Of a stretch of 5,072 nucleotides of DNA, positions 1-5,072 are shown piece after piece. Both the position numbers and the translations under genes were made by a program. Position 1 is the stretch's first letter; the number at the start of each line of letters is the position of its first letter. Under the pieces are notes generated by a model. That model worked only from the letters and a program-made list of their open reading frames with translations. It was not told where the DNA came from and did not search any database. The DNA is from an uncultured Bacteroidales bacterium (GTDB lineage: Bacteria > Bacteroidota > Bacteroidia > Bacteroidales > F082): positions 1 through 5,072 of the forward strand of contig CAMKAR010000176.1 in the NCBI GenBank assembly GCA_946410535.1, given 5' to 3'.

Positions 1-310
1 CTTCCTCGATGTCGATGCCGCTCTCAAACTCCATCGAGATGACCGAAGTGTTCTCGCGCGAAGTGGAGGAGAGGTGCTTCAGGTCGGGTACGGCATTGAG
101 CGTGTTTTCCAACGTCTTGGAAATGTTGGTTTCAATGTCCTCGGCGCTGGCTCCAGGGTAGGAAGTCAGGACCATGATGAAGTTGGTCTCCATGTCGGGC
201 AATTGGTTGATGGAGAGGTTCATCAGGGAATAAATGCCGAAGATGGCGATGGCGACGAAAACAAGGGCCGTCGTCACCGGATTATTGACTGCTGTTCTTT
301 GTAAACTCAT
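1..310 (-). CDS. RND-family efflux permease, N-terminal fragment
   Basis: Only the first 103 codons are present; the gene runs off the left edge. The product is the inner-membrane, proton-driven pump of a tripartite efflux system (HAE1/AcrB-like branch). The translation starts MSLQRTAVNNPVTTAL, followed by a hydrophobic first transmembrane segment at about residues 13-31. Next comes the start of the periplasmic porter domain with the family hallmark SYPGASAEDIE and an NTLNAVPDLKHLSSTSREN stretch, matching AcrB-type proteins that read YPGAS-(x)-(x)-VE and 'l..v..l..i.S.S'. The ATG at 308-310 is the natural start because the conserved N-terminus begins there, and it has a short A-rich leader. 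It is the third gene of the operon, 99 bp after the adaptor stop, with a repeat-hairpin between them. The substrate cannot be told from this fragment. The family call is secure; drug versus other export is open. Confidence 0.93.
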   Translation of the reverse strand, partial: MSLQRTAVNNPVTTALVFVAIAIFGIYSLMNLSINQLPDMETNFIMVLTSYPGASAEDIETNISKTLENTLNAVPDLKHLSSTSRENTSVISMEFESGIDIEE

Positions 311-320
311 CTTTTTTTCA

Positions 321-404
321 GTTAGGAGTTAGGAGTTAAAAGTTAGGAGTTAGGAGTTTGGAGTTGAGGGGGAATACTCCACACTACTAACTCCACACTC
401 CAAA
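321..404. repeat. Heptanucleotide repeat array between adaptor and permease genes
   Basis: Twelve consecutive 7-nt units fill the spacer. Exact GTTAGGA copies start at 321, 328, 342 and 349, with variants at 335 (GTTAAAA), 356 (GTTTGGA) and 363 (GTTGAGG). After one irregular unit (370-376) the array continues in phase in the opposite orientation: CTCCACA at 377 and 391, CTACTAA at 384 and CTCCAAA at 398. The array begins 5 nt after the adaptor stop codon and leaves only about 10 bp of A-rich leader before the permease start. Heptamer tandem repeats (STRR-type) are known from other bacteria, notably cyanobacteria; I do not know a named family for this one. Confidence 0.85.
346..394 (-). other. 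19-bp imperfect inverted repeat (RNA hairpin) in the adaptor-permease spacer
   Basis: Positions 346-364 and 376-394 are inverted repeats matching at 17 of 19 positions, with an 11-nt loop at 365-375. The arms come from the forward and inverted halves of the heptamer array. In the minus-strand transcript this would form a stable stem just after the adaptor stop codon and upstream of the permease start. No long U run follows, so it is not a classical intrinsic terminator. It could act as a partial attenuator, an mRNA stabiliser or a barrier setting pump-to-adaptor ratio; these roles are inference. Confidence 0.65.
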
Positions 405-409
405 TTGTT

Positions 410-1441
410 TTATTGCACGGTAACATTCACTCCGTCCTTCAAGCGGATCTGCCCCTCGGTGACAATCTTGTCGCCCTCGTTGATGCCACTGATGATTTCA
501 TACTTGTCGCCAAGGCGCTTACCGACTTCCACGAGCGTGTATTTCACCGTGTTGTCGGGTTGCAGCACAAAGATAAAGTGCTCGCCCGAGCCTTGTTGCT
601 TGACCACGGCAACGTCGGGCACGACCACATGGTGGTTGGTGCCGAAGTTGGCCGTCACGCGGGCAAACATGCCCGGACGCAGTCTTTGGTCAGCATTTTG
701 GCAGACGACTTCAACGGGGAAGGTGTGGGTCGTCGCGCTGACGGTGGGGTAGATGAGGTTCACCTTGCCGGTGAAGTTCTCGCCTGGGTACGACTCCACG
801 GTGATGTCGAAAGCCATGTCCTTGCTGATGTGGGTGAAAAGGCTCTCTGACACGTTGATGAGCATCTTGACGGGCTGGATTTGCTGCACGACGAAGATGG
901 GCATTTGCATACTGTACATGTCGCCAGCATCGTAGTTGCGGGCGGTCACCACGCCGTTGATGGGACTTCTCAGATAGGTGTTCTCGGCCAGGTTCTGATA
1001 GGTTTTTTTCGTGACGTTCAGGGCGAGACGGGCCATGTCGTAGTCCGACTGGGCCACGGCGCCGATGTTGTAAAGCTCGGTGAGACGTGCCAGCTCGGTC
1101 GAGTCGTTGACGTACTGCATCCTTGTCTTGGCTAAGTTGACGTCGTCCATCGTGGCCAAAATCTGGCCTTTGCGCACTTGCTGTCCCACCTCAGCCTTGA
1201 TGCTGACGATGCGGCCCGCCGTTTGCGAGACAATGTTGTTCGTCGCGAAAGGCTCAATGTTGGAGGTGAACGTGTTGGTGATTTCGACGTCTTCGGCTTG
1301 TGCCGTCACCACGCTGACCACAGGAGCGGCTTGCGCTTGCTGCTGTTCGGTCGAGGTGGTGGTGTTGCCGTCTTTCGAGCCACAAGCCGTCATCAAGGCG
1401 GCAGCGGCTAAAGTGATGATACTGAGTTTGAGGTATTTCAT
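410..1441 (-). CDS. RND efflux periplasmic adaptor (membrane-fusion) lipoprotein
   Basis: The 343-residue product bridges the RND pump and the outer-membrane channel. It starts MKYLKLSIITLAAAALMTAC, a type II signal peptide whose lipobox MTAC places the lipidated cysteine at residue 20. A low-complexity T/Q/A linker (about 26-40) precedes the mature fold. The two lipoyl half-motifs are visible at about 81-98 (EVGQQVRKGQILATMD) and 157-174 (LRSPINGVVTARNYDAGD). They flank a short helical hairpin (about 100-155). A beta-barrel domain (about 190-268, ending LRPGMFARVTANF) and a membrane-proximal domain (about 270-343, with INEGDKIVTEGQIRLKDG) follow. Length is usual for HlyD/AcrA-type adaptors. 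The frame stays open upstream to 1711, but that extension overlaps the outer-membrane gene and lacks a signal peptide, so the ATG at 1439-1441 is chosen. It lies between the outer-membrane factor and permease genes. The family call is secure; the substrate is unknown. Confidence 0.96.
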   Translation of the reverse strand: MKYLKLSIITLAAAALMTACGSKDGNTTTSTEQQQAQAAPVVSVVTAQAEDVEITNTFTSNIEPFATNNIVSQTAGRIVSIKAEVGQQVRKGQILATMDDVNLAKTRMQYVNDSTELARLTELYNIGAVAQSDYDMARLALNVTKKTYQNLAENTYLRSPINGVVTARNYDAGDMYSMQMPIFVVQQIQPVKMLINVSESLFTHISKDMAFDITVESYPGENFTGKVNLIYPTVSATTHTFPVEVVCQNADQRLRPGMFARVTANFGTNHHVVVPDVAVVKQQGSGEHFIFVLQPDNTVKYTLVEVGKRLGDKYEIISGINEGDKIVTEGQIRLKDGVNVTVQ

Positions 1442-1471
1442 TGATTTGTTGTTTGTTATTTCTTTATTTTT
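1442..1471 (-). promoter_or_regulatory. A-rich translation leader of the adaptor gene
   Basis: Read on the minus strand, the bases just before the adaptor ATG are almost all A with scattered T and C and very few G, with no AGGAGG-like site. Bacteroidota often initiate translation from such A-rich, unstructured leaders, which supports the start at 1441. The leader begins where the heptamer array at 1472-1534 ends. Confidence 0.5.
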
Positions 1472-1534
1472 GCTTTTGGCTCTTGGCCGGTCGCTAATTG
1501 CCAGTAGCCAGAGGCCAGTAGCCAATGGCTTATT
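1472..1534. repeat. Heptanucleotide repeat array between outer-membrane factor and adaptor genes
   Basis: Nine consecutive 7-nt units each begin GCC or GCT on the plus strand, starting at 1472, 1479, 1486, 1493, 1500, 1507, 1514, 1521 and 1528. Two units are exactly GCCAGTA (1500 and 1514). The last unit overlaps the stop codon of the outer-membrane factor (1530-1532), so on the coding strand the array starts at the end of that gene and runs until about 30 nt before the adaptor ATG. It has the same period and placement as the array at 321-404 but a different sequence. Confidence 0.8.
1476..1525 (-). other. Inverted repeat (RNA hairpin) within the 1472-1534 heptamer array
   Basis: Arms at 1476-1488 and 1513-1525 pair as 6 bp (TTGGCT with AGCCAA) plus 5 bp (TGGCC with GGCCA), separated by a 2x2 internal loop, around a 24-nt loop. 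The stem is GC-rich. It lies immediately after the outer-membrane factor stop codon in the transcript. No U tract follows, so a simple terminator is unlikely. Confidence 0.5.
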
Positions 1535-2879
1535 CCTTCCCAACCAATTCATCCAACGAGGCCTTGGCCACCATGAAGTTGTAAACCGCTTGGGCCTGTG
1601 TGAGTTGCGCCTGTTGCAAAGCCAATTGCGCGTCGTTGAGTTCCACGAGGGTTGCCTTGCCCACTTCATACATCTTTTCGGAGATGTCGTAGCTCTTCTG
1701 TGCAATCTCAACCGTGGCGTTGGCGGCTTGGTAGTTCTTGATGCAGAGTGCCATTTGGTCGTTGTAGTTGCGGATGCCGATGCGCAGGTTGCGTTCGGCG
1801 TCTTCGCGTTGCAGGGCGAGCATGTTGCGGTTCACCTTGCTTTGCTTGATGGCGTTGTGTTTTTGGAAGCCATCGAAGACGGGGATGCTGAGGCTGACGG
1901 CGGCGGTGGAGGAGGGGAACCAACGCAGTTCGCTGTCGCCCATCGCGCTGTAGTTGTAGTTGATGCTCGCCGCAAGCGTGGGCAGGTATTGCTTTTTCTG
2001 CATCCTGATGGTCGATTCGAGCATACGGTCTTGGATGGCCAATTGCAGCAGCGAGCTGTTGTTGCTGAGGTCGTCTTCTTGGACGTAGGGCGTGAGCATC
2101 TCTTCCGTGTAGTCGTTCAGGTCGCCCACCACTTCCACTTCCGTGTTGAGGTCGATGCCCATGACGGCTTTCAGCTGCCATGTGGCGAGCAAAACCGAGT
2201 TCTCGGCGCTCGACACGTTGGGTTCGGCGTTCATCATCGTCACTTGCGAGCGCAGGCGTTCCACCTCCGAGGCCTTGCCCACGTTGAAGCGTTGCTCAGT
2301 CTTCTCGTAGTTCTTTTGTGCGTTCTCGTAGACTGAGGTCACCACGTCGAGCGACTTCTGGGCGAGCAAAACGGCATAGAAGGCCTGTTTCACTTGCTTC
2401 ACCATGGCGATTTTCGACGAGCGGGCTTGCTCGACGGCCAGCTCCACGTCCATGCCCGATAGTTTCAGGCTTTCCCAAAGCTGGGCGTTCACCAAGGGCA
2501 TGCTTGCCGTGGCCGAGGTGCTGATGTTGTTGTCGCGGCCCACCTTGATTTCCATGGCCTGTCCGCCCATGTCCATCACCATCACCTGCTTCTGCAAGGT
2601 GCGTTGGTACGACCCGTTGATGCTGACGTTGGGATAAAGAGCGGCATAGCTGCCTTTTCTCGCATAGCCCGTCTTTTCGACGGTCATGTCGGCTATTTTG
2701 ATGGTGTTGCTTTCGGAGAGGGCAATCTCAAGGGCTTGGTCGAGCGTGAGCTGCAAAGCCCCTGGGTTCTGAGGTTCCTGTGCCTGTCGAAGGGCCGGTC
2801 CGTCGGACTGCCCAAATGAAAACAATGGCGTGATTGCCAATGTTGTTATTGTCAAAATGTTGAAAATCAGTTTTTTCAT
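1530..2879 (-). CDS. TolC-family outer-membrane efflux protein
   Basis: The 449-residue product is the outer-membrane channel and periplasmic tunnel of the tripartite pump. A Sec signal peptide is clear (MKKLIFNILTITTLAITPLFSFG, cleavage near residues 23-24). Two outer-membrane-efflux (OEP) repeats follow. The first has LTLDQALEIALSES at about 44-57, YPNVSINGSY and a long helical run rich in Q, K and E. The second begins near residue 260 and contains the paired element YLPTLAASINYNYS, then SLSIPVFDGFQKHNAIKQSK and YEVGKATLVELNDAQLALQQAQ near the C-terminus. Length is normal for the family. Residues about 25-41, encoded by an apparent dispersed repeat, lie between the signal peptide and the first OEP motif. 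It is the first gene of the operon, with a -7 element about 42 bp upstream of the ATG. The family call is secure; the exported compound is unknown. Confidence 0.96.
   Translation of the reverse strand: MKKLIFNILTITTLAITPLFSFGQSDGPALRQAQEPQNPGALQLTLDQALEIALSESNTIKIADMTVEKTGYARKGSYAALYPNVSINGSYQRTLQKQVMVMDMGGQAMEIKVGRDNNISTSATASMPLVNAQLWESLKLSGMDVELAVEQARSSKIAMVKQVKQAFYAVLLAQKSLDVVTSVYENAQKNYEKTEQRFNVGKASEVERLRSQVTMMNAEPNVSSAENSVLLATWQLKAVMGIDLNTEVEVVGDLNDYTEEMLTPYVQEDDLSNNSSLLQLAIQDRMLESTIRMQKKQYLPTLAASINYNYSAMGDSELRWFPSSTAAVSLSIPVFDGFQKHNAIKQSKVNRNMLALQREDAERNLRIGIRNYNDQMALCIKNYQAANATVEIAQKSYDISEKMYEVGKATLVELNDAQLALQQAQLTQAQAVYNFMVAKASLDELVGKE
2774..2808. repeat. Palindromic dispersed-repeat-like element inside the outer-membrane factor gene
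   Basis: The plus strand reads GTTCCTGTGCCTGTCGAAGG at 2774-2793, close to the widely dispersed bacterial repeat core CCTGAGCCTGTCGAAGG that I recall from many genomes. Next to it lies a perfect inverted repeat, GTCCG (2798-2802) and CGGAC (2804-2808). In the gene's frame it encodes residues about 25-36, including LRQAQEP, a peptide typical of translated copies of that repeat. It sits directly after the signal peptide, where homologues usually go straight into the first OEP motif. Copy number cannot be checked from one window. Confidence 0.6.
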
Positions 2880-2920
2880 AAAAACAAGTTCAAAAAACGG
2901 TATACCTTATTTTAAGGGTG

Positions 2921-2928
2921 CAAAAGTA
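2921..2928 (-). promoter_or_regulatory. Promoter -7 element of the efflux operon
   Basis: On the minus strand this reads TACTTTTG followed by CA, a full match to the Bacteroidota -7 consensus TAnnTTTG. The start of transcription would fall near 2916, giving a leader of about 37 nt before the outer-membrane factor ATG. No TTTG -33 element is visible 17-23 bp upstream, which suggests that an activator is needed. Confidence 0.6.
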
Positions 2929-2958
2929 GTGATTCTAATGAAGTTAGATACGGATTTT

Positions 2959-2988
2959 TCAACGAAATATTTCATGTAATCAACGAAA
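2959..2988 (-). promoter_or_regulatory. Direct-repeat pair, candidate LytTR-regulator binding site (efflux promoter)
   Basis: On the minus strand TTTCGTTGA occurs twice (2988-2980 and 2967-2959), identical over 9 bp, with a 12-bp gap and hence a 21-bp period. Known LytTR regulators such as AgrA bind two direct 9-bp repeats with a 12-13 bp spacer and a core GTT; each repeat here contains CGTT. The proximal copy ends 30 bp upstream of the -7 element, a usual activator position. That the neighbouring LytTR protein is the binder is inference. Confidence 0.6.
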
Positions 2989-3050
2989 ATCTTTCCACTT
3001 CATTTTTGGTGCTGACGGCATCGAAAATAAGCTTGCCCCGTCCATGTTCG

Positions 3051-3080
3051 CTTTATTGAAGATTTGTTTCTTTTCATTGA
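3051..3080 (+). promoter_or_regulatory. Direct-repeat pair, candidate LytTR-regulator binding site (kinase promoter)
   Basis: CTTTATTGA (3051-3059) and TTTCATTGA (3072-3080) repeat with a 21-bp period, matching at 7 of 9 positions, and both are followed by A. The proximal copy differs from the efflux-side repeat TTTCGTTGA at one base. The pair points toward the kinase gene and ends 29 bp upstream of its -7 element, nearly the same geometry as the efflux side. Autoregulation is inferred. The distal copy is the weaker half-site. Confidence 0.5.
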
Positions 3081-3109
3081 AAACCAAACTGCATTTGAAT
3101 GATTCGCCT

Positions 3110-3117
3110 TATCTTTG
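3110..3117 (+). promoter_or_regulatory. Promoter -7 element of the two-component operon
   Basis: TATCTTTG, followed by CAG, matches the Bacteroidota consensus TAnnTTTG. Only 4 nt separate it from the kinase ATG at 3122, so transcription would start at or next to the start codon. No TTTG lies at the usual -33 spacing; the TTTG at 3094-3097 is too close. Confidence 0.6.
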
Positions 3118-3121
3118 CAGC

Positions 3122-4210
3122 ATGAAAATCAAGGATATGAAACGGCCTAACCTGCAAAGCCTGCCGACGGCCAACCTCGACCTGCTGGAACGCCTCTACA
3201 GGAACGGTGTCATCTGGATTGCGCTGTTTGTCATTTTCTTCACAGTGCATTCCAACGGCAACTACTTCTTCAGGGCGCTCAGTTCGCTGTGTTTCGTCGG
3301 AATGGAGGTCTTGTTGGTCACCTTTATTAATAAGGTGCTGATTGAGCATTACCTGAAACGCAACAAGGTGGTGTTGCTCATCCTGTTGTCCATCCTTATC
3401 CTCCCCCTTTGGGCTGCGGCTTCTTCCACCATCGACATCGTGCTCCTGTACTTTTTTACCAAGCGGCCTTTCGCCGAGATTTTCAATTTCGGGGTCAGCT
3501 TCGTGGTTTTCATGGTGCGCCTCATCTGGTTCATCGCTACCTTTGCCATCGTGTTGATTTTCTACTATCAACGCAAGGAAAACGAGGAGAAAATCATCGG
3601 CGACCAACTGAAGAGCGAGAAACTCGACATGGAGCTGCGCTATCTCAAGTCGCAAATCAACCCGCATTTCCTTTTCAATGCCCTAAATAACATCTATTCA
3701 ATGGTTTATACGCACGACGACAACGCTGCCGACGGTGTGTTGAAGCTGTCGGAGATGTTGCGCTACGTCCTCGTCGACTGTCAGGCCGAGATGATTCCGT
3801 TAAGCAAGGAAATCAAGTATATCGACAATTTCATCGACTTCCAGATGATGCGCATGGGCGGTCATCGCGATGTTGTTTTCACCAAAGACGTGGAGAAAGA
3901 GGACTTCCTTATTGCTCCGATGCTCTTGCAGCCCATCATCGAGAACTGCTTCAAATACAGCCGTTTGGAGACGCATCCTGATGGCTATGTTCATGTCAGC
4001 GTGAGACAGACGGGCAACAGGATTTGCTTCGAGGCCGAAAACACGGTGGCCGAAAACGCGCTCCCGATTGCAGGCAACGGAGGGGCAAAGTCGGGCATCG
4101 GGCTGAAGAACGTGCAGCAACGCCTGATGTTGCATTATGGTGAAGATTATGTGTTTGATATTGAGCAAAATAAAGATAAAGGAACCTATAAAGTCAAGAT
4201 CGAACTATGA
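3122..4210 (+). CDS. LytS/YehU-type sensor histidine kinase
   Basis: The 362-residue membrane kinase would autophosphorylate and pass phosphate to the LytTR regulator encoded next. Four hydrophobic segments are visible, at about residues 29-43, 53-74, 82-100 and 122-148. The loops between them are short and there is no large periplasmic domain, so any signal is probably sensed in or near the membrane. A short charged helix (about 150-175) leads to the His_kinase motif QINPHFLFNALNNIYS, with the phosphoacceptor H182. The ATPase part shows the N box around PIIENCFKYS (N275; Y279 where histidine is common) and the G box GIGLKNVQQRL (325-335). The frame is open back to 3044, but the promoter -7 element lies inside that extension, so the ATG at 3122 is preferred; 3137 is a possible alternative. 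The stop overlaps the next start (ATGA). The ligand is unknown. Confidence 0.95.
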   Translation: MKIKDMKRPNLQSLPTANLDLLERLYRNGVIWIALFVIFFTVHSNGNYFFRALSSLCFVGMEVLLVTFINKVLIEHYLKRNKVVLLILLSILILPLWAAASSTIDIVLLYFFTKRPFAEIFNFGVSFVVFMVRLIWFIATFAIVLIFYYQRKENEEKIIGDQLKSEKLDMELRYLKSQINPHFLFNALNNIYSMVYTHDDNAADGVLKLSEMLRYVLVDCQAEMIPLSKEIKYIDNFIDFQMMRMGGHRDVVFTKDVEKEDFLIAPMLLQPIIENCFKYSRLETHPDGYVHVSVRQTGNRICFEAENTVAENALPIAGNGGAKSGIGLKNVQQRLMLHYGEDYVFDIEQNKDKGTYKVKIEL

Positions 4211-4926
4211 ATGAGAAGTATAACGTGATCATCGTCGACGATGAATATTTGGCCCAAAAGCTGCTTCAAGACTATGTCTCAAAGGTGGAGTCGCTGCAAT
4301 TGGTGGCCACTTGCTCCAATGCTTTCGAGGCCATGGAAGCCTTGAAGAACAATTCGGTCGACATCATGCTTTTGGATATCCAAATGCCTGATTTGACAGG
4401 TCTTGAGCTGGTGAAGAGCTTGGAGAAGAAGCCCGCCGTCATCTTCACAACGGCCTATTCGGAGTATGCCGTCGATGCGTTCAACCTCGCCGTTTCCGAC
4501 TACCTGCTGAAGCCTTTCGACTTCCCGCGTTTCTTCCAGGCCATCAACAAGGCCATCGGCAACGTGCCTTCGAGGTCGGAAAACGCGCCGAAGCCCGCAG
4601 CCGACACCATCAGCAAGTCGAACGATTTCATCACGGTGAAAGCCGACTATAAGCTTTACAAAATCAACTACGACGACCTTCTTTTCATCGAAGGCCAGCA
4701 CGAATACGTCACCTTCCACACCACGCAGCGGCGCATCACGGCCCTTTTCGCCTTGAAAGACCTGGAGGAAATCCTTCCGAAGGACAAGTTTGTGCGCGTC
4801 CACAAGTCGTATATCGTCTCGTTCAAGCATATCCAGGACTTGGACAAGAGCGATGTCACCGTGGCTGGCAACAAGGTTCCGGTTGGGGCCAGCTATCGCG
4901 ACGAGTTGTTGGCGCGTTTGCAATGA
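4207..4926 (+). CDS. LytTR-family response regulator
   Basis: This 239-residue cytoplasmic transcription factor has an N-terminal receiver domain (about 1-118) and a C-terminal LytTR DNA-binding domain (about 138-237). All receiver residues are in place: acidic pair D11/D12, phosphoacceptor D57 in MLLDIQMP, switch T82 in FTTAY and K102 in LLKPF. The linker (about 119-138) is short and rich in P, S and A. The LytTR domain shows FITVKADYKLYKINYDDLLFIEG-type strands and the hallmark FVRVHKSYIVSFKHI at about 195-209. It overlaps the kinase gene by 4 bp, so the two are translationally coupled and almost certainly partners. Paired repeats of the kind this family binds occur upstream of both divergent promoters, which suggests that it controls the efflux operon and its own operon. 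The gene looks intact. Confidence 0.96.
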   Translation: MNEKYNVIIVDDEYLAQKLLQDYVSKVESLQLVATCSNAFEAMEALKNNSVDIMLLDIQMPDLTGLELVKSLEKKPAVIFTTAYSEYAVDAFNLAVSDYLLKPFDFPRFFQAINKAIGNVPSRSENAPKPAADTISKSNDFITVKADYKLYKINYDDLLFIEGQHEYVTFHTTQRRITALFALKDLEEILPKDKFVRVHKSYIVSFKHIQDLDKSDVTVAGNKVPVGASYRDELLARLQ

Positions 4927-4944
4927 AAAAATCTCGCTTTTTTC
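4925..4944 (+). terminator. Weak AT-only hairpin after the response regulator gene
   Basis: GAAAAAA (4925-4931) and TTTTTTC (4938-4944) form a perfect 7-bp stem with a 6-nt loop, overlapping the stop codon of the regulator gene. The stem has a single G-C pair, so it would be a weak terminator. It may only reflect AT-rich intergenic sequence. Confidence 0.25.
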
Positions 4945-4973
4945 TGATAATGAAAAGAAAAAGTGTATATTTG
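4943..4973 (+). promoter_or_regulatory. Promoter of the YegP/DUF1508 gene
   Basis: TATATTTG at 4966-4973, followed by CAG, is a full match to the -7 consensus TAnnTTTG. A TCTG at 4943-4946, one mismatch from the -33 element TTTG, sits 19 bp upstream, the usual spacing. Transcription would start near 4978, leaving an A-rich leader of about 30 nt before the ATG at 5008. The downstream gene is therefore probably a separate transcription unit, and this promoter lacks the paired repeats seen in the divergent region. Confidence 0.6.
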
Positions 4974-5007
4974 CAGCCTAAAACAACCTCTAAAAGACAG
5001 AAAAAAC

Positions 5008-5072
5008 ATGGGAAAATTTGAAATCACAAGCAGGAAGAACGGCGAGTTCCAGTTCAACCTGAAGGCCACCAA
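5008..5072 (+). CDS. YegP-family (DUF1508) protein, N-terminal fragment
   Basis: Only 21 full codons are present before the window ends. The translation MGKFEITSRKNGEFQFNLKAT matches the start of the DUF1508 repeat, where family members read roughly KFEI-K-NGEF-F-LKA. YegP proteins are small, usually with one or two such repeats, and have no established biochemical function. The ATG follows an A-rich leader and its own promoter. Nothing ties it functionally to the two-component genes upstream. Confidence 0.85.
   Translation, partial: MGKFEITSRKNGEFQFNLKAT

Follow-up and report, generated by a model that had tools for sequence, protein, structure and literature searches.

Paired direct repeats as predicted operators of a kinase–LytTR system at an RND efflux divergon in Bacteroidales

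We analyzed a 5,072-nucleotide stretch of DNA from an uncultured Bacteroidales bacterium (the window), which forms a divergon with efflux genes running leftward and genes for a histidine kinase and a LytTR regulator running rightward. Both divergent promoters carry two half-sites resembling TTTCRTTGAA at a period of 21 bp, and each pair is directed at its own gene. These repeats are real, are kept in many relatives, and are best explained as predicted operators of the kinase–LytTR system, which would control the RND pump as well as itself. We assign a probability of roughly 0.8 to the reading that both pairs serve as operators for the LytTR regulator of this divergon and that this regulator activates the efflux operon and its own operon; we infer binding, its dependence on phosphorylation and activation from the evidence laid out below.

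Genes of the divergon and its two repeat pairs

The efflux genes lie on the minus strand and begin with a TolC-family outer membrane channel, gene 1 of the operon (1530..2879; PF02321), followed by an RND efflux periplasmic adaptor (413..1441; PF16576, with TIGR01730 above cut-off) and the start of an RND pump that is cut by the window edge (2..310; PF00873). Channel, adaptor and pump in one gene run make up an RND tripartite efflux operon, and the entire pump was read in locus L001. On the plus strand are a membrane histidine kinase (3122..4210; PF06580, 88.4 bits), 99% identical to the kinase of the Bacteroidales MAG UBA4243, and a response regulator with a receiver and a LytTR domain (4207..4926; PF00072, 81.5 bits; PF04397, 71.2 bits; both above cut-off in the profile search), which is the candidate binder of the repeats. 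The LytTR domain matched AgrA structures (E 3e-5) and, weakly, ComE. Across 12 aligned kinases H182, N186 and an ENxFK stretch were retained, corresponding to the phospho-acceptor His and the N box. The true start of the kinase may be the ATG at 3137 rather than 3122, since the transcript is expected to start almost at 3122 and the alignment with relatives begins at MKR/MKK.

The structural model of the kinase (mean pLDDT 73, pTM 0.46, built on 12 rows) is a membrane helix bundle with short loops ahead of the kinase core and no evident periplasmic domain. Its structural matches were kinase cores such as GanS, and among the 50 matches listed none was informative on the signal. The first-pass annotation had the kinase sensing an envelope or efflux-related signal, a proposal that found no support here; a signal located in or at the membrane is plausible, given the modeled helix bundle with its short loops before the kinase core.

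Several smaller features were seen among these genes. Within the TolC gene, at 2783-2796, an CCTGTCGAAGGGCC stretch lies in frame close to the N-terminus, with similar stretches in L004, L023 and L027; we take it to resemble short Bacteroidales repeat elements. Short tandem-like runs (TTAGGAGTTAGGAGTT and GGCCAGTAGCC-type) lie between the efflux genes at 317-362 and at about 1497-1525. In many relatives a DUF1508 (YegP-like) gene stands 3' of the regulator (window 5008-5072; L001:7842-8222). It has a TATATTTG box of its own, no repeats were seen at it, and in L021 this gene is directly upstream of the kinase. In L005, L009, L011, L017 and L032, the minus strand of the inter-promoter stretch translates, by eye, into what looks like the conserved end of a peptide (similar to DKIxxLVEMSVDLE); no start codon was seen, and the stretch is perhaps a gene remnant.

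On the efflux side, all on the minus strand, the distal half-site TTTCGTTGAT occupies 2979..2988, a call made from the sequence and from distal column counts in relatives, and the proximal half-site TTTCGTTGAA occupies 2958..2967. The -7 box of the efflux promoter, TACTTTTG at 2921..2928, is called from its sequence and its spacing in relatives; it is a TAnnTTTG box that follows the 9-mer by 30 bp and the 10-mer by 29. On the kinase side, on the plus strand, the distal half-site as read in the window, CTTTATTGAA at 3051..3060, is a weaker match, two positions off consensus; the proximal half-site TTTCATTGAA lies at 3072..3081, and the TAnnTTTG box TATCTTTG at 3110..3117 follows the 9-mer by 29 bp and the 10-mer by 28. 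The four half-sites, the 21-bp period, the orientation and the box distances had been claimed earlier, and all proved exact to the base. Written as TTTC-RTT-GAAA, the half-site can be read as palindromic arms flanking an asymmetric core.

Such repeats could be chance repeats of AT-rich promoters, or promoter elements mistaken for repeats, and the 9-mer alone is indeed not over-represented in the window: TTTCRTTGA with at most two mismatches had 44 matches compared with 35.5 expected, and 17 of 200 shuffles reached 44. Since the lone 9-mer is this common, any test must rest on pairing, period, orientation and box distance.

Conservation of pairing, period and distance

A single scan yielded an ortholog set of 32 loci, with kinases 62-99% identical; in their gene maps TolC adjoins the kinase in most and other neighbours do so in the remainder. 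The efflux-type pair TTCRTTGAA-N12-TTCRTTGA, allowing at most one mismatch, had 52 matches in 32 genomes compared with 8 for the reversed pattern, and 15 of the 16 exact pairs were upstream of TolC, the other one (L041) lying inside an unrelated reading frame. When repeats were counted unguided in 27 non-redundant TolC promoters, 17 had period 21, with 8 at the next-best period and a shuffle maximum of 6. For 26 kinase promoters, a set that includes linked loci whose region also contains the efflux pair, the corresponding figures were 12, 6 and 6. In the 16 kinase promoters that do not adjoin a TolC promoter, the count was 4 for period 21 compared with 5 for period 12, and because this count has no clear period, the kinase-side case rests on guided tests.

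We searched 41 Bacteroidales genomes for a pair-plus-box pattern, consisting of both half-site cores and the box with a repeat-to-box gap of 27-30 bp. This pattern had 41 matches, in 33 of the 41 genomes, and its reversed version had none; 36 of the 41 matches were at cognate promoters, 21 of them kinase promoters (40 tested) and 15 TolC promoters (39 tested). All 21 kinase matches were 62 bases long, placing the box exactly 28 bp after TTGAA, and the 15 efflux matches had gaps of 28 or 29 bp, although 27-30 was permitted. Wherever the pair was present, the end of TTTCRTTGAA lay mostly 28 or 29 bp ahead of the -7 box, and the proximal half-site was near-invariant in the 22 scorable TolC promoters and the 19 scorable kinase promoters of the window clade.

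In a held-out test, the word TTTCRTTGAA, taken from the window clade only, was scored in promoters outside that clade, with kinases about 32-60% identical, at a threshold of 16/20. At period 21 the threshold was reached by 13 of 22 kinase promoters (best other period, 5; maximum of 200 shuffles, 2) and by 7 of 9 TolC promoters (best other period, 3; maximum of 200 shuffles, 2), counts which, as in every set used here, include related loci and are not independent events.

These results bear directly on chance as an explanation. A single half-site plus box also occurs before unrelated genes: when the 55 matches in 32 genomes (none for the reversed pattern) were hand-sorted by coordinates, 18 were at kinase promoters, 20 at efflux promoters and 17 elsewhere, and this observation, like the frequency of the lone 9-mer and the unguided count in unlinked kinase promoters, speaks for chance. 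It is opposed by the excess of 41 pair-plus-box matches over none reversed, with 36 at cognate promoters, by the prominence of period 21 in held-out clades, and by a spacing that stays constant while the flanking sequence varies. Chance is thus scarcely credible, and we take it as refuted by the pair-plus-box counts and the held-out test.

The operators predicted for the LytTR regulator are nevertheless not universal. The strict pair plus box was missed by 16 of 31 window-clade kinase promoters (window excluded) and by 16 of 30 window-clade TolC promoters; some of these were near misses, for example, ATTCGTTGAA in L002 and L003. Seven compact loci (L004, L007, L008, L020, L023, L024 and L029) had a single array, directed at the efflux genes, and no kinase-facing pair. 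In the L009 group the distal efflux half-site was degraded or lost, no clear kinase pair was found at the kinase promoter of L014, L015, L021 or L022, and the repeats of G025 were weak only. G021 gave neither a TolC match nor an operator and G031 gave no TolC match, in MAGs that may be incomplete. The first-pass annotation had proposed that the LytTR regulator next door has a common operator at the two promoters, and had named conserved blocks in orthologous divergent regions as the check. The proposal passed this check, with repeats, period, orientation and promoter distance kept in many of these regions, including those of unlinked operons, although the kinase-side misses show that the operator is not universal. 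The efflux operator is the stronger case, and autoregulation is well supported, though not universal.

In the compact loci, 28 bp separate the end of the array from the efflux box, and 17-18 or 27 bp separate it from the kinase box. These distances may share a helical phase, in which case one array may serve both divergent promoters.

Unlinked operons, distant relatives and further candidate targets

An efflux-type pair was also found at TolC genes lying away from the kinase, on different contigs in G022, kilobases apart in G006, G014, G026 and G030, and with one gene between in G015. Contigs C11 and C23 of G119 carry the kinase gene (60% identical) and the TolC gene, respectively; a pair is present at both promoters, where TTTTGTTGAA replaces the window's TTTCRTTGAA as the proximal half-site. 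A parallel change at two unlinked promoters is a prediction of a shared binder, seen here in one case.

A different, unlinked regulator might be that binder and control both operons. The predicted operators rest on sequence, and G022 keeps the efflux pair while its kinase promoter is without a clear pair, both of which would suit such a regulator; yet the pair sits at the LytTR operon itself in many relatives, distant ones included, and the repeat design is the one printed for LytTR proteins in the accessible part of PMC6193735. We regard a separate regulator as very unlikely, and name the LytTR regulator as the probable binder because of gene linkage and because the repeats are kept at its own promoter in many relatives.

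In a distant clade of seven genomes, with kinases 39-49% identical, the strict kinase-side pair plus box was present in 4 of 7. A TrkH-type gene precedes the kinase wherever the upstream gene was read, and Pfam confirmed TrkH in both loci tested. TolC lies within ~5 kb of the kinase, divergent and on the same contig, in G090, G106, G117, G121, G122 and G124; in the two mapped loci (L170 and L171) it is divergent to TrkH, which stands between TolC and the kinase. Among the seven TolC promoters of this clade, five (L159, L162-L165) had three TTGA half-sites at exact 21-bp steps, L161 had two and L160 one. In the six promoters with an array, 38-40 bp separate the end of the last half-site from the box (a relaxed match in L161 and L162), roughly one helical turn more than in the window clade. 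In L173 and L174 (kinase 39-40% identical), TTGA occurs three times on the TolC side at intervals of exactly 21 bp, where the search for a TAnnTTTG box gave no clear match, and the kinase side has a pair 28 bp ahead of TATTTTTG. We rejected the view that this system was tied to TrkH long ago and to efflux only recently, because the distant clade has TolC near the kinase and repeats at its TolC promoters.

Other possible members of the regulon were sought among the non-cognate matches. Seven of the 17 single-half-site matches were one near-identical promoter across seven genomes; the downstream sequence was read in four of these (L064, L068, L095 and L100), and in L064 it encodes a 370-aa membrane protein with an AraC-type domain. 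Three others precede YidC-like genes (Pfam on L073 alone). These single-half-site promoters were not counted as regulon members, since those read have, by eye, no second half-site at 21 bp. For the five non-cognate pair-plus-box matches, the downstream sequence was read in all. One of them, L119 (G090:C19:16169-16230), has the pair and the box, 28 bp apart, in front of a sodium/hydrogen exchanger that matches TrkA_C weakly, and this is a possible third target in the TrkH-type clade. The others precede a small protein with no Pfam match in G118, a TonB-receptor-type protein in G022 and a short protein with no Pfam match in G025; no reading frame was found at the match in G015. Three of the five have a 27-bp repeat-to-box gap, which is absent from the cognate matches.

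The TrkH neighbour in one clade and the array before the exchanger hint at ion or membrane stress. A wider reading, which we offer as tentative and rather doubtful, joins these observations to a half-site with palindromic arms and an asymmetric core and to a compact-locus array serving both promoters. On this reading the system would be an ancient module of the Bacteroidales, with operators that shift by full turns of the helix. In one clade a single membrane sensor, responding to ionic or membrane stress, would be coupled to efflux, to K+ uptake through TrkH and perhaps to an ion/proton exchanger.

Promoter design and likeness to known LytTR systems

We read the promoters by the Bacteroides -33/-7 rule and the repeats against the general LytTR consensus. 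PMC6193735 applies the same promoter rule. Between the end of the proximal half-site and the -7 box there are 28-29 bp, which puts the half-site just upstream of the expected -33 element. A -33 TTG was found in none of the 28 efflux promoters scored (of 40; L157 is among those without it), compared with 11 of the 22 kinase promoters scored (of 41), with a distance of exactly 19 bp in ten; the window kinase promoter lacks the TTG. This difference suggests that the pump promoter needs an activator and that the kinase promoter of many relatives has some basal activity. AgrA-activated promoters are described as having poor core spacing in passages of PMC4227749.

The mechanism we propose is as follows. 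The membrane kinase would phosphorylate the LytTR regulator, which would bind each half-site pair head to tail, two helical turns apart on one DNA face. With its downstream half-site 28-29 bp before the -7 box, the bound regulator would assist RNA polymerase, activating the TolC–adaptor–RND operon, where strong dependence is expected given the lack of a -33 TTG, and the kinase–regulator operon, where activation would amount to positive feedback.

Alternatively, the repeats could be LytTR operators used for repression, with the regulator holding the efflux operon and its own operon off until it is released by a signal. AgrA represses at one promoter, according to PMC4227749, and those kinase promoters that have a -33 TTG (11 of 22 scored) could fire without an activator. 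The sites, however, do not overlap the core promoter but precede it at an almost constant distance, and efflux promoters without a -33 TTG (0 of 28) suit activation, which makes repression unlikely. Activation of both operons, as the first-pass annotation had it, is made likely by where the sites lie and by these efflux promoters, an argument drawn from sequence features throughout.

The gene pair has the parts of a LytTR two-component system, namely a receiver–LytTR regulator, a PF06580 kinase with the conserved His and N box, and direct repeats of about 9 bp with an 11-13 bp spacer upstream of both promoters (period 21). The receiver and LytTR domains are shared with AgrA- and ComE-type regulators, and AgrA, in the text available, likewise uses paired direct repeats just upstream of promoters and serves two promoters, one of its own operon. 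Unlike in those systems, the promoters here are Bacteroidales promoters with a TAnnTTTG box, the half-site TTTCRTTGAA has A/T-rich palindromic arms, and the target is an RND efflux operon. BtsSR and LytSR resemble the present pair in combining a His_kinase (PF06580) with a receiver–LytTR regulator, but differ in target and operator. The regulator scored below the curated NCBIfam cut-offs for BtsR (143.6 vs 246) and LytR (124.2 vs 375) and is an equivalog of neither, and the kinase had no match among NCBIfam models.

LytTR repeats of the same size, close upstream of -35, are described in the accessible part of PMC6193735. There, the LRS of Streptococcus mutans (HdrRM/BrsRM) has 9-bp repeats with a 12-bp spacer just upstream of -35 and positive autoregulation. 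The circuit described here resembles an LRS operon in its repeats but is not an LRS, since its regulator contains a receiver domain and is paired with a PF06580 histidine kinase, whereas the LRS partner is an inhibitory membrane protein. The same part of that paper predicts operators for two Bacteroides LRS-like operons, with 11-bp repeats, an 11-bp spacer and TGTA-19 bp-TATCTTTG; this is the nearest case that we found in print, and its repeat sequence differs from the one here. Titles and abstract openings in the literature yielded no experimentally tested operator of such a kind. Flavobacterium lines with LytTR mutations alongside TolC changes appear in the excerpt of PMC10197871 and were not counted as evidence.

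Together, these results provide a concrete candidate operator for a Bacteroidales kinase–LytTR pair, tied to an RND efflux operon. What may be new to a specialist are the triple arrays, the one-turn shift and the array that both promoters of a compact locus may share. The repeat rule and box distance allow regulon members to be searched for in uncultured genomes, and the one-helical-turn shift between clades can serve as a natural experiment on the contact between a LytTR activator and the Bacteroidota polymerase.
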